From positions 1 through 64,000 of the forward strand of contig NZ_BAAAHE010000052.1 of NCBI RefSeq assembly GCF_039525035.1: 64,000 nt of DNA. Direction: 5' to 3'. The position numbers and the translations under genes were made by a program. Below the pieces are notes generated by a model, which saw only the letters and a program-made list of their open reading frames with translations, was not told the origin of the DNA and made no database searches. This document shows, piece after piece, positions 1-64,000 of this stretch; positions within the stretch are counted from its first letter, which is position 1; the number at the start of each line of letters is the position of its first letter. The DNA comes from Sporichthya brevicatena (GTDB lineage: Bacteria > Actinomycetota > Actinomycetes > Sporichthyales > Sporichthyaceae).

Positions 1-60
1 CCTCGGCGGCCACCGCCCCGCTCTGCCTGGCCGATGACCCACGGATCAGTCAGGAGAGCC

Positions 61-108
61 AGAAAGGGTGACACCCCTTACTGCGCAGTAAGGGGTGTCA
101 CCCTTTCT
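61..108. terminator. Perfect 48-bp nested palindrome (family copy 1)
   Basis: Two 24-base arms meet with no spacer (61-84 and 85-108) and match perfectly. Each arm itself contains a smaller 5-1-5 palindrome, GGGTG-A-CACCC, so the element could fold as one long hairpin or with side arms. It lies just after the stop of the LuxR regulator (minus strand, stop at 124), which fits a transcription terminator; the right arm runs into TTTCTTT. The first 60 bases may hold the 3' end of a plus-strand gene from outside the window (stops at 35-37 or 69-71), which would make this a bidirectional terminator, but that cannot be shown. Three related elements lie at 27080, 36591 and 43964. Confidence 0.7.
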
Positions 109-123
109 TTCACGACAGCGGGG

Positions 124-870
124 TCAGAGCCAGCCGGAGTCGCGGACGATGCGGATGGCGTCGATGCGGTTGCGGGCGCCGAGCTTGCCGATGATCTTCG
201 ACAGGTAGTTCCGGACGGTGCCGTCGGAGAGGCAGAGCCGGGCCGCGATCTCGCGGACGGACTCGCCCTGGGCGGCGCGGCGGAGGACCTCGAGCTCGCG
301 CTGGGTCAGGGTGTGGGCGTCGGTCTCGAGCGCGGCGATCGCGAGCTTCGGGTCGACGACGCGCTCGCCGCCGGCGACGCGGCGGATGCTCTCCGCCAGC
401 CAGGAGGCGGGGGCGTCCTTGTCGACCAGACCCTGGGCGTGCGCCTCGAGGGCGCGGCGCAGGGTGCCGGGCGTGACGCTGCTGGTGAGCACGAGGACCT
501 TGCACCGGGGCGCGGCCTCGTGGAGCCGGCGCGAGAGCGCGAAGCCGTCGCGGCCGGGGGCGTCGACGTCGACGATCGCGACGTCGGCGCGGGCCCGGGT
601 GACGGCGGCGACGGCGTCACCGTCGGAGCGGACGGCGGCCACGACCTGGATGTCGCGCTCGAACGAGAGCAGCGCGACGAGGGCGCCGCCGTAGAGCGCG
701 AGGCTCTCGGCGAGCACGACGCGGATGACGCCCTGCCGGCGGAGCGCCTCGGCGCGGGCGGCGTTGGCCTCGGCGGCGGACACCGCGGCGGCCGCGGGCT
801 GCGGCACCACGGCGTAGCCGGTGGCGACCTGGGCCCGGGCCGGTACGGAGGTCTGCATCGGAGCACGCAT
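124..870 (-). CDS. LuxR/NarL-family response regulator
   Basis: Predicted cytoplasmic DNA-binding response regulator of 248 residues. The receiver domain fills the first two thirds and the C-terminal 65 residues form a LuxR helix-turn-helix (LTQRELEVLRRAAQG, then SDGTVRNYLSKIIGKL). The phosphoacceptor Asp is in AIVDVDAP and the conserved Lys in LVDKDAP. The acidic pocket is reduced to VLAES instead of the usual Asp-Asp pair. I chose ATG 870 because GAGGGGG sits 5 bases upstream; ATG 903 and TTG 912 are in frame but lack such a site. No kinase gene is adjacent; the kinase at 1179-2774 belongs with the OmpR regulator. The closest named relatives would be DesR-type regulators, but the target is unknown. 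Confidence 0.85.
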   Translation of the reverse strand: MRAPMQTSVPARAQVATGYAVVPQPAAAAVSAAEANAARAEALRRQGVIRVVLAESLALYGGALVALLSFERDIQVVAAVRSDGDAVAAVTRARADVAIVDVDAPGRDGFALSRRLHEAAPRCKVLVLTSSVTPGTLRRALEAHAQGLVDKDAPASWLAESIRRVAGGERVVDPKLAIAALETDAHTLTQRELEVLRRAAQGESVREIAARLCLSDGTVRNYLSKIIGKLGARNRIDAIRIVRDSGWL

Positions 871-1055
871 CTGTGCCCCCTCGGACTGCGTCCGGTAGCT
901 CATCGAATCCAACGCTCTTCAGTCCCCCCGTGGCCCACGGAACCAGCGAGCAAGCAGGTCGTTCTTACGCTTCGAAGATCACGGTACTGAGGCTGGTGTT
1001 ACTGCAGTTCTGCTTTGCAATTTCCAGCGTCTTCTTTGTGTGGGATCACTCGAAT

Positions 1056-1156
1056 GGGGGAACGCCCCCGGGCATGCCGGAGCGGATTTCCCCTGACTTT
1101 CCGGGCAAATCCGCTCTTTTCGCCCCAACTTCTGCCGCCCCCTGACGCAGCGTCAG
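1056..1156. other. Three small hairpins between LuxR gene and kinase gene
   Basis: The 308-base gap between the LuxR start (870) and the kinase stop (1179) holds three inverted repeats: GGGGG-AACG-CCCCC at 1056-1069, a 9-bp stem AGCGGATTT/AAATCCGCT at 1081-1115 followed on the plus strand by CTTTT, and the 7-1-7 palindrome CTGACGC-A-GCGTCAG at 1142-1156. They follow the kinase gene in its direction of transcription, so they probably end that operon. The promoter of the LuxR gene should lie in 871-1050, but no clear -10/-35 pair was seen. Confidence 0.45.
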
Positions 1157-1178
1157 ACCTTAGCGGTCGGGGCGATGG

Positions 1179-2774
1179 TCAAGAGGTAGGTGCGTCCGTC
1201 CGAGTGTCGTGCCGGACGGCAACCCCGTTCGCCTCGACGGGCGGCAGCGGACCGACGGGGATTCGCACCGTGAAGACCGTATTGCCCGGAACGCTCTGCA
1301 CCGAGACGGTGCCGTGGTGCGCCGCCACGACGGCGGCCACGATCGCCAGCCCGAGGCCGGTGCTGCCCGCCGCGCGCGAGCGTGACGAGTCGCCGCGGGC
1401 GAAACGCTCGAACACCTCGGGCAGCAACTCGGGCGCGATGCCCGGCCCGTTGTCGCTGACGGTGATGACGGCCTGCTGTGCCGGTCCCGTTCCCTCGACG
1501 CGGAGGCTCACGGTCACCTCGGTCTGCGGCGGGGTGTGCGTGCGCGCATTGCCGAGCAGGTTGGTGATGACCTGGGTGAGACGCGCGTTCTCGCCGATGA
1601 CCGTGATCGGCTCCTCGGGCACGTCCAGGCGCCAGACGTGGGACGGCCCGGCCGCGTGGGCGTCGCCGACCGCCCCGATCAGCACCTGCGTCAGGTCGAC
1701 GGGCTCGCGGACCAGCGGGCGACCGGAGTCGAGGCTGGCGAGCAGCAGCAGGTCCTCGACCAGGCCCGTCATGCGCACGGCCTGCGACTCGACGCGGCTC
1801 ATCGCGTGGGCGACGTCCTCCGGCACCGGTTCCTGGCTGCGCCGGCTCAGTTCGGCGTAGCCGCGGATCGCCGCGAGCGGTGTCCGCAGCTCGTGGCTGG
1901 CGTCGGCGACGAAGCGCCGCACGCGCGTCTCGCTGGCCTGACGGGCATTCAGCGCCGCGCCGACGTGGCCGAGCATGTTGTTGATGGCCGCACCGACCTG
2001 ACCGACCTCGGTGCGCGGGTCCGTGTCCTCCTCGGGCACCCGGACGGCGAGCGCGACCTCGCCCCGATCGAGCGGCATCGTCGCCACCTGCGTCGCCGTC
2101 GCGGCCACGCGGCGCAACGGACGCAGCGTCAGACGCACGATCGCGGCACCGGCCGCGGCCGCGAGCGCGAGCCCGGCGATCGTGACCGCGGTGATGATCG
2201 CGGCCAGTCGGAACACCGTGTCGCTGACGTTCGCCATCGGCAGGCCGGTGACAGCGATCGTCCCGTCCGAGACCCACTCCGCCCGGACGCGGTACTTCCC
2301 GAGGTCACCGCCGAGGTCACGCGTGTGCGGGCCGGTCTCGGGCTCGACGGTGAGCAGCACCGACGGGTTGCCGGCGACCTGGCCGGTCTCGCCGCTAGTG
2401 GTCAGCACCCGCGGGACCGTCACCAGCTGCCCGTTGCGGACCCGCGCGATCACCGTCCCCTCGATCTGACCAGGGCCGAACAGGCCGAACTGGGCGTTGA
2501 TCGGCGACTCGATCGAGCGCGTCGTGCGGTCGGCGGCGGCGTCGAGCCGCTCGTCGAGCTGGTCGATCAGATAGCTGCGGAGCGCGACCACGCTGACCAC
2601 GCCGATGACGAGGCTGACGACCGACAGCAGCGCGAGGAGCACCGCGATCAGTCGGGTGCGCAGGCTCCAGCCGCGCGGCCCCCAGGTGGTCCAGGCGCGG
2701 TGCAGCCGGTCCCGCGCCGAGGGCGGCGGGGACGGGGGCACCAGCGGCGCCGCGGGAGGCGGCGGAGCGGTCAT
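1179..2774 (-). CDS. Two-component sensor histidine kinase
   Basis: Membrane histidine kinase of 531 residues. A proline-rich N-terminal cytoplasmic tail is followed by a first membrane segment (about residues 42-65), an extracytoplasmic sensor region of about 120 residues, a second membrane segment (about 187-213) and a HAMP linker. The HisKA box has ADASHELRTPLAAI with the phosphoacceptor near His293. The ATPase domain shows the N box (NLLGNARTHTP), G1 box (DNGPGIAPE) and G2 box (GSTGLGLAI), so it should be active. It starts 7 bases after the stop of the OmpR regulator at 2782-3537 and is surely its partner. The signal is unknown. The organisation resembles MprB/TcrY-type actinobacterial kinases, but I do not assign a name. 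Confidence 0.93.
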   Translation of the reverse strand: MTAPPPPAAPLVPPSPPPSARDRLHRAWTTWGPRGWSLRTRLIAVLLALLSVVSLVIGVVSVVALRSYLIDQLDERLDAAADRTTRSIESPINAQFGLFGPGQIEGTVIARVRNGQLVTVPRVLTTSGETGQVAGNPSVLLTVEPETGPHTRDLGGDLGKYRVRAEWVSDGTIAVTGLPMANVSDTVFRLAAIITAVTIAGLALAAAAGAAIVRLTLRPLRRVAATATQVATMPLDRGEVALAVRVPEEDTDPRTEVGQVGAAINNMLGHVGAALNARQASETRVRRFVADASHELRTPLAAIRGYAELSRRSQEPVPEDVAHAMSRVESQAVRMTGLVEDLLLLASLDSGRPLVREPVDLTQVLIGAVGDAHAAGPSHVWRLDVPEEPITVIGENARLTQVITNLLGNARTHTPPQTEVTVSLRVEGTGPAQQAVITVSDNGPGIAPELLPEVFERFARGDSSRSRAAGSTGLGLAIVAAVVAAHHGTVSVQSVPGNTVFTVRIPVGPLPPVEANGVAVRHDTRTDAPTS

Positions 2775-2781
2775 CGACCCG

Positions 2782-3537
2782 TCACTGCTCAGCCGGCTTG
2801 AGGACGTACCCAGCCCCGCGCAGCGTGTGGATCATGGGCGCGCGACCCGCGTCGATCTTCTTGCGCAGGTAGGAGATGTAGAGCTCGACGACGTTCGCCT
2901 GCCCGCCGAAGTCGTAGTTCCAGACGCGGTCGAGGATCTGCGCCTTCGACAGCACCCGGCGCGGGTTCCGCATCAGGTACCGCAGCAGCTCGTACTCGGT
3001 GGCGGTCAGGTTGATCTCCTCGCCGCCGCGGCGGACCTCGTGGCTGTCCTCGTCGAGGGTAAGGTCACCGACCACCAGGAGCGCCTCGTTGCGGGTGTCC
3101 GCCGCCCGCGTCCGGCGGATCAGGCCACGCAGCCGGGCGACGACCTCCTCCAGGCTGAACGGCTTGGTGACGTAGTCGTCGCCGCCCGCGGTCAGGCCGG
3201 CGATGCGGTCCTCGACCGCATCGCGCGCGGTCAGGAACAGGACCGGGATGTCCGGGGTGTCCGCGCGCAGCCGGCGCAGCAGCTCCAGCCCGTCGACGTC
3301 GGGCAGCATCACGTCGAGCACGACCGCGTCGGGCCGGAACTCGCGGGCGGCCTTCATCGCCGAGGCGCCGTCCCCGGCCGTCCTGATGTCCCAGCCCTCG
3401 TAGCGGAGCGCCATCGAGAGCAGGTCGGTCAGGCTCGGCTCGTCGTCGACGACGAGCACCCGAACCGGCGACCCGTCCGCACGCCGGAGCTGAGGGCGGG
3501 AGTCCGTGCTGCTGTCGGAGGTCGGCATGATCATCAT
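2782..3537 (-). CDS. OmpR-family response regulator
   Basis: Response regulator of 251 residues with an intact receiver (VLVVDDEPSL acidic pocket, phosphoacceptor in VVLDVMLPDVDG, Lys in DYVTKPFSLEE) and a C-terminal winged helix (ATEYELLRYLMRNP, then SYLRKKIDAG). It is the first gene of an operon with the histidine kinase 7 bases downstream. The start region encodes MMIM, so ATG 3537, 3534 or 3528 are possible; the longer open frame upstream has no family match. It closely resembles the regulator at 27949-28707, with nearly identical recognition helices. Four 11-bp-spaced repeats lie right behind its start, which suggests that it controls its own gene and the divergent gene at 3695. Confidence 0.95.
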   Translation of the reverse strand: MMIMPTSDSSTDSRPQLRRADGSPVRVLVVDDEPSLTDLLSMALRYEGWDIRTAGDGASAMKAAREFRPDAVVLDVMLPDVDGLELLRRLRADTPDIPVLFLTARDAVEDRIAGLTAGGDDYVTKPFSLEEVVARLRGLIRRTRAADTRNEALLVVGDLTLDEDSHEVRRGGEEINLTATEYELLRYLMRNPRRVLSKAQILDRVWNYDFGGQANVVELYISYLRKKIDAGRAPMIHTLRGAGYVLKPAEQ

Positions 3538-3550
3538 TCTGCCCACCGCT

Positions 3551-3589
3551 CTGTTCCGAGTCTGTGGCATTTCTGTGCCAATCCTGTGG
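3551..3589. promoter_or_regulatory. Four 11-bp direct repeats, likely OmpR-type operator
   Basis: CTGTTC at 3551, CTGTGG at 3562, CTGTGC at 3573 and CTGTGG at 3584 are spaced by exactly 11 bases, the spacing typical of head-to-tail binding by OmpR-family regulators. They sit 14 bases upstream of the regulator start (3537) and about 105 bases upstream of the divergent DUF5666-like gene (3695). The same arrangement is seen at 28731-28769 before the second regulator gene. The operator role is inferred from spacing and position. Confidence 0.6.
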
Positions 3590-3694
3590 AACCCGCTCCG
3601 CCGGGCGCCGCGGCTCATCCCCGCGGCCCAGCAACGCACAAGGTCGTTCCAAGGTTCGTGGTGACGCTGGAGACATCCCGAGAACGGAGTCCCG

Positions 3695-4498
3695 ATGAAG
3701 ATCCCGACCTCCCTGACCGTCGGCCTGGCCGCGGTGGCCCTCGTCGCCGGCGGCGGCGCGGCGATCGCCGCCGGCCAGCCGAGCACCGACACCGCCGGCT
3801 CGGCGGACACCACCGCCACCGCCGAGGCCACCGCCGAGGCCACCGCCACCCCGGGCAAGCGCGTGCACGGCTTCGGCGGTCTGCTGCACAGCGAGTCCGT
3901 CGTCTCCGACGGCAAGGGCGGCTACGTCACGCGCCTGACCCAGATCGGCACGGTCGAGTCCGTCGACGCCGACCGCCTCACCGTCGTCAGCGAGGACGGG
4001 TACAAGCGGTCCTGGGCGCGGAACTCCGACACCGCCGTCGGCGGCGCGGGCTGGAGCGTGACGAAGAACGACGACGGCAGCTGGACCGTCAAGAAGGACA
4101 CCGGCGAGCTCGCCACCGGCGACGAGGTGATGGTCGCCGGCACGCTCGCGAAGGGTGCCGACACCGCAACCGCCGACCGGATCACCACCGTGCCCAAGGC
4201 CGGCGCGATCCCCGGGACGATCCTCAAGCGCCTCGACGGCGACCTCGGCGGCCGCCCCGGCGGGCTCACCGACCTGCGCGACCGTCTGAAGCAGCGGTTC
4301 GAGGGCGGCCCCGGGCTCGGCAGTGGGTTCGAGGACCGCGGGGAGGTCCGTCGCTTCGAGATGCGGACGCCCGACCGCTCGCGGGCTCCCCAGGCCGTTC
4401 CCGCCCCCGGGACCGCCGAGGCACCGGACCGCGCTCCCAGCAGCGGGGCGGTCCCGGCGGAGCCGAGCTGGTCCACCTCGCCCGCTTCGTTCACGTAA
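3695..4498 (+). CDS. Exported DUF5666-like protein
   Basis: Protein of 267 residues with an N-terminal hydrophobic segment (TVGLAAVALVAGGGAAIAAG, an uncleaved anchor or signal peptide). A Thr/Ala-rich linker leads to a beta-rich domain of about 90 residues (from LTQIGTVESVDADRLTVVS to ADRITTVPKAG) that resembles the small OB-like DUF5666 fold. The C-terminal third is Arg/Pro-rich and of low complexity. A GGAG site lies before the ATG. It is transcribed away from the OmpR regulator/kinase operon, with the 11-bp repeats between them, so it is a likely target of that system. A lipoprotein with two similar domains is part of the export operon beside the paralogous regulator (32136-33074). The biochemical function is unknown. 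Confidence 0.75.
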   Translation: MKIPTSLTVGLAAVALVAGGGAAIAAGQPSTDTAGSADTTATAEATAEATATPGKRVHGFGGLLHSESVVSDGKGGYVTRLTQIGTVESVDADRLTVVSEDGYKRSWARNSDTAVGGAGWSVTKNDDGSWTVKKDTGELATGDEVMVAGTLAKGADTATADRITTVPKAGAIPGTILKRLDGDLGGRPGGLTDLRDRLKQRFEGGPGLGSGFEDRGEVRRFEMRTPDRSRAPQAVPAPGTAEAPDRAPSSGAVPAEPSWSTSPASFT

Positions 4499-4544
4499 CG
4501 ACCAATTCGTTCCGGTCACCGGCCCGGGCACCTAGCATGCGCGA

Positions 4545-5426
4545 ATGCGAACTCACCTCGCGCTTCGCCGCGGCCTGGCCCTGACGCTCTGCCTGGCCGC
4601 GGCCGGCGCGGGTCTCGCGACCCCGGCGGCCGCGGCCGCCCGCACGGACACCGTCGTGGTCTCGATCTTCGGCGAGCCCGGGGACCCGGTGACCGGCGGC
4701 ACCTCGCACGTGTGGCGGACCGGTCCGGACTCCGTGCGGGCCGTCCGGTCCGGCGACGGGCTGCGGATCACGGCCCAGAACCCGGGGGCCGAGCGGTTTG
4801 TGTTCGACCTGATCCCGCCGGCCGGGGAGCCGATGACCGTCGGCACGCACCACGACCCGACGGCGACGCCCACCGCCGGGCGCGCGGTGCTGAACGTGAC
4901 CGGCGGCAACCGGTCGTGCACCGGCGGGCAGTCGGGGCACTTCGAGGTGCTCGACTTCTCCGCGGACGCCAACCGGTTCTGGGCCCTGTTCGAGCAGCGC
5001 TGCGCCGGGGCCGGCGGCTCCTACTTCGGGGAGATCCGCATCAACGCCGAGACGCCGCGGGGGCCGCTGATCGCGCCGTCCCGCCTGCAGTTCCCGGCGC
5101 GGGCGTTCGGGGCGGGCGCCATCAGCGTGCCGATCACGGTGGTCAACACCGGGACGGAGGCGCTGGCGTTCGGGGCGCCGATGATCGAGGGCCGGCCGGC
5201 GAAGTCCGCCGCGTCCCGGCTCGGCGACGACGACATCGGCATCGCCGGCACGCTCAGCTTCGCGGTCCGCGAGAGCACCTGCGCGGCCGTCCCCGCCGGG
5301 GAGTCCTGCACGGTGTGGGTGACGTACTCACCGCTGTTCCCCGGACCGGTCGAGGCCTACCTGGTGCTGCCGGACACCCGCACCGGTGACCGGTACCGGT
5401 CCTCCCTGGCCGGGTTCGTCGGCTGA
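4545..5426 (+). CDS. Secreted protein of unknown function
   Basis: Protein of 293 residues with a clear Sec signal peptide (basic MRTHLALRRG, hydrophobic core, cleavage probably after PAAAAA). The mature part begins with a beta-rich domain; around residue 180 (LQFPARAFGAGAISVPITVV) starts an Ig-like region of the kind found in choice-of-anchor or ASPM-like repeats (GESCTVWVTYSPLFPG). Four or more Cys residues (SCTGG, QRCAG, STCAAV, ESCTV) could form disulfides outside the cell. It follows the DUF5666-like gene by 46 bases and could be co-transcribed. No catalytic motif was recognised. Confidence 0.7.
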   Translation: MRTHLALRRGLALTLCLAAAGAGLATPAAAAARTDTVVVSIFGEPGDPVTGGTSHVWRTGPDSVRAVRSGDGLRITAQNPGAERFVFDLIPPAGEPMTVGTHHDPTATPTAGRAVLNVTGGNRSCTGGQSGHFEVLDFSADANRFWALFEQRCAGAGGSYFGEIRINAETPRGPLIAPSRLQFPARAFGAGAISVPITVVNTGTEALAFGAPMIEGRPAKSAASRLGDDDIGIAGTLSFAVRESTCAAVPAGESCTVWVTYSPLFPGPVEAYLVLPDTRTGDRYRSSLAGFVG

Positions 5427-5435
5427 GCCGGGTGG

Positions 5436-5454
5436 TCCCCCGGCCCGGGGGACG
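5436..5454. terminator. GC-rich palindrome between convergent genes
   Basis: The 9-1-9 palindrome GTCCCCCGG-C-CCGGGGGAC fills the gap between the secreted-protein stop (5426, plus) and the peptide deformylase stop (5455, minus). It has no T-tract, but its position between converging genes suggests a shared bidirectional terminator. Confidence 0.5.
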
Positions 5455-6015
5455 TCAGGCCCCGCGGCTGAAGTCGGCGTCGGCGAGAGCCTGCTTGCGG
5501 GCCCGCTTCGGGAGCCGGTCGACGTAGACCGTGCCCTCGAGGTGGTCGCACTCGTGCTGGAGGCACCGCGCGACCAGGCCGGTGCCGGAGATCTCGATCG
5601 GCTCCCAGTTCGCGTCGAACCCGGTCACCCGGGCCTCGCTGACGCGCGCCAGCACCGCCGTCGCGCCGGGCACGGACAGGCAGCCCTCGGTCCGTTCGAC
5701 GAGCTCACGGTGGCCGTTGGGCAGGTGCAGGGTCGGGTTGATCACGGTGCCGACGACGCTGCGCCCGGTCGGGTGGCCCTCGTCGTCCTGCTCCGGGCAG
5801 TCGATGACGAAGATCCGCAGACCGACGCCGATCTGGTTCGCGGCCAGGCCCACGCCCTCGGCGGCGTACATGCTGGCGAACATGTCCGCGATCAACTGGT
5901 CCAGATCCGGGGTGTCCCGGGTGACCTCGGCGCACGGACGGTGGAGCACGTCCTCGCCGTAGTAGGTGATGGGTCGGACCTGCCCGACCGGCCCGCCTGC
6001 ACTCTCCGCCGTCAT
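5455..6015 (-). CDS. def: Peptide deformylase
   Basis: Removes the N-formyl group from nascent proteins at the ribosome exit. The 186-residue length is normal for the family. All three signature motifs are present: GVGLAANQIG (54-63), EGCLSVPG (110-117, metal-binding Cys) and HECDH (154-158, two His metal ligands and the catalytic Glu). ATG 6015 gives the usual length; the longer open frame upstream crosses the divergent gene's start. It is divergent from the MshC-type ligase with 40 bases between starts and converges on the secreted-protein gene. Actinobacteria often carry more than one deformylase, so this may not be the only copy. Confidence 0.95.
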   Translation of the reverse strand: MTAESAGGPVGQVRPITYYGEDVLHRPCAEVTRDTPDLDQLIADMFASMYAAEGVGLAANQIGVGLRIFVIDCPEQDDEGHPTGRSVVGTVINPTLHLPNGHRELVERTEGCLSVPGATAVLARVSEARVTGFDANWEPIEISGTGLVARCLQHECDHLEGTVYVDRLPKRARKQALADADFSRGA

Positions 6016-6055
6016 GCCCGCGATGTTATTCGGCGGCAGTTGGCAAGATGGGGTC

Positions 6056-7243
6056 ATGGCAGGGATCACCAGACTCGGGTCCGGCGTCGTCGGCATGGCC
6101 GGCCGCACCGCGATACCGCCGCAGCCCGTCGACCGTGTGCTGCGCCTCGGCGGGGTTCGCCTGCCGATGCTCTCGCCGGGACGGCTGTACGTCTGCGGGA
6201 TCACCCCCTACGACGTCACCCACCTCGGCCACGCCGCCACGTTCGTCTGGGCGGACGTCTGCGCGACGGTGATGGGCCTGACCGGGATCGACGTCGAGGT
6301 CTGCCGCAACGTCACCGACGTGGACGACGTCCTCACCGCCGCCGCGGCGACCCGGGGGCGGAACTACGACGAGTTCGCGCTGTCGCAGCAGTTCCTGTTC
6401 GAGCAGGACATGGCCGCACTGCGCGTCGCGAAGCCCACCTACGACCCGCGGGCCCGCCACCACGTCGCGCACGTGATCGCGCTGGCCGCGGCCCTGCTGC
6501 ACAACAAGAAGGCGTACCACCGCGAGGGCTTCGTCTACTTCCGCGGGGCGCACGTGCCGGAGGAGTTCGGCATCGACCGCGAGCAGGCGGTGACGCTGTT
6601 CCGCGAGTTCGGCAACGACCCGGACGCCCCGCTCAAGGACGACCCGTTCGACGTCGCGGTCTGGCGCCCCTCCGACGAGAACCACCCCGCGTGGCCGAGC
6701 CCGTGGGGCTGGGGGCGGCCGGGCTGGCACGCCGAGTGCACCGCCATGGCCCACGCCCACCTCGGCCCGGGCTTCGACGTCCTGGCCGGTGGCGCCGACC
6801 TCGTCTTCCCGCACCACGCGTACCAGATCGCGATCGGTGAGGCCGCCTCCCGCATCGGCCACATGGCGCGGGGCCGCCTCGCCGTCGGCACGGTCAACAT
6901 TCACGGCGAGAAGATGGCCAAATCGACCGGCAACCTCGTCCTCGTCGCGGACCTGCTCTCCAAGTACCGCGCGGCCGGCATCCGGCTGTACCTGCTCGAC
7001 CGGCCGTGGGCGAACCCGTGGGAGTTCTCGCACGACGATCTCGCCGCCGCCGACGCCCGGCTCGACCAGCTCTACTCGGCCGCCGGCCGCCCCGGCGGGA
7101 ACGGCTCGGCCGGGGAGGCCGCGATCGCGGCGCTGCTCGACGACCTCGACGTCCCCTCGGCACTCAACATCGCCGAGGAGGCGGGCGGCGAGGCCGCGCG
7201 CATGGTCCTGCGGACGCTGCGGCTCGACGGCGGCGACAGCTAG
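6056..7243 (+). CDS. MshC-type cysteine ligase (CysS-like fold)
   Basis: Class I aminoacyl-tRNA-synthetase-like enzyme of 395 residues. It has the HIGH motif (HLGH, 56-59, within CGITPYDVTHLGHAAT), the KMSKS motif as KMAKS (286-290), and a Cys47/Cys228/His253 set that matches the zinc site of MshC. The GITPYD sequence and the lack of a C-terminal anticodon-binding domain point to MshC, which joins cysteine to GlcN-inositol in mycothiol synthesis, rather than to cysteinyl-tRNA synthetase. It is somewhat divergent (FPHHAYQIAIGEA, KMAKS), so it may be a paralogue; I leave the symbol blank. Its TAG stop overlaps the stop of the convergent regulator through a shared CTAG. Confidence 0.8.
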   Translation: MAGITRLGSGVVGMAGRTAIPPQPVDRVLRLGGVRLPMLSPGRLYVCGITPYDVTHLGHAATFVWADVCATVMGLTGIDVEVCRNVTDVDDVLTAAAATRGRNYDEFALSQQFLFEQDMAALRVAKPTYDPRARHHVAHVIALAAALLHNKKAYHREGFVYFRGAHVPEEFGIDREQAVTLFREFGNDPDAPLKDDPFDVAVWRPSDENHPAWPSPWGWGRPGWHAECTAMAHAHLGPGFDVLAGGADLVFPHHAYQIAIGEAASRIGHMARGRLAVGTVNIHGEKMAKSTGNLVLVADLLSKYRAAGIRLYLLDRPWANPWEFSHDDLAAADARLDQLYSAAGRPGGNGSAGEAAIAALLDDLDVPSALNIAEEAGGEAARMVLRTLRLDGGDS

Positions 7244-7944
7244 GCCGGTCCGATCCGGACGCAGCACATCGGCGGCTCGGGGTCGAGCCGCGGCGCCAGG
7301 CGGTCGGAGGCCTCAAGCCCGTCGGCGAGCCCGGTGAGCAGGTCGAGGTTCATCCCGCAGATCAGCAGGGTGTGACGCTCCATCAGACGATGGAACGGAC
7401 AGTTGGCGAGCGCGATCTCGCCGCGGTGCTCGCGGGGTTCGAAGCCCAGCTCCCGCAGGGCGGACATCGCCGCGTCGCGGAGCGCACGCCCCGACGGCCG
7501 GCGCGGCAGGTCGGCCCGCGCCGCGGCGCCCACCTCGCTGCCCTTCTCCCGGGCGACGCGGGACAGCGCCTCGCGCACCGGGCAACCCGTGTCGGCGGCC
7601 GCCCGGACGGCGTCGGCGAGGATCTCACCGGCCAGCTCGTACTGCCGCTCGGGGACCGAGACCGTCAGCTCGGAACGTGCTCGGCGGTACAGCTTCGCCG
7701 GCCGTCCCGCACCCGGACCCGCCTTGCCCGGCGGGCGCTCGTACCGCACCTCCAGCAGACCGACCTCGGTCAGCTTGTCGAGGTGGAAGGCCGCGACCGA
7801 CCGTGGCACCGACAGCCGCTCGGCGGCCTCGTCCCGGCCGACCCAGGTGTCCAGCTCGGCCATCAGCGCGTACAGGTCGCGGCGCAGCGGCTGGTCCAGA
7901 GCCGCAACGCCGGCGATCCGGGCGTCGCGCGACGGGAGGGCCAT
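7240..7944 (-). CDS. SufR-like HTH regulator with Cys-rich C-terminus
   Basis: Protein of 234 residues. The N-terminal winged helix-turn-helix (residues 15-90; RLSVPRSVAAFHLDKLTEVGLLEV) is of the ArsR/SufR type. The C-terminal part has four Cys in the order NCPFH, ICGMN and MCCVRIG, which resembles the Cys set that binds an iron-sulfur cluster in SufR-type repressors. ATG 7944 follows a GTGGGC-type site and gives a family-like N-terminus. It is divergent from the Liv-type transporter, whose start is 169 bases away, so it may regulate that operon, itself, or both. Cluster binding is inferred from the Cys pattern only. Confidence 0.75.
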   Translation of the reverse strand: MALPSRDARIAGVAALDQPLRRDLYALMAELDTWVGRDEAAERLSVPRSVAAFHLDKLTEVGLLEVRYERPPGKAGPGAGRPAKLYRRARSELTVSVPERQYELAGEILADAVRAAADTGCPVREALSRVAREKGSEVGAAARADLPRRPSGRALRDAAMSALRELGFEPREHRGEIALANCPFHRLMERHTLLICGMNLDLLTGLADGLEASDRLAPRLDPEPPMCCVRIGPA

Positions 7945-8113
7945 ACCGCCCACTCTAAAACCAGAGAACGTTGACGTAACACTGCCGCGGAACCTAGGGT
8001 CCGCAACATCTGGCGTTTTCTGAACTGGGCCTCCCCAGCCCCGTGCATTAGCGTCAGGCCGACATTCCTCGTGATGCGCTGGTCCCGGCGCGGCATCGGA
8101 GGTTCTACGACGC

Positions 8114-9112
8114 ATGCACCTGTCGCTGCTCGACACGGTCCTGATCGCGGGGTTCGTCAATGCCGGCCTGTACGGCTTCCTGCCGATCTCGATCATCCTG
8201 AGCTACCGGATCTCGCGCACGATCGCGTTCGTGCACGGCGGGATCGCCGCGGCCGCCGCGCTCTGCTACTGGCTGCTCTGCTTCCGCTCCCCCGAGTTCC
8301 TGCCGGGTGAGGACGTCGTCCCGAACTTCATCGTCCAGTTCGGGTCCGACGCCGACGGCGCGCACCGCTACGGCAGCCGCCCCGAACTCGATCCGTTCGT
8401 GGCGCTCCTGCTCGTCATCGTGCTGGGCGCGGCGATCGGGGCCGCGTACGGCTGGATCGTCATGTCGCGGCGCATCGCGAGCCTGAACATCATGACGCTG
8501 ACCATCGTCTCGCTCGGCGGGATGATGGCGCTGATCGGCTTCTTCCAGTACCTCAACGTCCAGCCGGACTCGCTCCCGGACAGCCCGTTCGGCAACCACA
8601 CCTACGTCTTCCACGACGTCCCGCTGACGCGACACCGCCTGGTGACGCTCGCCGTCGTCGCGGTGCTCTCGATGATCCTGGGCGTCCTGCTCACCCGCAC
8701 CCACACCGGCCTGGTGATCCGCGCGCTCGCGGACGACCAGGAGGCCGGCGTCTGGTGCGGGGTCAAGTTGCGCGCGGTCGGCACGCTGGTCTACGCCGGT
8801 TCCGGCGCGCTCGCGGCGCTGGCCGGCGTCCTGATCGCCGTGACCGCCGGGCCGAACCCGGCCGAGATGCTCCTGCTCTTCCTCAACGGCCTCGCCATCG
8901 CCGCGGTCGGCGGGATGCGGTCGATCCCGCTCGCCTTCCTCGGTGCGCTGGTGTTCTCGTTCCTGGAGACGGCGCTGATCATCGGGGTCTTCGGGACAGT
9001 CGACCGCGCCGTCCAGACCCTGGTGCTCTACGGCTCGCTGCTCGCGATCATCGTCGCGGTCGCCCGGTTCCGACGAGAGAACGTCTTCCTCCTGGAAAGG
9101 CAGTCCCTGTGA
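8114..9112 (+). CDS. LivH-type ABC permease
   Basis: Integral membrane permease of 332 residues, a good length for the LivH family of branched-chain amino-acid or urea/amide ABC transporters. About eight membrane helices can be traced (first VLIAGFVNAGLYGFLPISII, last SLLAIIVAVARF). The conserved EAA-like loop region GAGALAALAGVL (residues about 230-245) and the following GLAIAAVGGMRSIPLAFLGA are typical. GGAGG lies about 11 bases before ATG 8114. It is the first gene of a three-gene operon; the next gene starts inside its stop codon (GTGA). No solute-binding protein gene lies in the window, so the substrate is unknown. Confidence 0.88.
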   Translation: MHLSLLDTVLIAGFVNAGLYGFLPISIILSYRISRTIAFVHGGIAAAAALCYWLLCFRSPEFLPGEDVVPNFIVQFGSDADGAHRYGSRPELDPFVALLLVIVLGAAIGAAYGWIVMSRRIASLNIMTLTIVSLGGMMALIGFFQYLNVQPDSLPDSPFGNHTYVFHDVPLTRHRLVTLAVVAVLSMILGVLLTRTHTGLVIRALADDQEAGVWCGVKLRAVGTLVYAGSGALAALAGVLIAVTAGPNPAEMLLLFLNGLAIAAVGGMRSIPLAFLGALVFSFLETALIIGVFGTVDRAVQTLVLYGSLLAIIVAVARFRRENVFLLERQSL

Positions 9113-9810
9113 GCACCCGGGCCGTGCTGACGGTGCATCAGCTCATCGCCGGCTACTCCGGCCAGGCCGTGCTCCACCGGGTCGACCTCGAGGTGCGGGG
9201 CGGCGAGGTGATCAGCCTCCTCGGCGCGAACGGCGCCGGGAAGTCGACGCTGCTCAAGACCGTCATGGGCACCGTGCCGGTGATCGCCGGTTCGATCCGC
9301 CTCGGCGACCAGGACATCACCCGGTGGCCCGCCCACCGGCGGGTCGCGGCCGGGATCGGGTTCTCCCCCGAGGGCCGGCGGATCTTCGCCAACCTGACCG
9401 TGGAGGAGAACCTCCTGATCGGCGCGACCTCGATGCGCAAGGCCCACCGGCGTGACCAGATGTCCTACGCGGCCGAGCTGTTCCCGATCCTGGGCGAGCG
9501 CATCGGCCAGCGCGCGGGCACGCTCTCCGGCGGCGAGCAGCAGATGCTCGCGGTGGCGCGGGCGATGATGACCAAGCCGCAACTGCTGCTCGTCGAGGAG
9601 CCGTCGCAGGGCCTGGCCCCGATGGTCGTCGACCACATCTACGAGACGCTGCGCGGCATCGCGGCCGACTCCGGCGTCGCCGTCCTGATCGCGGAGCAGT
9701 TCCAGCAGGTTCGCGAGGAGTTCAGCGACCGCATCCTCGTCATCGACAAGGGGCAGATCGTGCCGGACGAGGAACTGGCCACCGCGATTCCCGGGGAGGG
9801 GTCGGCATGA
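9109..9810 (+). CDS. LivF-type ABC ATPase
   Basis: Nucleotide-binding subunit of 233 residues. It has Walker A GANGAGKST, the Q-loop region FSPEGRRIFANLTVEENL (characteristic of LivF), signature LSGGEQQMLAVAR, Walker B LLLVEEPSQGL and the H-loop replaced by Glu/Gln in LIAEQF, as is usual in LivF. GTG 9109 overlaps the stop of the permease by 4 bases, and its own stop overlaps the ATG of the LivM-LivG fusion, so the three proteins are translationally coupled and should form one transporter in the cytoplasmic membrane. Confidence 0.9.
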   Translation: MSTRAVLTVHQLIAGYSGQAVLHRVDLEVRGGEVISLLGANGAGKSTLLKTVMGTVPVIAGSIRLGDQDITRWPAHRRVAAGIGFSPEGRRIFANLTVEENLLIGATSMRKAHRRDQMSYAAELFPILGERIGQRAGTLSGGEQQMLAVARAMMTKPQLLLVEEPSQGLAPMVVDHIYETLRGIAADSGVAVLIAEQFQQVREEFSDRILVIDKGQIVPDEELATAIPGEGSA

Positions 9811-11891
9811 GTCGCGTCCCCCACCTGAACCGTCCCGACGGCCGGCGCACCACGTCCCGCCCGGTGCTCACGGCGATGTCCACCCCCGGCTCGCTGGTGG
9901 CCCTCGCCGTGGTGGTGCTCTACGCCGTCACCGCGCCCGCCTACAAGGTCTTCACCGTCGCCGGCGCGGTGCCGATCGCCCTGACCGGCCTCGGACTGCT
10001 CGTGCTGATCGGCTGGGCCCGCGAGATCTCGCTGGCCACCGCGGGCATCTACGGCTCGGCGATCTACCTGATGGGGTACCTGACCCGGAACCCCGACAAC
10101 GGACCCGGCGCCAACGGCCTCGGCGGTGTCGACGGCGGCGACCTGCCGTGGGTGATCGCCGCGGTCGCCGTGATCGCGGGCGGCGCCCTGGCGCTCGCGC
10201 TGGTCGCCCTCTCGTCCGCCCGGCTGCCCGGCATCTACCTCGTCGTGCTGACGCTCGGGCTGCAGATCATCATCGAGCGCACCATCTACACCTACGGCGA
10301 CCTCGCCGGCGGCCTGTCCGGCGGAGACATCCGCGGCAACATCCTGACGATCGAACGGCCCGGGTTCTTCGGTCTCGACCTCCAGGGCGACAAGGCCTTC
10401 TACTTCTTCGCCTGGGGCTGGCTGGCCCTCGCCCTCGTTCTCATGGTGCGGTTGCGCCGCTCCCCCATGGGCCTGGCCTTCCACCTCGTGGGGGCCGACC
10501 GCCAGGCCGCGGCCGCCGTCGGCATCAGCCCGCTGAGGTTCCGCGTGCTCGCCTTCGCCGTCTCCGGGGCGCTCGCGGGCGCCGGCGGCATCGTGGCCGC
10601 CTGGCACCTGGAGTCACCGCCGCCGTTCCCGAACCTGCTCTCGCCGTACTCCCTGGTCCTGCTGGCGATCCCGGTGCTGGCCGGGCTGGACTCGATCGCC
10701 TTCGTCGTCCTGGTCGCGGTGTCCTTCCAGCTGACCCCGGTCGAGCTCGAGGAGCTGCGCATCAGCCCGTTCATCCTCGCCGCGGTCGGCCTGCTCGCCG
10801 GCGCGGTCTTCGGCTCCCGTGGTCTGGGCGGCCGGGCCGCCGACGCCTACCGCTACCTCCTGCACGGCGGCCGGCGCACGCGCACCGCCCGGGAGCGCCT
10901 GGACGCCGCGGTCCTGCGCGGGTCCGAAGGTCTCGGCGCCGAGGGCGACGAGGCACCGATCGGCATGCTCACCGCCGAGGAACGCGCCGCCGCCCTGGCC
11001 GTGCTCGAGGCCTGGCTGCCCCCGCGGCCGGAGATCGCGAACGCGGCCGAGGCGCGCGACGTCGTCGTCAGCTTCGGGGCGGTCCACGCCCTCGACGGCG
11101 CGTCGATCCGCATCCCGAACGAGTCGATGGTCGGCCTGCTCGGCCCGAACGGCGCCGGCAAGTCGACGCTGTTCGACGTGATCTCCGGGGTGCGCCGACC
11201 GGACCAGGGGACGGTGTCGCTGTTCGGGACCGACGTCTCGACCCAGCCGGCGTGGGACCGCGCCAAGCTCGGCGTCGCGCGCACGTTCCAGACCACGCGC
11301 GTGATGGCCGACCTCTCCGTCGGCGACAACCTGCTGGCCGGGGCGTACCAGCGGATCGGGATTCACCCGCTGCGGTTCCTCGCCGGCGACCCCCGCGCCG
11401 CCGCGCGACTTCGCGAGGCCGAGGAGGCCGCGTGGGCGGCCGCACGCCTGCTCGACATCGACCGGTACTGGAACGAGCGCTGCGGGACGCTGGAGTTCTC
11501 CGCCCGTCGGCGCGCGGAGATCGGCCGGTGCCTGCTCTCCGGGCCACGCCTGCTGCTGCTCGACGAGCCGGCAGCCGGCCTGGACCCGGCCTCGAGCGTC
11601 GCACTGTTCTCGTTGCTCAAGCGACTGCACGCCGACCTCGGCCTGACCGTCCTCCTGGTCGAGCACTACGTGAAGGCCGTGCTCGACTCCTGCGACCTGG
11701 TCTACGTCCTGGCCGAGGGCCGGATCCTCGCCGAGGGCACCCCGGCCGAGGTCGCGGCCGACCCCGAGGTCCAGGCCCGCTACCTCGGCACCCGGATGCG
11801 GTTCGTGCCGAAGGTCGTCGTCGCGACCGACGCGGCGGCCGCGGCCGCGCGGCCCGAGGACCTCGCGGAGGCGAGCGAGGTCAGTCCGTGA
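9807..11891 (+). CDS. Fused LivM permease-LivG ATPase
   Basis: Protein of 694 residues joining two normally separate subunits. Residues about 30-345 form a LivM-type permease (GREISLATAGIYG-like start, about nine helices). A linker of about 75 residues leads to a LivG-type ATPase (about 410-665) with Walker A GPNGAGKST, Walker B LLLLDEPAAGLDP and H-loop LVEHYVK. The ABC signature is degenerate: LEFSARRRAEIGR stands where LSYGQQR is usual. The partner ATPase LivF has a normal LSGGE, so one composite ATP site of the dimer may be impaired. Its C-terminus overlaps the convergent protease gene by 11 bases. Confidence 0.88.
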   Translation: MSRVPHLNRPDGRRTTSRPVLTAMSTPGSLVALAVVVLYAVTAPAYKVFTVAGAVPIALTGLGLLVLIGWAREISLATAGIYGSAIYLMGYLTRNPDNGPGANGLGGVDGGDLPWVIAAVAVIAGGALALALVALSSARLPGIYLVVLTLGLQIIIERTIYTYGDLAGGLSGGDIRGNILTIERPGFFGLDLQGDKAFYFFAWGWLALALVLMVRLRRSPMGLAFHLVGADRQAAAAVGISPLRFRVLAFAVSGALAGAGGIVAAWHLESPPPFPNLLSPYSLVLLAIPVLAGLDSIAFVVLVAVSFQLTPVELEELRISPFILAAVGLLAGAVFGSRGLGGRAADAYRYLLHGGRRTRTARERLDAAVLRGSEGLGAEGDEAPIGMLTAEERAAALAVLEAWLPPRPEIANAAEARDVVVSFGAVHALDGASIRIPNESMVGLLGPNGAGKSTLFDVISGVRRPDQGTVSLFGTDVSTQPAWDRAKLGVARTFQTTRVMADLSVGDNLLAGAYQRIGIHPLRFLAGDPRAAARLREAEEAAWAAARLLDIDRYWNERCGTLEFSARRRAEIGRCLLSGPRLLLLDEPAAGLDPASSVALFSLLKRLHADLGLTVLLVEHYVKAVLDSCDLVYVLAEGRILAEGTPAEVAADPEVQARYLGTRMRFVPKVVVATDAAAAAARPEDLAEASEVSP

Positions 11892-12759
11892 ACGACTCGG
11901 TGCCGGGCACCAGGCGCAGACCCTGAATGCCGGAGTGCTGCTGGGCGTAGGCGAGCGCCTTCGCCAGGTTGACCACACCGTTGCTCGCTGGGTGCGGGAC
12001 GAAGATCAGGCTGGAGGCGACCCCGAGCGCCCGGCCCTGCTCGTCGAGCACGCCGCTGCCCGAGTCGCCCGGGATCACCGGGGTCACGAAGTAGACCAGG
12101 TAGGTCCAGTCGGCGTCGGAGCGGTCGAGGATCAGGCCGTGCTTCGGCGCGAGCAGCCCGACGCCCTGCCGGACGGGCGCGTTGCCGTAGGCGTACGCGA
12201 AGTCGCCCGTGCTCGGCGCACCCCGTCCCGTTGACCCCGTGCTCAGTCCGACCGGGCCGCCGAACCACGGCACGGAGGGGTTGAGGACCCGCGTGGCGTC
12301 CGCCGGCAGCCGCACCAGCGCGAAGTCGTTCGCCCGGCACGTGACGGGGTCGGGCTCGGACACCCGCTGCATCGTGTGCCACGAGCTGTAGGCGAGGACG
12401 CCGGTCACGCCCGCGCCGGCCACCGTGACCTCGGTGCCGAGCGGGAGCACGGGGTCGACGCACCCGTTGAAGTTGTCGGGCTCGCCGCGGCTCGCACAGT
12501 GGGCGGCCTGGCCGAGGTAGTAGTGCCCCGCCGCGTCGGTGAAGACGAAGTTGGCGGTGCAGCCCTTGCCGTCCGTCACCAGCAGGACGCCGGGGTGGAC
12601 GGTCGCCGACCGGATCGGTGCGAACTCCGGTTCGCCCCCCGGCGAGCCCGGTGCCCCGGCCGCCCGCGCCGGCATCGGGACGGCCGTGGCAACGCCGAGG
12701 GCCAGCGCGGCGGCCAGCACGGCACGCCGCAGCCGGGCGGTACGGCGGATCTGGGGCAC
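11881..12759 (-). CDS. Secreted trypsin-like serine protease
   Basis: Chymotrypsin-fold protease of 292 residues. A Sec signal peptide (RRAVLAAALALGVATAV, cleavage near PARA) is followed by the catalytic triad: His in GQAAHC, Asp in ANDFALVRL and Ser in PGDSGSG. Cys pairs (GKGCTAN/AAHC, NGCVD/VTCRAN) probably form disulfides. Two in-frame GTG codons occur at 12765 and 12759; the first overlaps the GAGGAG ribosome site, while the second stands 5 bases after it, so 12759 is the better start. The S1-type specificity pocket could not be judged. It converges on the Liv operon. Confidence 0.85.
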   Translation of the reverse strand: MPQIRRTARLRRAVLAAALALGVATAVPMPARAAGAPGSPGGEPEFAPIRSATVHPGVLLVTDGKGCTANFVFTDAAGHYYLGQAAHCASRGEPDNFNGCVDPVLPLGTEVTVAGAGVTGVLAYSSWHTMQRVSEPDPVTCRANDFALVRLPADATRVLNPSVPWFGGPVGLSTGSTGRGAPSTGDFAYAYGNAPVRQGVGLLAPKHGLILDRSDADWTYLVYFVTPVIPGDSGSGVLDEQGRALGVASSLIFVPHPASNGVVNLAKALAYAQQHSGIQGLRLVPGTESFTD

Positions 12760-12765
12760 GCGCAC

Positions 12766-13185
12766 TCCTCGGGGCTCACCTGGACAACGCCGGGATCGCG
12801 CCTTTCGTTACGTCCGCGCCCTTCGGAGACCTCCGAGGCATCCGTCACCCACGCGAGAAAAGTAAAACTTTGGGACTAGTGTTACTGACGTGATTCGAGA
12901 GGTATGTCCGACTTTGCCCCGTCCCCACCCGGGCGGGGCAGCCGATTTTGCCCCGATCCGTAATCACCGCATCACCCGGCGTGTCGAATCCGCCCCGACA
13001 CGCCCAAACGCTGTACAACCCGCGCAGCACCCCTCCAAGCTGACCAATCTGCGAGATTTGGTGACGAGTTGTTGGGGATTGGAAGGGGAATTCCGGGTGA
13101 TCACGGCACAGAACGGTGCGTGGTCTGGTAACCCGTTTACCTGGCCCGGAGCAGTGCCCGCCCTCCCGAGCGTCCCGGGGCGGCC
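12766..13185. other. 420-base intergenic region with small repeats
   Basis: No convincing gene lies here; a 99-codon open frame (12890-13189) has no recognisable protein features. The region is less GC-rich than its surroundings around 12855-12900 and 13040-13100. Visible structure: AAAGT-AAA-ACTTT at 12859-12871; a direct repeat of CCGAYTTTGCCCCG at 12908 and 12942; a possible hairpin TGCCCCG...CGGGGCA between them (12915-12940); and GGTAA-CCCGT-TTACC at 13127-13141. The minus-strand protease promoter must lie in its left part and a promoter for the small ORF at 13186 in its right part. No known riboswitch was recognised. Confidence 0.4.
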
Positions 13186-13401
13186 GTGATGGCCAGCTCC
13201 GTCCTCTCCCGCCGTCGCTCCGCAGCGTCGTCGGACCGCCGGACCGAGGGTCACGGGCGGTCACGGTCCCGCCGGGCCCGGCACCGCGGCGGCGCGTGGT
13301 CCCGATCCGGCTACGGCGCGGTCGCGGTCCTGGTCCTCGTCACCGCTGCCTGCGCGTCCGCGCTGACCTCGTTCTACCTGCTGACGCTGGTCAACTACTG
13401 A
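13186..13401 (+). CDS. Small single-span membrane protein (hypothetical)
   Basis: Open frame of 71 codons. A very basic, Ser/Arg-rich N-terminal half is followed by one hydrophobic helix ([20 protein letters not shown]) close to the C-terminus. GTG 13186 and ATG 13189 are both possible starts; GCGG-rich sequence but no strong ribosome site precedes them. The last 7 bases overlap the convergent SpoIID-domain gene. The positive-inside tail and single helix make a small inner-membrane protein plausible, but there is no homology evidence. Confidence 0.4.
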
Positions 13402-14948
13402 CCCAGGCCCTGGCCTGACTCACCCGGCTCGGCCGCCGGCTCCGAGGTCGGGACCGGGGTCGGGACCGGCGTCGCCGTCGGCACCGGCGTGGGCACCGGC
13501 GTGGGCACCGGGGTGGGTTCAGCCGCCTCGGGAGCCGACGGCGGCGGGGCCGCGGGCGCCGGCGCCGAGCGCTTGGCCGCGGCCGGCGTCGGCGTCGGGA
13601 TCGGGGTCGGGGTCGGGATGACCGTCGGGGTCGGCGTCGGGGTCGGCGTCGGGGTCGGCGTCGGGGTCGGCATCGGGGTCGGGGTGGGCGTCGGGAGGAT
13701 CGCGCTGTTCCACCACGAGTGCCGCAGTCCCATGCGCGAGGCGAAGGTCGTCCCCGCGACGAGCAGGGTGCGGGTCGAGCCGACCAGGCGGACCTGCACG
13801 ACGCGGCCGCCCCACTCCCCGCGGCCGTCGCGCTGCGCCACGCGGATCGCCTGGAGCTTGCCGATCTCGGGCCAGGCACTGGAGATCGTGGACGCCTTCA
13901 GCGTCGCCTTCCACGAACTCGCGGTGTTGGCGACGACGCCGTCCCACGGGTCGGGCTTCGCAATCAGGTACGGCTTGTCGCCCGAGGTGGAGAAACCGCC
14001 GTTGGACGCGGAGAACTCCGTGAGCGCGGGCGCGCCGTTGTAGGTCAGGTAGCGGCCGGCCGTCGCCTTGATCGCCGCGTTGGTGCTCTTGTACTCCCAG
14101 GTGCGGGTGACCGTTCCCTTGCCGTTGGCGGTGCGGGCCCCGTGGTAGACCTGGCACATCGTCGTGTCGCAGATGTCCGCGAAGCCGAGCGACATGTACT
14201 TCTTGCGCCACAGCGCGTAGGTCCGCGCCGCCACCGACTGTGCCTCCAGGGCGGCCGGGGCCCAGCTCGGGTACGACTCACTGGGCACGACCGAGCGCAG
14301 GTAGTCGCGCATCTTGACCTGGTTGACGACGCGCACGGTGCCCCCGGTCGAGATCGCGACGAGCTGGCCGCGGTAGTCACGCTCCTCGGCGGAGTTCAGG
14401 ACGAGCCGGATGACGTTCGAGGACGTCGGCCCGACGAAGCGCACCGGGCCGGCGTGCTGGCCCTTGCCGTTGAACTTGAGCAGCCGCCACTTCCCGCCGG
14501 CGAGGCCGCGGACGCGCAACTTGCCGTTCGTGTGGCGGTCGACCCGCCAGAGCGTCACGGTCTTGCCGTTGAGCTTGGTGGGAGCCGTCTTCCACGTCGA
14601 GCCGACGCGGACCCGCAGGCCCTTGCGCGGTCGGACCTCGAGGTTCTTGTTGGTGTCAGCGGTGACGTGAACCTTGATGGCCCCGCTGTCGGCGACCGTG
14701 GCCGGGGTGGTCCCGGGGTAGTAGAACGCGAGGATCTCGGGATGGCTGATGCCCAGCGTGGCGGCCCCCTGCGCGCCCCACTGGGACATCCCCCGACCGT
14801 GGCCGTAGCCCTTGCCGACGAGCTCGAAGACGCCGTTCACCGGCCGAATCTCCGGCTCCTGGGCCCCCTCGGCCCCGACCAGCAGCGCCGGCGGCACCAC
14901 CAGTCCGAGACCCACCGCCACTGCCGCCGCCGCACGGACGCGTCGCAT
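13395..14948 (-). CDS. SpoIID/LytB-domain cell-wall protein with PT-rich tail
   Basis: Exported protein of 517 residues. The signal peptide ([20 protein letters not shown]) is followed by [18 protein letters not shown], a hallmark of the SpoIID family, and then the SpoIID core (about 190-330) with [31 protein letters not shown]-type sequence. In related proteins this domain acts on, or stimulates enzymes acting on, peptidoglycan. The last ~110 residues are a repetitive Pro-Thr/Pro-Val tail that could span or stick to the wall. ATG 14948 is preceded by AAGGAG. The Cys pair DICDTTMCQ could form a disulfide. It is likely monocistronic. Confidence 0.88.
13624..13671. repeat. Four perfect 12-bp tandem repeats in SpoIID tail
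   Basis: The unit GTCGGGGTCGGC is repeated four times without change at 13624, 13636, 13648 and 13660, inside a longer imperfect array (about 13590-13695). It encodes the (PTPT)n part of the tail of the SpoIID-domain protein. A second imperfect array (about 13441-13520) encodes [10 protein letters not shown]. Such arrays are prone to slippage and length change. Confidence 0.85.
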
Positions 14949-15237
14949 GTCCCCGCTCCTTGTCCGCTCGACCCTCACCGATCCGGTCGGGACCGGACTC
15001 TCGTCCCGACCCGGGCGCGCTCGGCCTCCCCTGCCGAATCCGAGCTTCTCCCAGATCTCGAATGTAACAGGAGTGACGAGAGTGACAAGCGAGGCTGATG
15101 ATTTTCCCAGGCGGCGTCCTTTCCCGGTATCGGCGCCCCCGCGCGGGAACTGAACCCACCGTCGGTGCGACGGGTCAGAGGGAGCCGTTGCGCCCGACGG
15201 ACGTCCCGATCTGCCCCCGCACCATGACAGGACCCTG

Positions 15238-16131
15238 ATGAACCGCACCCCGGCCGCTGCGGCCGCCCTGCTCCTCACCCTGACCCTGGCCGCCTGCGGC
15301 GGCGACGACGACTCCACCGACCACTCCGCCCACGCGGCGCAGTCCAGTGCCGGCCACAACATGGCCGACATGAACGGCATGACCATGGACATGAGCAAGG
15401 TCGGCGACGGCACGGCCGCCTCGCTGGGCGGATACCGCCTCGTCGACGTGAAGGCCCCGACCCAGCCCGGCAAGGCCGGGAAGCTCACCTTCACGGTCGA
15501 GGGCCCGAACGGCGTCCAGAAGGACTACACCCGCCAGCAGACCAAGCTCATGCACACGTATCTGGTCCGGAAGGATCTGACGAACTATCAGCACATCCAC
15601 CCGTCGCTCGACACGAAGACCGGCGAGTGGAGCGTCGATCTCACCGTCCCCGAACCCGGCCCGTACCAGCTCGTGACGGAGTTCCAGGCGCTCACACCCG
15701 AGGGCGAGTTCGACGACCGCATCCTCGGCACCGAGATCACGGTCGAGGGCAAGTACACCCCGGTCACCACCGCCCCGGCCGCCCTGGGCACGGCGAGCGT
15801 CGACGGCTACGACCTGAAGATCGACGGGCAGCCCAAGGTCAACGGCGACAAGCTGATGCTCTCGATCACCAAGGACGGCGAGGGCGTCTCGACGCTGCAG
15901 CCCTACCTCGCGTCGTTCGCCCACATCACCGGGTTCCGCCAGGGTGACCTGTCCGCGGTCCACGTCCACCCGGACGAGATGCCGAAGGCCGACGACGCGA
16001 ACGCCACCGGCGGGCCGGATCTGACGCTCGCGCCGATGTTCACCAAGCCCGGGCGCTACCGGATGTTCATCCAGTTCCAGACCGGCGGCACGGTTCACCT
16101 CGTGCCGATGGACCTCGAGGTCACGGCCTGA
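15238..16131 (+). CDS. Met/His-rich lipoprotein, possible metal handling
   Basis: Lipoprotein of 297 residues. The signal peptide ends in the lipobox LAAC (Cys19), followed by GGDDD and a His/Met-rich stretch ([20 protein letters not shown], then MTMDMSK) of the type that binds copper or silver. Two beta-rich halves follow, with conserved His motifs YQHIHPSLD and [11 protein letters not shown]. Similar proteins are often found near copper-handling genes; here the nearest candidates are the PepSY/DUF5134 pair at 37.7 kb, not adjacent. A metal role is inferred from composition. Confidence 0.75.
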
Positions 16132-16150
16132 CCTCGACCGGGTCAGCACC

Positions 16151-16171
16151 GGCCTGACTGGGTGTCAGGCC
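16151..16171. terminator. Hairpin between convergent lipoprotein and gpsA genes
   Basis: An 8-bp perfect stem GGCCTGAC/GTCAGGCC with a 5-base loop TGGGT. It lies between the lipoprotein stop (16131, plus) and the gpsA stop (16165, minus), overlapping the last codons of gpsA. It is probably a shared bidirectional terminator without a T-tract. Confidence 0.5.
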
Positions 16172-17181
16172 AGACCGTCGATCTCGGACGTGGCGGCGGT
16201 CCGGCGCAGGCCGCGGTAGGCCTGCACCGGGCTGCGGCCGAGGTGCAGCACGCCGTGGACCTCCTGGCAGATCGGCACCGGAACGCCGAGCTCCTCGGCG
16301 AGCTCGACCACGACCGACGAGGTCTTGATGCCCTCGGCGACCATGTTCATCTCGGCGACGATCTGCTCGGTCGTCATGCCGAGCGCGAGCTTCTCCCCCA
16401 CCATGCGGTTGCGGCTGTACGGGCTCATGCAGGTGGCCATCAGATCGCCGAGGCCGGTGAGGCCGGCGAAGGTGCGTGGGTCGCCGCCGAGCGCCTCGCC
16501 GAGCCGGGTCAGCTCGGCCAGCCCGCGGGTGATGACCATGGCTCGGGTGTTGTCCCCGACCCCGAGGCCCGTGCCCATGCCGGCCGCGATCGCGATGACG
16601 TTCTTGAGCGCACCGCCGAGTTCGCAGCCCACGACGTCGGTGTTCGTGTACACGCGGAAACGGGGGCTCGCGAACACCGTCTGCAGCGAGGCCGCGACCT
16701 GCTCGTCCGGCAGCGCGATGACCGCGGCCGCGGCGTAGCCGGCCATGATCTCCGTGGCGAGGTTCGGCCCAGCCAGCAGACCGGTCGGGTGGCCGGGCAG
16801 CAGCTCGTCGATCACCTGGGTCATCCGCAGGCGGGTGCCCTGCTCCAGTCCCTTGGTCAGGCTGATGATCGGGATCCAGGGCCGGACGAAGTCCCGGCAG
16901 TCGCTGAGCACCTGTCGCATCCCGTGCGAGGGGATGCCGGTGACGAGCACGTCGGCGTTGTAGACCGCCTCCTCCAGCGACGTGGTCGCACGCAGGCGGC
17001 GCGGCAGGGCGAACCCCGCCAGGTAGCGGCTGTTCTGGTGCTTGTCGTTGATCTCCTCGACCACGGCCGCGTCACGGGCCCACAGGACCGTGTCGACGTT
17101 GCGGGCGGCGAGTGAGGCGACCGTCGTCCCCCACGAGCCGGCCCCGAGCACCGCGACCTTCACCTGACGCACGGCGCCCAT
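16165..17181 (-). CDS. gpsA: Glycerol-3-phosphate dehydrogenase [NAD(P)+]
   Basis: Makes sn-glycerol-3-phosphate from dihydroxyacetone phosphate for phospholipid synthesis, in the cytoplasm. The 338-residue length is normal. The N-terminal Rossmann motif is [10 protein letters not shown]; the catalytic Lys lies in [13 protein letters not shown], and the substrate-site region [20 protein letters not shown] is intact. The adenine-specificity loop follows LWARD. Start ATG 17181 places the Rossmann motif at residue 12. It converges on the lipoprotein gene and its start is 68 bases from that of the divergent MFS gene. Confidence 0.95.
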
Positions 17182-17249
17182 CCTTGCACCGCCGCCGGAC
17201 CATGTCCCGCAGGCCGCGTGCGACGGTGCGGCACGTAGCCTTCCGGCTC

Positions 17250-18515
17250 ATGGGGGGCGACCGTCGCGGCTGGCGTCGGCACGCGATCGACCTGAGCCCG
17301 CTGGAGCACCGCGACTACCGCCGGCTCTGGGCCGGCAACGCGATCGCCTTCGTCGGGTTCCAGGTCACCGCGGTGGCCGTGCCGGTCGAGATCTACGACA
17401 TCACCGGCTCCTCGTTCTGGGTCGGCATGATGGGCGCGGTCGGCCTCGTGCCCCTGGTCGTGTTCGGGCTGTGGGGCGGCGCGGTCGCGGACGCGCTCGA
17501 CCGTCGGCGGGTGCTGCTCCTCGGCTCCGTGACGATGTGGCTGACGACCCTCGGGCTGCTCGTGCACTCGCTGCTCGGCGTCGAGAGCGTCGCCGTCCTG
17601 CTCGCCCTCGTCGCGTTGCAGTCGGCGGCGTTCGCGGTCGTCGGCTCCACGCGCGGCGCGATCATCCCCCGCGTCGTGCCGCCCGAGAAGATCGCCGCGG
17701 CCAACACGCTCGGCTTCACGACGAGCAACGTGAGCATGATGGCCGGCCCGCTGCTGGCGGCGCTGATCATCACCCAGGTCTCGCTCTCGGCCGCGTACGC
17801 CCTCGACGCCGTCCTGTACCTCGCCGCGCTCTACGCCGCCGCGCGGCTCCCGAGCCTGCCGCCGTTGGGCGAGATCAGTGCGCCGGGTCTGCGGTCGGTG
17901 ATCGACGGGCTCGCGTTCATCGCCACCCGACCGGTGCTGCTGGTGTCGTTCGCCGTCGACATCGTCGCGATGGTCTTCGCGATGCCACGGGCGCTGTTCC
18001 CCGCCCGCGCCGAGGAGCTCGGCGGCGACGCCGCGGTTGGCTGGCTGTTCGCCGCGCTCGCGATCGGGGCGGTGGTCGCCGGCGCGACCTCGGGCTGGGT
18101 CGGGCGCGTCCAGCGGCAGGGCGTCGCCCTCGTCGCGGCGATCGTCGTCTGGGGTCTCGCCGTCGCCGGGGCCGGGCTCGCGGGCAACCTGTGGTTGGCC
18201 GTGTTCCTGCTCGCCGTCGGCGGCGCCGCGGACCTCGTCTCGGCCGTGTACCGGCAGACGATGCTGCAGACCTACGCCCCCGACGAGATGCGCGGGCGGA
18301 TGCAGGGCGTGTTCATCGTCGTCGTGGCCGGCGGACCCCGGCTCGGGGACGTCCGGGCCGGCACCACGGCGGCCGCGGTCGGCGTCCAGGCCTCGTGGGT
18401 GGGCGGCGGCCTGCTGTGCGCGGCCGTCGTCCTGCTCGCTCTCGCCGTCCCCACGTTCCGGCGTTACCGAGCACCCACCGCAACTGATCCGCAACCCTCC
18501 GCCGATCCGACGTGA
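17250..18515 (+). CDS. MFS transporter, EntS-like family
   Basis: Membrane exporter of 421 residues with about 12 helices. The N-terminal SPLEHRDYRRLWAGNAIAF and the loop WGGAVADALDRRRVLL match the EntS/MFS_3 group, whose members export siderophores or drugs. ATG 17250 is the first codon that gives the family N-terminus; earlier in-frame codons encode only Arg/Pro-rich sequence. The C-terminal PTATDPQPSADPT tail is polar. No substrate can be assigned; neighbours (gpsA and an M6-like protease) do not help. Confidence 0.88.
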   Translation: MGGDRRGWRRHAIDLSPLEHRDYRRLWAGNAIAFVGFQVTAVAVPVEIYDITGSSFWVGMMGAVGLVPLVVFGLWGGAVADALDRRRVLLLGSVTMWLTTLGLLVHSLLGVESVAVLLALVALQSAAFAVVGSTRGAIIPRVVPPEKIAAANTLGFTTSNVSMMAGPLLAALIITQVSLSAAYALDAVLYLAALYAAARLPSLPPLGEISAPGLRSVIDGLAFIATRPVLLVSFAVDIVAMVFAMPRALFPARAEELGGDAAVGWLFAALAIGAVVAGATSGWVGRVQRQGVALVAAIVVWGLAVAGAGLAGNLWLAVFLLAVGGAADLVSAVYRQTMLQTYAPDEMRGRMQGVFIVVVAGGPRLGDVRAGTTAAAVGVQASWVGGGLLCAAVVLLALAVPTFRRYRAPTATDPQPSADPT

Positions 18516-18574
18516 CAGACCACCCCCTCGCTCGTTAACTCCCGATACGGCCCTGCGTGGAAGGAACCGCCCCC

Positions 18575-20887
18575 ATGACGCGTGTCTGGACTGCCGGCCT
18601 GGTGGTCGCCGCCCTGGCGCTCAGCCCGTTGACCTTCGACGGCGGGGCCCGGGCGTCCGAGCCGGCCGCACCGGCGCCCACGGGCATCGTCCCCGCCGGG
18701 GTGCAGCACTACGAGCCGTCGACGGCGAAGCTGCCGCTCGCCCCGGACACGGCCGAGACCGTGGCGCGGTGGTTGGAGAGTCCCGCGGGGAAGGCCCAGG
18801 CGGGGCGGACGACCGCAGGGAAGACCCCGCCGGTCGGTACCAAGCGGATGTGGCCGAGCGTCGACTTCGTCACCGGCCTGCAGTACATGAAGGAGTTCAC
18901 CCTCCGCGGGGTCGGTGACGCGATCGAGGTCTGGATCGCGTCGGGCTCCGACGCGGTGTCGAAGGGCATCGAGACGCGGCCGGGCGACTGCCGCGCGAAG
19001 CTGCCGGGTTACACGACGATCACCGACGAGCAGATCCAGTACCTGATCCGCGAGTACGACAAGAACATCCTCCCGCGCGAGTCCGAGGCCTTCAGCGTCG
19101 CGCCCGACCGCGACGGGTCGAAGGCGCAGCAGGATCTGACGACCACCGGCCTCGACTTCTCCGGCGACGGCAACAAGGTCGTGACGCTGATCGACAACAT
19201 CCGGGACGAGTCGTTCTACAACTGGCCCAAGGAGCGGTCCGGTGTCGCGGGGTTCTTCAACCCGGCCGCGAACGAACTGACGGACCGCAACATCATGACC
19301 ATCGACGCGGAGGACTGGGCCCACAACATCGGCCCCGAGCCGCCGCACCAGCCGAGCGAGGACCCCTGCCTGAACCGTGACGGCAGCCCGTACTTCTACG
19401 AGTCGGTCTTCGCGCACGAGTACCAACACCTGCTCATGTACTACATCGACGTCGACGAGGTCGAGTGGGTCAACGAGGGCCTGTCGATGTACGCCGAGCA
19501 CGTCACCGGCTACCTGGACTCGCGGCTGAGCGTGAACCAGTTCGGCTACAACGCCTACGTCGCGTGCTTCCAGGGCTTCCGGACGCTGGTGACGCAGTAC
19601 AACCCGGCGCCCGTCCCCTGCGGCGGGCCGGCGAACTCCCTGACGCGCTGGGGTGACCAGGGCACCGCGAAGGAACTGCTCGCCGACTACGGCAACGCCG
19701 AGTCGTTCCTGCTCTACCTGCGCGACCGCTTCGGCCCGGAGGTGCTCTCCGAGCTCCACCGCGACAACGTCCGCCGCGGCCTGAGCTCGCTGCGACACGT
19801 GCTGAGCCTGCTGGACGGCCGGCCGAAGGTTCCGCAGCTCCTGCGCGACTACCAGCTGATGACCCTGCTCGACCGCCTGCTCGAGCAGAAGGGGATGCGC
19901 CTGTCCGGCGTGAACCGCAAGCTCGTCACGACCGAGAGCCTGCGGGCGGCGGTGAACCTGCTCAACCCGGCGGCGATGAGCGCCGTGGGCGCCGCGTCCA
20001 ACGGCGCCGACTACGTGACGCTGCGCGGCCTCGGCGTCGGACCGCTCGACGGTACGCAGCTGAAGTCACTGAGCTTCAGCGGTGACCGGTCGCTGCCGCC
20101 GTTGCCGGTGCAGTGGACCGTGCAGAACTCCTACCCGCTGCCCGCGGTCTCGCTGCCGCCGCTGCCGAACGTCCCGTCCGTGCCGACGATCGCGGCCCCG
20201 CCGCTGCCGTCGACCCCGCTCGACAACCCGGTGCTGTTCTCCGGCAACACCCCCGACACCGACGCGAGCATCGTCTTCCCCGCCAAGGTCCCGGCGGCCA
20301 ACCCGTTGCTGACGTTCACCACCGTCTACAACCTCGAACAGGACTACGACTTCGGCTACGTCCTGATCTCCACCGACGGCGGCAAGACCTACCAGACGCT
20401 GGAGAACGCGTTCACGACCAAGAGCGAGCACGGCTACGGGTTCACCGGGTCGGTCCCGGTCCCGACGCCGCAGGTGTTCGACCTGACGCCCTACGCGGGC
20501 CAGGACGTCCTGATCGGGTTCCGCTTCAAGTCCGACCCCCTGATCAACATGGGCGGCTGGGCCGTCGACGACATCACCGTCGGCGGGCAGCTGATCAGCG
20601 ACGGCTCGAGCACCGACCCGTTCCGGACGATGACCCAGATCTCCCCGATCCCGGTGAAGGACTGGTCGCTCCAGATCGTCGGCATCGACGAGGTCGGCCG
20701 CCGGATCCAGGTCTTCCGCTTCGCGGGCAGGTACTCGGTGACCCTGACGCCGGCTCAGCTCAAGGCCCTGCGCCGCTATCCCCTGCTCGTCGCCGTCGTC
20801 GGCTGGGACGACCCCGAGGAGAAGGCCACCCTCGAGGCCCCGTACACCCTCCGGGTCAACGGCATCGGCCAGGCCGGCGGCCGCTGA
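18575..20887 (+). CDS. Secreted M6-like zinc metalloprotease
   Basis: Exported protein of 770 residues. After a signal peptide (LVVAALALSPLTF, cleavage near ARA) comes a metalloprotease domain with HEYQH at about 281-285 and a third ligand candidate in VNEGLSMYAEH (Glu near 302). This is the M6/immune inhibitor A pattern. A Pro-rich linker (about 520-550) leads to a beta-sandwich domain (GYVLISTDGGKTYQTL, then GGWAVDDITVGG) that is also typical of InhA-like proteins. ATG 18575 follows GGAAGGA. It probably degrades extracellular protein. Confidence 0.85.
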   Translation: MTRVWTAGLVVAALALSPLTFDGGARASEPAAPAPTGIVPAGVQHYEPSTAKLPLAPDTAETVARWLESPAGKAQAGRTTAGKTPPVGTKRMWPSVDFVTGLQYMKEFTLRGVGDAIEVWIASGSDAVSKGIETRPGDCRAKLPGYTTITDEQIQYLIREYDKNILPRESEAFSVAPDRDGSKAQQDLTTTGLDFSGDGNKVVTLIDNIRDESFYNWPKERSGVAGFFNPAANELTDRNIMTIDAEDWAHNIGPEPPHQPSEDPCLNRDGSPYFYESVFAHEYQHLLMYYIDVDEVEWVNEGLSMYAEHVTGYLDSRLSVNQFGYNAYVACFQGFRTLVTQYNPAPVPCGGPANSLTRWGDQGTAKELLADYGNAESFLLYLRDRFGPEVLSELHRDNVRRGLSSLRHVLSLLDGRPKVPQLLRDYQLMTLLDRLLEQKGMRLSGVNRKLVTTESLRAAVNLLNPAAMSAVGAASNGADYVTLRGLGVGPLDGTQLKSLSFSGDRSLPPLPVQWTVQNSYPLPAVSLPPLPNVPSVPTIAAPPLPSTPLDNPVLFSGNTPDTDASIVFPAKVPAANPLLTFTTVYNLEQDYDFGYVLISTDGGKTYQTLENAFTTKSEHGYGFTGSVPVPTPQVFDLTPYAGQDVLIGFRFKSDPLINMGGWAVDDITVGGQLISDGSSTDPFRTMTQISPIPVKDWSLQIVGIDEVGRRIQVFRFAGRYSVTLTPAQLKALRRYPLLVAVVGWDDPEEKATLEAPYTLRVNGIGQAGGR

Positions 20888-20908
20888 CCGGCGGGAACCG
20901 GGTGAGCC

Positions 20909-22120
20909 TCAGGTCAGCAGCAGGTGGACCTGGAGCTCACCGATCAGGAAACCGAGGACACCGCCGACGGCGATGAGCTTCCACTCGTCCTGCTTGAACG
21001 CGGGGCGGAGGAGGTTCTCGTACTCCTCGTCGGTCATCGCGGACATCTTCGTGATGATCGTGCCCTGGACGTCGAGGGCCTCCATCGCGTAGGCGCCGAC
21101 GTCGTCGATGCTGCCGCGCATGCGGGTGACGGCCGCGGCCACGATCTCCGAGCGGAGCTCCTGGTACTTGCGGCCACCGACGGCGAGGACGACCAGCGGC
21201 TTGGCCGGGCCGACCTGCGCGTTGACGGCGGTGTCGACCTCGCGGGCGACGAGGGCGAAGAGGCGGTCGGCCTGGGGGCCGGTGAGCATCGCGTCGATGA
21301 GGTTCGCCGGGGTGAGGATCTCCTCGCCGAGAACCTTCGCGTAGTCCTCGATGACCTGGGCGCGACGGCGGTGGAACAGACCCTGCCAGCGGAAGATCGC
21401 GAAGCGACGGGGCTGGACCGGGCGGAAGATGAGCTGCAGCGCGGCCCAGTCGGAGAGGAAGCCGACGAGGCCACCGAAGATCGGCACGACCCACACGTTG
21501 TGCGTCGCCGCCCAGACGCCGGCCTGGACGCAGCCGAGGAGAAATCCGAACGGCGCGCCCACGCGGATGATGAAGTTGAACTCGTTCTTGCCGATCCGCC
21601 GGATCAGCGAGACGAGCAGCGCCTTGTCGCGAACGAGCGCGTCGACGGCGACGGCCCGCAGGTCGATGACCGACTCCGGGTCGCGCTTGAGGTCGTCGAC
21701 GAGGCGCTCGACCATCTTCGGCGCCTGCCGCTGAACGGCCCAGATGACCGCCTTGCGGCCGACCTCGGGCATCGCCTCCCAGACCAGCGGCTGATGGCGC
21801 GACATGATCTCGCGCGTCATCTCGTCGATGGTGGCGCGCATCGGTTCCTGCAGGCGCGCGGCCATCTCACGGCCGTCGATGCGGTCGAACAACTCCCGCG
21901 TCGTCAGGAGGCGGGAGAGCATGAGGTCGGTGGCTATGCTCGCCATCCGCGGCGCAAAGCGCGGGATGACGCCCTGCCAGCCCAGGTACGGCGGGATGCC
22001 CCTGAACTCGAGCGGTCGCATCATCATCTCGACGGCGACCAGCTTCGTGACGTAGCCGATGATGGCGGCGATCAGCGGCATCGAGACGTAGATCGCCCAC
22101 GTCGGCAGCTCGATGTGCAC
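20909..22120 (-). CDS. DUF445 family membrane protein
   Basis: Protein of 403 residues with hydrophobic segments at the N-terminus (AIYVSMPLIAAIIGYVTKLVAV), middle (about 200-230, FGFLLGCVQAGVWAA and VVPIFGGLVGFLSDW) and C-terminus (LIAVGGVLGFLIGELQ). The motif GYVTKLVAVEMMMRPLEF and its repeat GFLSDWAALQLIFRPVQP are the duplicated hallmark of DUF445. The long charged stretches between are probably helical. GTG 22120 is preceded by AGGAGG. The molecular function of the family is not known to me. Confidence 0.85.
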   Translation of the reverse strand: MHIELPTWAIYVSMPLIAAIIGYVTKLVAVEMMMRPLEFRGIPPYLGWQGVIPRFAPRMASIATDLMLSRLLTTRELFDRIDGREMAARLQEPMRATIDEMTREIMSRHQPLVWEAMPEVGRKAVIWAVQRQAPKMVERLVDDLKRDPESVIDLRAVAVDALVRDKALLVSLIRRIGKNEFNFIIRVGAPFGFLLGCVQAGVWAATHNVWVVPIFGGLVGFLSDWAALQLIFRPVQPRRFAIFRWQGLFHRRRAQVIEDYAKVLGEEILTPANLIDAMLTGPQADRLFALVAREVDTAVNAQVGPAKPLVVLAVGGRKYQELRSEIVAAAVTRMRGSIDDVGAYAMEALDVQGTIITKMSAMTDEEYENLLRPAFKQDEWKLIAVGGVLGFLIGELQVHLLLT

Positions 22121-22235
22121 GCGCCCTCCTGATTCGCTGCCCGCAGGGTACGGGTCGGATCTACCGGCAGGTAGCGCAATCCGCCGCCCGGCCGCAGGGG
22201 GCCTTGTGAGTCCTCGCAGACACGAGTGCTTAGCT

Positions 22236-22859
22236 GTGATCGTGGCCGTGCCCGACTCGACGTCCGACCAGGACCACCCGCTGCCGCCCGGTCAGAAGGC
22301 GCGACCGGACCTTCCCGTCCGCCACTACGGACCGATCCCCCGCCGCAAGCCCGACCCGTGGCCGATCGCGGTCGGCGGTCAGCTCGCGGACCGCACCGTC
22401 ACGACCTCGGTCGCGGAACTGCTCGAGGCGCCCGCGACCGGCGTCACCGCCGACCTGCACTGCGCAAGCGGATGGAGCTGCCTCGACCTGGAGTGGGAGG
22501 GCGTGCCGGCCGCGACGCTGCTGGAGATCGCCCCGCCGCCGCCCGGTGTCACCGACGTTCTTGTCTACGGCGAGTACGGCTACTCGGCCAACGTCACCGT
22601 CGAGGACCTGCGTTCTCCGCAGGCACTGATCGCGACGACGCTGGGCGGTGTCCCGCTCTCCGCGGAGCACGGCGCGCCGGTCCGGCTCGTGCTGCCGCAC
22701 CTGTACTGCTGGAAGGGTCCGAAGTGGTTCCGCGGCTGGGACTACGTCACGCCCGACACCCTCGGCTTCTGGGAGGCCCGGGGTTACCACCGTGTCGGCA
22801 ACTGCTGGTTGGAGCAGCGCCACACGCTTCCCGGGCCTCCCAAGGAAGACCTGATCTGA
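22236..22859 (+). CDS. Small molybdopterin oxidoreductase (sulfite-oxidase fold)
   Basis: Protein of about 207 residues with the oxidoreductase molybdopterin-binding domain of the sulfite-oxidase/MsrP type. The Mo-ligand Cys is expected in DLHCASGWSCLDLEWEGV; the C-terminal YHRVGNCWLEQRHT is also family-like. There is no signal peptide, dimerisation domain or haem domain, so it is a short cytoplasmic form. GTG 22236, 22242 and 22248 are in-frame starts; the choice is uncertain by four residues because no strong ribosome site is visible. It is divergent from DUF445 and converges on the MFS gene at 22878. Confidence 0.8.
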   Translation: MIVAVPDSTSDQDHPLPPGQKARPDLPVRHYGPIPRRKPDPWPIAVGGQLADRTVTTSVAELLEAPATGVTADLHCASGWSCLDLEWEGVPAATLLEIAPPPPGVTDVLVYGEYGYSANVTVEDLRSPQALIATTLGGVPLSAEHGAPVRLVLPHLYCWKGPKWFRGWDYVTPDTLGFWEARGYHRVGNCWLEQRHTLPGPPKEDLI

Positions 22860-22877
22860 TCCGTTCGACCCGCCGGG

Positions 22878-24875
22878 TCAGCTGACCGGCTGGTCCACCC
22901 GCCGGCCCGCCGAGGGTTGAGCGGCCAGCGGCGTCAGCACGACCTTCTGCGCGACCCCGTTCGGCGGGGCGACGATCCCGGCGTGCGGGGCGTAGCCCGG
23001 GGCGGACGCGATCACCGCGTACGCCTCGGCACCCGCGGCCGAGGGCAGGTAGGCCCCGGTCTCGTCCGCCGTCCCGACCTCGAGCTGACGACCCGACCGG
23101 CTGAGCAGCGTCACCGTTGCTCCCGGCACCGGCGCCCCGTCGACCGTCCGGACCACCACACCCGGCCCGACGGGGCCGACGGTCAGCGTCGAGGCCTCGG
23201 TCGCCGCGGCGGTCGCCCTGCTCATCGTCTCCGCCGAGACGGGAGCCGCGGCGGCCTGCGCCGCCGGAGCGTCCGGGGCGGCCGCCGGTGCTGCGGCCGG
23301 AGCCGGCGCCGAGCCCGGCCCGCCGCGCAGCGGGACGTGCTTGATGGCCAGCGCCGCCGGGATCGCGAGGGCCGCGAGCACCGCGGACACCACGAAGACC
23401 GGCGAGAGGCCGTCGACGATGCCGTGCTGGATCGCGTCGACGACCTGCTCGGGCATGGTCCGGACGACCTCGGGCGAGAGCTCGGTGCCGTCGCCCACCG
23501 GGTTGTCCGGGCCGAGGCGGTCGGTGATGGTGCCGGTGAGCTGGTGCGCGTAGATCGCGCCCAGCGCGCTGACACCCAGCGAGCCACCCATGCTGCGGAC
23601 GAAGGTCGCGGTCGCGGTGGCCGCGCCGATGTCCTTCATCTCCACGCTGTTCTGCGCGATCAGCATCGTCGACTGGAACAGCAGGCCCATGCCGGAGCCC
23701 ATGATGAACATGTAGACGCCGGTTTCGACCTCGCCGGTCCCGGTGCCCATGGTCGCCATCAGCGCGAGGCCGACGGTCATCGCGACGGTGCCGAGAATCG
23801 GGTAGATCCGGTACGACCCGGTCTTGGTGATCAGTTGGCCCGAGGCGACGCTGGTGAACAGCGAGCCCACCATCATCGGCATCAGCAGCAGACCGGAGTT
23901 GGTCGCGGACTGCCCCTGCACGTACTGCTGGAACTGCGGCAGGAAGGTCATGCCGCCGAACATCACGAACCCGACCGCGAAGCTGAGCACCGCGACGAAG
24001 GTGAAGTTCGAGTTGCGGAAGACCCCGAGCGGCAGGACCGGCTCGGCCGCCTTGCGCTCGACGCCGATGAAGGCCACGAACCCGATCGCGCTGACCGCGA
24101 TCAGCCCGAGGATGGTCGGGGAACCCCAGCCGTACTCGGTGCCGCCCCAGCTGGTCACGAGGATGACCGCGGTGACCCACGTGACCATCAGGCCGGTGCC
24201 CCACCAGTCGATGGAGACCTGCTTCTTCGGCGGCTTCGGCAGGTGCATGGTCGCCATGACCACGAACAGCGCGAGACCACCGACGGGCACGTTCACGTAG
24301 AACGCCCAGCGCCACGAGGCGTGGTCGGTGATCCAGCCACCGATCAGCGGGCCGGCGATCATCGACACCGGCATGATCGCCATGAAGTAACCGGCGTACT
24401 TGCCGCGCTCGCGCGGCGGCACGATCACGGCCATCACGGCCATGACGCCCACGATCAGACCGCCCGCGCCCAGACCCTGGAAGGCGCGGAACAGGATCAG
24501 CTCGGTCATGCCCTGGGCCATGCCGCACAGCGCGGAGCCGACCAGGAACATCACGATCGACCCGACGAAGATGAACTTCCGGTCGAACAGGTCCATCAGC
24601 TTGCCCCACACGGGGGTCGCCACCGCGACGCCGAGGATGTAGGCCGTGGTCACCCAGGCCAGGTGCTCGAGCCCCCCGAGCTCTCCGACGATCGTCGGCA
24701 GCGCCGGCGCGACGATCATGTTGTCGAGCATCGCGAGCATCATCGCGATCATCAGACCCGACATCACGAGCAAGATCTCGCGATGCGACCGCTGCTCGTA
24801 CCCGAACTCGTCGACCGGGCGCGAGGCAGGCGGGACCGGCTGTGCAGCCGGCGACGCCGGTGCCTCCTGAGACAT
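22878..24875 (-). CDS. EmrB/QacA-type MFS exporter with extra C-terminal domain
   Basis: Multidrug-type exporter of 665 residues. The first ~520 residues give 14 helices, with motif LDNMIVAPALPTIVGELGG in helix 1 and GKLMDLFDRKFIFVG in the first cytoplasmic loop. An Ala/Pro-rich linker (about 525-575) leads to a beta-sandwich of about 80 residues (VVVRTVDGAPVPGATVTLLS, then GAYLPSAAGAEAYAVIASAPG) resembling the carboxypeptidase regulatory-like fold. ATG 24875 follows GGGAG. A TetR gene is divergent, and a palindrome typical of TetR repressors lies between (24926-24943), so it is probably induced by its substrate through that repressor. Confidence 0.9.
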   Translation of the reverse strand: MSQEAPASPAAQPVPPASRPVDEFGYEQRSHREILLVMSGLMIAMMLAMLDNMIVAPALPTIVGELGGLEHLAWVTTAYILGVAVATPVWGKLMDLFDRKFIFVGSIVMFLVGSALCGMAQGMTELILFRAFQGLGAGGLIVGVMAVMAVIVPPRERGKYAGYFMAIMPVSMIAGPLIGGWITDHASWRWAFYVNVPVGGLALFVVMATMHLPKPPKKQVSIDWWGTGLMVTWVTAVILVTSWGGTEYGWGSPTILGLIAVSAIGFVAFIGVERKAAEPVLPLGVFRNSNFTFVAVLSFAVGFVMFGGMTFLPQFQQYVQGQSATNSGLLLMPMMVGSLFTSVASGQLITKTGSYRIYPILGTVAMTVGLALMATMGTGTGEVETGVYMFIMGSGMGLLFQSTMLIAQNSVEMKDIGAATATATFVRSMGGSLGVSALGAIYAHQLTGTITDRLGPDNPVGDGTELSPEVVRTMPEQVVDAIQHGIVDGLSPVFVVSAVLAALAIPAALAIKHVPLRGGPGSAPAPAAAPAAAPDAPAAQAAAAPVSAETMSRATAAATEASTLTVGPVGPGVVVRTVDGAPVPGATVTLLSRSGRQLEVGTADETGAYLPSAAGAEAYAVIASAPGYAPHAGIVAPPNGVAQKVVLTPLAAQPSAGRRVDQPVS

Positions 24876-24925
24876 GCGTGTACTCCCTGCCGTTCGGCTG
24901 TGCGTTCCCCTCCGGTCACCTAAGC

Positions 24926-24943
24926 TAACTGACCGGTCGGTAA
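24926..24943. promoter_or_regulatory. TetR-type operator palindrome
   Basis: The palindrome TAACTGACC/GGTCGGTAA (one mismatch per arm) is centred on ACCGGT, as in many operators of TetR repressors controlling exporters. It lies 51 bases upstream of the MFS start (24875) and 173 bases before the TetR start (25116), so it most likely blocks the exporter promoter. Confidence 0.65.
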
Positions 24944-25067
24944 GCTCGCAACGCAATTACCGGCGCGCACATTCCGTTCGGGACAGAACTGGCCGAACGG
25001 ATGAGGTCTACACCCCCTAGATTTGCTCGCAGCCGGCGCGGACGCGACGGGATTTCCCACCCCCGCC

Positions 25068-25098
25068 GTTCCCCACCCGTTCCCCACCGTTCCCCACC
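25068..25098. repeat. GTTCCCCACC tandem repeat before TetR
   Basis: GTTCCCCACC occurs at 25068, 25079 and 25089, followed by a partial copy (GTTTCC). The array ends about 18 bases before the TetR start. It lies in the 5' leader; no role is evident. Confidence 0.6.
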
Positions 25099-25115
25099 GT
25101 TTCCGAGGAGGCCCG

Positions 25116-25691
25116 ATGAGTGCGGAGCCGGCGCCGCAGGCGCCGACCCCTGGCACCCGTGCCCGAGCCCTCTCGACGGCGCTCGACCTGTTCAGCCGCG
25201 ACGGCTACGACGCCGTCTCCATGCGAGCGATCGCCGAGGAACTCGGCGTCACCAAGGCGGCGCTGTACCACCACTTCACCAGCAAGGAAGAGATCGCCCG
25301 CGAGCTCGTCGGCAGCTACCTCGACGCGGTCGAGGAGACCGTGACCTGGGCCGAGCAGGCCCGGCCCGACCTCGACGAGCTGCTCGCCCGCTGGGCGGAC
25401 CTGGTCCGCGCCCAGGGCCTGCAGGTCGGCAAGTTCATCAACGCGAACCAGCGCCTGATGCGGGAGCTCGGCCTGGTCTCCGGCGAGGGGCCGCGGCGGG
25501 CCGTCGACCGGATCGCGGCGACCGTCGTCGGGCCGGAGGCTCCCCCGGAGCTGCGGCTGCAGGTGCGGATGGCGCTGCTCGCGATGCACATGGCGGCCAT
25601 CGCGTCCGAGGGTCTGCCGCTCGAGCCCGACGTGGTCTTCCGCATCGCCCGCGGCGTCGCCGCCTCGATCGTGCGCAACGCCCAGGCCTGA
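25116..25691 (+). CDS. TetR-family repressor
   Basis: Repressor of 191 residues. The TetR helix-turn-helix spans about residues 12-58 (ALDLFSRDGYDAVSMRAIAE, then GVTKAALYHHFTSKEEI). The C-terminal ligand-binding part is typical in length. ATG 25116 follows GAGGAGG. It is divergent from the EmrB-type exporter, with an ACCGGT-centred palindrome between them, so the exporter is its likely target. The ligand is unknown. Confidence 0.9.
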   Translation: MSAEPAPQAPTPGTRARALSTALDLFSRDGYDAVSMRAIAEELGVTKAALYHHFTSKEEIARELVGSYLDAVEETVTWAEQARPDLDELLARWADLVRAQGLQVGKFINANQRLMRELGLVSGEGPRRAVDRIAATVVGPEAPPELRLQVRMALLAMHMAAIASEGLPLEPDVVFRIARGVAASIVRNAQA

Positions 25692-25796
25692 CGCGTCGGT
25701 TCAATTCCCGCCATTCACCCGTCAACACCGTCAAGTCGCGACCGCCGCCGACCGACAAACAGGTCGCCGACGCTGCCGACCGGAGGACGGGACATT

Positions 25797-27074
25797 GTGC
25801 GTGCGCGCTGGTGGCCCGGGTCGGGCTCGGTACCGAACGGCGGCCCGGCCGAGGTGATCGGCGTCCTCGGCCGTGCCGCCGGTCTCGTCACGATCGGCGC
25901 GGACATCTCCCCCGTCGAGGTCGTCGACGAGCTCGTCTCGCACGCGCTGGCCGACCGCGCGTCGGACATCCACATCGAGCCGCAGGAGCACCGCGTCCGC
26001 GTCCGCTACCGGGTCGACGGGGTGCTGCACGAGGTCCTGCAGATGCCGCTCGAGCTCGCCGGCGGCGTGGTCAGCCGCATCAAGGTCCTCGCCGGCATGG
26101 ACATCGTCGAGAAGCGCCGGCCGCAGGACGGGCAGTTCGTCTTCCGCACCGAGGACGCGCGCGGCGAACGCGCGGTCGACGTCCGCGTTTCCACCACGCT
26201 CGGCGTCAACGGGGAGAAGGTGGTGCTGCGGCTGCTGGAGTCCGAGCGCCGCCGCGTCCGCTACGCGGAGCTCGGCATGCACCCCGAGACCGCACGCGCC
26301 TGGGCCGCCGCCGCGGCGAACACCTCCGGGATGCTGCTGTGCTCCGGCCCGACCGGCAGTGGGAAGACCACGACGCTCTACGCGACGCTCGGCGAGCTCG
26401 ACTCCGTCGGCGCGAACCTGTGCTCGATCGAGGACCCCGTCGAGTACGTCGTCGACACCATCACGCAGATCCAGATCAACCCCGCCATCGGGACCACGTT
26501 CGCGACCGGCCTGCGTTCGCTGCTGCGTCAGGACCCGGACGTCATCCTCGTCGGTGAGATCCGCGACCCGGAGACCGCGAAGATCGCGGTGCAGGCCGCG
26601 CTCACCGGGCACCTCGTGCTCTCGACCGTGCACGCGCGCGACTCGGTCTCCGCGCTGTACCGGTTCCTGGAGATGGGCGTCGAGCCGTACCTCGTGACGT
26701 CCTCGGTCCTGACCGTGATGGCGCAGCGGCTGCTGCGGCGGACCTGCCCGAAATGCGCCCGCCCCGTCGAGCCGACCCCCGAGCAGCGCGCGATCTACCT
26801 CCGTCACGGCGGCACCCCGAAGACCGAGTTCCTCGTCGGCACCGGCTGCTCGTACTGCGGCGGCACCGGGTACCACGACCGCGTCGGCGTCTACGAGATG
26901 CTCCGCATGACCCCCTCGATCCGGGCCCTGGTCGCCGACGGCGCCAACGCCGACGTCGTCCGGTTCGAAGCCATCGCCGAGGGCATGCCGACCCTGATCA
27001 CCGAGGCCGTCCGCCTCGTCTCCGAGGACCTCACCACCCTCGACGAGGTCCTCCGCGTCATCGCCGCCGAGTAG
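25797..27074 (+). CDS. Orphan PilB/GspE-type secretion ATPase
   Basis: Hexameric-type ATPase of 425 residues. It has the N2 region (ASDIHIEPQEHRVRVRYRVDG), Walker A GPTGSGKTT, Asp box (SIEDPVEY), Walker B (DVILVGEIRD), His box (LVLSTVHA) and a four-Cys zinc module (CPKC and CSYC). These are all features of PilB/GspE assembly ATPases. It lacks the usual ~150-residue N1 domain. No pilin, PilC/GspF membrane protein or PilT lies nearby, so the machine it would drive is not in the window. GTG 25797 follows a GGAGGACGGG site. Confidence 0.88.
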   Translation: MRARWWPGSGSVPNGGPAEVIGVLGRAAGLVTIGADISPVEVVDELVSHALADRASDIHIEPQEHRVRVRYRVDGVLHEVLQMPLELAGGVVSRIKVLAGMDIVEKRRPQDGQFVFRTEDARGERAVDVRVSTTLGVNGEKVVLRLLESERRRVRYAELGMHPETARAWAAAAANTSGMLLCSGPTGSGKTTTLYATLGELDSVGANLCSIEDPVEYVVDTITQIQINPAIGTTFATGLRSLLRQDPDVILVGEIRDPETAKIAVQAALTGHLVLSTVHARDSVSALYRFLEMGVEPYLVTSSVLTVMAQRLLRRTCPKCARPVEPTPEQRAIYLRHGGTPKTEFLVGTGCSYCGGTGYHDRVGVYEMLRMTPSIRALVADGANADVVRFEAIAEGMPTLITEAVRLVSEDLTTLDEVLRVIAAE

Positions 27075-27079
27075 CCCGC

Positions 27080-27110
27080 GTTGAACAAGGGGTGACACCC
27101 CTTGCTCAAC
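27080..27110. terminator. 31-bp palindrome between convergent genes (family copy 2)
   Basis: Two 15-base arms flank a central A, with one mismatch; the core is AAGGGGTG-A-CACCCCTT. It fills the 39-base gap between the PilB/GspE ATPase stop (27074) and the hypothetical gene stop (27114), so it should end transcription from both sides. It corresponds to a single arm of the double-arm elements at 61, 36591 and 43964. Confidence 0.7.
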
Positions 27111-27113
27111 GGA

Positions 27114-27938
27114 TCACAGGATCCGGGCGGGCGGGGGCGCGACGTAGGCGTCGCTGAGTTCTGTCGCCAGGCGGGTAAGCAGGGCGTCGCGGGCGGGTTC
27201 GAGCTCCGCGAGCAGTTGCCGCCAGGAGCCGAGGTGCGCCTCGGCCCGGGCAACGCGGACGGCGGCGACCTCGGACTCGGTCCTCGCCGCGTCGACGAAG
27301 GTGATCTGGAACCCCGCCGGCTTCGCCGCGAGCGCCTCGGAGCGGCGTTGCGCCGCCGCGTCGGCCTCCGTCGCCCAGCTGACGTAGCGGTCGTACCAGG
27401 CCGACAGGTCCGCGCGCAGCTCGGCGGACAGCGTCGCAGGACCGACGGGCGTCCAGTCGACCGTCACCTCGGGACCACCGGCGCCGATCCAGAGGCCGAC
27501 GATCGGCCGGCCGTCGGAGTCGCGAGCCGCGCCCGGGATCTCGACGTCGGCGGCTGAGCGCGCCTCGCCCCAGCCGAAGGACGACTCGGCGATCCAGTCG
27601 TGGAAGACCGACGCCAGCCGCTCCGCGACGTCCGTGGCGTCGTGGCGGGAGAGGTCGAGGGTCCCGAGCCACGCGGTGTGCTGCTCGTTCTCGCCCGCGC
27701 GCACCACGAGGTACAGCGAGTCCGGCTCGTCCCCCGGCCGCGGGGCGTCGGGGTTGTTGGGCCAGCGCTTCCAGGCCCAGTCGGACTCGTCGGTGTCCGG
27801 CCAGTCGTCGGCGACGACGAGGTCGGCGGAGACCAACTCCCCCGGCCGCAGCATCGCGGCGAGGACGGGCTCGACCACCCGACGCCGGACCTCGTCGAGG
27901 TCGTTCAGGTCCAGGTCCGCTGCCACGGACCCATCCAA
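27114..27938 (-). CDS. Hypothetical soluble protein
   Basis: Protein of 274 residues that I do not recognise. It is acidic, Trp-rich (DWPDTDESDWAWKRWPNN) and has no signal peptide or membrane helix. The C-terminal third (from about residue 190) is strongly helical (WATEADAAAQRRSEALAAKP, then RVARAEAHLGSWRQLLAELE) and could form a coiled coil. It starts 10 bases after the stop of the OmpR regulator gene (27949), so the two are probably co-transcribed, in the place where a sensor kinase would be expected. ATG 27938 is the first start. Confidence 0.75.
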   Translation of the reverse strand: MDGSVAADLDLNDLDEVRRRVVEPVLAAMLRPGELVSADLVVADDWPDTDESDWAWKRWPNNPDAPRPGDEPDSLYLVVRAGENEQHTAWLGTLDLSRHDATDVAERLASVFHDWIAESSFGWGEARSAADVEIPGAARDSDGRPIVGLWIGAGGPEVTVDWTPVGPATLSAELRADLSAWYDRYVSWATEADAAAQRRSEALAAKPAGFQITFVDAARTESEVAAVRVARAEAHLGSWRQLLAELEPARDALLTRLATELSDAYVAPPPARIL

Positions 27939-27948
27939 CCGCGTGGCG

Positions 27949-28707
27949 TCAGGCGGCGGGCTTGAGCACGTAGCCGGCGCCGCGGAGGGTGTGGATCATC
28001 GGCTCGCGGCCGGCGTCGATCTTCTTGCGCAGGTAGCAGATGTAGATCTCGACGACGTTCGCCTGGCCGCCGAAGTCGTACTTCCAGACGCGGTCGAGGA
28101 TCTGCGCCTTCGAGAGCACTCGCTTCGGGTTGCGCATCAGGTACCGGAGCAGCTCGAACTCGGTCGCGGTCAGCTTGATCTCCTCGCCCCCGCGGCGGAC
28201 CTCGTGGCTGTCCTCGTCCATCACGAGGTCACCGACGACGAGGCGGTTCGCGTTGGCGTTACCCGCGGCGAGCGAGCGCCGGACCAGGCTGCGCAGCCGG
28301 GCCACGACCTCCTCGAGGCTGAACGGCTTGGTGACGTAGTCGTCGCCCCCGGCGGTCAGGCCCGCGACGCGGTCAGCGACGGCGTCCTTCGCGGTCAGGA
28401 ACAGCACCGGGGTGTCGGCCTCGGCGCGCAGCTTGTGCAGAACGGTCAGACCGTCCATGTCGGGCAGCATGATGTCGAGCACGACCGCGTCGGGCCGGAA
28501 CTCGCGGGCGACGCGCAAGGCGTCCGAGCCGTTGGCGGCGGTCCGGATCTCCCAGCCCTCGTAGCGCAGCGCCATCTGGAGCAGCTCGGACAGGCTCTGC
28601 TCGTCGTCGACGACCAGGACGCGCACCGGGCTGCCGTCGGGGTGGCGCACGATCGGGCGCTCGGCCGGCTCGACGGGGGTGGACGGGTTCGGGATCAACG
28701 TCGTCAT
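27949..28707 (-). CDS. OmpR-family response regulator (paralogue without kinase)
   Basis: Response regulator of 252 residues, closely similar to the one at 2782-3537 along its whole length (shared VRVLVVDDE, REFRPDAVVLD, MLPD.DGL, GGDDYVTKPFSLEEVVARLR). The receiver and winged helix are intact. ATG 28707 matches the start of the paralogue; 57 upstream codons are not family-like. No histidine kinase is adjacent; the co-directional neighbour is an unknown protein. It is divergent from the MacA-MacB export operon, with 11-bp repeats between, so that operon and itself are the likely targets. It may be phosphorylated by the kinase at 1179-2774, but that is a guess. Confidence 0.93.
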   Translation of the reverse strand: MTTLIPNPSTPVEPAERPIVRHPDGSPVRVLVVDDEQSLSELLQMALRYEGWEIRTAANGSDALRVAREFRPDAVVLDIMLPDMDGLTVLHKLRAEADTPVLFLTAKDAVADRVAGLTAGGDDYVTKPFSLEEVVARLRSLVRRSLAAGNANANRLVVGDLVMDEDSHEVRRGGEEIKLTATEFELLRYLMRNPKRVLSKAQILDRVWKYDFGGQANVVEIYICYLRKKIDAGREPMIHTLRGAGYVLKPAA

Positions 28708-28730
28708 GCCTGTCAATGTCAGCGTGGGCG

Positions 28731-28817
28731 CTGTCGTCGCTCTGTGCCGATGTTGTGCGCCAACTGTGGCTTCGGGTCCGGCGGGCAGGCCACAGGAATC
28801 CACAGGAACGATCACAG
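28731..28817. promoter_or_regulatory. 11-bp direct repeats plus inverted copies before OmpR/MacA genes
   Basis: CTGTCG (28731), CTGTGC (28742), TTGTGC (28753) and CTGTGG (28764) are spaced by exactly 11 bases, as at 3551-3589 before the paralogous regulator. Three inverted copies of the CTGTG core (CACAG at 28791, 28801 and 28813) follow toward the MacA-like gene. The forward set is next to the regulator start (28707), the inverted set about 95 bases before the export operon start (28911). This suggests binding sites for the regulator on both promoters. Confidence 0.6.
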
Positions 28818-28910
28818 CAACGCCCAAGGCGCGCTCCGTCCTATCGAGAGAACAGCCGCGAACCGGCGGGACGGTCACGGCGGTGAATGCGAACTCGTGG
28901 GGGGAACGCG

Positions 28911-30116
28911 ATGTCGAAAGCGCGCAGATCGGCTGCGCTCCGGCGCCACCCGAAGGTGGTGGGCGCCGTCGCCTTGCTCGTCCTGGCCGCCGGCGGGACC
29001 GGGGCCTGGGCCCTGACCCGGGACTCGGCCTCCGCGGCTGCGGCAGCGGCGCGGTCGATCGTGGCCACGGTCTCCGCCGGGACGATCGAGCAGACCGTGA
29101 GCGCGAGCGGCACCATCAACGCGGCCGACGTCGCGGAGCTGTCGTTCCCGGTCGGCGGAACGGTGACGGCGGTGAAGGCCACCGTCGGACAAACCGTGAC
29201 GAAGGGTCAGGTTCTGGCCCGCGTCGGGACGAAGGACCTCCAGCGCGCGGTCGACGTCGCCGCCGCGAACGTCACGTCGGCCCAGGCGCAGATGAACGCC
29301 GCGTCCGGGTCCGCCTCGCTCGCGGCCGCCAAGGCGCAGCTCGCCACGGCGAAGGACAAGCTCGCCGCCGCCAAGTCGGACCTCGCGGCAGCCAAGCTCA
29401 CCTCGCCCATCGACGGCGTCGTCGCGGCGGTGAACATCGTCGTCGGCGACGTCCTCTCCGGCGGGAACGGCGGCGGCATGGTCGGCTCGTCGGGAGCGGG
29501 CTCGTCGAGCGCGCACGTGACCGTCGTCGGGACGAAGTCCTACGTCGTCGACGCCGCGGTCTCCGGTACCGACCTCGCCTCGGTGAAGACCGGCCAGCAG
29601 GCACGCATCACGCCGTCGGGCGCGACGCAGGCAGTCTTCGGCACGGTGAGCTCGGTCGGCGTTGTCGCCTCCAGCTCGTCCGGCGGCTCGTCGACGTTCC
29701 CCGTCACCATCAAGATCACCGGCACCCCGGAGGGACTGCACCCCGGCGGCAGTGCGACCGTCGCGATCGTCACCAAACAGCTGACCGACGTCCTCACCGT
29801 CCCGACCGCGGCGCTGCGCCAGGAGAACGGCAAGACCGTCGTGACGAAGGTTGAGGGTGACGCGACCCGGACCGTCGAGGTCAGCGTCGGGTCCAGCTAC
29901 GGCACGAGCACCGAGGTGCTGTCCGGACTCGTCGACGGCGACCAGGTCCAGGTCACGACGATCACCCGGCCGGCCGGCGAGACCCGCGGCGGCAACCGGT
30001 CGGGCGGAGGCGGCCAGTTCGGCGGCCAGTTCGGCGGCCCGCCGGCGGGGATGATGCCCGGCGGCGCGATCCCCGGAGGCGGGATGCCCGGGATGCCGAT
30101 GGGCGGTGCGCGATGA
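28911..30116 (+). CDS. MacA-like periplasmic adaptor (HlyD family)
   Basis: Membrane-fusion-type protein of 401 residues. It has an N-terminal membrane anchor (VVGAVALLVLAAGGTGAWAL), a split lipoyl domain (SFPVGGTVTAVKATVGQTVT and LTSPIDGVVAAVN) flanking a short helical hairpin rich in AAAK repeats, a beta-barrel, and a Gly/Met/Pro-rich C-terminal tail (about the last 50 residues). In Gram-positive bacteria such proteins serve MacB-type ABC exporters at the cell surface. ATG 28911 follows GGGGGAA. The next gene starts within its stop codon (ATGA). It is first in a five-gene operon. Confidence 0.9.
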   Translation: MSKARRSAALRRHPKVVGAVALLVLAAGGTGAWALTRDSASAAAAAARSIVATVSAGTIEQTVSASGTINAADVAELSFPVGGTVTAVKATVGQTVTKGQVLARVGTKDLQRAVDVAAANVTSAQAQMNAASGSASLAAAKAQLATAKDKLAAAKSDLAAAKLTSPIDGVVAAVNIVVGDVLSGGNGGGMVGSSGAGSSSAHVTVVGTKSYVVDAAVSGTDLASVKTGQQARITPSGATQAVFGTVSSVGVVASSSSGGSSTFPVTIKITGTPEGLHPGGSATVAIVTKQLTDVLTVPTAALRQENGKTVVTKVEGDATRTVEVSVGSSYGTSTEVLSGLVDGDQVQVTTITRPAGETRGGNRSGGGGQFGGQFGGPPAGMMPGGAIPGGGMPGMPMGGAR

Positions 30117-30856
30117 GCGCCCTCCTGCAGACTGACGCCGCTTCAGCGTGGTCGGACACCTCCGCCCCGGTCCTGCAGCTGACGGACGTGCGCAAGCGGT
30201 ACGAGACCGGCGCCCTGGCGGTCGACGCCTTGCGCGGGGTGAGCCTGCAGGTCAACGCGGGCGAGTACGTCGCCGTCGTCGGCCCGTCGGGGTCGGGCAA
30301 GTCGACGCTGATGCACATCCTCGGATGCCTGGACACCCCGACGGCGGGCACCTACCACCTCGCCGGGGTCGACGTGTCCGCGATGGACGAGACCGCACTC
30401 GCGCACGTCCGCAACGCACGGATCGGATTCGTGTTCCAGCAGTTCCACCTGCTGCCGTCACTGCCCGCCTGGCGGAACGTCGAACTCCCGCTGCTCTACG
30501 CCGGCACCCCGCGCAGTGAACGCCGCGAGCGAGCGATGGCCGCGCTGGAACGTGTTGGCCTCGCCGACCGGGTCGACCACAAGCCCAACGAGCTCTCTGG
30601 CGGCCAGCAGCAGCGCGTCGCGGTCGCGCGGGCGCTCGTCACCGAACCGGCGCTCATCCTCGCCGACGAGCCGACCGGGAACCTGGACTCCAAGTCCACC
30701 GCCGACGTGCTCGGGCTGCTCGCCGACCTGCACGCCGGCGGCCGGACGATCGTCCTCATCACGCACGACGCCGAGGTCGCCGAGGCCGCGGCCCGGGTCG
30801 TGCGGATCGCGGACGGTCTCGTGACCGAGGACTACCTCAACGGCGGTGCCGTGTGA
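30113..30856 (+). CDS. MacB/LolD-type ABC ATPase
   Basis: ATPase subunit of 247 residues. It has Walker [11 protein letters not shown]-loop [10 protein letters not shown], signature [13 protein letters not shown], Walker [14 protein letters not shown] and H-loop LITHDAEVA, all intact and typical of the MacB/LolD/FtsE group. ATG 30113 overlaps the stop of the MacA-like gene, and its stop overlaps the GTG of the permease, so the three are coupled. It should power the permease at 30853-32082. Confidence 0.95.
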
Positions 30857-32082
30857 ACCCCCGCGACACCACGCGCACCGCGCTGGAGGCCATCCGTGCG
30901 CACCGGCTCCGGTCGGCGCTGACGATGATCGGCATCCTCATCGGCATCGCGGCCGTCACCGTGACGGTCGGCCTGGGTCAGGGCGCCCAGGCGCAGGTCC
31001 GCGACCAGATCGACAAGCTCGGCTCGAACCTGCTCATCGTCTCGCCGGGCTCGACGACGTCGTCGACGGGAGTCCGCGGCGGCCGTGGGTCGGCCACCAC
31101 GCTGACCCTGCGCGACGCCGAGACCCTCGCCTCCCCGGAGGTCGCGCCCGACATCGCCGCCGTCGCGCCGGTCGCGTCCGGGATGCAGTCCCTGACCGCC
31201 GGGTCGACGACCTGGACGACGACCGTGTCCGGAACCTCCCCCTCGTGGCTCTCGGTCCGGACGCGCGAGGTCTCCGCGGGCCGCTTCTTCAGCGCCGACG
31301 ACCTCGCCGCGCAGCGGCCCGTGGCGGTGCTCGGGCCCGACACGGCAACCGAACTGTTCGCCGGGCAGAACCCCGTCGGACAGTCGGTGACGATCGCCGG
31401 CTCGACGTTCACCGTGATCGGCGTGCTCGAGCCGATGGGCTCGACCTCCGCGACCAGCGAGGACGACCTCGTCCTGATGCCGTCCACGACGTACTCGACG
31501 CGTGTCGCGTCGGGGTCGGCGCGGAACGCCGTCAGCACGATCTACCTGCAGGCAACCTCGCGGGACGCGCTTGCGGCGGCCTACCAGGAGGCGCAGGCGG
31601 CCCTGGCCACCAACCACGGCGTCTCCACCGCGAACGCGGACTTCACGATCACGACGCAGGCGTCGCTGGTGTCCACCGCCAACGAGACCAACAAGACGCT
31701 CACCGTCATGCTCGGCGGCATCGCCGCGATCTCGCTGCTGGTGGGCGGGATCGGCGTCATGAACATCATGCTGGTCTCGGTCACCGAGCGGACCCGCGAG
31801 ATCGGCCTGCGCAAGTCGCTCGGCGCGACACCACGCGCCATCCGCACCCAGTTCCTCACCGAGGCGTCGGGGCTCGGCCTTGCGGGCGGGGCACTCGGCC
31901 TCGCCACCGGCCTGGGGGTGGCCGCCGCGCTGCCGGCGGCGCTGGACCAACCCGTCGCGGTCAGCCCCTCGGTCGCGGGAGTGAGCCTGCTCATCTCTCT
32001 CGCGATCGGCGTCGCGGCCGGGGTGTACCCGGCGGCCCGCGCTGCGCGCCTGACGCCGATCGAGGCGCTGCGCACGCCCTGA
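30853..32082 (+). CDS. MacB-type ABC permease (FtsX fold)
   Basis: Permease of 409 residues with one N-terminal helix (LTMIGILIGIAAVTVTVGLG), a large extracytoplasmic domain of about 220 residues and three C-terminal helices (from ISLLVGGIGVMNIMLVSV). The EIGLRKSLGATPRAIRTQFL motif between helices is the FtsX/MacB hallmark. GTG 30853 is coupled to the ATPase. MacB proteins act by mechanotransmission with the adaptor and export peptides, lipoproteins or antibiotics; the cargo here is unknown. The lipoprotein encoded 53 bases downstream may be a partner. Confidence 0.93.
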   Translation: MNPRDTTRTALEAIRAHRLRSALTMIGILIGIAAVTVTVGLGQGAQAQVRDQIDKLGSNLLIVSPGSTTSSTGVRGGRGSATTLTLRDAETLASPEVAPDIAAVAPVASGMQSLTAGSTTWTTTVSGTSPSWLSVRTREVSAGRFFSADDLAAQRPVAVLGPDTATELFAGQNPVGQSVTIAGSTFTVIGVLEPMGSTSATSEDDLVLMPSTTYSTRVASGSARNAVSTIYLQATSRDALAAAYQEAQAALATNHGVSTANADFTITTQASLVSTANETNKTLTVMLGGIAAISLLVGGIGVMNIMLVSVTERTREIGLRKSLGATPRAIRTQFLTEASGLGLAGGALGLATGLGVAAALPAALDQPVAVSPSVAGVSLLISLAIGVAAGVYPAARAARLTPIEALRTP

Positions 32083-32135
32083 CCGACCGCTCGCGCCTAA
32101 GACTCTGACGCTCCATCACCATCCTGGGGGAATTC

Positions 32136-33074
32136 ATGCTCGCGTCCATCCGCAACCGGCGGCTCCGTCTCGCCGCTCCCACGGCGGCGCTGGCCGTCCT
32201 CGTGCTCGCCGGCTGCGGCGGGAGCGACGACGCCGCCGGCGCGTTTCCGGCGTCCGACACCACGCCGAGCACCGGCGCCCCGGCCGCCCCGACCGAGAGC
32301 GGCGCGGCCGGAGGTGCTCCGACCCCGGGCGGACGCAACTTCCCCGGGGCGTCGGGGCAGATCGCCGAGGTCAGCGGCAGAACGATGCAGGTCCAGAACA
32401 CGCAAAACCAGACTGCGGTCACGTGGACCAACGCGACCGTCGTCACCGACACCGTCGCGGCGTCCCGCAAGGACATCCGGGTCGGCGACTGCGTCCAGGT
32501 CCGGGACGTCGCCTCCGAGGCCACCGCCGCGATCACCAGCACGCCGGCCGAGGCCGCCGCGGCCGACGCGGAGCCCGTCACCGCGGCGAGCGTCGCGATC
32601 AGCACCCCCGTCGACGGCTCCTGCACCGCCGGCTTCCCGGGCGGGACGCGCGCGGGTGGGCCGTCCGAGGGCTTCCGTCCGACCGGCGCTCCGCAGGCCC
32701 GCGGGGATGCGCGCCCGGGTGACGGTGGCCTCCCACCCGGTGGCGGTTCCCGGCCGGCGGGGATGCGCGGGGCGGCCGGGACGGTCGCCGCCATCGACGG
32801 CACGACGATGACGGTGTCGATGCCGAATCCGGGCACCTCCGGCACGTCGACGCGCGTCGTCATGCTGACCGAGGCCACGACCTACACCAAGACCGTGACG
32901 GCGACCGCGTCCGCGCTCAAGGTCGGCCGGTGCGTCACCGCTCTCGGCAGCGCCGACGACACCGGCGCGATCACGGCGACCTCGATCACCGTCCGCTCCG
33001 CGGTCGACGGCGCCTGCACCACCGGCTTCGGGCGGCCGGGTCGACCGGCCGGGACGGAGAACGGCAATGGCTGA
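32136..33074 (+). CDS. Lipoprotein with two DUF5666-like domains
   Basis: Lipoprotein of 312 residues. The lipobox is LAGC (Cys26), followed by a Pro/Thr/Ala linker. Two similar beta-rich units are seen: SGQIAEVSGRTMQVQNTQ to the DGSCTAGF Cys, and AGTVAAIDGTTMTVSMPN to DGACTTGF. Each contains one internal Cys (VGDCVQV, VGRCVTA), so each unit may have a disulfide. A Gly/Arg/Pro-rich linker joins them. ATG 32136 follows GGGGGA. It overlaps the second HlyD gene by 8 bases, so it belongs to the export operon; it may sit outside the membrane next to the adaptors. Confidence 0.8.
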   Translation: MLASIRNRRLRLAAPTAALAVLVLAGCGGSDDAAGAFPASDTTPSTGAPAAPTESGAAGGAPTPGGRNFPGASGQIAEVSGRTMQVQNTQNQTAVTWTNATVVTDTVAASRKDIRVGDCVQVRDVASEATAAITSTPAEAAAADAEPVTAASVAISTPVDGSCTAGFPGGTRAGGPSEGFRPTGAPQARGDARPGDGGLPPGGGSRPAGMRGAAGTVAAIDGTTMTVSMPNPGTSGTSTRVVMLTEATTYTKTVTATASALKVGRCVTALGSADDTGAITATSITVRSAVDGACTTGFGRPGRPAGTENGNG

Positions 33075-34782
33075 GCCCACCCGATTCCGCGGTCCCGGAG
33101 CGCGCCGGATCCTCGTGCGCCGCGGGGTCCCGATCGCACTTGGCGGGCTGATCGTCACCGGCGTCGGGACCAGCTGGGCCCTCGCCGGCGAGGACGCCGT
33201 GCACTACCGGACCGCGGTCGCGAGCCTCGGCTCGGTCGATCAGGTCGCGACGTACAGCGGCACTGTCGCCCGCACGGGCCGTGCGAGCGCCGCGTTCGGC
33301 GTCGCGGGAACCGTCGCGAAGGTGAAGGTCTCCCCCGGTGACGAGGTGAAGGAGGGCGACGTCCTTGCCACGCTCGACAAGACCGACCTGCAGGCCGCGG
33401 TCCGTGCGGCCGAGGCGACCCTTCGCCAGGCGGAGGCCGCCCTCGCCGCGGGCAGCTCCGGGTCCTCCTCGGCCCCGTCGTCGAACTCCTCGACCGGCCG
33501 GCAGCCGTCGAGCGGTGATCAGTCGAAGGACCGCGGCGCAACCCGGCCCGGTAAGCCTGATGGAGCGTCAGGGACGACCGCGCCCACGGTCGACCTCACC
33601 GCGCCGGTGCGGGCGGTCAACAGCGCCCGCGCCGCGGCGGACGCGGCCCTGACGGCCGCGGAGGCCGCGCTGACCGCCCAGGCCGCCACCTGCGCCGATG
33701 CTCTTTCGGTGCCGACGTCGGACGCCGAGGAACCGGCGGAGCCCGCCGGGCCCGACGCCACGGCGCTGCTCGCCTGCGCCGACGCGTTGCGCGCGGTGCA
33801 GGACGCCCAGGCGAAGGTCGCGACCGCGCAGGCCGCCGTCACCCGGGCCACCGACGAACTCTCCGCGGCGATGACGGCGGCGGTGCAGCGCATCGTCGCG
33901 CAGTCCGAGGCCGCGACGAAGCAGGCTCAGCAGATCACCCAGCAGGCGACCGAGCAGGCCGCGCAGCTGCTGGAGCAGGGCCGCCGGTCCGCGAGCGCCC
34001 CGTCCGGGGACCGGAGCGGCGGCGGCTCGTCCGCCGAGTCCGCCGCCCGCACCGCGGTGAATCAGGCCGCCGTCCGGGCGGCCGAGGCAGAGCTCGCCGC
34101 GGCGAAGGAGGACCTCCAGGCGGCGGTCCTCCGCGCGCCGGTCGACGGCGTCGTCGGGTCCGTCCCGTTCGCGGCCGGGGATCGCGTCGCCGCGAGCGAG
34201 GCGATCACGCTGCTCGGCACCGACGCCGTCCAGGTGACCTTCAACGTTCCGCTCGCGACCTCCACGACCCTGGCGGCGGGCATGCCGGCCGAGGTCACCG
34301 CCGACGGGGCGGACTCACCCGCGGCCGGGTCGATCAGCTCGATCGGGGTCCTGCCGGACACCTCGGCCGGCAGCGCGACCTACCCGGTGACCGTCCTCGT
34401 CCCCGAGCCGACGGCCGCGCTGGCCGAGGGCGCCGCGGCGACGGTAGCGATCACGCTGCGCTCGGCGACCGACGCCGTGACCGTCCCGAACTCCGCCGTG
34501 ACGCCCACCGGCACCGCCGCAAGTGCCTTCGTGACGCTGCTGCAGAACGGCAAGCCCGCCCGTCGCACGGTGACGACCGGTGCGGTCGGCACCACCCGGA
34601 CGGAGATCACCGACGGCCTGGCCGCGGGCGACACCGTCGTCCTCGCGGACACCGGCGCGGACGTCCCTGCGAGCTCGACGACCTCCGGCCGGACCACGTT
34701 CGGTGGGCCCGGCGGCGGTCTGACCGGCGGTTTCACAGGCCCGGGCGGCGGGATGCGGTTCGGCGGGGGCGGCCGGCCCTGA
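33067..34782 (+). CDS. Second HlyD-family adaptor with long coiled coil
   Basis: Adaptor of 571 residues with an N-terminal anchor (GVPIALGGLIVTGVGTSWAL), a lipoyl half (AFGVAGTVAKVKVSPGDEVK), an insert of about 260 residues that is Ala/Gln-rich and helical (QAQQITQQATEQAAQLLEQG), the second lipoyl half (APVDGVVGSVPFAAGDRV) and a beta-barrel domain. The C-terminus is Gly/Phe-rich. It is far larger than the MacA-like protein of the same operon (401 residues). Two adaptors for one MacB permease is unusual; it could form a mixed adaptor assembly or serve another permease. Confidence 0.88.
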   Translation: MAEPTRFRGPGARRILVRRGVPIALGGLIVTGVGTSWALAGEDAVHYRTAVASLGSVDQVATYSGTVARTGRASAAFGVAGTVAKVKVSPGDEVKEGDVLATLDKTDLQAAVRAAEATLRQAEAALAAGSSGSSSAPSSNSSTGRQPSSGDQSKDRGATRPGKPDGASGTTAPTVDLTAPVRAVNSARAAADAALTAAEAALTAQAATCADALSVPTSDAEEPAEPAGPDATALLACADALRAVQDAQAKVATAQAAVTRATDELSAAMTAAVQRIVAQSEAATKQAQQITQQATEQAAQLLEQGRRSASAPSGDRSGGGSSAESAARTAVNQAAVRAAEAELAAAKEDLQAAVLRAPVDGVVGSVPFAAGDRVAASEAITLLGTDAVQVTFNVPLATSTTLAAGMPAEVTADGADSPAAGSISSIGVLPDTSAGSATYPVTVLVPEPTAALAEGAAATVAITLRSATDAVTVPNSAVTPTGTAASAFVTLLQNGKPARRTVTTGAVGTTRTEITDGLAAGDTVVLADTGADVPASSTTSGRTTFGGPGGGLTGGFTGPGGGMRFGGGGRP

Positions 34783-34901
34783 CACCATCAACCGTTGGTG
34801 CCGAGGGCCCCCGGCCTGGCAAAAACCGCAGGTCGGAGTAATGCTCGTAGGGAGAACACGCTGTCCCGGCACGTCTGTGTGACCGCAAAGGAGCTCGACT
34901 G

Positions 34902-36548
34902 ATGTCTGCCCCCGCCCCGTCCTACGCCTCCGGCACGTCCGACGTCCCGCTGCTCGGCGAGACGATCGGCGCGGTCCTGACCCGCCAGGCCCGGGACAAC
35001 GGCGACCTCGAGGCCCTGGTCGACGTCCAGGCCGGCAAGCGCTGGACGTTCGCCGAGCTCGACGCGGACGTCTCCCGCCTGGCCGCCGGACTGCTCGCCA
35101 AGGGCATCCAGGCCGGCGACCGGGTCGCCCTGTGGGCCCCGAACCACGGCGAGTGGGTCATCACCCAGTACGCGGCCGCGCGCGTCGGCGCGATCCTGGT
35201 CGTCGTCAACCCGGCGTACCGGACGCACGAGCTCAAGTACGTGCTCAACCAGTCGGGCAGCCGGATGCTGATCACCGTCCCGGCGTTCAAGACCAGCGAC
35301 TACCGCTCGATGGTCGCCGAGGTCGCTCCCGAGTGCCCGGAGCTTGCGGACATCGTCTTCATCGGCGACCCGGAGTGGACCCAGCTCTCCACCGGCACCG
35401 AGCCCGGCCCTGAGGTGATGGAGCGTCAGGACTCACTGAGCTTCGACGACCCGATCAACATCCAGTACACCTCGGGCACGACGGGCTTCCCCAAGGGCGC
35501 GACGCTGACCCACCACAACATCCTGAACAACGGTTACTTCGTCGGCGCGGTCTGCAAGTACACCTCCGACGACCGCGTCTGCGTGCCGGTGCCCTTCTAC
35601 CACTGCTTCGGCATGGTCATGGGCAACCTGGCGGGCCTCTCCCACGCCGCGACCGTCGTCATCCCGGCGCCCGCGTTCGACCCCGCCGCGACGCTGAAGG
35701 CCGTGGCGCAGGAGCGCTGCACCTCGCTCTACGGCGTCCCGACGATGTTCATCGCGATGCTCGCCGACCCGTCGATCGGCGATCTCGACCTCAGCAGCCT
35801 GCGGACCGGCATCATGGCCGGCTCACCCTGCCCGGTCGAGGTCATGAAGCGCGTCGTGTCGGAGATGGGCATGACCGAGGTGACCATCGCCTACGGCATG
35901 ACCGAGACCTCCCCGGTCTCCTGCCACACCCGCACCGACGACGACCTCGAGCGCCGCGTCTCCACGATCGGCCGCGTGCACCCGCACCTGGAGATCGCGA
36001 TCGTCGACCCCGAGACGAACAAGATCGTCCCCCGCGGCACCCGGGGCGAGTTCCGCACCCGCGGCTACTCCGTCATGCGCGGCTACTGGAACGACCCGGA
36101 GAAGACGGCCGAGGCCATCGACGAGGCCGGTTGGATGCGCACCGGCGACCTCGCGGAGATGGACGCCGACGGCTACGTCAAGATCGTCGGCCGCATCAAG
36201 GACACCGTCATCCGCGGTGGCGAGAACATCGCCCCCCGCGAGATCGAGGAGTTCCTCTACACGCACCCGGACATCGTCGACGTCCAGGTCGTCGGCGTCC
36301 CCGACGAGAAGTTCGGCGAGGAGCTCTGCGCCTGCGTCAAGGTCGCCGAGGGCAAGACCCTCGACGCCGCCGCGGTCCGCGAGTTCTGCACCGGCAAGAT
36401 CTCGCACCACAAGATCCCGAAGTACGTCGTGATCGTCGACGAGTACCCGATGACCGTCACCGGCAAGATCCAGAAGAACATCCTGCGCGAGCGCATGGCC
36501 ACCCAGCTCGACCTCGCCCCCGGCGAGGCCGGCTCGAAGCCCGTCTGA
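34902..36548 (+). CDS. Acyl-CoA synthetase (AMP-forming)
   Basis: Enzyme of 548 residues that activates a carboxylic acid through an acyl-adenylate to its CoA thioester. The P-loop motif is [11 protein letters not shown], followed by GMTETSP (A5), GEFRTRGY and [18 protein letters not shown] (A7/A8); the catalytic Lys is in TGKIQKN near the C-terminus. It resembles the FadD35/ACSF2 group of medium-chain enzymes. AAAGGAG precedes ATG 34902. It stands alone between the export operon and a double terminator. Confidence 0.92.
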
Positions 36549-36550
36549 GA

Positions 36551-36566
36551 GCCCCCGGCCGGGGGC
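36551..36566. terminator. GC palindrome after acyl-CoA synthetase
   Basis: GCCCCCGG/CCGGGGGC is a perfect 16-bp palindrome, 2 bases after the acyl-CoA synthetase stop. It may act in tandem with the larger element at 36591. Confidence 0.45.
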
Positions 36567-36590
36567 CCGTCCGAGAGCCCGTCCGCCCTG

Positions 36591-36648
36591 TGTCAAGAAA
36601 GGGTGACACCCCTTACTGGTGAGTAAGGGGTGTCACCCTTTTTTGACA
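36591..36648. terminator. 58-bp nested palindrome between convergent genes (copy 3)
   Basis: Two 27-base arms (36591-36617 and 36622-36648) pair with a single mismatch that could be a G-U pair, around the loop GGTG. Each arm contains GGGTG-A-CACCC. On the plus strand the stem ends in TTTTTT (36639-36644). It lies between the acyl-CoA synthetase (plus, stop 36548) and the LLM oxidoreductase (minus, stop 36651), so a bidirectional terminator is very likely. Its arms are almost identical to those of the element at 61-108. Confidence 0.8.
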
Positions 36649-36650
36649 GG

Positions 36651-37589
36651 TCAGGCGAAGGCGGGGGCGACCTCGGCGGCGATCAGCTCGACGTGGTCGA
36701 GGTCGGCGAGGTCGAGGGTCTGCAGATAGACGCGGACGATGCCGGTCGCCTCGACGAGGCGGCCGAGCTTGTCGACGACCTCCGCGGGGGTGCCGGCGAG
36801 GCCGTTCTCCTTGAGCTCGTCGACCTCACGGCCGATCGCCGCGGCGCGGCGGGCGACCTCGGCGTCGTCGCGACCGACGCAGACGACCTGGGCGAGCGAG
36901 CGGCGCATCGACGCCGGGTCGCGGCCGATCGCGCGGCAGGCGTCGTCGACGCGGGCGAACTGCGTCGTCGCGGTATCCAGCGGCTGGAACGCGACGTTGA
37001 ACTCGGTGGCGAACTGCGCGGCCAGGGCGGGGGTCCGCTTCGCCCCGACGCCGCCGATGACGACCGGCGGGCCGGGCCGCTGCGCCGGCTTCGGCAGCCC
37101 GGGCGAGTCGAGCACCTCGTAGTGCTTGCCCGAGAAGCTGAAGCCACCGTCGGTCGCCCACAACCCGGTGATCACCTCGAGCTGCTCCGCGAAGCGGTCG
37201 AACCGCTCACCGGTGTCCGGGAAGCGGAGCCCGTAGGCCTGGTGCTCGCGCTCGTACCACCCGGCCCCGAGGCCGAACTCGACGCGACCGCCGGACATCA
37301 CGTCGACCTGCGCGACCGCGATCGCCAGCGGCCCCGGCTCGCGGAACGTCGCCGCGGTGACGAGCGTCCCGAGCCGGACGCGCGAGGTCTCCCGCGCCAG
37401 GCCGGCGAGGGTGATCCAGGCGTCGGTCGGGCCGGGCAGGCCGTCCCGGTCCCCCATCACGAGGTAGTGGTCGGACCGGAAGAACGCGGCGTAGCCCGCG
37501 TCCTCGGCGGTCCGGGCGACGGCGAGCAGGTCGTCGTAGGACGCACCCTGCTGCGGTTCGGTGAACACGGCGAATTCGAGAGCAGTCAC
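36651..37589 (-). CDS. LLM-class (luciferase-like) oxidoreductase, probably F420-dependent
   Basis: TIM-barrel oxidoreductase of 312 residues. Family features are FAVFTEPQQG at the start, the SDHYLVMGD segment after strand 2, RVRLGTLVTAATFREPGPLA, and GRVEFGLGAGWYEREHQAYG. In actinobacteria such proteins use coenzyme F420 or FMN; the sequence alone does not fix which. The LGTLVTAATFR segment is common in F420 users. ATG 37589 is the first start. It is monocistronic, with a strong terminator behind it. The substrate is unknown. Confidence 0.85.
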   Translation of the reverse strand: MTALEFAVFTEPQQGASYDDLLAVARTAEDAGYAAFFRSDHYLVMGDRDGLPGPTDAWITLAGLARETSRVRLGTLVTAATFREPGPLAIAVAQVDVMSGGRVEFGLGAGWYEREHQAYGLRFPDTGERFDRFAEQLEVITGLWATDGGFSFSGKHYEVLDSPGLPKPAQRPGPPVVIGGVGAKRTPALAAQFATEFNVAFQPLDTATTQFARVDDACRAIGRDPASMRRSLAQVVCVGRDDAEVARRAAAIGREVDELKENGLAGTPAEVVDKLGRLVEATGIVRVYLQTLDLADLDHVELIAAEVAPAFA

Positions 37590-37735
37590 GCAACGACCTT
37601 AGGCCGATCGAGCGAATCGGGACGGACCGGGAACTCGACGGGTGGAGACGTCGACCTGTTGCAGTAGCGCCTGACACCGATCGCACCAACGACGTCGCGG
37701 TGAGTGGACGGGCATCCCGCACCAGGAGGACGCCG

Positions 37736-39220
37736 ATGGCGCTCGACGTCGCGCCCGCCCGAACCCCGCCGCCGCCCGTCCTGCCCGTCGGCCCCGGGTC
37801 CGGCCCGCGCCGGCGCCGCCCGGAGACGACGCGTCTGCTGGTCCGGCTGCACTTCCTCTCCGGCTTCCTCGCCGCCCCGATCATCCTGTCGCTGGCGGTC
37901 ACCGGGATCCTGTTCGCCTGGAACCCGCAGATCGAGTCCGCGCTGCACGGCAAGACCCTCAGTGCGTCGTCGGTCGACTGGGCCGAACCCAAGCCGCTCT
38001 CGGAGCAGGTCGAGGCGGCCCGCGCCGAGCACCCGGGCTGGACGGTCACCGCGGTGACTCCCGCCGCACCGGGCGTCTTCGAGGGCCGCGAGACGACCGC
38101 CGTCGCGATGGCGCCGCCCGGTGGCACCGCGGGCGAGTTCGGCCACGCACCCGGCGCGGTCAGCGTCTACGTCGACCCCGTGACCGGCGAGGTCACCGGC
38201 GAGATCGCCGAGGACACGCGGCCCGGCGAGTGGCTGCGGAATCTGCACTCGAGCTGGCGGCTCGGCGACAACGTCGCGCCGCTCTCGGAGCTGGCGGCGA
38301 GCTGGCTGCTGGTCTCGATCCTCACCGGCATCTACCTGAAGTGGCCGACGATCCGGCGCTCGTTCGTCCGCGCCTTCTCCTTCCGCGGCGCCCGGACGCC
38401 CTACGCCCGAGCGAACGCCCTGCACACCACGCTCGGGCTCTGGCTCACCGTCGCCCTGCTCTCGCTCGTCGGCACCGGCCTGACGTGGACGAACTTCGCG
38501 GGCTCCCGCGTCGACGACCTCCGCGCGACGTTCAGCAGCCCCGGCCCCTCCCTCGACACGACCCTGCCCGGCGGTGCCGCGCTGTCGGCCCCGACCGGAG
38601 CGGCGGCGGCCGACGAGCACGCCGAGCACAACGGCGGATCTGACGTCCCGTCGGACGCCCCCACCTTCGCGGCCGCGGCGGTGCTGCCGCAGATCGACAC
38701 CGTCGCCCGGTCCGCGGAGTCCGCGGGTCTCGATGGCCTCGTGAAGTACTCGCCGCCGACCGCCGAGGGCAAGGCATGGAAGGCGGAACTGCGGGACACC
38801 AAGTGGCCACTGGAGCCGACGACGATCGCCGTCGACGGCAGCACCGGCACGGTGCTCGACCGCGTCGACTGGGACGAGAAGCCCTGGATGGCCCGCGCCA
38901 CCTCGATCGGCATCTACTTCCACCAGGCCACGCTGTTCGGAGTCTGGAACCAGCTGTTCCTGACCGCACTGTCGATCGGCGTGATCGTGCTGATCGTCGC
39001 GGGTTACCGGATGTGGTGGATCCGCCGGCCGCGCGGCACGCTCGGCGTCCCGCCGAAGGTGTCGGGGCCGCTGTGGAAGGCCGTGCCGGTCCCGATGATG
39101 GTCGTGTTCGGTCTGCTCGCCTACACGCTGCCGACGCTGGCGGTGTCGTTCCTGCTCTACCTCGTGATCGAACGCATCTGGCGCTCGGTGCGCCGGGGAG
39201 GGGCGGCCACCCATGCATGA
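37736..39220 (+). CDS. PepSY-associated TM protein
   Basis: Membrane protein of 494 residues of the PepSY-TM family. Helices occur near residues 50-72 (GFLAAPIILSLAVTGILFAW), 190-210, 230-250, 400-425 and 455-480. Large outer loops contain two PepSY-type units, one with SVYVDPVTGEVTGEI and one with TTIAVDGSTGTVLDRVDW. Conserved His residues (LHFLSGF, NLHSSWRLGD, HQATLFGVWN) could bind haem or metal. A His-rich loop AADEHAEHN is also present. AGGAGG precedes ATG 37736. The next gene overlaps by 8 bases. Relatives are linked to iron-siderophore reduction or copper handling. Confidence 0.88.
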   Translation: MALDVAPARTPPPPVLPVGPGSGPRRRRPETTRLLVRLHFLSGFLAAPIILSLAVTGILFAWNPQIESALHGKTLSASSVDWAEPKPLSEQVEAARAEHPGWTVTAVTPAAPGVFEGRETTAVAMAPPGGTAGEFGHAPGAVSVYVDPVTGEVTGEIAEDTRPGEWLRNLHSSWRLGDNVAPLSELAASWLLVSILTGIYLKWPTIRRSFVRAFSFRGARTPYARANALHTTLGLWLTVALLSLVGTGLTWTNFAGSRVDDLRATFSSPGPSLDTTLPGGAALSAPTGAAAADEHAEHNGGSDVPSDAPTFAAAAVLPQIDTVARSAESAGLDGLVKYSPPTAEGKAWKAELRDTKWPLEPTTIAVDGSTGTVLDRVDWDEKPWMARATSIGIYFHQATLFGVWNQLFLTALSIGVIVLIVAGYRMWWIRRPRGTLGVPPKVSGPLWKAVPVPMMVVFGLLAYTLPTLAVSFLLYLVIERIWRSVRRGGAATHA

Positions 39221-39971
39221 CCACCACAGCGCCGGCGGCATGAACCTCATGCCGCTGTGGGTGCAGGTTCTCGGGACGCTGATCCTGACCGTCATCACCG
39301 CGACGCACGTGGTCCACGTGCTGACGCTCGGGCCGGACCGGCCGCAGATCCGCGGGTGGCACTTCACCCACCTCGCGATGAACCTCGGCATGGTCTGGAT
39401 GTTCGCCCCGTGGGCCTCCATGCCGGGCGAGGCCCGCGCCTGGCAGTACATCTTCGGCGCGTTGTCGATCGTGGTCGCGGCGTGGATCCTCACGCAGTTC
39501 CAGCGCGGAATTCCGGTGAACCTGCTCTGGGTGCCCGCGCTGATCGGCATGGTCGCGATGACCTACATGTGGCTGCAGCACCGCGGCCACGGCGTCGCGA
39601 TCGTGACCTACGCGCTGATCGCCTACTACCTGCTCGAGGCCGCGGCCTGGGCGCAGGGCTGGTTCACCGAGCAGTGCGGCCGCCGCTCCTCGGCGCTGCC
39701 GTACGCGGTCGGCCCGCGCTCGGGGACCGCCGCCGAGCTCGCCGGCGCCTGCGGCCCCGACGTCCGGATCTCGCAGGCCGCCTCCGCCCTGGTGATGGGC
39801 TACATGTTCCTCGCCATGGACAGCGGGGCGTCCGAGTTCGTCGAGCAGGCCTTCGGCACCGGGGCCGTGACCGAGCAGACGGTGTGGGCGATCTCGGGGA
39901 TCGCGCTGGTCGTGCTCGCCTGCGTCCCGCGGCCGGTGGCGGCGCGGGAGCGGGAGTCGGTCGCTGCCTGA
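39213..39971 (+). CDS. DUF5134 family membrane protein
   Basis: Membrane protein of 252 residues with about six helices (WVQVLGTLILTVITATHVVH, then ending GIALVVLACVP). The N-terminus MHDHHSAGGM is His-rich, and further His and Met lie in or near the helices (HFTHLAMNLGMVWMF, MAMDS-like MFLAMDSG). The Met/His pattern fits DUF5134 proteins and suggests metal binding. It overlaps the PepSY gene by 8 bases and so is translated with it. The function is not established. Confidence 0.8.
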   Translation: MHDHHSAGGMNLMPLWVQVLGTLILTVITATHVVHVLTLGPDRPQIRGWHFTHLAMNLGMVWMFAPWASMPGEARAWQYIFGALSIVVAAWILTQFQRGIPVNLLWVPALIGMVAMTYMWLQHRGHGVAIVTYALIAYYLLEAAAWAQGWFTEQCGRRSSALPYAVGPRSGTAAELAGACGPDVRISQAASALVMGYMFLAMDSGASEFVEQAFGTGAVTEQTVWAISGIALVVLACVPRPVAARERESVAA

Positions 39972-39988
39972 CTTCCCGTCAGCAACGG

Positions 39989-41134
39989 TCAGTCGGTGAG
40001 GCCCAGCCGCTTCGCCGCCAGTCCGGCGAGAATCTCGGAGGTGCCGCCGCCGATACCGAGGATCCGCATGTCGCGGTACTGGCGCTCGACCTCGGACTCG
40101 CGCATGTAGCCCAGCCCGCCGTGGAGCTGGACGGCCTGGTCGACCACCCACTCCCCGGCCTCGACGGCCGTGTTCTTCGCGAAGCACACCTCGGCGATGC
40201 AGTCCTCGCCCTCGGTGTACCGGACCGCGAGGTTCCGCGTGTACGTCCGGGCGACGTCGATCCGCCGCGCCATCTCGACCAGGGTGTGCTGCACCAGCTG
40301 ACGGCTGATCAACCTCTCGCCGAACGTCGACCGCAGCCGGCACCACTCCACGGTCAGGTCCAGGCACCGCTGCGCGGCGGCGTAGGCCTGGGCCGCGAGC
40401 ATCAGCCGCTCGGTGACGAAGTGCTGGGCGATCTGGGCGAAGCCGGTGTTCTCCGCCCCGACGAGGTTGGCCGCCGGGACGCGGCAGTCGGTGAACGCGA
40501 GCTCGGCCGTGTCCGAGCACAGCCAGCCCATCTTCTCCAGCTTCCGGGAGACGGTGAACCCGGGCGTCCCGCGCTCGATCACCAGCAGCGAGACCCCGCG
40601 GGCCCCCGGCCCCCCGGTCCGGACCGCCGTCACGACGAAGTCGGCCCGGCAGCCCGACGTGATGTAGGTCTTGGCCCCGTTGACCACGTAGGAGTCACCG
40701 TCGCGGACCGCGGTGGTCCGGAGCCCGGCGACGTCCGAGCCGCCGTCCGGCTCGGTGATCGCCAGGGCGCCGATCGCGGTCCCGGCCAGCGCAGGCCGGA
40801 CCCAGCGGTCGATCTGGGCCGGGTCCCCGGCCGCGATCAGGTGCGGCACCGCGATGCCGGTGGTGAACAGGCTCGCGATCAGGCCGCCCGCGGCGCCCGC
40901 GTAGAGGGCCTCCTCGGTCAGCGTGACCAGGTCGATCGCGTCCCCGCCGCCTCCCCCGGCCGATTCCGGGTAGTGCAACCCCAGCAGCCCCACGCGCGCG
41001 GCGGCGACGTGCAGCTCCCGCGGCAGCTCGCCGGCGCGTTCCCAGGAATCCTGGTGGGGCAGCACCTCGTTGGAGACGAATGACCGCACCAGCTGGCGCA
41101 GCGCGAGCCGTTCGGGGGTCCGGTACGGATCCAT
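39989..41134 (-). CDS. Acyl-CoA dehydrogenase
   Basis: FAD-dependent acyl-CoA dehydrogenase of 381 residues. It has the FAD/substrate signatures ALAITEPDGGSDVAG and GWLCSDTAELAFTDCRVP, and the C-terminal QLHGGLGYMRESEVERQYRD. Where the short-chain enzymes carry the catalytic Glu (YEGTSE), this protein has IGGGTSEI, so the base must be elsewhere, as in isovaleryl- and long-chain-type enzymes. ATG 41134 is the first start. It is divergent from ilvD and sits alone, so the substrate cannot be deduced from neighbours. Confidence 0.92.
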   Translation of the reverse strand: MDPYRTPERLALRQLVRSFVSNEVLPHQDSWERAGELPRELHVAAARVGLLGLHYPESAGGGGGDAIDLVTLTEEALYAGAAGGLIASLFTTGIAVPHLIAAGDPAQIDRWVRPALAGTAIGALAITEPDGGSDVAGLRTTAVRDGDSYVVNGAKTYITSGCRADFVVTAVRTGGPGARGVSLLVIERGTPGFTVSRKLEKMGWLCSDTAELAFTDCRVPAANLVGAENTGFAQIAQHFVTERLMLAAQAYAAAQRCLDLTVEWCRLRSTFGERLISRQLVQHTLVEMARRIDVARTYTRNLAVRYTEGEDCIAEVCFAKNTAVEAGEWVVDQAVQLHGGLGYMRESEVERQYRDMRILGIGGGTSEILAGLAAKRLGLTD

Positions 41135-41182
41135 GAATCAGGGTCCCTCCGACATCGCTCGTACGATGGAGGTGCTGCGCTG

Positions 41183-41197
41183 CCGGGCCAGGCCCGG
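41183..41197. other. Palindrome in the ilvD leader
   Basis: CCGGGCC-A-GGCCCGG, a perfect 7-1-7 palindrome, lies 26 bases before the ilvD start. It could be an operator or an RNA hairpin; nothing distinguishes these. Confidence 0.35.
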
Positions 41198-41222
41198 AAA
41201 ACGCCCGAGTTAGGACCGAACA

Positions 41223-43061
41223 ATGGCAGATCTGCGTTCCCGCACCAGCACCCACGGCCGGAACATGGCCGGAGCGCGCGCCCTCTGGCGTGCGACCGGC
41301 ATGACGGACAGCGACTTCGGGAAGCCGATCATTGCGGTAGCGAACTCGTTCACCCAGTTCGTGCCCGGCCACGTCCACCTCAAGGACCTCGGCCAGCTGG
41401 TCTGCGACGAGATCGCGGCCGCGGGCGGCGTCGGGCGCGAGTTCAACACGATCGCGGTCGACGACGGCATCGCCATGGGCCACGGCGGCATGCTCTACAG
41501 CCTCCCGAGCCGCGAGCTGATTGCCGACTCGGTCGAGTACATGGTCCAGGCCCACCAGGCCGACGCCCTGGTCTGCATCTCGAACTGCGACAAGATCACC
41601 CCGGGCATGCTCATCGCCGCCATGCGGCTGAACATCCCGACGGTCTTCGTCTCCGGCGGCGCGATGGAGGCCGGCAAGGTCGTCGTCACCGACGGGGTGG
41701 CCCGGCCGAAGCTCGACCTGATCTCGGCCATGACGGCTTCCGCGGACGAGAGCGTCTCCGACGCCGAGCTCCTCGACGTCGAGCGCTCCGCCTGCCCGAC
41801 CTGCGGGTCCTGCTCGGGCATGTTCACGGCGAACTCGATGAACTGCCTGACCGAGGCCCTCGGCCTCTCGCTGCCGGGCAACGGCTCGACGCTCGCGACG
41901 TCCGCCGCTCGCAAGGACCTGTTCCTGGAGGCCGGCCGCCTGGTCGTCGACCTCTGCCGCCGCTTCTACGGCGAGGACGACGCGTCGGTGCTGCCGCGCA
42001 ACATCGCGACCCGGGAGGCGTTCGCCAACGCGATGCGCCTCGACATCGCGATGGGCGGCTCGACCAACACCGTCCTGCACCTGCTCGCCGCCGCGCGCGA
42101 GGGCGAGGTGGACTTCGACCTGTCGGAGATCGACCGTCTCTCCCGCTCGACCCCGTGCCTGAGCAAGGTCGCGCCGAACACGCCGAAGTACCACATGGAG
42201 GACGTCCACCGGGCCGGCGGCATCCCCGCCCTGCTCGGCGAGCTGGAGCGCGCGGGCCTGCTCGAACGCAACGTCCACACGATCCACTCGCCGGACCTCG
42301 AGTCCTGGCTCGCGGCCTGGGACATCCGTCGCGAGAACCCGAACCCGAAGGCGCTCGAGCTGTTCTCGGCCGCCCCAGGCGGCGTCCGCACGACCGAGGC
42401 CTTCTCCTCGACGGCACGCTGGGACAGCCTGGACACCGACGCCGTCGACGGCTGCATCCGCGACGTCGAGCACGCCTACTCCGCCGACGGCGGCCTCGCC
42501 GTCCTCTACGGCAACCTCGCCGAGAACGGTTGCGTCGTGAAGACCGCCGGCATCGCCGCGGACCAGCTGTACTTCAAGGGTCCGGCCAAGGTGACGGAGT
42601 CTCAGGAGGACGCGGTGTCCGCGATCCTCGGCGGGAAGATCGTCGCCGGCGACGTCGTGGTCGTCCGCTACGAGGGCCCCAAGGGCGGGCCGGGCATGCA
42701 GGAGATGCTCTACCCGACCTCGTTCCTCAAGGGCCGCGGTCTCGGCCCGTCCTGCGCGCTGATCACGGACGGCCGGTTCTCCGGCGGGACGTCGGGTCTC
42801 TCGATCGGCCACGTCTCCCCCGAGGCGGCCGCGGGCGGCACGATCGGCCTCGTCGAGGAGGGCGACCTCATCGAGATCGACATCCCGACCCGGTCGATCC
42901 AGCTGCTCGTCTCCCCCGAGGAACTGGCCGCGCGCCGGGCCGCCCGGGAGAAGATCGGCTGGCAGCCGGCGAACCGGGAGCGTCCGGTCTCCGCCGCGCT
43001 GCGCGCCTACGCCTCGATGGCCCTCTCGGCCGACCAGGGCGCCGCCCGGCTCGTTCCCTGA
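41223..43061 (+). CDS. ilvD: Dihydroxy-acid dehydratase
   Basis: Catalyses the third step of valine, leucine and isoleucine synthesis (dihydroxy-acid to 2-oxo acid). The 612-residue length is normal. Both family signatures are present: [20 protein letters not shown] (iron-sulfur Cys) and [19 protein letters not shown] (two further cluster Cys). The C-terminal region [20 protein letters not shown] is also intact. TAGGACC precedes ATG 41223. No other ilv gene lies nearby, as is common for ilvD in actinobacteria. The SDR gene converges on it after 19 bases. Confidence 0.97.
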
Positions 43062-43080
43062 CGAGCGGCGCCCCGAGGTC

Positions 43081-43848
43081 CTAGGCGGCCAGGTAACCGC
43101 CGTCGACCGGCAGCACGGTGCCGTGGATGTTGCTCGCGCCGGGACCGGCGAGGAAGCCGATCGCGGCGGCGATGTCCGCGGGCTCGGAGACGCGGCGACT
43201 GGGTGAGATCTCCGCGAACTCGGCGTGGAGGTCCGTGAAGTCGACGGTGCCCTCGGTCCGGACCGGGCCAGGGCTCACCGCGTTCACGCGTACCCCGGAC
43301 GGACCGAACTCGGCCGCCCAGGACCGGGTCAGCTGGTCGAGCGCGGCCTTGGTCGCCGAGTAGACACCGGCGGCCGGCAGCGCCCGCTGCCCGGCGGCGC
43401 TGCTGACGTTGACGACCGTCCCGGCCCCGCGCTCGACCATGCCGGGCACCAGGGCCTGCACCAGCGCGAACGGCGATTTGAGGTTCACCCCGACCACGGC
43501 GTCGAAGTCGTCGTTGGAGAACTCGACGGTCGAGCCGAAGGGGAAGATCCCCGCGTTGTTGACGAGGATGTCGACCCGCCCGCCGCCGGCTTCGATCGCG
43601 CGCTGGGCGAGATCCCGCGCCCCGTACACGTCGGCGAGGTCGGCAGCGAGGAAGTCGGCCTTCCCGCCCGCCGCACGGATGGTGGCCACGACGGCCTCCC
43701 CGCGCTCGACGTCGCGGCCGGACACCAGGACGTGGGCCCCGAGCTCGGCCAGGTGCTCGGCCGCCGCGCGCCCGATGCCGCTGGTCGCGCCGGTCACGAG
43801 GGCGACGTTGTCGGCGAGCGGGGTGGAGGTGCTGGAACTGCTGGTCAT
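43081..43848 (-). CDS. Short-chain dehydrogenase/reductase
   Basis: Classical SDR of 255 residues. The NAD(P) motif is VTGATSGIGRAA, the structural motif NNAG is in ILVNNAGIFP, and the catalytic Ser and Tyr-x3-Lys are in NVSSAAG and YSATKAALD. The Arg in VLVSGRDVERG favours NADP(H). It is divergent from a TetR gene, with two operator-like palindromes between (43890-43945), so it is probably repressed by that TetR. The substrate is unknown; such pairs often deal with reactive carbonyls or xenobiotics. Confidence 0.92.
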   Translation of the reverse strand: MTSSSSTSTPLADNVALVTGATSGIGRAAAEHLAELGAHVLVSGRDVERGEAVVATIRAAGGKADFLAADLADVYGARDLAQRAIEAGGGRVDILVNNAGIFPFGSTVEFSNDDFDAVVGVNLKSPFALVQALVPGMVERGAGTVVNVSSAAGQRALPAAGVYSATKAALDQLTRSWAAEFGPSGVRVNAVSPGPVRTEGTVDFTDLHAEFAEISPSRRVSEPADIAAAIGFLAGPGASNIHGTVLPVDGGYLAA

Positions 43849-43889
43849 GGGGGTTGGCTCCTCAGCTGGAGGGTGCTGGAATGAGCACC

Positions 43890-43909
43890 ACTGGAATGGA
43901 CGTTCCAGA
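43890..43909. promoter_or_regulatory. TetR operator 1 (SDR-proximal)
   Basis: ACTGGAAT-GGAC-GTTCCAGA is an imperfect 20-bp palindrome with TTCCAGT-type arms, 41 bases before the SDR start. A further half site CTGGAATG lies at 43876. It matches operator 2. Confidence 0.6.
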
Positions 43910-43925
43910 AGTGGCCAACCAGCGC

Positions 43926-43945
43926 ACTGGAACGTTCATTCCAGT
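43926..43945. promoter_or_regulatory. TetR operator 2
   Basis: ACTGGAAC-GTTC-ATTCCAGT is a palindrome with the same ACTGGAA/TTCCAGT arms as operator 1, with centres 36 bases apart. Two such sites in a divergent region point to repression of both the SDR and TetR genes by the TetR protein. Confidence 0.65.
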
Positions 43946-43963
43946 TCTGCGGAGCTGTTTTCC

Positions 43964-44009
43964 GTGGGGGTGACACCCTTTCTGGCGCCAGAAGGGGTGT
44001 CACCCCCAC
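43964..44009. repeat. 46-bp nested palindrome in divergent region (family copy 4)
   Basis: Two 23-base arms (43964-43986, 43987-44009) match with one mismatch. Each contains the core GGGTG-A-CACCC or its complement, as in the elements at 61, 27080 and 36591. Unlike those it lies between divergent genes, 35 bases before the TetR start, so a simple end-of-gene terminator role does not fit. It may shape the TetR leader RNA, insulate the two promoters, or be a protein-binding site. Confidence 0.7.
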
Positions 44010-44044
44010 AGGGACCACCGAGGCGGGAGAGGAGGCAGGGACGG

Positions 44045-44689
44045 ATGAGCGAGCAGCCGGAGGAGTGCACGGCGAGCGGCGGACGCCTGACCGCGCGCGG
44101 CCGGGCGACGCGGGCGCGCATCGTCGAGGCGGCGGCGAAGCTGATGCTGTCCCGGGGCGTCGCGGCAACGAGCATCCCCGACGTCCTCGCCGCCGCGGGG
44201 GTGAGCGCGTCGCAGCTCTACCACTACTTCGCCGACAAGCAGGACCTCGTCCACGCCGTGATCACCCACAGCGCCCAGGACGAGCAGCAGGCGCTCGGGC
44301 AGGTGTCGCTGGACAGCCTCGAGGCCCTGCGCGCCTGGCGGGACGCCGTGGTCGCCCTGCAACAGGAACGGAACTGCGCCGGCGGGTGCGTCATCTCCCT
44401 CGCCGGGGAGATCGCCGACGTCGACCCCGAGGCCCGGGCGCAACTGCAGGCCACGTTCGCGAGCTGGGAGGAGAGCATCCGGCTCGGCCTCACGGCCATG
44501 CAGGAACGCGGTGAGATCCGGGCGGACGCCGACCCGCCCCGGCTCGCCCTCTCGGTGCTCGCGGCCCTGCAGGGCGGGCTCCTGCTGACGCAGGTCCGGC
44601 GGGACACCACTCCGGTCGAGGTCGCACTGGACACCGCGATCGACCACATCGCGACCTTCGCGGCCGACATTTCCGGCGCGCGCGCGTAA
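44045..44689 (+). CDS. TetR-family repressor
   Basis: Repressor of 214 residues. The helix-turn-helix covers about residues 20-66 (RGRATRARIVEAAAKLMLSR, then GVSASQLYHYFADKQDL). The C-terminal domain resembles the TetR_C_11/LmrA-like group and contains NCAGGCVISLAGEI with two close Cys. GGAGAGGAGG precedes ATG 44045. It is divergent from the SDR gene, with two ACTGGAA/TTCCAGT palindromes between them. The start of the next gene lies 2 bases after its stop, so it could also be co-transcribed with the reductase/kinase pair downstream. Confidence 0.9.
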   Translation: MSEQPEECTASGGRLTARGRATRARIVEAAAKLMLSRGVAATSIPDVLAAAGVSASQLYHYFADKQDLVHAVITHSAQDEQQALGQVSLDSLEALRAWRDAVVALQQERNCAGGCVISLAGEIADVDPEARAQLQATFASWEESIRLGLTAMQERGEIRADADPPRLALSVLAALQGGLLLTQVRRDTTPVEVALDTAIDHIATFAADISGARA

Positions 44690-44691
44690 GA

Positions 44692-46398
44692 ATGGCCGGC
44701 GTGACGACGCAACCCTCGTCCGAGGGAACCACCGAGACCGCCGATCGCCCCGTCATCCTGACCGTCGACGACGACCCGTCAGTTTCCCGCGCGGTCGCTC
44801 GGGACCTGCGTCGCCAGTACGGCGAGCGGCACCGGATCGTGCGCGCCGAGTCGGGCGCGGACGCGCTCGCGGCGCTACGGGAGCTCAAGCTCCGCGGCGG
44901 CCGGGTGGCCGTCCTGCTCGCGGACTACCGGATGCCGGAGATGAGCGGCATCGAGTTCCTGGAGCAGGCGATGGACCTGTTCCCCCGCGCGCGGCGCGCT
45001 CTGCTCACCGCCTACGCCGACACCGACGCCGCGATCGCGGCGATCAACGTCGTCGACGTCGACCACTACCTGCTCAAGCCGTGGGACCCGCCGGAGGAGA
45101 AGCTCTACCCGGTCGTCGACGCGATGCTGGAGAGCTACGCCCGCGAACCGGACGCTCCGGCGACGGAGGTGAAGGTCGTCGGCCACCGCTGGTCGCAGCC
45201 GTCGTTCACCGCCCGCGACTTCCTCGCCCGCAATGCGGTCCCCTACCGCTGGTACTCCGCCGACTCCCCCGAGGGCGAGCGGATCCTCGCCGCCGCCGGA
45301 CAGGACGGCGCGACGCTCCCCGTCGTGGTGGCACCGGACGGCCGGGCGCTCGTCGAGCCCGCGATGACCGACCTGGCGAGCGCGGTCGGCCTCGCGACCG
45401 CACCCGTCGACGAGTTCTACGACCTCGTCGTCATCGGCGGCGGCCCGGCCGGGTTGGGCGCCGCCGTCTACGGCGCGAGCGAGGGCCTGCGGACCCTGCT
45501 GGTGGAGAAGCGGGCGACCGGTGGTCAGGCCGGCCAGTCCTCACGCATCGAGAACTACCTGGGCTTCCCTGACGGGGTGTCAGGAGCGCAGCTCGCGGAC
45601 CGGGCCCGGCGGCAGGCCGTCAAGTTCGGCACCGAGATCCTGACGGCGCGCCACGCCGCGAGCCTGACGCCGCGGGGCTCGGCCCTGTCGATCGGCCTCA
45701 GCGACGGCGTCGAGGTCGGCGCCCACACCGTCATCGTCGCCACCGGCGTCTACTACCGCGAGCTCGACTGCCCGGGCGCGCGCGAGCTGACCGGGCGCGG
45801 CGTCTACTACGGCTCGGCGGCCACCGAGGCCGCGAGCTGCGAGGGCCGCGACGTCTACATCGTCGGCGGCGCCAACTCCGCGGGCCAGGCGGCGGTCTTC
45901 TTCGCGGCCCGCGCCAAGTCCGTGACGCTCGTCGTCCGCGGCGCCGGGCTCGAGGCGAGCATGTCGCACTACCTGATCGAGCAACTGCGGGCGATCGAGA
46001 ACGTCAGCGTGCGCACCCACACCGTCGTCGAGCAGGTGCACGGCGAGGGCCACCTGGAGTCGCTCACCCTGCGCTGCACCGAGAGCGGCGTCGCCGAGGA
46101 GGTCGAGGCCAGTCACTGCTTCGTTTTCATCGGCGCGCAGCCGCGCACGGAGTGGCTCGACGGGACGGTCGCCCGCGACCCCCGGGGCTTCCTGCTCACC
46201 GGGCCTGACCTCGTCGTCGACGGCCGCCGCCCGGCGGGCTGGTCCCTCGACCGCGACCCGTGGCACCTCGAGTCCAGCGTCCCCGGCGTCTTCGTCGCGG
46301 GCGACGTCCGCAGCGAGTCGGTGAAACGCGTCGCCTCCGCCGTCGGCGAGGGCGCCATGGCGGTCACCCTCGCCCACCGATTCCTGGCGGGACCATGA
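44692..46398 (+). CDS. Response regulator fused to thioredoxin-reductase-like flavoprotein
   Basis: Protein of 568 residues with three parts. Residues about 20-150 are an intact receiver (ILTVDDDPSV, phosphoacceptor in LLADYRMPEMSG, Lys in YLLKPWD). Residues about 158-240 resemble glutaredoxin (VVGHRWSQPSFTARDFLARN, then LPVVVAPDGRALVEPA), but the CxxC is replaced by WSQPS. Residues about 245-568 are a thioredoxin-reductase fold with FAD motif VVIGGGPAGLGAAVYG, NAD(P)H motif VYIVGGANSAGQAA and C-terminal GVFVAGDVRSE; the redox CxxC is again missing (GSAATEAASCEG). It therefore cannot reduce thioredoxin in the usual way. The partner kinase overlaps its stop codon (ATGA). Confidence 0.88.
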   Translation: MAGVTTQPSSEGTTETADRPVILTVDDDPSVSRAVARDLRRQYGERHRIVRAESGADALAALRELKLRGGRVAVLLADYRMPEMSGIEFLEQAMDLFPRARRALLTAYADTDAAIAAINVVDVDHYLLKPWDPPEEKLYPVVDAMLESYAREPDAPATEVKVVGHRWSQPSFTARDFLARNAVPYRWYSADSPEGERILAAAGQDGATLPVVVAPDGRALVEPAMTDLASAVGLATAPVDEFYDLVVIGGGPAGLGAAVYGASEGLRTLLVEKRATGGQAGQSSRIENYLGFPDGVSGAQLADRARRQAVKFGTEILTARHAASLTPRGSALSIGLSDGVEVGAHTVIVATGVYYRELDCPGARELTGRGVYYGSAATEAASCEGRDVYIVGGANSAGQAAVFFAARAKSVTLVVRGAGLEASMSHYLIEQLRAIENVSVRTHTVVEQVHGEGHLESLTLRCTESGVAEEVEASHCFVFIGAQPRTEWLDGTVARDPRGFLLTGPDLVVDGRRPAGWSLDRDPWHLESSVPGVFVAGDVRSESVKRVASAVGEGAMAVTLAHRFLAGP

Positions 46399-47837
46399 CC
46401 GACATCGCGATCGACACCGGCGTCCGCCTGACACCCGATCAGGTCGGTGGGCTGTTCCTCTTCGAGCACCTCACCGACGAACAGCTCGCCTGGGTCACCG
46501 AGCGCGCCTGGGTGGCTGAGGCGCCGGCGGGCGAAACCCTGCTGCGCGAGGGCGACCCCGCCGAGGTCTTCCTTCTCCTGCTCGAGGGCGAGATCCGGCT
46601 GTGCCAGCGCGTGGGCCGCGACGAGGTCGAGGTGAACCGCAGCAGCACGGTCGGCGCGTACGCCGGCGCGATGCGCGCGTTCGTCCGCGACGAGACCGCG
46701 CAGCGGTACACGGTGTCGGTCCACGTGGTCCAGGACGCCCGCGTCCTCGTGATGCGCGCCGCGACACTCGTCGAGCTGATGCAGACCTGGTTCCCCATGG
46801 CGCTGCACCTCCTCGACGGCATGTTCATCGGAATGCGCAACAGCCAGGAGCGAGTCGGCCGCCGCGAGCAACTGCTCGCCCTCGGCGCCCTGAGCGCCGG
46901 CCTCACGCACGAGCTCAACAACCCCGCCGCCGCCGCGGTCCGCGCGACGGCCGGCCTGCGCGAGCGCGTCGGCACGATGCGCCACAAACTGGCCAAGCTC
47001 GCCGACGACAAGATCGACCGCGACGTGCTGCGGCTGCTCGTCGAGATCCAGGAGGAGGCCGTCACCCTCGCCGCGAAGGCGCCGGACCTCACGGCGTTGG
47101 AGGCGTCCGAGCGCGAGGACGAGCTCACCGACTGGATGGACGACCGCGGTCTCTCCAGCGGCTGGCAGCTCGCGCCGATCTTCGCCGCTGCGGGAACGTC
47201 CGACGCCTGTCTCGCCCGGATCGAGAGCGGCGTGCCGCCCGAGATGCTCGAGCCCGCGCTGCACTGGCTCGCCTCCGCGCTGGAGACCGAGACGCTGCTG
47301 AGCGAGATCACCGACTCGGTCACCCGCATCTCGACGCTCGTCGGCGCCGCGAAGCAGTACTCGCACATGGACCGCACGCCGTACGAGCGCGTCGACATCC
47401 ACCTCGGGCTCAAGAGCACCCTGATGCTGATGGCCGGCAAGGCTGAAGGCGTCCAGATCGTCAAGGAGCTCGACCGCGACCTCCCGCCGGTGCCGGTCTA
47501 CCCGGCCGAGGTCAACCAGGTCTGGACGAACCTCATCGACAACGCCCTGCAGGCGATGAACGGCGAGGGGACCCTGACGGTCCGCAGCTCCCGGGACAAC
47601 GACTTCGTCAAGGTCGAGATCTGCGACACCGGCCCCGGCGTCCCGCCCGAGCTCCAGCTGAAGATCTTCCAGCCGTTCTTCACCACCAAGCCCGTCGGCC
47701 AGGGCAGCGGACTCGGCCTCGACATCTCCTACCGCATCGTCGTCGAACGCCACGGCGGCGACCTCACCGTCTCCTCCGTCCCCGGCGACACCCGCTTCAT
47801 CGTCCGGCTTCCGTTGACGGAGCGCGCGACGCAATAG
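46395..47837 (+). CDS. Cyclic-nucleotide-binding-domain histidine kinase
   Basis: Soluble kinase of 480 residues. The N-terminal domain (about 18-125) is of the CRP/cNMP-binding type (GLFLFEHLTDEQLAWV, then GETLLREGDPAEVFLLLLEG). Then come the dimerisation/phosphoacceptor box LGALSAGLTHELNNP with His near 172, a long insert of about 200 residues, and an intact ATPase domain (NLIDNALQAMNG, CDTGPGVPPE, GSGLGLDISY). There is no membrane segment. It is coupled to the response-regulator/reductase gene by a 4-base overlap, so that protein should be its target. Whether it binds cAMP, cGMP or another ligand is not clear: the phosphate-binding cassette of CRP is not well preserved. Confidence 0.9.
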   Translation: MTDIAIDTGVRLTPDQVGGLFLFEHLTDEQLAWVTERAWVAEAPAGETLLREGDPAEVFLLLLEGEIRLCQRVGRDEVEVNRSSTVGAYAGAMRAFVRDETAQRYTVSVHVVQDARVLVMRAATLVELMQTWFPMALHLLDGMFIGMRNSQERVGRREQLLALGALSAGLTHELNNPAAAAVRATAGLRERVGTMRHKLAKLADDKIDRDVLRLLVEIQEEAVTLAAKAPDLTALEASEREDELTDWMDDRGLSSGWQLAPIFAAAGTSDACLARIESGVPPEMLEPALHWLASALETETLLSEITDSVTRISTLVGAAKQYSHMDRTPYERVDIHLGLKSTLMLMAGKAEGVQIVKELDRDLPPVPVYPAEVNQVWTNLIDNALQAMNGEGTLTVRSSRDNDFVKVEICDTGPGVPPELQLKIFQPFFTTKPVGQGSGLGLDISYRIVVERHGGDLTVSSVPGDTRFIVRLPLTERATQ

Positions 47838-47892
47838 CCCGACGGCCGGCGCTCAGGTGACGGCCGCACCTGCCGATCCCAGCATCTGGCAT

Positions 47893-47910
47893 CGCCGTGC
47901 TCGGCGGAGC
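47893..47910 (+). terminator. Weak hairpin with T-run
   Basis: CGCCG-TGCT-CGGCG followed by GAGCTTTT, 56 bases after the kinase stop. It could end the TetR/reductase/kinase transcript, but it is also only 30 bases before the next gene. Confidence 0.35.
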
Positions 47911-47938
47911 TTTTCCGCATCCGCACGGGGGATTCCTC

Positions 47939-49804
47939 ATGACCAGAGCACGACGAGTTTCGGGTGTGGCGGCGCTGGCCGCCCTGGCGGTGCTGGCACC
48001 GCAACCGGCCGGCTGGGCCACCGGACGCCCGGAGACCGGGGAACGCGTGACGACGCCCGGGGCGGCCGCACCGCTCGCCGCCCTGGAGAAGGCGCTCGAG
48101 TCACCGGACGTCACCACGCAGGATGTGGAGGAACCGGAGGTCGAGCTCCCACCCACCACGGTTCCGGCCTTCGTGGAGCCCGTCGGCGGGTCGAGTCTGC
48201 GCGGGGACATCCGGGTCCGTGTCTCCTCCACCGCGCCCGCGGTGCAGTTCTTCCTCAACGGCGCGGCGTACGGGGCGAGGGTCCCGGTCGTCGACGGCCA
48301 CGCAACGACGACCTGGCGCTCCTGGGGGTACCAGGGGTCGCAGACGTTCGGCGCCGCGGACTGCACCACGTCGGGTCTCTGCGCGACGGACTCGGCCGGC
48401 ACGGCAATCACGGTGACTCCGAGCGTCCCGAAGCTGACCGCCCCGACCGGGCTGAACTCCGGGCCGATCACCATGACGGCGTCCGCGCCCGGCGGCACCG
48501 TCAAGTTCCTGATCGACGGCAAGGTTCGCGGCCTGGACGCCACGGCGCCGTACTCGATCGTGGTCAACGACTCCCTGAACGACGGGTCGCACACCGCAGA
48601 GGCGATCATCTGCGCCGCCGGCGGTGCCCCGTGCAGCACGGTCGACCGCACCAAGGCGACCTTCTCCACCAAGTCACTGCACCCGAAGCTCTCGTCCAAG
48701 AAGCCGCTCGCGATCAGCCCCAACGGCGACGGGTTGGCCGATCAGGCGACCGTGACGTTGAAGCTGGAGTCGAAGCAGAAGGCGAGCTGGAGCCTGGTGC
48801 GGAGCAACGGCTCCACCGCCGCCGGGCCCTTCTCGCTGGGCACGCTCAAGGCCGGGCGGCACCAGATCGTTCTGCCCGAGAAACCCCGATCCCGCAAGCT
48901 GCCCGACGGAGTGTTCTCGTTCGTGGTGCGGACGTCCGCACCGGCCGGCGCCGTCACGCTGGTCGGGACCGCGAGCACCCCGATCCGGATCGACACCACT
49001 CGACCGAAACTGACCGGGTCGACCGGCGGCGGGACGACGTTCTACCCCGTCAAGGACGGCTACCGCGACACCTTCACCCCGGGCGGGATCGCGTCGGAGA
49101 AGGCCAAGCTGACCCTGGAAATCGCTTCCACCAAGAAGACCGTTCTTCGGAGCATCGCCAAGCAGGTCGCCGGCGGCACGTACTCGTTCTCCTGGGACGG
49201 CCGCGACAAGAGCCGCAAGCCCGTCGCTCCCGGGGCGTACGTCTACCGGGTCACCGCGGTGGACCCACTCGGCAACGTGTCCATCTCTGGCTGGAAGCGC
49301 GTCACCGTCTCGAACCAGAAGCTGGTCACCAAGACCAAGACGATCACGATGGACGGCATCGACGCCTCCCAGTACGGCGGCAGCGACCCCTACTGCGGCT
49401 GGGGAACCACGTCCCAGTCCTACTCCGCCGGCCTCCTGCTGATGAACGCGTGCGACCCGTACTACTTCGACCTGACTGCCGGCTTCTGGCGTTTCCAGCT
49501 CCCGAGCGCGATCTCCTACGACCGCCTCTCGCTCTCGGTGAGCGGTGACTCCGTGTGGGTTCCCACTCCCCTGAGCGGCGGCTTCGAGAACCCCACGACC
49601 GGCGAGTGGCACATCCTCGACGGCTCGACGGTCTGGGCGAAGGGCCTGCGGACCCACCAGCTCGGATCGGTGCCGGCGAAGAACTTCGTCTCCGGACGAA
49701 CGGTGGAGGCTGCGGTGTCCATCTCGAACACCCTCGGAGGCGGTCCGTGGGACTTCGACGTCCGGGACGTCCGGCTCACCGTCGCCTACCGCGTGCTGAA
49801 CTGA
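47939..49804 (+). CDS. Large secreted protein with Ig-like/FlgD-like domains
   Basis: Exported protein of 621 residues. A signal peptide (VAALAALAVLAPQPAGWA) is followed by several beta-rich domains. Bacterial Ig-like units are seen at about 85-165 and 170-240 (GGTVKFLIDGKVRGL, then NDSLNDGSHTAEAII). The segment AISPNGDGLADQATVTL begins a gliding/FlgD-type Ig module, repeated near FSWDGRDKSRKPVAPGAYVY. The C-terminal ~150 residues (with WGTTSQSYSAGLLLMNACD) form another domain I do not recognise. No enzyme motif was seen. A role at the cell surface is likely. ATG 47939 is chosen because it opens directly on the signal peptide. Confidence 0.8.
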   Translation: MTRARRVSGVAALAALAVLAPQPAGWATGRPETGERVTTPGAAAPLAALEKALESPDVTTQDVEEPEVELPPTTVPAFVEPVGGSSLRGDIRVRVSSTAPAVQFFLNGAAYGARVPVVDGHATTTWRSWGYQGSQTFGAADCTTSGLCATDSAGTAITVTPSVPKLTAPTGLNSGPITMTASAPGGTVKFLIDGKVRGLDATAPYSIVVNDSLNDGSHTAEAIICAAGGAPCSTVDRTKATFSTKSLHPKLSSKKPLAISPNGDGLADQATVTLKLESKQKASWSLVRSNGSTAAGPFSLGTLKAGRHQIVLPEKPRSRKLPDGVFSFVVRTSAPAGAVTLVGTASTPIRIDTTRPKLTGSTGGGTTFYPVKDGYRDTFTPGGIASEKAKLTLEIASTKKTVLRSIAKQVAGGTYSFSWDGRDKSRKPVAPGAYVYRVTAVDPLGNVSISGWKRVTVSNQKLVTKTKTITMDGIDASQYGGSDPYCGWGTTSQSYSAGLLLMNACDPYYFDLTAGFWRFQLPSAISYDRLSLSVSGDSVWVPTPLSGGFENPTTGEWHILDGSTVWAKGLRTHQLGSVPAKNFVSGRTVEAAVSISNTLGGGPWDFDVRDVRLTVAYRVLN

Positions 49805-49830
49805 CGGTAGGCATCTGCGGCACCCCGCAT

Positions 49831-49853
49831 GATACTGAGTGTCCGTCAGTATC
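49831..49853. repeat. Inverted repeat GATACTGA/TCAGTATC
   Basis: An 8-bp perfect stem with a 7-base loop, 27 bases after the secreted-protein stop. It is probably the terminator of that gene, although it is unusually AT-rich for this window. It is directly followed by the palindrome at 49854. Confidence 0.55.
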
Positions 49854-49866
49854 GTTGTACTACAAC
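49854..49866. repeat. Palindrome GTTGTA-C-TACAAC
   Basis: A perfect 6-1-6 palindrome directly after the previous stem. It lies in the region expected to hold the promoter of the DUF222/HNH gene and could be an operator. Confidence 0.5.
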
Positions 49867-49882
49867 ATATTGCGGTGATTCC

Positions 49883-49923
49883 AGCGGCCACCACCAGGGA
49901 TAGTTCTGTCGGTGGTGGCCGCT
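49883..49923. repeat. 13-bp stem before DUF222/HNH gene
   Basis: AGCGGCCACCACC (49883-49895) and GGTGGTGGCCGCT (49911-49923) pair perfectly around a 15-base loop. The right arm ends 12 bases before the ATG of the DUF222/HNH gene, so in mRNA it would place a very stable hairpin just before the ribosome site. Confidence 0.65.
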
Positions 49924-49935
49924 AGGTTCCGGGGT

Positions 49936-51639
49936 ATGGAGCTGAGTGGGCTGACCGGCGCGGAGTGTGTCGCGCACGCGGTCCAGGCTCAGCGGGCCCT
50001 GAACGTCGCGGCCGCGGCCCGGTTGGCGGCGGTGGCCGAGGTCGCCGCCTGCGCGCCCGGTTCGGGGGCGCGGGTGGAGCGGATGGCCGAGCCGGACCGG
50101 TACTCGATCGATGAGGTCCGGGCGATGTACTCCCTCTCGGTCCCGGCGGCCGGGGCGCTGATCGACCTGGCCTGGACGGCGTGCCGGCGCCTGCCCGAGC
50201 TGCACGCCGCGATGGCCGCCGGGGACCTGGACGAACGCCGGGCCGCGACGATCGTGTTCTGGGTCAAGGACCTCTGCGACGCCCACACCCACCAGATCTG
50301 CGCCGAGGTCCTGCCGCACTGCGGCCTGTCGGCCGAGGCGCCGTGGGTGAGCGGCAAACTGGTCGCGCAGATCAAGAAGCGCGCGATCGCGCTCGACCCG
50401 AGCTGGGCCGAACGCCGCTACACCGACGCGGTCCGCCGGCGCCGCGTCGTGTCCTGGCAGAACCCGGACGGCACCGCGGACCTGACCGGCCAGCAGCTCG
50501 AGGTGGACCGGGTCGCCGCCGCCAAGGGCCGCATCCACGCCCTGGCCGATGCGGCCAAACGCGACGGTGACCCCCGGGGGATCGACGCCATCCGCGCCGA
50601 CCTCTACCTCGGCTGCCTCGACGGCACCTGGGCCGGGCTCTCCGATGCCGACCTGCTCGCCGACTACGCCAAAACCCGACCCGCGCCCCCGGTGGACGAC
50701 CCTGACACCGAACCCGAGGGTGCTCCCGCCCCGGCGGCCCACGTCGATGACCCGCTCCCGGCCGGGGTGCAGGCCGGGCTGGCGCGAAGCGCGCGGTCCT
50801 CCCCCTACATCGGGGTGGTGCTGCGGGCGAAGTTCTCCACCCTGCTCGGGTTCGACGAGCACCCCGCCGAGTTGGCCGGGGCCGGGCCGATCAGCCCGGC
50901 CAGCGCCCGCCGGATCGCCCAACGCATGGCCCTCGGGACGTGGCGGGTCGCGTTCATCGACGACGAAGGCCGCCTCGCCCACACCGGCCTGGTCGGCCCC
51001 CGCCCGACCGGCTGGGCCCAACCCCGCGGCCTCCTACCGAAGGGCGTGCTGGACCTGCTCGTCCCCATCGACCTACTCGACCAGCTCGCGCTCCGCGCCC
51101 ACCTCCCCGACCTGCCACCGGTGGACCCGATCTGGATCCCGGTCATCGAACACCTGCACCGCAGCCTCGGCCGCCAGGAACGCATCGCCGAGGACCGCTA
51201 CTGGCGCGAGTGGATCGAACGCGACGAAGCCGAACGCTCCGGCGACCCCGCCCGCCTCGCCGAGGTGATCGCCCGCCAGGAACGAGCGCGTCGCCGCCGC
51301 TTCCCCACCCTCACCCAACGCCGCCGCCTGCAACTCGCCATCCCCGACTGCATCGGCGTCGCCTGCAACCGGGCCTCCCACCGCGCGCAGATCGACCACA
51401 TCCACGACCACGCCCTCGGCGGACCCACCGTCGAGGACAACCTCGCCCCCGAATGCGGACACGACCACGCCCTCAAGACCAAAGGCGGCTGGACCCTCGA
51501 ACGCATCGACGAACACCGCTGGTGCTGGACCACCCGCCTCGGCATCCACTACCCCGTCACCAACCCACCACTGCTGGACCACTACCCCGAAGCCGACCAG
51601 CAGCGACATCGACCCCGCCCCGACACCGACGCCGCCTGA
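49936..51639 (+). CDS. DUF222/HNH endonuclease-like protein (13E12-type)
   Basis: Protein of 567 residues. The N-terminal half is the helical DUF222 domain (residues about 1-400). The C-terminal HNH module has QIDHIHDHALGGPTVEDNLA and ECGHDHALKTKGGW, so the H-N-H residues and one Cys pair (CIGVAC, ECGH) are kept and the nuclease may be active. These proteins occur in many copies in actinobacterial genomes, like the mycobacterial 13E12 family, and are suspected to be mobile. ATG 49936 matches the family start; GTG 49912 and 49915 are alternatives within the upstream hairpin. The gene is flanked by unusual inverted repeats on its left side only. Confidence 0.9.
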   Translation: MELSGLTGAECVAHAVQAQRALNVAAAARLAAVAEVAACAPGSGARVERMAEPDRYSIDEVRAMYSLSVPAAGALIDLAWTACRRLPELHAAMAAGDLDERRAATIVFWVKDLCDAHTHQICAEVLPHCGLSAEAPWVSGKLVAQIKKRAIALDPSWAERRYTDAVRRRRVVSWQNPDGTADLTGQQLEVDRVAAAKGRIHALADAAKRDGDPRGIDAIRADLYLGCLDGTWAGLSDADLLADYAKTRPAPPVDDPDTEPEGAPAPAAHVDDPLPAGVQAGLARSARSSPYIGVVLRAKFSTLLGFDEHPAELAGAGPISPASARRIAQRMALGTWRVAFIDDEGRLAHTGLVGPRPTGWAQPRGLLPKGVLDLLVPIDLLDQLALRAHLPDLPPVDPIWIPVIEHLHRSLGRQERIAEDRYWREWIERDEAERSGDPARLAEVIARQERARRRRFPTLTQRRRLQLAIPDCIGVACNRASHRAQIDHIHDHALGGPTVEDNLAPECGHDHALKTKGGWTLERIDEHRWCWTTRLGIHYPVTNPPLLDHYPEADQQRHRPRPDTDAA

Positions 51640-51678
51640 GGCCCGTCGGCGATGAGGGTCGCCCGGGTGACCCGATCC

Positions 51679-52545
51679 TCAGTGGAAGACGACGGTCTTG
51701 TTCCCGTGGACGAGGACGCGGTCCTCGAGGTGCCAACGGAGGCCGCGGGCGAGGACGACCTTCTCGATGTCACGGCCCTTGAGGACCATGTCGGTGACGG
51801 CGTCGGAGTGGTCGACGCGGATGACGTCCTGCTCGATGATCGGGCCCGCGTCGAGCTCGGCGGTGACGTAGTGACAGGTCGCGCCGACGAGCTTCACGCC
51901 GCGCTCGGCGGCCTGGTGGTACGGCCGGCCGCCCACGAACGACGGCAGGAAGCTGTGGTGGATGTTGATCGCCCGCCCGGCCCAGCGCTCGCACAGCCAG
52001 TCCGGGACGATCTGCATGAACTTCGCTAGCACGATCGCGTCCGGGTCCTCGGCGTCGACCAGCCGGCGGACCTCCTCGAACGAGGCGGTCTTGTCCTCGC
52101 CCGGGCCGGGGAACGGCACGTAGTGGAACGGGATGCCGTGCGCGGCGGTGATGGACTCCAGGTCCTTGTGGTTGCCGATGACGGCCCGGACCTCCATCGG
52201 GAGGTCGTTGCCCGCGTAACGACCCAGCAGGTCGTACAGGCAGTGGCCCTCCTTCGAGACCAGGATGACGACCCGGCCCGGCTGCGCGGTGTCGCTGACG
52301 CGCCAGTCGGCGTCGGCGCCGAGCTCGGCGGCGAGGGTCGCGAAACGGTCCCGCAGCTCCTCCAGGCCGAAGGACAGCGAGTCGGCGCGCACCACCTGGC
52401 GGGTGAAGAACCAGTTGGTGTCGGGGTCGGCGTGGTAGGCCGCCTCGGTGATCCAACCGCCCGCATCCGAGAGGAACGCGGCAATTCGGGCAACGATGCC
52501 GGTGCGGTCGGGACAGCCGAGAGTAAGGACGTAGTGCGCGCTCAT
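51679..52545 (-). CDS. purU: Formyltetrahydrofolate deformylase
   Basis: Hydrolyses 10-formyl-tetrahydrofolate to formate and tetrahydrofolate, which balances one-carbon pools and supplies formate for purine synthesis. The 288-residue length is normal. The N-terminal ACT domain (residues 5-85, LTLGCPDRTGIVARIAAFLS) is followed by the formyltransferase fold with the catalytic Asn/His in INIHHSFLPSF and Asp in ELDAGPIIEQD. ATG 52545 is preceded by AGAGATCATG-rich sequence without a strong ribosome site. The dienelactone-hydrolase-like gene lies 14 bases upstream in the same direction and may be co-transcribed. Confidence 0.95.
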   Translation of the reverse strand: MSAHYVLTLGCPDRTGIVARIAAFLSDAGGWITEAAYHADPDTNWFFTRQVVRADSLSFGLEELRDRFATLAAELGADADWRVSDTAQPGRVVILVSKEGHCLYDLLGRYAGNDLPMEVRAVIGNHKDLESITAAHGIPFHYVPFPGPGEDKTASFEEVRRLVDAEDPDAIVLAKFMQIVPDWLCERWAGRAINIHHSFLPSFVGGRPYHQAAERGVKLVGATCHYVTAELDAGPIIEQDVIRVDHSDAVTDMVLKGRDIEKVVLARGLRWHLEDRVLVHGNKTVVFH

Positions 52546-52559
52546 CCGAGCATGATCTC

Positions 52560-53288
52560 TCAGAGGGCCTTCGCGAACAGCGCAGTGGTCCGTTCGAAGC
52601 TCACCGTGGCGGCCTGCTCGTGGTAACTCGGGTGGTCCGGCCAGGTGTAGCCGTGGTCGGCGCCGTCGAAGACGACGAGGTCCACCAAGCCGGTCGGCAG
52701 CGCCGCGTCGAGGAACGGCTGGTGCTTCGCCTGCGGCTGGATCTGGTCCGCGCCCCCGATCCCGATGTACAGCGGACGGGTCAACTCGGCGCCCAGGTGG
52801 TGCGGCGAGGTCGCAGCGTCGTCGGCGAGGAACGACGGGTGCCACAACGCCCCGGCGACGTACCGCTCGGGCCGGGTCAGCACGGCACGGACCGCGGCGC
52901 GGGCGCCGAGGCAGAAGCCGATGGTCACCACGGGCTGGGCGGGGTCGACGCCGGCCGCGGCGAGTCCGGCGTCCATGTCGCTCTGGATGCCGTCGTCGGT
53001 GAGGCTGCGGACCATGCCCATCATCCGTTCGCCGATCGAGGGGTCGGCGGCGCGCTGCGCGGGCTCGAATCCGATCAGGCGGCCGTGGCGGTGGAACAGG
53101 TCAGGCACCACGACCTGGTACCCGGCGCCGGCCAGCTTGGCGGCGAAGACGTGCGTCGCGGTCCGGATGCCGGGCCCGTCGTGGAACATCGCGACCGTCG
53201 GGAACTCCCCCGCGGCCGGGCGCGCGACCAGCACCGCCATCGGACCGTCGGGCGTCTCGGTGTCCAGGATTGCGCTCGGAATCTCCAC
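52560..53288 (-). CDS. Dienelactone hydrolase family protein
   Basis: Alpha/beta hydrolase of 242 residues. The nucleophile is Cys in IGFCLGARAA, as in true dienelactone hydrolases; the Asp is probably in GGADQIQP and the His in DGADHGYTW. There is no signal peptide. It starts 37 bases from the divergent HD-domain gene and is followed by purU after 14 bases. The substrate is unknown; dienelactone hydrolases act in aromatic degradation, but no other gene of that pathway is adjacent. Confidence 0.88.
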   Translation of the reverse strand: MEIPSAILDTETPDGPMAVLVARPAAGEFPTVAMFHDGPGIRTATHVFAAKLAGAGYQVVVPDLFHRHGRLIGFEPAQRAADPSIGERMMGMVRSLTDDGIQSDMDAGLAAAGVDPAQPVVTIGFCLGARAAVRAVLTRPERYVAGALWHPSFLADDAATSPHHLGAELTRPLYIGIGGADQIQPQAKHQPFLDAALPTGLVDLVVFDGADHGYTWPDHPSYHEQAATVSFERTTALFAKAL

Positions 53289-53325
53289 AGGAGCACGCTA
53301 TGACACCCCAGGACGGGAGATCGCC

Positions 53326-53871
53326 GTGACCAGTTCCCCGCTCGACCGTGCCCACGAGGTCGCGGACGCCCTGCTCGAGAAGAACGCGGGCACGTTCGGT
53401 TCCACGCTGCCGATCTACCGCGGGCACGTGCACCGCGTCATCGGACTCGTCGGTCTGCAGACCGAGGTGCGGCCGGACACCGCCGACGCCCTCGGCGTCG
53501 CGGCGTTCTTCCACGACGCCGGGATCTGGTTCGACGGAACCTGGGACTACCTGCCGCCCTCGGCCGCGCGCGCCGTCGAGGAGCTCGGCGGCCCCGGCGC
53601 ACCCCAGGCCGACCTCGTCGCCGCGATGATCACCGAGCACCATCGCATCCGGAGGGCCCGGCACGACGACCCGCTCGTCGAGGCCTTCCGCCGCGCCGAC
53701 CTCACCGACGTCACCGCCGGCCTGATCAACGTCCCCCGCGCCCGTCGCTCGGACTACCGGACCCTGACGGCCGCCTACCCGGCCCGCGGCTTCCGGCCCC
53801 TGCTCCTCCGCTCCGCCGCCCGCGGGATCCGCGAGAACCCCCTGCGCCCCGCCCCGATGCTCAAGTTCTGA
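53326..53871 (+). CDS. HD-domain protein
   Basis: Soluble protein of 181 residues. The HD motif is in AAFFHDAGIWFDGTWDY with an upstream His in YRGHVHRVIGL and a further TEHHRIRR, so a metal-dependent phosphohydrolase is possible. GTG 53326 follows GGGAGA; an ATG at 53300 is in another frame. It converges on the molybdopterin oxidoreductase operon (15 bases between stops). The substrate is not predictable. Confidence 0.75.
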   Translation: MTSSPLDRAHEVADALLEKNAGTFGSTLPIYRGHVHRVIGLVGLQTEVRPDTADALGVAAFFHDAGIWFDGTWDYLPPSAARAVEELGGPGAPQADLVAAMITEHHRIRRARHDDPLVEAFRRADLTDVTAGLINVPRARRSDYRTLTAAYPARGFRPLLLRSAARGIRENPLRPAPMLKF

Positions 53872-53886
53872 GGTGACGGCTGCTCA

Positions 53887-56109
53887 CTACCCAGCAGGCG
53901 CGATGCGGACCTCGGTCCCGTTGAGGGCCGCGTTGCCGCTGGGAACGTCGAGGCCGGCGGGGCCGGTGACGGCGTTGAGGTTCGCACCCGGGTGCGCGGA
54001 GGCGACGGCGAGGCGCAGCCCCGGCCCGTCGTGACCCCAACCGTGCGGGAGGGAGACCACACCCGGCCGGATGGCCTCGCTGATCTGGACGGGCACGACG
54101 ACCGACCCCGCCGCGGAGGAGAGCCGGCACAGGTCACCGTCGGCGAGACCGGCGGGCGCGGCGTCCTTCGGGTGCACGAGCAGGGTGCACCGCTCCTTGG
54201 ACCCACGCATCAGCGAGGGGGCGTTGTGCAGCCACGAGTTGTTCGAGCGCGTCTGTCGACGTCCGATCAACCGGAGGCCGAATGCGGCGTCGAGGTCGCG
54301 CTCCAGGCGGGGCAGGTCGGCGACCAGCGGCGCCGGCGCGAGCTCGACGGCCCCCGACGGCGTCCGCAGGACGTCGGGCAACCGCGGCTGCAGCGGGCCG
54401 AGGTCGACGCCGTACGACGACTTCCGCAGCCGGGCCAGGGTCATCCCGTCGGGCCGCTCACCGAAGCGGTCGCCGTACGGGCCGATGCGGATCATCAGGT
54501 CCAGCCCGCGCTCGGGGCCGGGCCGGTCGCCGAGGGCGGCGAGCAGGTCGTGCGGGTCGCGGTCGGCGACGACGCTGCCCGGCTCGTCGACGACCTCGTG
54601 GACGAGGCTGGAGAGCAGCAGCCCGTCGATCTGCGCGCGGTCGATCGGGCCCAGGCCGGCCAGGACGCGGACGAGTTCGAGCAGCAGGTCGTGCTCGGTC
54701 GGACGGTCCGGCTCCACCAACACGACCGCGTCCGTCCAGCGGCTGTAGTTGTGGCTGCCGATCTGGTCGAAGAAGTAGTCGAAGTGGTCGCGCTCAAGCG
54801 CCGAGGGCGGCGGCAGGATCAGGTCCGCGTGCCGGGTGGTCTCGTTCAGGTAGGGGTCGACGCTGACCATCACGTCCACCGCGTCGAGCGCCTGCTCGTA
54901 GCGGGCGCTGTCTGGGGTCGAGCGCGCACCGTTGCTGCCCATGGTGATCAGGGCACGGATCTGACCTGACGTCAGGATGGCGTCCGGCAGCGCGGCGACC
55001 GGGAGCTCGCCCAGCACCTCGGCGCGGCTGCCGTCCGGCGTGGTCCAGCGCCCCATCGGGACGGGGTCCCCGTACCGGGCCCGGCCGCGGGTGGCGTGGG
55101 TGGCGGCGAGCGCCTGCGGGAACAGCAGCCCGCCGGGGCGGTCGAGGTTGCCGGTGACGGCGGCCAGCGTCCACAGCAGCCAGCAGGTCAGGGAGCCGAA
55201 CGGCTGCACCATCGCACCCACGCGGCCGTAGAACGCGACCCGCTCCGTCGCCGCGATCTCCGCGGCCAACGCCCGGATCCGGTCGGCCGGGACGCCCGTG
55301 CGCTCGGCCACCCGCTCCGGGGTGAACGGCGCCAGCGCCCCGACGAGGTCGTCGAGGCCGGCGTAGTGCTCGGGCAACTCGGCCGCCCGGCCGTCCGCGA
55401 CGATCGTCGTGATCAGCGCCGCCAGGAGCGCGGCGTCGCCACCCGGGCGGATAGCGAGGTGCTCGTCGGCCAGCTCGGCGGTGCGGGTGCGCGCCGGGTC
55501 CACGACGACGATCCGGCCGCCGCGCTGCTGGATCGCGGCCAGCCGCCCCCGGGGCGCGGTGATGCCGGTGGCGTTGGAGACCAGCGGGTTGGTGCCGAGC
55601 AGGACGAGCAGGTCGCAGTGGTCGATGTCCGGCGTCGGGATCGTGAACGTCGCGGTGTCGCGGGCACCGAACATCAACGCGGCCGCGGTCATCATCGGCA
55701 TGTGGTCGACGGTGGCCGTCGTGTAGACCTGCCGCGCGCCGAAGAGTTTGAGCGCGTGCCAGCCGTAGATCCAGCTCCCGAAGTCGTGCGCGAGCGGGTT
55801 GCCGAGGTGGAACGCGACGGCGTCGGGACCGTGCGCTCGCACGACCGGGCCGAGCAGTTCCTCCAGCCGCGCGAACGCCTCCGGCCAGGACACCTCGACG
55901 AGCTCGCCGCCGCGCCGGACCAGCGGCCGACGCAGACGGTCCGGGTCGTGGTGGAGCTCCTTGAGGGCCACGCCCTTGGGACAGACGAAACCGCGGGTGC
56001 GGGGGTGGTCCGCGTCGCCGCGGATGCCGACGACATCGGCGCCGTCCAGCGTCACCGTCAGCCCGCAGGCTGCCTCGCAGATCGGGCAGGTCGCCTGCCG
56101 CTCGGTCAC
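53887..56109 (-). CDS. Molybdopterin oxidoreductase with [4Fe-4S] cluster
   Basis: Large-subunit molybdoenzyme of 740 residues of the DMSO-reductase superfamily. The N-terminal cluster motif is CPICEAAC with the fourth Cys in FVCPKG. MGD-binding segments include LLVLLGTNPLVSNATG, VVVDPARTRTAELAD and, at the C-terminus, SLPHGWGHDGPG. The region TATVDHMPMMTA stands where the Mo ligand is expected and has no Cys; Asp may take its place. There is no Tat signal, so it is cytoplasmic. GTG 56109 follows GGAGGTGG and overlaps the cupin stop. It is the last gene of the eight-gene operon. Confidence 0.9.
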   Translation of the reverse strand: MTERQATCPICEAACGLTVTLDGADVVGIRGDADHPRTRGFVCPKGVALKELHHDPDRLRRPLVRRGGELVEVSWPEAFARLEELLGPVVRAHGPDAVAFHLGNPLAHDFGSWIYGWHALKLFGARQVYTTATVDHMPMMTAAALMFGARDTATFTIPTPDIDHCDLLVLLGTNPLVSNATGITAPRGRLAAIQQRGGRIVVVDPARTRTAELADEHLAIRPGGDAALLAALITTIVADGRAAELPEHYAGLDDLVGALAPFTPERVAERTGVPADRIRALAAEIAATERVAFYGRVGAMVQPFGSLTCWLLWTLAAVTGNLDRPGGLLFPQALAATHATRGRARYGDPVPMGRWTTPDGSRAEVLGELPVAALPDAILTSGQIRALITMGSNGARSTPDSARYEQALDAVDVMVSVDPYLNETTRHADLILPPPSALERDHFDYFFDQIGSHNYSRWTDAVVLVEPDRPTEHDLLLELVRVLAGLGPIDRAQIDGLLLSSLVHEVVDEPGSVVADRDPHDLLAALGDRPGPERGLDLMIRIGPYGDRFGERPDGMTLARLRKSSYGVDLGPLQPRLPDVLRTPSGAVELAPAPLVADLPRLERDLDAAFGLRLIGRRQTRSNNSWLHNAPSLMRGSKERCTLLVHPKDAAPAGLADGDLCRLSSAAGSVVVPVQISEAIRPGVVSLPHGWGHDGPGLRLAVASAHPGANLNAVTGPAGLDVPSGNAALNGTEVRIAPAG

Positions 56110-56696
56110 GATCCACCTCCCAGGACGCGGTGCAGCCGCGACAGCAGCGGGGTGCTGACGCGCCGTTGGAGACCCCCGGGCAGACCGGCCGCGGCCACGT
56201 CGGCACCGGAGCGGTGCACGGCGTCCATCAGCGCGAGCAAGGGCATCTGCCCGTGGCGGTTGAGCTTCCCGGCGCAGATCGCCGCGCCGAGGCGGAGACC
56301 GAAGTCGAGCCAGGTCGGGTCCGCGGGCCGGAGCAGGACGGTCAGCTCCGCCGGACCTTCGCGGGTCGCCCACGGGTCGATGTGGACGGTGCCGGGATCG
56401 ACGGTCACGACGTCACCCGGCCCCGCGGTGAGCAGGCGTCCGCCGCGGAGGTACCGCACGCGTCCGGCGCGGACGAAGAACGTCTCGGTCGCGCTGTCGT
56501 GCCGGTGCGGTGGCAGGCGCCCCGCACCGGCGACGAACGTGCGGTCGAAGCAGGTGCACCACGCGCCCTCGTGCCAGACGGGCGCGCGGAGCGTCAGGGT
56601 GGTGCGGCCGGCGGGGTCGCGGTACCGGACGACGACCGGAGGTGGTGTCGGCCCGGCGAGGGGATCCGCCGGCGGCACCGCGACCGCGGGAGCCAT
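56106..56696 (-). CDS. Cupin-domain protein
   Basis: Protein of 196 residues. A cupin barrel spans about residues 45-125, with the metal motif LPPHRHDSATETFFVRAGRV and the second motif GDVVTVDPGTVHIDPW, so His/His/Glu and a later His are kept. The C-terminal 60 residues are helical. ATG 56696 overlaps the stop of the SnoaL-like gene (TGATG) and its own stop overlaps the molybdoenzyme start (GTGA). It could be a dioxygenase, an isomerase or a sensor; the sequence does not decide. Confidence 0.8.
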   Translation of the reverse strand: MAPAVAVPPADPLAGPTPPPVVVRYRDPAGRTTLTLRAPVWHEGAWCTCFDRTFVAGAGRLPPHRHDSATETFFVRAGRVRYLRGGRLLTAGPGDVVTVDPGTVHIDPWATREGPAELTVLLRPADPTWLDFGLRLGAAICAGKLNRHGQMPLLALMDAVHRSGADVAAAGLPGGLQRRVSTPLLSRLHRVLGGGS

Positions 56697-57130
56697 CAGC
56701 CCGGCGCCTTGCCCAGGACGGTGAGGTCGACGCGCTGCTTCATCTCCTCGGCCAGAGCCGCGAGCCCGCGCAGCGGACGGATCATCACCTCGAAGCGCTC
56801 GATGAGACCGTCGGCGTCGTAGCCGATGAGGTCGACGCCCTTGAGCTCCAGGTCGCCGACCTTCGCGGAGAACTCCAGCGTGACGTGGTGACCGTCCTCG
56901 GTGGCGAACTGCCGGTGGTAGGTGAAGTCGGTGAACACCGAGAGCGCGCACTGCAGCACGTGCGCGACCGCCGCCGAGCCGGTGTACGGGTTCCAGTACG
57001 CCGGCGAGGAGAACACCGCGTTCGGGTGAATCAGGGACTCCAGGTCGGACATGTCCTCCGTCGCGACCATCTCGTGCCAGGCCGCGAGACCCTTCGCGAC
57101 CGCCGGGGGGAGGTTGAGGAGTTCGCTCAC
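56696..57130 (-). CDS. SnoaL/NTF2-like protein
   Basis: Small protein of 144 residues with the NTF2-like fold pattern: AWHEMVATEDMSDLESLIHP near the start, then VFSSPAYWNPYTG, VTLEFSAKVGDLELKGVDLI and GLIERFEVMIRPL. Members of this fold act as isomerases, hydrolases or binding proteins. GTG 57130 overlaps the stop of the FadH-like gene. Within the operon it may handle a pathway intermediate. Confidence 0.8.
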   Translation of the reverse strand: MSELLNLPPAVAKGLAAWHEMVATEDMSDLESLIHPNAVFSSPAYWNPYTGSAAVAHVLQCALSVFTDFTYHRQFATEDGHHVTLEFSAKVGDLELKGVDLIGYDADGLIERFEVMIRPLRGLAALAEEMKQRVDLTVLGKAPG

Positions 57131-59139
57131 AGCGCCGCCGCCAACGTCGTGCCCTGCGCGATCGCGCGCTTGGCGTCCAGTTCGGCGGCGACGTCCGCCC
57201 CGCCGATCAGATGCACCGACACCCCCGCCGCGACGAGGTCGTCGTACAGGTCGCGGCGCGGTACCTGTCCTGCGCAGATCACCACGTGGTCCACCTCCAG
57301 AGTGAGCGGTCCGTTGCCGGTCTCGATGTGCAAACCCTCGTCGTCGACACGGCGATAGGTCACGCCGGCGACCATACGCACGCCACGGCGCGCGAGCTCG
57401 GTGCGATGGATCCACCCGGTGGTGAGTCCGAGCCCCTCCCCCGGCTTGCTGGTCCTGCGCTGCAGCAGGTGCACCGTCCGCGCCGAGTGCGCCGGGCCCG
57501 CCTCGACCAGACCGCCGGGGGCGAGGAAGTCGGGGTCGACGCCCCAGTGCTGGAAGAACAGTTCGACGTCGGTGCTGACCGACGGCCCGTCCTGGGTCAG
57601 GAACGCGGCGACGTCGAAGCCGATCCCGCCCGCCCCCACGATCGCGACGCGGGAGCCCACGGTCACCTCGCCGCGCAGCACCTCCAGGTACCCGACGACC
57701 TTGGGGTGGTCGATGCCCTCCAGCTCGGGGATCCGCGGGTCGACGCCGGTGGCGAGGACGACCTCGTCGAACCCGGTGAGATCCGCAACCGTCGCCCGGC
57801 GACCCAGCTCCAGCCGCACGCCCGCCGCCACCAGCTCCGCCCCGAAGTAGCGCAGGGTCTCGGCGAACTCCTCCTTGCCCGGGATCCGCCGGGCCAGGTC
57901 GAACTGACCACCGATCACGTCCGCCGCGTCGTGCAGGACGACCTCGTGCCCGCGCCGGGCCGCCGTCAACGCGGCGGACATCCCGGCCGGGCCCGCCCCG
58001 ACCACGGCGACGCGCTTGCGCAACGTCGTCGGCGACAGGTCGAGCAGCGTCTCGTGGCAGGCCCGGGGATTGACCAGGCACGAGGTGATGCGGCCGTCGA
58101 GCGTGTGGTCGATGCAGGCCTGGTTGCAGCCGATGCAGGTGTTGATCCGCTCCGCCTGGCCGGCCTGTGCCTTGGCGACGAAGTCGGCGTCGGCGAGCAG
58201 CGGGCGGGCCATCGACACGAGGTCGGCGACCCCGTCGGCGAGCAGGGCCTCGGCCACCTCCGGGGTGTTGATGCGGTTGCTCGCCACCACCGGGATGCCG
58301 ACACCGCTGCGCAGCCGCCGGGTCACCTCGGCGAACGCGGCCCGCGGCACCGGCGTCGCGATCGTCGGGACCCGCGCCTCGTGCCAGCCGATGCCGGTGT
58401 TGAGGATGTCGACCCCCACGGCCTCGAGCTCCTTGGCGAGCTCGAGGGTCTCCGCCAGCGTCGATCCCCCGGGAACGAGGTCGAGCATCGACAGGCGGAA
58501 CAGCAGCAGGAAGTCCGACCCGACCCGGGCCCGGGTGCGGCGCACGATCTCCGTCGCGAAGCGCATGCGGCCCCGGGCGTCGCCGCCCCACTCGTCGGTG
58601 CGCCGGTTGGTGCAGCCGGCGAGGAAGGTGTTGATCAGGTAGCCCTCGGAGCCCATGATCTCGACCCCGTCGTACCCCGCCTCGCGGGCCAGCTCGGCGG
58701 CCCGGGCGAAGTCGTCGACGGTGCTGTCGACCTCGTCGGTCGTCATCTCACGCGGCGTCAGGTGGTTGATGGGTGCACGGATCGCGCTCGGGGCGACAAG
58801 GTCGGCGTGCTTGGCGTACCGGCCGAAGTGCAGGATCTGCATGACGATCCGCCCACCCGTGGCGTGGACGGCGTCGGTGACGATCCGGTGGTCCCGCACG
58901 TCGTCGGCCGAGGTCATCGTCGCGCCGTGCTCCAGCGGCCGGCCGACCTCGTTCGGTGCGATGCCGCCGGTGACCATCAGCGCCACACCGCCCCGGGCGC
59001 GCTCGGCGTAGAAGGCGGCCATGCGTTCGAAGCCGCCGGGGGCCTCCTCCAGACCGAGGTGCATCGAGCCCATCAGGACCCGATTCGGCAGCGTCAGGTG
59101 GCCCAGCGTGAGCGGGGTGAACAAGTGGGGGTAACTCAC
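57127..59139 (-). CDS. FadH-like 2,4-dienoyl-CoA reductase family enzyme
   Basis: Protein of 670 residues, the usual length. Residues 1-345 are an FMN TIM barrel of the old-yellow-enzyme type (GYDGVEIMGSEGYLINTFLA). An iron-sulfur motif CIGCNQACIDH with a fourth Cys in SCLVNPRA follows, then an FAD/NAD(P)H domain (VAVVGAGPAGMSAALTAARR and VAIVGAGGIGFDVA). This matches 2,4-dienoyl-CoA reductase and related enone or trimethylamine-type enzymes. Beside a CoA ligase and an aldehyde dehydrogenase, reduction of an unsaturated CoA ester is likely. GTG 59139 overlaps the LuxR stop. Confidence 0.92.
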   Translation of the reverse strand: MSYPHLFTPLTLGHLTLPNRVLMGSMHLGLEEAPGGFERMAAFYAERARGGVALMVTGGIAPNEVGRPLEHGATMTSADDVRDHRIVTDAVHATGGRIVMQILHFGRYAKHADLVAPSAIRAPINHLTPREMTTDEVDSTVDDFARAAELAREAGYDGVEIMGSEGYLINTFLAGCTNRRTDEWGGDARGRMRFATEIVRRTRARVGSDFLLLFRLSMLDLVPGGSTLAETLELAKELEAVGVDILNTGIGWHEARVPTIATPVPRAAFAEVTRRLRSGVGIPVVASNRINTPEVAEALLADGVADLVSMARPLLADADFVAKAQAGQAERINTCIGCNQACIDHTLDGRITSCLVNPRACHETLLDLSPTTLRKRVAVVGAGPAGMSAALTAARRGHEVVLHDAADVIGGQFDLARRIPGKEEFAETLRYFGAELVAAGVRLELGRRATVADLTGFDEVVLATGVDPRIPELEGIDHPKVVGYLEVLRGEVTVGSRVAIVGAGGIGFDVAAFLTQDGPSVSTDVELFFQHWGVDPDFLAPGGLVEAGPAHSARTVHLLQRRTSKPGEGLGLTTGWIHRTELARRGVRMVAGVTYRRVDDEGLHIETGNGPLTLEVDHVVICAGQVPRRDLYDDLVAAGVSVHLIGGADVAAELDAKRAIAQGTTLAAAL

Positions 59140-59843
59140 GGGTGCTCCGTCTCCGTGCGGTCCGGGGTGCGCCCGGAGTCCAGGACGCCGCAGCGACCGG
59201 CCAGCGCGGCGGCCTGCACGCGGTTGGCCACGCCGACGCGCTGCAGCAGCCGCGCAACCATCCGCTTCGCGGTACGTTCCGAGACGCACAGGCGCCGGGC
59301 GATGACGAGGGTCTCGTGCCCCTCGGCGACCATCCGCCACAGTTCGAGGTCGGCGCGCCGCAGTTGGGTGAGCACCGCGTCAGCCGGTCGGCGGCGCAGC
59401 AGGCTGGCCAGCACGGCCGGGGGCGCCACAGTCCCGCCGCTGGCGATCGCGAGCAGTTGGGTCGCCACCGCCTCCGGGTCCGCGTCACGCAGCAGCACGC
59501 CGTCGGCCCCGGCGGCGAGGGCGGAGACCGCGACGTCGATCGCCTCCGCGTCGGGCGCCATGGCCGCGAAGCGGACGCTCGGGTACCGGCGCCGCGCCGT
59601 CGCCAGCGCGGTGAGCGCGTCGGGCAGACCGAGGTCGACGATCACGACCTGCGGCCGGTGACGCCGGATCAGTTCGCACGCGCGCGCCGCGCTGTCGCCC
59701 GTGCCGAGCACCGAGACCCGCCCGGCCGACGCGTCCTCGAGTGCCGCCTCCATCCCCCGGGCGAACAGCCGGTGGCGGTCGGCGATCACGACTCCGACCG
59801 TGGTGGCGGCCACGGGCGGCGCCGGGAGTTCGGCGACCGTCAC
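59136..59843 (-). CDS. Atypical LuxR-family response regulator inside the operon
   Basis: Regulator of 235 residues. The receiver (about 15-130) keeps an Asp in VVIVDLGLPD but has lost other switch residues: the acidic pocket is IADRHR, the Thr/Ser position reads AAMAPD, and the conserved Lys is Arg (VLLRDADPE). The helix-turn-helix at the C-terminus is normal (ELWRMVAEGHETLVIARRLC, then SERTAKRMVARLLQRVGVAN). It is therefore probably not controlled by ordinary phosphorylation. GTG 59843 and its stop overlap both neighbours, so it is made together with the enzymes and may regulate the operon. Confidence 0.88.
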   Translation of the reverse strand: MTVAELPAPPVAATTVGVVIADRHRLFARGMEAALEDASAGRVSVLGTGDSAARACELIRRHRPQVVIVDLGLPDALTALATARRRYPSVRFAAMAPDAEAIDVAVSALAAGADGVLLRDADPEAVATQLLAIASGGTVAPPAVLASLLRRRPADAVLTQLRRADLELWRMVAEGHETLVIARRLCVSERTAKRMVARLLQRVGVANRVQAAALAGRCGVLDSGRTPDRTETEHP

Positions 59844-61438
59844 GACGTCGCCTCCGCCAGCCGCGCGCGCAGCTCGCGCTTGAGGATCTTGCCGGTCGGG
59901 CCGAGCGGGAGCGCCTCCACGATCTCGACCCGCTCCGGGACCCACCAGCGCGGCAGGTGCTCCCCGAGGTGCGCCAGGACGGCGGCCACGTCCGGCTCGA
60001 CGCCCGGCGGTGGCTGGACGAACAGGACCGGGCGCTCACCCCACTGGCTGTCGGGCACGCCGACCACCGCCGCCTGCGCGACGTGGGCGTGGTCCATCGC
60101 GACGTTCTCCAGCTCGACCGAGGAGATCCACTCACCGCCGGACTTGATGACGTCCTTCACCCGGTCGGTGATGCGCAGGTAGCCGTCGCGGTCGATGGAG
60201 GCGATGTCACCGGTGGGGAACCAGCCGTCGCGCAGCACCTCGGCGTCGTGGTCGAGGTAACCGCTCGCGACCCAGTGGCCGCGGACCAGCAACTCACCGG
60301 CGGCGACGCCGTCCCACGGCAGGGCCTCGCCCGCGGGGTCGGCGATCTTCCACTCCAGGCCGAACAGCGCGCGCCCCTGCGCCGCCTGAATGCGGGTGCG
60401 CTCCGCGCGGTCGAGGTTCTCCATGCCCGGCTTCAGCGCGCCGACTGCACCGAGGGGACTGGTCTCGGTCATGCCCCAGCCCTGAACCATCGTCACGCCG
60501 TGGCCGACCTCGAAGGCCTCGATCATCGACGGTGGCACCGCCGAACCACCGCAGGCGACCCGTCGCAGGGACGGGAGCTTGCGGCCGGTCTGCTCCAGGT
60601 GCGTCAGGAGGTTGTGCCAGATCGTCGGGACGCCGGCGGTGAACGTCACGCCCTCGGCGTCGAGCAGGTCCGCGAGCCGCGCCCCGTCGAGCCGGTCGGC
60701 CGGCAGGACGAGCTTCGCCCCGACCAGCGCGGTCGAGAACGGCAGGCCCCACGCGTTGACGTGGAACATCGGCACGACCGGCAGCACGGTGTCGGCGGCG
60801 CCGAGCCCGAAGGAGTCCGGCAGGCCGCCGGCCAACGCGTGCAGCACCGACGACCGATGGGAGTACAGGACGCCCTTGGGGCGGCCCGTCGTGCCGGAGG
60901 TGTAGCAGAGCCCGCTCGCGGTGCGCTCGTCGAACTCGGGCCAGTCGAAGGAGTCCGACCCGCTCGCGAGCAACTCCTCGTATCCGAGTTCCTCCGCCAC
61001 CGCGCCGGCCGGGGCGAGCACGACGCGGTGCTTGATGCCGGGCAGCCGGTCGGCCAGGGCGCCGATCAGCGGGAGGAAGGGCGGGTCGAGGAGCAGGACG
61101 CCGACGCCGGCGTGCTCGAGCACGTAGACCAGCTGCTCGGGGTCCAGGCGCGGGTTGACGGTGTGACAGATCGCGCCGAGGCCGGCGATCGCGTAGGTGG
61201 CTTCGAGGTGGCGGTGGGTGTTCAGCGCCAGCGTCGCGACCCGGTCGCCGGGGCGCACGCCCAGCTCGGTGAGCGCGGTGGCGAGCCGGCGAGCCCGGTG
61301 CCCGACCTCTCCCCAGCTGGTGCGGTGCTCGCCGCCGCCGAGCTCGGCCGAGACGACCTCCCGCTCCGGGTGGTGCCGTTCGGCATGCTCCAGCACGGCG
61401 GAGAGCAGGAGCGGGCGCTCCATCATGAGAGCGTGCAT
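59840..61438 (-). CDS. Acyl-CoA ligase (AMP-forming)
   Basis: Enzyme of 532 residues. The P-loop motif is CYTSGTTGRPKGV; WGMTETSP, GWFPTGDIASIDRDGYL and the C-terminal Lys region GPTGKILKRELR complete the set. It most resembles medium- and long-chain fatty-acid ligases (AlkK/FadD-like). It is encoded between an aldehyde dehydrogenase and the FadH-like reductase, so it may activate the acid formed by the dehydrogenase. ATG 61438 begins MHALMMERP; ATG codons 5 and 6 are also possible. Confidence 0.92.
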   Translation of the reverse strand: MHALMMERPLLLSAVLEHAERHHPEREVVSAELGGGEHRTSWGEVGHRARRLATALTELGVRPGDRVATLALNTHRHLEATYAIAGLGAICHTVNPRLDPEQLVYVLEHAGVGVLLLDPPFLPLIGALADRLPGIKHRVVLAPAGAVAEELGYEELLASGSDSFDWPEFDERTASGLCYTSGTTGRPKGVLYSHRSSVLHALAGGLPDSFGLGAADTVLPVVPMFHVNAWGLPFSTALVGAKLVLPADRLDGARLADLLDAEGVTFTAGVPTIWHNLLTHLEQTGRKLPSLRRVACGGSAVPPSMIEAFEVGHGVTMVQGWGMTETSPLGAVGALKPGMENLDRAERTRIQAAQGRALFGLEWKIADPAGEALPWDGVAAGELLVRGHWVASGYLDHDAEVLRDGWFPTGDIASIDRDGYLRITDRVKDVIKSGGEWISSVELENVAMDHAHVAQAAVVGVPDSQWGERPVLFVQPPPGVEPDVAAVLAHLGEHLPRWWVPERVEIVEALPLGPTGKILKRELRARLAEATS

Positions 61439-61467
61439 GGCGAGATCCCGTCAGCTCGGTGGGGACG

Positions 61468-62970
61468 TCAGATGCGGCGCATCAGCCGGAGCAGGAGCGA
61501 GGCGATCCGCCCGTAGGGCGGGTGGAGCAGCTTCGTCCCGGTGAACCCGAACGCGCCGCGCTGCGTGAAGACCGCCTTGTGGTGCGAGAACGTCTCGAAG
61601 CCCTCGCGCCCGTGGTACGAACCCATGCCGCTCTCGCCGCTTCCGCCGAACGGCAGGCCGTCCTGCAGGTAGTGCAGCAGGGTGTCGTTGACCGTGACGC
61701 CGCCGCTGGTCGTGCGCTTGAGCAGCGCACGCTTGCGCCGGCCGCTGTGGGTGAACAGGTACATCGCGAGCGGCCGGGGCCGGTCGTTGATGTAGCCGAT
61801 CGCCTCGTCGAGCTTGCGGTACCCGACGACCGGGAGCACCGGGCCGAAGATCTCCTCCCGGGCCAGGCGCATCGAGTCGCTGACGCCGGTGACGACGTGC
61901 AGCGGAAGCTTGCGGGACGCCGGGTTCTCCGCGTCGCCGTGCTCGGCGACGGTCACCGCGGCGCCCTGGGCGCGGGCGTCGTCGACCAGCGAGCGGAGCC
62001 GCTCGTAGTGACCGGAGTTGATGATCGCCGTCGCGTCCTCGTTGGACGTCAGCGTCGGGTAGAGGGAACGGGCGGCCGCGGTGGCGGCGCGCACGAAGCG
62101 ATCCTCGGAACCCGCCGGGACGAGCACGTAGTCGGGCGCCACGCAGGTCTGACCGGCGTTGAACAGCTTGCCCCACACGATGCGCCGGGCCGCCTCCTCG
62201 ATCGAGTACTTCTCGTCGACGACGACCGGACTCTTGCCGCCGAGCTCAAGCGTGACCGGCGTCAGGTTCTCCGCGGCCGCGTGCATGACGGCCCGGCCGT
62301 TCTGCGTCGACCCGGTGAACAGCAGGTGGTCCAGCGGCAGCGAGCAGAACTCACGGGCGACGTCGGCGTCCCCGCCGGTGACGTAGACCTGGTCGATGGA
62401 GAAGGCCTCGCCGAGCAGACGCGTCAGCAGCGCGGTGGTGCTCGGCGTGAACTCGCTCATCTTGATCATCGCGCGATTGCCGGCGGCGAGAGCGGCCGCG
62501 AGCGGGGCCATCGTCAGGTGGACGGGGTAGTTCCACGGCGCGACGATGCCGATGACGCCCTTGGGCTGCGCGACGACCCGGTTGCTGCCCGGCAGGAACC
62601 AGATCGACGTGCCGCGCAGCCGCGGCAGCATCCAGATGCCGACGTGGCGGCGCGCGTACCGCAACGAGTGCGCGGAGCCCACGATCTCCGCGATCTCGGT
62701 CTCGGTGCGCGAGCGGTGGCCGAAATCCTCCCGCAGCGCCTCGGCGAGCGGGACACGGTTGCGCAGGACCAGGTCCTCGAGCTTGCGCAGGTCCTTGCGG
62801 CGCTGCCGCAGGGACGGCGGCCCGGCCGCCTGGAAGGCCGCGCGCTGCCGGTCCAGGACCGCCTTGAGCTCGGCCGCCCCCGGCGCCGCCGGGACCAGCT
62901 GATGCTCCGTCACCTCGGCGGCGGACCCGGCGGGAGGCTTGGCGGACGGCGGGGTGAGAACGTCGGTCAC
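61468..62970 (-). CDS. Aldehyde dehydrogenase
   Basis: NAD(P)+-dependent aldehyde dehydrogenase of 500 residues. The catalytic Cys is in NAGQTCVAPDYV, the Glu in TLELGGKSPVVVDE and the cofactor region in GVIGIVAPWNYPVHL. The sequence is of the ALDH3/coniferyl-aldehyde type (no long N-terminal extension; GGSGESGMGSYHGREGFETF near the C-terminus). The basic C-terminal tail (LLLRLMRRI) could touch the membrane, as in fatty-aldehyde forms. It starts 13 bases after the upstream oxidoreductase and is followed by the CoA ligase after 29 bases. Confidence 0.93.
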   Translation of the reverse strand: MTDVLTPPSAKPPAGSAAEVTEHQLVPAAPGAAELKAVLDRQRAAFQAAGPPSLRQRRKDLRKLEDLVLRNRVPLAEALREDFGHRSRTETEIAEIVGSAHSLRYARRHVGIWMLPRLRGTSIWFLPGSNRVVAQPKGVIGIVAPWNYPVHLTMAPLAAALAAGNRAMIKMSEFTPSTTALLTRLLGEAFSIDQVYVTGGDADVAREFCSLPLDHLLFTGSTQNGRAVMHAAAENLTPVTLELGGKSPVVVDEKYSIEEAARRIVWGKLFNAGQTCVAPDYVLVPAGSEDRFVRAATAAARSLYPTLTSNEDATAIINSGHYERLRSLVDDARAQGAAVTVAEHGDAENPASRKLPLHVVTGVSDSMRLAREEIFGPVLPVVGYRKLDEAIGYINDRPRPLAMYLFTHSGRRKRALLKRTTSGGVTVNDTLLHYLQDGLPFGGSGESGMGSYHGREGFETFSHHKAVFTQRGAFGFTGTKLLHPPYGRIASLLLRLMRRI

Positions 62971-62983
62971 GGGAAGTGCCTCC

Positions 62984-64000
62984 TCAGGCCCGGCTGGCCC
63001 AGTGATTGAGGGAGTAGGAGTGCGGGTACGCCATCGCGATCCGCGTGGTCAGACGGGACGTGCCGATCGCGAGGTCGACGAGCTTCGGGATGCGGGCGGT
63101 CTCGAACCACCACAGGTCGTTGAACCACCGGATCGGCTTGAGCGCCTTCACGACGGCGTCGTGCGGGTCGTGCCCACGGATCAGCGCCTCGGCCGCGACG
63201 ACGCCGCCGATCGCACCGCCGAGGATGCCGTCCGCGTAGTACGCGATGGCCCCCGGTGTCGCGAGGCGCCGCAGCTCCAGCGTCCCCGGCGCCGAGCGCT
63301 TCGGCGCCCCGAAGGCCGGTGCGGGGGCGAGGCCACCGAAGCAGGTCTCCTCCAGGTCGACGGGCTCCAGCCCGACCGCCTCGGCAATGCCGAGCACCTC
63401 CTCACGGAGGGCGGCCACCTCACGGGCCTTGTCGATCTTCTCCGGGCCCGACCGGACCGGACGGACCATCAGCCCGTACCAGGTCGCGTCCGGGGAGAGC
63501 GGGTCGGCGAAGGGCGTGAAGTACCCGACGTTCACGGCCCCGTCGCGGTACACCAGCGGCGCGAAGGCGGTCGTGCCCGTCAACGGGTGACGCAGTCCGC
63601 CCGACCCCGCCCGCAGCGCGCACTGCCAGGCGAGTGTGACGCGCTTGATCGGCGGCGCGGAGCCCCCGAACAGCTTGGGGTTCTTCGTCAGGTTGACGAA
63701 CAGCGGCTTGCGGCCGGGGGCGAGGGCACGCGCGTCGTCGAGCGAGCGGATCGGTTCGTCGACGTCGACGATCGCGCCCGCGTCGAGCATCTCGCGCATG
63801 GCGCCGGCCATCCGCGAGTTGCGGCCGCCGTACATGACCGGGCGGTTCGAGCCGCGCCGGCCACCCTGCCAGGCAGCGGCGGGACCGATCTCCCACTGAC
63901 CGTCGATGCCGGGACGTGCCATCGCGGTCAGTTGGCGGGTCGCCACCGGCTGCCCGGCAAAGGCGGGCCCGGCGATCCGGCGGATCAGCTCCGCCTGCGG
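62984..64000 (-). CDS. Probable FAD/NAD(P)-dependent oxidoreductase, 5' end missing
   Basis: The frame is open to the right edge, so the N-terminus lies outside the window; 338 residues are visible. No Rossmann motif is seen in this part. The C-terminal region YYADGILGGAIGGVVAAEAL resembles the closing segment of FAD-dependent oxidoreductases, where it binds the flavin end, and ALDGRAL-like SLDDARALAPGRKPLFVNL is mid-chain. It is the first visible gene of the long minus-strand operon, 13 bases before the aldehyde dehydrogenase, which suggests that it oxidises an upstream compound of the same pathway. The family call is tentative. Confidence 0.55.
   Translation of the reverse strand, partial: PQAELIRRIAGPAFAGQPVATRQLTAMARPGIDGQWEIGPAAAWQGGRRGSNRPVMYGGRNSRMAGAMREMLDAGAIVDVDEPIRSLDDARALAPGRKPLFVNLTKNPKLFGGSAPPIKRVTLAWQCALRAGSGGLRHPLTGTTAFAPLVYRDGAVNVGYFTPFADPLSPDATWYGLMVRPVRSGPEKIDKAREVAALREEVLGIAEAVGLEPVDLEETCFGGLAPAPAFGAPKRSAPGTLELRRLATPGAIAYYADGILGGAIGGVVAAEALIRGHDPHDAVVKALKPIRWFNDLWWFETARIPKLVDLAIGTSRLTTRIAMAYPHSYSLNHWASRA

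Follow-up and report, generated by a model that had tools for sequence, protein, structure and literature searches.

A histidine kinase paired with a receiver-fused, CxxC-less thioredoxin reductase-like flavoprotein in Sporichthya brevicatena

Gene pair and domain architecture

The window, that is, the whole stretch of 64,000 nucleotides of Sporichthya brevicatena DNA analysed here, contains two overlapping genes on the plus strand. The upstream gene encodes a response regulator made of a receiver, a thioredoxin/glutaredoxin (Trx/Grx)-like domain, and a thioredoxin reductase (TrxR)-like flavoprotein module (hereafter, the enzyme), and the downstream gene encodes its cognate histidine kinase (Table 1). 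A check of the open reading frames reproduced the coordinates and the 4-base coupling given in a first-pass annotation of this DNA. The start of the enzyme gene is the ATG of its open reading frame; no ribosome site stands out clearly there, and translation may in fact begin a little farther downstream. A TetR gene (44045–44689) ends two bases upstream; it was considered as a member of the operon and rejected on the spacing in a congener (G012), in which ilvD and the enzyme gene are separated by only 347 bases, too few for a TetR and an SDR gene. Stress-regulator patterns known from actinobacteria (DevR, SigR, SigB-like, and AdpA types) were found upstream of the enzyme gene in at most 4 of 79 loci and were discarded as an explanation of its control.

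Table 1. Features of the gene pair, with positions in the window
Feature	Position	Strand	Basis
Response regulator: receiver, Trx/Grx-like domain, and TrxR-like flavoprotein, both of the latter without CxxC; 568 aa	44692..46398	+	
Receiver domain, residues 22-134; acidic triad D26-D28, T106, and K129 intact	44755..45093	+	PF00072, E=1.8e-13; invariant in alignment A1
Predicted phosphoacceptor Asp78 (LLADYRMP)	44923..44925	+	invariant in A1; placed by receiver homology
Trx/Grx-like domain, residues 160-231	45169..45384	+	AlphaFold secondary structure; AhpF full-length match
TrxR-like FAD/NAD(P) module, residues 241-566	45412..46389	+	PF07992 (Pyr_redox_2, residues 243-554), E=8.8e-33; TIGR01292, 215.6 bits
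FAD-binding GGGPAG, residues 249-254	45436..45453	+	sequence; conserved
GSAATEAASC (residues 374-383) in place of redox CxxC	45811..45840	+	canonical TrxR L002 has CATCD here
NAD(P)-binding VGGANSA, residues 391-397	45862..45882	+	invariant in A1
Family signature KRVASAVGEGAMA, residues 545-557, where TrxR has RQA...GDG next to the flavin	46324..46362	+	
ATGA stop/start overlap of enzyme and kinase genes	46395..46398	+	
Cognate histidine kinase: CRP-like sensor, DHp, and HATPase; 480 aa	46395..47837	+	homologue near partner in 80/80 loci
CRP/cNMP-type sensor domain, residues 43-131; invariant G87-x-Y89-x-G91 and Y105	46521..46787	+	PF00027, 40.3 bits (cut-off 27.5)
Predicted phosphorylated His172 (THELNNP)	46908..46910	+	invariant in A2
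Helical insert between the two DHp helices, residues ~203-281	47001..47237	+	
HATPase_c, residues 372-475, with N, G1, F, and G2 boxes	47508..47819	+	PF02518, E=7.2e-25

The receiver is intact, as had been proposed: it matches Response_reg, and its phosphoacceptor residues are invariant in A1. Pfam gave no match between the receiver and the flavoprotein module of the enzyme. An AlphaFold model of the enzyme, built from 30 homologues without cofactor (pLDDT 79, pTM 0.57), has alternating strands and helices at residues 160–231, and the best full-length Foldseek match of the enzyme is AhpF. The earlier claim of a glutaredoxin-like domain at this place thus has the backing of predicted structure and lacks that of Pfam, and the label is reasonable as an inference from the model. 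The sequence WSQPS (residues 167–171) stands where the N-terminal CxxC would be expected in this domain.

Loss of the redox cysteines throughout the family

The FAD and dinucleotide motifs of the TrxR-like module are invariant in A1 and follow the GxGxx(G/A) pattern of TrxR. The first-pass annotation had described these motifs as kept and both CxxC motifs as missing, and both descriptions hold, the cysteine pairs being replaced by WSQPS and GSAATEAASC. Residues 374–385, the CxxC site of the reductase, read GSAATEAASCEG. The genome has a true TrxR of its own with CATC, L002 (G000:C18:44951-45868); at the compared site, L002 has GVSWCATCDGFF and the enzyme has GVYYGSAATEAASC. The enzyme also stayed below the cut-offs of the models for TrxR (TIGR01292, 215.6 against 343.45 bits) and AhpF (TIGR03140, 166.6 against 502.9 bits).

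To see how far this loss extends, the first-pass annotation had proposed a collection of homologues. Our sample comprised homologues of 64–72% identity, forms from Deinococcus, Caballeronia, and cyanobacteria of 51–56%, and diverged or differently built forms of 37–53%. Among the ~135 aligned sequences, CxxC was present at the TrxR site only in L002 and in the Trx-like domain in none, so that not one of the ~134 sampled relatives of the enzyme has CxxC in either domain. Across these relatives, the second TrxR cysteine is mostly replaced by Thr (Thr378) and the catalytic Asp by Glu (Glu379). Cys383 is common but not universal; it is present in 121 of 135 sequences, a total in which L002 is included, and is replaced in Deinococcus, several actinobacterial forms, and cNMP-fused forms of Paraburkholderia.

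Other motifs of the cysteine-free family are kept or altered as a whole. GGANSAGQA persists as the dinucleotide motif, and the KRVASxVGEG signature near the C-terminus occupies the place of the TrxR RQA motif. The HRRxxxR motif has become VRGxxLxxSMSxYL, an altered 2'-phosphate site: where L002 has HRRNELRAS, the enzyme has VVRGAGLEASMS, and R416 is the only survivor of the three Arg residues that bind the 2'-phosphate of NADPH in E. coli-type TrxR. With two of the three gone, the hydride donor is uncertain. Because the loss of CxxC is conserved in both domains, canonical thioredoxin reduction is unlikely, in agreement with the earlier statement that the substrate is not thioredoxin in the normal way. 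The label 'thioredoxin reductase' is probably wrong for the whole family.

A kinase with a CRP-like sensor

The kinase has the H, N, G1, F, and G2 boxes of a histidine kinase (A2), which complement the phosphoacceptor residues of the receiver (A1). No HisKA model matched, because the DHp helices (residues 134–202 and 282–325) are held apart by the helical insert of ~80 residues. The sensor domain was recognised by PF00027 and has the CRP-like fold that had been proposed for it, but the cyclic nucleotide signature is missing. By column counts, the Gly-Glu...Arg-Ser/Thr phosphate-binding cassette is replaced by invariant G87-(V/A)-Y89 and Y105, and neither a conserved Glu nor a conserved Arg of the cAMP cassette was found in the sensor columns. 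With the signature replaced, cAMP or cGMP is a poor bet as the ligand of the kinase, and the phosphotransfer assay with added cAMP or cGMP that had been suggested is poorly motivated.

Conservation and coupling of the pair

Homologues of the enzyme with 64–72% identity occur in many actinobacterial genera. A homologue of the kinase was found near the enzyme in all 80 of the best actinobacterial loci, usually directly downstream, so the pairing is not due to chance; the pair is also present in Deinococcus, Caballeronia, Nostoc, and Gloeothece. The earlier proposal of one phosphorelay pair whose output is predicted to be enzymatic and not DNA-binding is supported. Where the receiver is intact, a kinase of this type lies nearby in 111 of 112 loci; where it has degenerated, is lacking, or has given way to a cNMP-type domain, none of 20 loci has one. 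One truncated sequence was left aside in this count, and the rows counted are related and do not represent 132 independent events.

Selection on both genes is purifying. In comparison with the congener, dN/dS was 0.058 for the enzyme and 0.107 for the kinase; in comparison with another genus of the family, the values were 0.20 and 0.24, respectively. A decayed copy, the outcome that the first-pass annotation would have read from homologues that all keep CxxC, is rejected by these low values and by the family-wide cysteine loss. A flavoprotein matching the enzyme over most of its TrxR-like part was present in 158 of 297 sampled genomes of the host's class.

One core with four front ends

The cysteine-free core occurs in several phyla with four kinds of front end: an intact receiver, a degenerate receiver (L117–L122, L132), a cNMP-type domain (L093, L125, L127, L128, L135, L136, L138), or almost nothing (nearly stand-alone cores L094, L095, L126, L139, and L140). 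The degenerate-receiver and cNMP-type forms have no kinase. In an unrooted tree of the core, the receiver forms and the stand-alone forms are each separated from the rest by a branch (94/90 and 100/100). Canonical TrxR lies far from the cysteine-free family. The front ends group as distinct lineages within one family. The cNMP-domain proteins recorded as 'thioredoxin-disulfide reductase' (L093, L135, L136) share the Trx-like and TrxR-like core of the enzyme at 46–50% identity; they differ in that the signal domain is attached directly, without a kinase, and in that the Gly-Glu of the cassette is kept but the Arg is not. This suggests that a kinase with a CRP-like sensor plus a receiver, and a fused CRP-like domain, do the same job, namely gating the flavoprotein. 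Thioredoxin, ClpB, and DnaJ genes lie beside one cNMP-fused form.

A recurrent zinc-finger neighbour

A small gene for a UBP-type zinc-finger (zf-UBP) protein is close by in 52 of the 80 loci. It also lies beside stand-alone forms (Burkholderia, Rhodococcus) and a cNMP-fused form (Streptomyces); among the cNMP-domain proteins named above, L136 has it as a neighbour. It is a recurrent neighbour of three of the four front-end forms. The only zf-UBP gene of the S. brevicatena genome is on another contig (C7:193957). Since the gene is missing beside the pair in the window and in 28 of the 80 loci, it is not an obligatory member of the operon. In the host's class, 137 of the 158 genomes that have a flavoprotein match also have zf-UBP, as against 37 of the 139 that have no such match (Fisher p about 4e-27); these are raw counts, uncorrected for phylogeny and genome size, and serve as support only. 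A C-terminal Gly-Gly tail of the enzyme was considered as a zf-UBP ligand and discarded, as the tails have no such motif.

Structural matches of the flavoprotein module

TrxR structures are known in two states, FO and FR. The enzyme model fitted 5mh4 (TM by target 0.82) and 5usx and 5vt3 (0.79–0.80) better than most other structures (about 0.60–0.67), and these three are in the FR state or contain NADP and FAD. In this single model of moderate confidence, the pose resembles FR, in which the nicotinamide would be able to reach the flavin.

Relation to known systems

Response regulators that combine a receiver with a pyridine-nucleotide oxidoreductase are listed as the 'TrxB' class in censuses (PMC9739842, PMC9953108, PMC5847659), with S. 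coelicolor SCO7298 and its kinase SCO7297 as an example (PMC9739842). The enzyme belongs to this class, as PF00072 and PF07992 match in one protein and a histidine kinase gene adjoins with a 4-base overlap. In the census passages on the class, TrxB-type regulators, including SCO7298/SCO7297 and 'Mycobacterium-like' fusions of a receiver to thioredoxin reductase, have a receiver, a TrxR-like module, and the regulator–kinase order seen in the window; these passages list the architecture and are silent on the missing CxxC, the swapping of front ends, and the zf-UBP neighbour. The S. coelicolor member has been published as a thioredoxin reductase (trxB3), and public records name relatives FAD-dependent oxidoreductase or cNMP-domain thioredoxin-disulfide reductase. 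SCO7298 is assigned to the cysteine-free family by inference from the census rather than from the sequence of the protein itself. It is induced by polysulfide (PMC9952706) and by acid shock (PMC2631018), which points to thiol/sulfur or proteotoxic stress, not to a particular reaction.

In the open-access literature we found no functional study of the fusion, of zf-UBP with thioredoxin reductase, or of cysteine-less TrxR-like proteins, which agrees with the earlier remark that such fusions have no described function. The pair in the window is an ordinary member of this known, uncharacterised kind. With low-Mr thioredoxin reductase (TrxB), the enzyme shares the fold, the FAD and NAD(P) domains, and ~30% identity, but it has no CxxC, keeps one of the three NADPH-phosphate Arg residues, and scores below the TIGR01292 cut-off. 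It resembles AhpF in having a Trx-like domain N-terminal to the TrxR-like module, and differs from the AhpF tandem in having a single Trx/Grx-like domain, no cysteine pairs, and a receiver in front.

Proposed function and alternatives

We propose a two-component system with a catalytic output, in which the enzyme would be a phosphorylation-gated, disulfide-independent NAD(P)H:acceptor flavoreductase; this has about an even chance of being right. The CRP-like domain of the kinase would sense a ligand, probably not cAMP, the kinase would autophosphorylate on His172, and the phosphate would pass to Asp78 of the enzyme. Phosphorylation of the receiver may then move the attached flavoprotein or alter how it dimerises; FAD and NAD(P)H are predicted, by their motifs, to bind to this module. 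Hydride from NAD(P)H would reduce FAD, from which electrons would go to a non-thioredoxin acceptor without a disulfide; as there is no disulfide to carry electrons out, direct reduction of the acceptor by FAD is the simplest reading. Candidate acceptors are small molecules, for instance stress electrophiles or sulfur species, and proteins, with the commonly co-encoded zf-UBP as one example. The wider proposal of a new class of disulfide-independent NAD(P)H flavoreductases, switched by receiver phosphorylation or by a fused CRP-like domain and reducing or modifying a dedicated zf-UBP protein, we consider unlikely.

The family-wide loss of the catalytic disulfide, the interchangeable signal domains on one core, and the lineage with a degenerate receiver would also suit a pseudoenzyme or sensor that binds FAD and NAD(P)H without turnover and whose redox or ligand state the receiver would relay, either back to the kinase or by the binding of a partner such as the zf-UBP protein. 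We hold this to be doubtful: conservation of the FAD/NAD(P) motifs, of T378-E379, and of KRVASxVGEG is as strong as that of an active site, and the persistence of stand-alone cores without a signal domain speaks for the core having its own activity. A phosphorylation-gated NAD(P)H oxidase, the first option named in the first-pass annotation, would form H2O2 or water in the manner of the flavoprotein half of AhpF; a reduced flavin without a disulfide can react with O2, and AhpF is the best full-length structural match. In the annotated loci, however, neither a peroxiredoxin nor a catalase partner adjoins, and for a family so widespread in aerobes the deliberate making of peroxide would be unparsimonious, which leaves an oxidase improbable.

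Electrons might also enter a thiol/disulfide or sulfane-sulfur pathway through the cysteines of a partner (zf-UBP, thioredoxin) or through Cys383 alone. The polysulfide induction of SCO7298 (PMC9952706) fits such a route but does not reveal the reaction. Cys-rich zf-UBP proteins, the thioredoxin, ClpB, and DnaJ genes beside one cNMP-fused form, and the frequency of Cys383 also speak for it, but the zf-UBP cysteines are expected to bind zinc and Cys383 is replaced in the three groups named above; its probability is low. A TrxR-like ferredoxin/flavodoxin-NAD(P)+ reductase (FNR) under two-component control would account for the fold without CxxC, which known FNRs share (PDB 5xhu, 3lzw, 3ab1). In TrxR-like FNRs, a C-terminal extension covers the flavin, whereas the modelled chain of the enzyme stops at the last TrxR helix and seems to have no such extension. 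Similarity to true TrxR is also much higher (E 1e-44 against 1e-18 for these FNRs) and no ferredoxin or flavodoxin gene is nearby, which makes an FNR highly improbable.

Implications

It is noteworthy that, in our sample, the residues that define a thioredoxin reductase have been lost throughout a family that goes by this name in annotations and in published work (trxB3). The same core with a receiver, a degenerate receiver, a cNMP-type domain, or nothing constitutes a natural experiment on the gating of a flavoenzyme. If the reading that includes zf-UBP were true, a bacterial redox signalling module would be present across several phyla, hidden under the name of thioredoxin reductase. A redox enzyme as the output would let the kinase steer metabolism directly, without transcription.

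Intergenic regions upstream of the enzyme gene

An SDR gene and a TetR gene (43081-44689) lie between ilvD and the enzyme gene, whereas in the congener (G012) ilvD and the enzyme gene are separated by only 347 bases (locus L143, 5398-5745). The pair is too large for that gap, indicating either an insertion in the window or a deletion in the congener. The two operator-like palindromes between the divergent genes resemble each other, and together they are probably the TetR operator. The 46-base near-perfect palindrome (43964-44009) is found at dozens of genomic sites (97 matches, with the majority of copies matched on both strands) and is a REP-like interspersed palindrome.

In Streptomyces loci (e.g., L030, L032, L038, L059, and L068), CGATCGAACATACGATGG was conserved approximately 100 bases 5' of the enzyme gene start. 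This predicted promoter-like element was present upstream of the enzyme gene in roughly 30 of the 79 loci.

Features of the window around the enzyme gene and its kinase
Feature	Position	Strand	Remark
SDR gene	43081-43848	-	divergent from TetR gene
Operator-like palindrome CACTGGAATGGACGTTCCAG	43889-43908		between SDR and TetR genes
Operator-like palindrome CACTGGAACGTTCATTCCAG	43925-43944		between SDR and TetR genes
Near-perfect palindrome GTGGGGGTGACACCCTTTCTGGC|GCCAGAAGGGGTGTCACCCCCAC	43964-44009		46 bases
TetR gene	44045-44689	+	
Helical insert of kinase	residues 203-281 (gene at 46395-47837)		~80 residues; separates two DHp helices

Kinases and receivers among the relatives

The length of the helical insert in the kinase was kept across 81 homologues. 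An additional kinase, of the same type as the downstream one, was found 5' of the enzyme gene in Deinococcus aetherius (L089, 3035-4432) and Caballeronia (L090, 5481-6911), so that the enzyme gene there has a kinase on either side. One lineage of the cysteine-free core (L117-L122 and L132) carries a degenerate receiver missing the phosphoacceptor, Thr, or Lys, and no kinase was seen near its core gene; this arrangement is putative pseudo-receiver control.
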